Assembly (NCBI GenBank): GCA_001799195.1
Contig: MGSU01000257.1
Location: 1 to 6,441 of the forward strand
DNA: 6,441 nucleotides
Direction: 5' to 3'
DNA from: Deltaproteobacteria bacterium RIFOXYA12_FULL_61_11
GTDB taxonomy: Bacteria > Bdellovibrionota_F > JAHFAK01 > YA12-FULL-61-11
In this document: in pieces, positions 1 to 6,441 of the stretch
Layout: the number at the start of each line of letters is the position of its first letter
Position numbering within the stretch: the first letter of the stretch is position 1
Position numbers and translations under genes: made by a program
The notes under the pieces: generated by a model
The model's input: the letters and a program-made list of their open reading frames with translations, nothing else
Told to the model about the DNA's origin: nothing
Databases searched by the model: none

Positions 1-2
1 TA

Positions 3-112
3 GTGCGCCTTCAAGCGCACACTGTCAGAGAGGTGGAAGTCCTCTTCAGGGCAAACGCTTTCCGGCCCTGAAACCGAGAGTAACTGCGTCGCCGAGCGAA
101 CATTCCCAGCCG
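3..112 (+). ncRNA. probable group II intron 5' fragment (domain I start)
   Basis: The plus strand begins GTGCG at position 3, which fits the 5' end consensus of group II introns (GUGYG). Three hairpins follow closely. GTGCGC (3-8) pairs perfectly with GCGCAC (15-20). AGAGG (29-33) pairs with CCTCT (41-45) around a TGGAAGT loop, giving the GGTGGAAGTCC stretch typical of domain I. TTCAGGGC (45-52) is a perfect complement of GCCCTGAA (65-72). No maturase ORF or domain V is visible, and the toxin gene ends at 135 on the other strand, so this would be a truncated remnant. The right boundary is approximate. The structured RNA signal is seen directly; the group II assignment rests on my recollection of the consensus and could be wrong, in which case it is an unassigned structured RNA or terminator cluster. 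Confidence 0.45.
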
Positions 113-134
113 GACTTCGCCTTCCACACCGGAG

Positions 135-509
135 TTACCACAAAGTTGCAATCGGATACCTGGCAATGGCCGGGTCTGCGGTCACCAAGGTGAGACCTTC
201 ATGCTTGGCTTGGCTGATCAGCAGTCGATCGAAGGGGTCACGGTGCAGGTCGGGCAGGGACTTCAATCCATGAGCATGCGCGGCCGTGATGGAAAGCGGC
301 ACGAAGGGCTGAGCCTCAAGCACCATCTCGAAATCTATGGGCAAGGTGAGCTTACCGAGCGCTTCTTTGATGCGGCATTCCCACACCACCACGGCACTGA
401 GCAGTACCACCTTGGAAGGATCGGCGATTGCATCACCCGCTCGGGTACTCAACTTGCTCACGTCACTCAGCCACCACAACAGGACGTGGGTATCGAGCAG
501 CAAGGTCAT
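135..509 (-). CDS. vapC: VapC-like PIN-domain ribonuclease toxin
   Basis: This 124-residue protein is a full-length PIN-domain toxin of the VapC type, a metal-dependent endoribonuclease that cuts RNA and arrests growth unless held by its antitoxin. The acidic active-site residues are all visible: Asp6 in LLLDTHVLLWWL, Glu44 in VVWECRIKEALGKL, Asp94 in the HRDPFDRLL motif (with Asp91 nearby) and Asp112 in VTADP. The DPFDRLLISQA block and the WE..IKEALGKL block are hallmarks of the PIN subgroup paired with Phd/YefM antitoxins. Cys45 sits where this subgroup more often has Ile. The start overlaps the antitoxin stop codon by ATGA (506-509), so translation is probably coupled to the antitoxin, as is usual for toxin-antitoxin operons. 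The exact RNA target cannot be read from sequence. The reading frame is intact and shows no inactivating change. Confidence 0.93.
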   Translation of the reverse strand: MTLLLDTHVLLWWLSDVSKLSTRAGDAIADPSKVVLLSAVVVWECRIKEALGKLTLPIDFEMVLEAQPFVPLSITAAHAHGLKSLPDLHRDPFDRLLISQAKHEGLTLVTADPAIARYPIATLW

Positions 510-742
510 GGCTGCATCCCCAACACCAGTGCGAGCTCCTTGGGAAGTTCGTTAAAGTCGTCGGCAATAGTGATCTTCCCGGTCAATTGACCGGGTACCC
601 GTGCCAACGGTTGGGAGGTGTAGGGAACAAGCTTGGCCACCGGTTTACCCGCCTTGCCGAGAATGATCTCTTCGCCGTTGCGCACCCGCTCCAAGAGTTG
701 GGAGAGCTGCGTTTTCGCCTCGGATACATTGGTCACATACAT
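506..742 (-). CDS. Phd/YefM-family antitoxin
   Basis: This 78-residue protein is the antitoxin partner of the PIN toxin encoded directly downstream. Residues 1-41 form the DNA-binding Phd/YefM fold (VSEAKTQLSQLLERV, then a G-E-E-I-I-L hairpin and GKPVAKLVP), which dimerises and represses its own operon. Residues 48-70 carry the toxin-neutralising tail, with the RVPGQLTGK and IADDFNELPKEL pattern common in VapC-partnered members. I chose the start at 742 rather than the in-frame ATG at 787. A clear GGAGG lies 5 nt before it, family members begin with a short M-x-V-T-N-V-S-type strand, and the predicted transcription start (about 788) would leave no leader for the 787 start. The gene ends in an ATGA overlap with the toxin. 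Family assignment is firm; the precise start is slightly less so. Confidence 0.92.
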   Translation of the reverse strand: MYVTNVSEAKTQLSQLLERVRNGEEIILGKAGKPVAKLVPYTSQPLARVPGQLTGKITIADDFNELPKELALVLGMQP

Positions 743-768
743 TCCAGCCTCCACCTCGAAAAAAACCA

Positions 769-782
769 GGTCTGGTCTGGTC
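769..782. repeat. tandem GGTCT repeat in the antitoxin leader
   Basis: The plus strand reads GGTCTGGTCTGGTC, nearly three copies of the pentamer GGTCT, just downstream of the predicted transcription start of the toxin-antitoxin operon. It partly overlaps an imperfect palindrome ACCAGGTCTGGT (10 of 12 symmetric). It could be a second operator half-site array or a simple slippage repeat. Confidence 0.5.
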
Positions 783-794
783 AACATCTATCTC

Positions 795-823
795 ATTGTA
801 CACACAAGAATTACGACATGCAA
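795..823 (-). promoter_or_regulatory. promoter of the toxin-antitoxin operon
   Basis: On the minus strand a -35 TTGCAT (818-823) is separated by exactly 17 bp from a -10 TACAAT (795-800, 5 of 6 matches to TATAAT). Transcription would begin near 788, leaving a leader of about 45 nt that contains the ribosome binding site before the ATG at 742. The -35 matches only at TTG, so strength is uncertain. Confidence 0.6.
796..807. promoter_or_regulatory. putative antitoxin operator (TTGT-N4-ACAA palindrome with TGTACA core)
   Basis: The inverted repeat TTGTACACACAA overlaps the -10 box of the toxin-antitoxin promoter. It contains TGTACA (797-802), the core hexamer reported for operators bound by YefM-type repressors. 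Location and motif fit autorepression by the Phd/YefM protein encoded just downstream. Binding is inferred. Confidence 0.45.
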
Positions 824-858
824 GTTCAAGGCAATCGGTTTTCTGCAACCCCTTTTTG

Positions 859-887
859 TTGCTTCGTTCTTGCCTGCGACCTACAAT
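859..887 (+). promoter_or_regulatory. putative promoter of the alpha/beta hydrolase gene
   Basis: TTGCTT (859-864) lies 17 bp before TACAAT (882-887), a layout matching the toxin-antitoxin promoter on the other strand. Transcription would start near 894, giving a leader of about 36 nt before the ATG at 930. The perfect inverted repeat GCAAC-N8-GTTGC (845-862) overlaps the -35 and could be an operator. Confidence 0.45.
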
Positions 888-929
888 ACCGTCCGGGCGA
901 ATTCTCGGTGCGACACGCGGAGGTCATCC

Positions 930-2120
930 ATGCGCGCCTTGCGGGAACGGCTGGAGTGGGCGATGAAATGGAGTCGCCGCTCGAAGCAAGTCGCGGCAGC
1001 GCTGGAAGAGGAGTGGCGCTTCATTCGCAGGGATGTCGAGTTGATGATCCAGGGGATCGATCTGGAGCTCAGTCACGAGGGCATCGAGGAGCACACCGCC
1101 GAGACCCGGTTGAGATATCTTCGCGCCTATATGCGAGAGCAGAAGCGCGAGGGTTGGCGTTACCAGGAAACCCTGAATCGCGAAGCGATCGAGCGCTTCT
1201 TCGAGGCTTACCCCGACCTGCCCGACGAACGTATCAAGATCGTGTTCCAACTCCACGGTTATCTCCAGACCCCCCATATCTGGCGCGAGGTCAATGCCCA
1301 CATCGAACGGGCCAACCAGCGGAACCTGTACGGCCAGAAAATCTTACCCCTGCCGTTGGGGTATTATTTCTTCAAGAAGATCGACACCAACGGCCGCAGC
1401 ATCGCGAGGCAGATCCGCGAAACCATGCACCTCATCAACCGGAGAGCGGGGAGGGAACTTCATCAGTTCGCCGCGGTAGGCCACAGCAAGGGCGGCATCA
1501 TCCTGAACATGTACATGAAGAACCGTCTCTTCGAGAAGGTCGCTCCAGCCAGTGGACCTTTTCACGTGTCCCACGTGGTGTGCGTCGCCTCTCCCCACAA
1601 TGGCACGTATGCCGCACTGATCGAAGACCTTTTCCGCGCTCCTTGTCTTGGCCTGGGGATTCGGTTGACCGGTGGCCGCGAACTCAAACCGTATTCAGAT
1701 TTCCTCAAGCGGATCCACTCGTTGGAATTGCCCGGGTTGGATGATGGCGAGGCCGCTACTGCCTACACCATCGTCCGGGCCGGGATCTTTGACTACATGG
1801 TGTTCAACCGGTTCACTCATCCTCATTCCATGGGGCGCCTCGAGGATTGGCTCTATGCTCTTCCCGGCAGTACCCTGCTGTTCAATTCCCGCAAAGGGGC
1901 CTCTCAGTCGAGAATTAATAATTATTCTGAACGGTTGGCAATTCCCCAGGTTCGCCGATGCGTGCTCGACCAGTTCGGGCACCTCGCCCCCCTCTTCTCC
2001 GAGGAGGGTATTCGTTGCATGTTGGCTAATGTCGGGGTCGAGCCGACTGTCAGAGGCGGGTCGTACCCGGCTGAGACCTCCGCTCCTACCGATCGCCGGA
2101 GCTGGCCGATAGGCGCCTGA
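930..2120 (+). CDS. alpha/beta hydrolase, lipase/esterase-like
   Basis: This 396-residue protein has an alpha/beta-hydrolase core resembling bacterial triacylglycerol lipase/esterase and PGAP1/DUF676-type serine esterases. Visible signatures are the oxyanion-hole His-Gly at 109-110 in IVFQLHGYL, the nucleophile elbow VGHSKGG with Ser186, the SPHNGT motif at 221-226 that commonly follows in lipases, and a likely catalytic His351 in FGHLAP. The acid residue is uncertain; Asp288 in AGIFDYM is a candidate. Residues 1-100 form a charged, apparently helical region before the core. No signal peptide is present, so the protein is probably cytoplasmic or needs a partner for export. The start at 930 has GGAGG 6 nt upstream; the open frame extends back to 633, but only over the antisense antitoxin gene. 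The last 25 residues, after about 370, are polar and look unstructured. It has a promoter-like element of its own and no co-directional neighbour. The substrate cannot be inferred. Confidence 0.85.
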   Translation: MRALRERLEWAMKWSRRSKQVAAALEEEWRFIRRDVELMIQGIDLELSHEGIEEHTAETRLRYLRAYMREQKREGWRYQETLNREAIERFFEAYPDLPDERIKIVFQLHGYLQTPHIWREVNAHIERANQRNLYGQKILPLPLGYYFFKKIDTNGRSIARQIRETMHLINRRAGRELHQFAAVGHSKGGIILNMYMKNRLFEKVAPASGPFHVSHVVCVASPHNGTYAALIEDLFRAPCLGLGIRLTGGRELKPYSDFLKRIHSLELPGLDDGEAATAYTIVRAGIFDYMVFNRFTHPHSMGRLEDWLYALPGSTLLFNSRKGASQSRINNYSERLAIPQVRRCVLDQFGHLAPLFSEEGIRCMLANVGVEPTVRGGSYPAETSAPTDRRSWPIGA

Positions 2121-2177
2121 CCGCCCCGTCGATGATGCATCCAACCCACTCTGGTACCGGCAACCCAGGAGGTGCGA

Positions 2178-2201
2178 AGGTCGGGACTTTCCTCCCGACC
2201 T
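2178..2201. terminator. hairpin between convergent genes, probable bidirectional terminator
   Basis: AGGTCGGG (2178-2185) pairs perfectly with CCCGACCT (2194-2201) around an 8-nt loop, in the 85-bp gap between the hydrolase and the convergent pseudoprotease gene. The position suits termination of both transcripts. Only a short TTT follows on the plus strand, so it is a weak intrinsic terminator by sequence. Confidence 0.5.
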
Positions 2202-2205
2202 CGGT

Positions 2206-3663
2206 TTACCTGCCGGCATCCACTCCGGGTGCGTGTTCCGGCTGATCGATGTGATAGTGGTCCAGGATACGGCGCTGGGCTTCGGCATACTTCCGACCAT
2301 CGAGCACGACCCGCCGGCCGGCCGGGGTCTCGAGCTCAAGGACGTGGAAGTCCCCGAGAGGGTGTTCGAACCCGGTCAGGATATTGTCGAGACCGTGGAC
2401 AGGCCGCCCGTTCAGACCGGCTATCACCTCGTTCTCCAGGTTTTCGTAACCGCTGGTGTAGTCGTCCGGGAGGATGTGGGTGATGATCACCACCTTGCGG
2501 GCGAGGTCGTCCTGCGGGGCGCTCCGATCGGCGAGGTAACGGAGGCGCGGCGGTGCGCTCTTCCACCAGGTCTGCCATTGCTCGAGATAGCGCAGGTCCA
2601 GTTCGCGAAAGACCAGACCACCGCGAACGGCGTAGCGGGGCTGGGGATCGAGAGCATGCTGGGGGACGAGGTCCTGGCGGTACTCGAAGGTTTTCCACGG
2701 GATGGTTAGTTCCAGCTCGCGTCCTCCCCGGAACACCGTCACCTTGAATGACTGTCCGCGGTGGTTCCAGTGGTTGAGGTAACCCCCGAAGGGAATGGGT
2801 CCGAAGACCGGGTCGCGGTACATGCCCGAGGAGTCGAGCGCGAAGCCGCCCGCGCGGAGTAAGATATCTCCGGGGAGGAGCACGCCGTGGGCCGGAGTGC
2901 CGGGGACGACCTCGCGGAGGAGTACACCGGCCGGTTCACCGGGAAGACCGAGGTGAGTAGCCAGCGTAGGATCATGGATCTCTTGGTAACGGACCCCGAG
3001 CCGTGCGAAGCCTCGGTCCTTACCGTTCTCGAACTCGGCCAGTCGGTCTTCGATCAAGCGGGAGGGAACGAGCTGGAGCGCATCGTTCTCATACCCGGAG
3101 ATGATACCGAGGATGCGGTTTCCTGCCGAGACGGGGCTACCCGTGGGGACCCCGCTGCTCTTGGCCTCGAGCTGACAAGCAGGTAGCTTGATGCCGCCGA
3201 AGGTCGACCATTCGGGCTCGCAGCGGATCAAGCCTAATCGGTCGCTGCGTCTGGTCTGACCTTCGAGCCAGTGGGCGACGAGCGTATCTTCCTCCACGGG
3301 GAGAGCGGGATCGAGGTGGATCGGCGAGGTGGAGCGAGCAAAGCGACCGTCCTCTACCCGCACCAGGGCGAGATCGGTGTAAAAATCGACGCGCTCTAAA
3401 AGACCGGTGTAGTGGACGACCTCGTCGAGGAAAACGCGGATATAGGTGGAACTCCGCACCAGCGAGGCGGTCGTGAGCACCAGACCGGGACGAATGACCA
3501 CCCCCGCGCCGCTCCTCTGCACCGGGTCGGCCTTGATCCAGGGACGGTGGTCGTCGAAGTCCTGGGTCGTCGCGGTTAGCCGGCACAACCAGGGCAACGG
3601 ACGTTCGGCCGAGGCCTCGACCGAGAGGGAGGCGAGCAGGAGTATCCAGGGGATTGTTCTCAT
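2206..3663 (-). CDS. catalytically degenerate Deg/HtrA-like protein (pseudoprotease) with PDZ domain
   Basis: This 485-residue exported protein is a paralog of the active Deg protease encoded just upstream. Residues 1-19 are a signal peptide with a likely Ala-Ser-Ala cleavage site. Residues 45-215 follow the trypsin-like fold, but the catalytic His position reads T-A-S (Ser67 in VLTTASLV) and the Ser position reads VPTGSP (Thr174 replaces Ser). Only the Asp is kept (Asp97 in YTDLALVRVED). A PDZ domain spans about 218-325 (LGVRYQEI, then GVLLREVVPGTPAHG and LLPGDILLRAGG). Residues 338-485 resemble the paralog's C-terminal region (QPRYAVRGGLVF; ILPDDYTSGYENLENEVIAGLNG). Cys148 and Cys163, absent from the paralog, could form a disulfide. 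The start overlaps the preceding stop by ATGA, so translation is probably coupled. The intact frame and long conserved blocks argue for a functional non-protease (chaperone, adaptor or regulator) rather than a decaying gene; its role is not known to me. Confidence 0.85.
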   Translation of the reverse strand: MRTIPWILLLASLSVEASAERPLPWLCRLTATTQDFDDHRPWIKADPVQRSGAGVVIRPGLVLTTASLVRSSTYIRVFLDEVVHYTGLLERVDFYTDLALVRVEDGRFARSTSPIHLDPALPVEEDTLVAHWLEGQTRRSDRLGLIRCEPEWSTFGGIKLPACQLEAKSSGVPTGSPVSAGNRILGIISGYENDALQLVPSRLIEDRLAEFENGKDRGFARLGVRYQEIHDPTLATHLGLPGEPAGVLLREVVPGTPAHGVLLPGDILLRAGGFALDSSGMYRDPVFGPIPFGGYLNHWNHRGQSFKVTVFRGGRELELTIPWKTFEYRQDLVPQHALDPQPRYAVRGGLVFRELDLRYLEQWQTWWKSAPPRLRYLADRSAPQDDLARKVVIITHILPDDYTSGYENLENEVIAGLNGRPVHGLDNILTGFEHPLGDFHVLELETPAGRRVVLDGRKYAEAQRRILDHYHIDQPEHAPGVDAGR

Positions 3664-5114
3664 AGATTGCGGTCCTTGCTGAGGCCGTAGAGGGTGAGGA
3701 TCTCGGGGTGTCGGCGGCGAGCCTCCTCCGCGTCGAGGACGTCGATGGAACCCGGGATGCTGTATTCGAGGACGTGGCGGGGGACCTGCTGCTCCAGCGC
3801 CGCGGCCAACTCGGCGAGACCGTCGATGCGCCGGCCGTTGACCTTGTCCACGATCATGTTGGAGGTGTAGCTGAGTCTGGCGTTGACCCTGTCTGGGAGG
3901 ACTCTGGTCAGCACGACCGGTTCCCGCAGCTCGGCTTCCGGTTCCAAGAGGGGCAGGGTGAAGAAGTGGTGCAAGAGCTCGTCCTCGGCTCCGACATACC
4001 AGTGAGGACCGAACAACTGGAGAAATTCGCGCTGCAACGGCATGAACACTAGGCCGGCATAGACCAGGTAGCGCGGCTGGAGGTCATAGAGGTTGGAGTA
4101 CTTGCGGTAGCGATCGAGGTCGCGATAGGTGGTCAGGGTGAAGCGCTGGAGCTTCCCCTCCCTCCACACCTCGCAGGGCAGTTCCTTGCCGAGTTGGGCC
4201 TCGTCGAGGACGAGGGTGAAGGGTAGCCGGTGACCGCGGTACAGGATCTTGCCGTCATTACCGATGGCCTTCCCTCCGAGCGAGACGAGGACGTCGCCCG
4301 GACGGAACAGCTTCGACTCGGGGCTGTTCGGCAGGATCTGGTCGACGATCACTCCGCCGACCGAGGGAGGCAATGCTAAAAACTCGCGGTAGGCCTTGCT
4401 CTGCAATTCGGAATAGCGCAACCCGAGGTCCGGGAAGCCGTCGTAGCGGCCGTCGGCAATGTCCTCGAGGACGTGCCGGACCACGGGGATGGGGATGAAG
4501 AACCCGACGTTCTCGAGGCTGCCGATACCCTGGAAGGCGACCCCTACTACCTTGCCGTCCTGGACCACCGGACCTCCGCTGTTGCCGGGATTGATCGCGG
4601 CGTCGGTCTGCACCGAGAGCAGGTACATGGACCCGGGGTGGACGTAGAGGTTGTATTCGATGCGCGAGACCACGCCCTTGGTCATGGAGAGGGATTGACC
4701 ACCCGCGGGGTAGCCGTAGGTGGTGACTACCGAGTGCAGGGCAGGTAGATCCCCGAGCGGCAGTGGTTTGAGACCCTCGAGGAAGGCAGGGTCCTCGGGT
4801 TTGACCACGGCGAGGTCAGCCTCGTGACTCACGAACTCGACCGTGGCGGCCCAACGTCGCGGGTCGAGTCTGCGTTCCAGCTCCAGGCGTTTCGCCCAGC
4901 TCACCACATGGGCGTTGGTCAGGATACGGCCGCCCTCGAGGACGAAACCCGAACCGGTGAAATGCTCCACGTCGTTGGTGTTCCAGGGACTGTAGACGTC
5001 CCAGTCCTGGGCATGGTTGTGCAGCTTGACCACCGATTGCTCGAGCGGTGCTGGTTTTGCCAGGAGTGTCAGGGGGAGGAGAAGGGCACACGCGAGGAGC
5101 AGGGTAGGGGACAT
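3660..5114 (-). CDS. Deg/HtrA-family serine protease with PDZ domain (Deg9-like C-terminus)
   Basis: This 484-residue protein is a secreted serine endoprotease for the periplasm, expected to degrade or refold damaged envelope proteins. A signal peptide covers residues 1-19 (LLLACALLLPLTLLA). The protease domain has the full triad: His69 in ILTNAHVV, Asp100 in SHEADLAVV and Ser179 in NPGNSGGPVV. A PDZ domain lies at about 228-330 (DLGLRYSEL, GVIVDQILPNSPESK, RPGDVLVSLGG). Residues 340-484 (LQPRYLVYAGLVF; VLTRVLPDRVNA; IVDKVNGRRIDGL) match the extra C-terminal PDZ-like region of plant Deg9-type proteases and their bacterial relatives, unlike the two standard PDZ domains of DegP/DegQ. The start at 5114 has GGAGG 4 nt upstream and gives a proper signal peptide; the frame is open back to 5249, but that would bury the signal peptide. 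It is the first gene of a two-gene operon with its inactive paralog. Cellular substrates are unknown. Confidence 0.93.
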   Translation of the reverse strand: MSPTLLLACALLLPLTLLAKPAPLEQSVVKLHNHAQDWDVYSPWNTNDVEHFTGSGFVLEGGRILTNAHVVSWAKRLELERRLDPRRWAATVEFVSHEADLAVVKPEDPAFLEGLKPLPLGDLPALHSVVTTYGYPAGGQSLSMTKGVVSRIEYNLYVHPGSMYLLSVQTDAAINPGNSGGPVVQDGKVVGVAFQGIGSLENVGFFIPIPVVRHVLEDIADGRYDGFPDLGLRYSELQSKAYREFLALPPSVGGVIVDQILPNSPESKLFRPGDVLVSLGGKAIGNDGKILYRGHRLPFTLVLDEAQLGKELPCEVWREGKLQRFTLTTYRDLDRYRKYSNLYDLQPRYLVYAGLVFMPLQREFLQLFGPHWYVGAEDELLHHFFTLPLLEPEAELREPVVLTRVLPDRVNARLSYTSNMIVDKVNGRRIDGLAELAAALEQQVPRHVLEYSIPGSIDVLDAEEARRRHPEILTLYGLSKDRNL

Positions 5115-5155
5115 CGCACCTCCAGGGAATGGAGAGGACCTATGCTGGAAGCGTA

Positions 5156-5185
5156 TGTGTACCCCCTTCGCCGAGGGGCTGACAA
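5156..5185 (-). promoter_or_regulatory. weak candidate promoter for the protease operon
   Basis: On the minus strand TTGTCA (5180-5185, 5 of 6 to TTGACA) precedes TACACA (5156-5161, about 3 of 6 to TATAAT) with 18 bp between. The spacer holds the inverted repeat CCCCT-N6-AGGGG (5163-5178), which could bind a regulator. The -10 is poor, and I could not recognise a sigma-E-type element, which often drives genes of this family. Confidence 0.25.
5163..5178. repeat. inverted repeat CCCCT-N6-AGGGG upstream of the protease operon
   Basis: A perfect 5-bp inverted repeat with a 6-nt centre lies about 50 bp before the protease start, inside the spacer of its candidate promoter. It may be an operator or a leader hairpin; no binding protein can be named. 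Confidence 0.35.
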
Positions 5186-5305
5186 GAGAAACCGTCGCAC
5201 GTTCACTTGTCTGATTGCTCGTACCTGTTCGTCTTTGTGTCGATTGCATGGCGTCACTTTGTCCATGAAGCAGGAAGTACCACTATCCACCTCCCGAACC
5301 GAGGC

Positions 5306-5334
5306 TTGACAACACCCCCCGCCAGGCGCATGTC
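5306..5334 (+). promoter_or_regulatory. candidate -35 element for the EamA transporter gene
   Basis: A perfect TTGACA (5306-5311) lies 55 bp upstream of the transporter ATG. The hexamer 17 bp downstream (CATGTC) is a poor -10, so the promoter would need an activator or the match is chance. The rest of the 252-bp divergent region shows no other convincing plus-strand promoter. Confidence 0.22.
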
Positions 5335-5366
5335 CAGGCCGGCGATCCAACGATGGTGCTCCTTCG

Positions 5367-6278
5367 ATGAAACCTTCTTCCTATAATCACCTTCGGTTGG
5401 TACTGCTCGGTGTGGTGTGGGGGTCGGCCTTCGTGTCCCTGAAGACCGCCTCGACGGCCTTGACGCCTTCCTGGCTGTTGGTCTCGCGCCTGGGGTTGAC
5501 CACCCTCGCCTTGCTGCCCTTGGCCCTAGTCCGACGGCAGCGGCACCCGCTCGCGGTGAGGTGGAGGGACTTCGCGGTGCTGGTCTTCTTGTCGCTGGTC
5601 GGTCTGACCATTCCCTTCTGGATGGTCAACTGGGCGATCTTGCACCTCGATACCGCCGTGACCTCGATCCTCAACAGCACCATGCCGTTGTTCGTACTGC
5701 CTTTATCCTTCTTTTTGTTGCAGGAGCCGACCAGGCCGCTCCGCCTTCTCGGCGTGCTGCTCGGCTTTGTCGGCGTGGTCGTGCTCAGCGCTCCCCCTGA
5801 TGGCGATTGGAGCGCGGCTCCGCCCTGGCCGGCTCTCTTCGTGGTTCTGGCCGCTTTTTGCTATGCCCTGGGCACGGTGGTCACCCAGCGCTGGCTCCTT
5901 CACCTGGATACCGTGGTGCTCAACCTCTTTCAGTTTGGCCTCGCCGCGCTCTGGGCCACCTTGGCCATGGTGGTGGTGCAAGACCCCCTCCCGGCCTGGC
6001 CGACTCCCTGGGTGTTCCTCTCTCTGCTCCACCTGGGCTTGATCTGTTCCGCCGCGGCCATGTTGGTCTGGCTGGCTCTCTTGCGCGACGCGGGTTCGCC
6101 CTACAGTTCCTTGGTCACCTACCTTATTCCCGTGGTGGCGGTACTCATCGGTTTCCTCGTCCTGGACGAACGCCTGGATACGAAGGCACTGGTCGGTACC
6201 GGACTGGTCCTGGTCGGGGTGCTTCTGGCGGCTACCGTCGGGAACCCGGCTCGAAGCGGGTTGGGACAAACACGCTAG
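5367..6278 (+). CDS. EamA/DMT-family inner-membrane transporter
   Basis: This 303-residue protein is a drug/metabolite-transporter-superfamily permease with two EamA repeats, the usual length and topology for the family. Ten hydrophobic helices can be placed at about 10-27, 34-54, 68-88, 97-118, 125-141, 153-173, 183-204, 213-236, 247-267 and 272-291. The first repeat shows the family pattern in LLGVVWGSAFV near the N-terminus, the N-S-T-M-P-L-F helix 4 motif (103-109) and LLQEP before helix 5. The second repeat shows SLVTYLIPVVAVLIGFLVLDE (approximately 248-268), the matching helix-end acidic motif. Such proteins export or import small metabolites such as amino acids or their analogues; the substrate here cannot be told. 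The start at 5367 lacks a good ribosome binding site but is the only one that keeps helix 1. It is divergent from the protease operon and convergent with the next gene, so probably a single-gene unit. Confidence 0.92.
   Translation: MKPSSYNHLRLVLLGVVWGSAFVSLKTASTALTPSWLLVSRLGLTTLALLPLALVRRQRHPLAVRWRDFAVLVFLSLVGLTIPFWMVNWAILHLDTAVTSILNSTMPLFVLPLSFFLLQEPTRPLRLLGVLLGFVGVVVLSAPPDGDWSAAPPWPALFVVLAAFCYALGTVVTQRWLLHLDTVVLNLFQFGLAALWATLAMVVVQDPLPAWPTPWVFLSLLHLGLICSAAAMLVWLALLRDAGSPYSSLVTYLIPVVAVLIGFLVLDERLDTKALVGTGLVLVGVLLAATVGNPARSGLGQTR
6243..6262. terminator. weak hairpin at the 3' end of the transporter gene
   Basis: AACCCG (6243-6248) pairs with CGGGTT (6257-6262) around 8 nt, overlapping the last codons of the transporter gene and facing the convergent gene beyond. 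No T-run follows on either strand. A second small palindrome, CCGATCGG (6285-6292), fills the gap before the next gene. Confidence 0.25.
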
Positions 6279-6292
6279 GTTGTGCCGATCGG

Positions 6293-6441
6293 TCAGAAGA
6301 AGCTGCGCATGCCGAGGACTCCGCCGAGGGCGGCGTTGAAGTCCTGCGCGAAGATCAGTTCGGGGGCCAGCTCGACGAAGAAGTCGAGTGGGGAATCGGG
6401 GATGTAGTAACAGATGCCGAAGGGCAGGCGCAGCCCGATGT
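6293..6441 (-). CDS. C-terminal fragment of a probable outer membrane beta-barrel protein
   Basis: The minus strand has an open frame entering from the right edge and ending at a TGA at 6293-6295, giving 48 C-terminal residues. The fragment reads IGLRLPFGICYYIPDSPLD, then FFVELAPELIF, and ends GGVLGMRSFF. Strand-like alternation, the L-P-F-G...Y-x-I-P-x-x-P-L-D-F-F-V-E-L-A-P pattern and a C-terminal Phe are typical of small outer membrane beta-barrel proteins whose last strand is recognised by the BAM machinery. The 5' part lies outside the window, so length, signal peptide and exact family cannot be judged. It converges on the transporter gene with a 14-bp gap. Confidence 0.6.
   Translation of the reverse strand, partial: IGLRLPFGICYYIPDSPLDFFVELAPELIFAQDFNAALGGVLGMRSFF

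Follow-up and report, generated by a model that had tools for sequence, protein, structure and literature searches.

A gene for an exported, predicted active serine protease of the Deg9/Deg2 type (gene A) and, immediately downstream, a gene for a full-length paralog that has lost the catalytic residues (gene B) form a conserved pair, which we collected at 115 loci. Since the same arrangement recurs at these loci, which are distantly related, B is very likely not junk but a partner of A that has been conserved for a long time. On balance, we are inclined to think that A and B are an ancient, co-transcribed duplicate pair in which the dead B protein co-assembles with A as a regulatory or substrate-handling subunit.

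Results

The gene pair and its neighbourhood

The window, that is the whole stretch of 6,441 nucleotides that was analysed, contains the two genes in tandem. The original prediction had described proteins of 484 and 485 residues whose genes overlap in an ATGA, and the open reading frames were found exactly so; the strand, which it had not given, is the minus strand for both. The features of the pair are as follows.

3660..5114, minus strand: gene A, 484 aa, with signal peptide, Trypsin_2, PDZ and PDZ_3; a Deg9/Deg2-type serine protease, predicted to be active
2206..3663, minus strand: gene B, 485 aa, a full-length pseudoprotease partner with the same architecture as gene A
3660..3663, minus strand: ATGA overlap of the stop of A and the start of B; translational coupling probable
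5115..5128, minus strand: GGAGG ribosome-binding-like site ccctggaggtgcgATG, read from the sequence directly 5' of the start of gene A

For gene A there is an alternative in-frame ATG upstream at 5249. The start at 5114 is the likely one, since the GGAGG precedes it and the signal peptide begins there.

The two proteins align throughout, as had been claimed, with 27% identity over 458 columns (BLASTP, E 3e-34). At the triad columns gene A has His69, Asp100 and Ser179, the latter within GNSGGP, and gene B has Ser67, Asp97 and Thr174; the alignment gives the same residues that the original prediction had read. The signal peptide, PDZ domain and C-terminal region said to be shared by both proteins could be recovered as well. 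A Sec-type signal peptide is visible in both by inspection, the C-terminal region is a strong PDZ_3 domain (PF17815; 88.9 bits in A and 92.4 bits in B, Pfam cut-off 22.8), and the PDZ-like region in the middle gives a sub-threshold PDZ_2 match (in gene A 23.9 against a cut-off of 27). The Pfam domain Trypsin_2 scores 84.8 bits in gene A and 25 in gene B, which is below the cut-off of 27.6. We regard gene A as coding for an exported Deg9/Deg2-type protease with an intact triad and predicted activity. Gene B is, on the sequence evidence, a pseudoprotease, i.e. a conserved and selected homolog without catalytic residues.

Several other open reading frames surround the pair. The region 135-787 on the minus strand resembles a type II toxin-antitoxin pair, in which a Phd/YefM-type antitoxin (506-787, PF02604, 39.3 bits) overlaps a PIN-like frame (135-509). 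A 495-aa frame on the plus strand (633-2120) is convergent with the protease pair and has weak, sub-threshold matches to alpha/beta hydrolases (Palm_thioest, PGAP1-like, DUF915). Divergent from gene A, an EamA-family transporter (135.6 bits) lies at 5367-6278 on the plus strand.

Fold and export

The best solved relatives of both A and B are plant Deg9 and Deg2. These are active enzymes of plant organelles or the nucleus, and we know of no pseudoprotease gene adjacent to a plant Deg9 or Deg2 gene. The Arabidopsis proteins (5il9, 5ilb, 4fln) consist of a protease domain, a PDZ domain and a C-terminal PDZ_3 domain, the same as A and B; B differs from them in having no triad. Gene A matches Arabidopsis Deg9 (5il9) with 234.6 bits over residues 19-476, and gene B matches the Deg2/Deg9 chimera (5ilb) with 109.8 bits (phmmer).

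AlphaFold2 models based on the ortholog alignments reached a pLDDT of 92.4 and a pTM of 0.88 for A, and a pLDDT of 89 and a pTM of 0.86 for B. The model of B superposes on the Deg2/Deg9 chimera with a VIA Z of 38.6 over 452 residues (Foldseek TM 0.85) and on Deg9 with a Z of 38.5 over 452 residues, whereas DegP-type chains reach only about 24. According to its predicted structure, B is thus a full-length protein of the Deg9/Deg2 type and not a partial one.

By a simple test of hydrophobicity, the N-terminus is of the export type in 114 of the 115 A proteins and in 108 of the 115 B proteins; a minority of the N-termini in the pairs are lipoprotein-like. At locus L231 (almost certainly Akkermansia muciniphila, see below) B begins, judged by eye, with the lipobox-like LMLLGGC, so that B may be membrane-anchored there and A soluble.

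Conservation of the pair across bacteria

Orthologs were searched for by way of PDZ_3 and of an alignment of gene A. Searching genome contigs with the single B protein gave no matches, since B diverges too fast. The source phylum consists of two genomes, of which the other has no PDZ_3, and therefore the orthologs were taken from other phyla.

In a sample of 386 genomes, mostly from across Bacteria, PDZ_3 was present in 22, and two adjacent PDZ_3 genes were present in five, the source genome included. In each of the other four, the triad is intact in the upstream copy and lost from the downstream one. We then have, in the phylum of one of these genomes, PDZ_3 in 74 out of 194 genomes, among which the coordinates give 42 with two adjacent copies; in two further genomes the copies are separated by a contig end. 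When named genomes were scanned with the gene A alignment, 80 loci were obtained, most of them with B directly downstream.

Together, the collected set holds 115 loci with A first and B immediately downstream; note that a few genomes are counted twice in this number via two collections. The adjacency search that the original prediction had proposed places A directly upstream of B at all of them. Since both the tandem order and the lost triad recur at 115 loci, the arrangement is not due to chance. The description as a coupled, Deg9-like operon with a full-length pseudoprotease paralog holds in these linked loci, where B is full length.

According to the record titles, the pair occurs in Verrucomicrobiota, Planctomycetota (Phycisphaerae, Sedimentisphaerales), Lentisphaeria, Kiritimatiellota, SAR324 and Spirochaetes, with the reservation that several of these labels are doubtful (e.g. 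the 'Akkermansia muciniphila' MAGs of loci L097, L104 and L110). The strain A. muciniphila ATCC BAA-835 almost certainly carries the pair (L231, 2724-6343). A PDZ/DHR/GLGF gene from a paper on bile acids and A. muciniphila, AMUC_RS02540, was dropped as a candidate, its position being mismatched to that of the expected pair.

Linkage of A and B

We could place the start of B in 113 pairs, taking the candidate nearest to the coupled position, a choice that favours small values; by this rule the start lies within -30 to +60 nt of the stop of A in 111 pairs and at -4 in 55. Co-transcription and translational coupling of the two genes are probable from this spacing and from the overlap. Among the collected loci there is no A-clade gene without a full B wherever the contig continues: the A-clade genes that have no full B (L107, L154, L212, L214 and L216) are all at contig ends, and the one complete or nearly complete B that lacks an A (L213/L229) is at a contig end too. 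A third gene recurring beside the pair was sought among the loci, and none was found.

Solo Deg9-like proteases, on the other hand, are common in the related genomes and keep the triad, with rare variants. One unusual variant is the solo protein of L027 (G094), which has HECELAIL at the column of the catalytic Asp, that is an Asp-to-Glu change with His and Ser retained, and GSSGG in place of GNSGG. The solo proteases of L217-L221 (family f266) have open frames of 550-762 codons, longer than usual, and an intact GNSGG. We also noted two short frames with a PDZ_3-like stretch only (L225, 3950-4510, 186 aa; L227, 3929-4351, 140 aa). They score closer to B than to A and are possibly remnants or stand-alone PDZ_3 proteins.

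Evolution and selection

The tree comprised 36 A, 36 B and 17 solo proteins; it was made with a quick method and includes some long B branches. In it, a single branch separates all B proteins from the rest (SH-aLRT 100), and another does so for all A proteins (SH-aLRT 92). One ancient duplication and one inactivation are therefore sufficient to explain the data, and going by this tree the inactivation of B is ancient. The subtrees of A and B look alike, and the distances within A and B are correlated (0.95 over 112 pairs), although a shared species history together with linkage also produces such a correlation. B diverges faster, with a mean distance of 0.70 compared to 0.58 for A.

To describe selection we used independent pairs of close loci with more than 70% identity; omega values from loosely chosen locus pairs were discarded, as the synonymous sites were saturated. 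The median omega is about 0.08 for A and about 0.12 for B, i.e. both genes are under purifying selection. Separated by domain, omega in B is 0.11 for the protease domain, 0.105 for PDZ1 and 0.11 for PDZ_3. A and B do not differ in the conservation of their PDZ regions, whereas the protease domain is looser in B. B is maintained by selection.

The original prediction had named three observations that would speak against it, namely B orthologs with His and Ser regained, frequent frameshifts, or missing linkage to A. None of them was made: the complete H-D-S triad is present in 115 of 115 A proteins and in 0 of 115 B proteins, the B frames run uninterrupted over their full length and evolve under purifying selection, and practically all loci show B linked to A.

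The active site of B

It had also been asked whether the substitutions of His and Ser are conserved. The loss of the intact triad is, at every one of the loci; the replacing residues vary between lineages. The catalytic His is replaced by Asp or Glu in 66 of 115 B proteins (57%). The Asp column holds Asn in 96 (83%) and Asp in only 8, and at the Ser column there is Trp or Tyr in 52 (45%). Elsewhere, 97% of the B proteins have an Asp at the column of A96, and some positions are conserved in more than 90% of the B orthologs, e.g. Asp93, Gly405 and Tyr406 in the numbering of B at this locus. Given these recurrent residues of its own at the triad columns and the strongly conserved positions outside them, the site of B has been remodelled along conserved lines rather than just eroded.

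Discussion

How might the two proteins work together? In our proposal, A would act as an exported Deg9-type protease, and B would be a dedicated non-catalytic paralog exported alongside, which keeps the protease-PDZ-PDZ_3 scaffold and has its catalytic site replaced by conserved residues of its own. The two would co-assemble via the oligomer surfaces of the Deg9 type, either in a mixed oligomer or in a transient complex. The PDZ domains of B may capture or gate substrates, and its dead protease domain would fill a position in the ring and set the activity of A. The physical complex is our inference, and the effect of B may be to activate, restrain or target A. By analogy, a role in regulation or in mixed oligomers, as originally suggested, appears well motivated, given the obligate linkage of A and B and the precedents.

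The Csp proteins of Clostridioides difficile are subtilisin-type proteins of the spore with a fold unrelated to Deg. CspB, CspA and CspC resemble A and B in that pseudoproteases sharing the fold of an active protease serve as partners in signalling; the heterodimer consists of CspC and CspA and reportedly leaves out the active CspB (PMC12880746). The nearest precedents are plant Deg7 and the MamE/MamO pair of magnetotactic bacteria. Deg7 combines an active Deg protease domain with a degenerate one and has four PDZ domains; in AtDeg7 the degenerate domain has a part in trimer formation (PMC3473262). Deg7 is in effect an A-B fusion in one polypeptide, while A and B are separate frames with a stop/start overlap.

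In the case of MamE and MamO, as with A and B, one gene cluster encodes an active protease and a pseudoprotease of the HtrA type. MamO is required for MamE-dependent proteolysis without a catalytic triad of its own, and a physical interaction of the two was not detected (PMC4794232). There are several differences from A and B: MamO has a TauE-like membrane domain, a metal-binding site and a role in magnetite formation, the genes of MamE and MamO are in a large island whereas A and B are a two-gene unit, and such pseudoproteases arose independently in magnetotactic taxa, with no PDZ_3 architecture reported in the parts of the study considered here. A membrane domain, TauE-like or other, was absent from the Pfam scan and from the model of B, which ends with PDZ_3. 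Taken together, MamO and the degenerate domain of Deg7 make both a mixed oligomer and a transient complex of A and B plausible. A paper describing the A-B pair itself was not found among the open-licence PMC papers. HtrA pseudoproteases and pseudoproteases in pairs are already known; those papers contained no two-gene unit of the Deg9 type, spread over several phyla, in which the full-length pseudoprotease is obligate.

Potentially, B could work beside A without forming a complex with it. It would then be a periplasmic chaperone, adaptor or scaffold in its own right, taking misfolded or specific clients via the PDZ domains and co-expressed with A for envelope quality control. Its PDZ1 and PDZ_3 are under the same constraint as in A, the full fold is retained and well predicted, and the faster divergence and looser protease domain of B could fit a role unrelated to the ring of A. 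Even for the precedent of MamE and MamO no interaction was detected, so one protein may depend on the other in function without a mixed oligomer. We nevertheless hold an independent B to be rather unlikely, as a complete or nearly complete B without A was found only at a contig end whereas solo active Deg9-like proteases are common, and as a one-to-one, obligate linkage exceeds what co-regulation needs.

It is also conceivable that the main function of B is not to modulate A but to carry out new chemistry or to bind a new ligand at the old site, be it a metal or a peptide as in MamO, which is a precedent for a new ligand, or by way of new catalytic residues. The recurrent Asp, Asn, Trp/Tyr and acidic residues mean that the site has not decayed at random. 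The replacements, however, differ between lineages (Ser/Asp/Thr in B at this locus), and no alternative nucleophile or set of metal ligands is invariant across B, which makes this explanation improbable. Finally, that B is a functionless duplicate, a pseudogene on its way out, would agree with the lost triad residues and the looser protease domain, but we reject it on the selection and conservation data, since one ancient B clade with full-length open frames, an omega of about 0.12 and specific residues conserved above 90% has been retained across several phyla.

Returning to co-assembly of A and B, we extend it only tentatively, and with slightly less than even confidence, to a whole class. 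It would be a widespread and undescribed kind of protease of the bacterial envelope, shared by Verrucomicrobiota, Planctomycetota and further phyla, Akkermansia muciniphila included, in which each active Deg9-type protease of the A clade would need a pseudoprotease paralog of its own, encoded separately, in a mixed ring, with its activity regulated or selected by substrate.

HtrA/Deg proteases are classically homo-oligomers that are gated by their own PDZ domains. If our reading is true, a conserved two-gene system whose second, full-length product is inactive would build and gate such a protease differently, and it is spread over Verrucomicrobiota, Planctomycetota and other lineages. In bacteria the pair would correspond to plant Deg7, with the two parts encoded by separate genes, and it would add to MamE and MamO a second case from an unrelated context. 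Its presence in A. muciniphila would make the idea testable in a cultured, medically relevant commensal.
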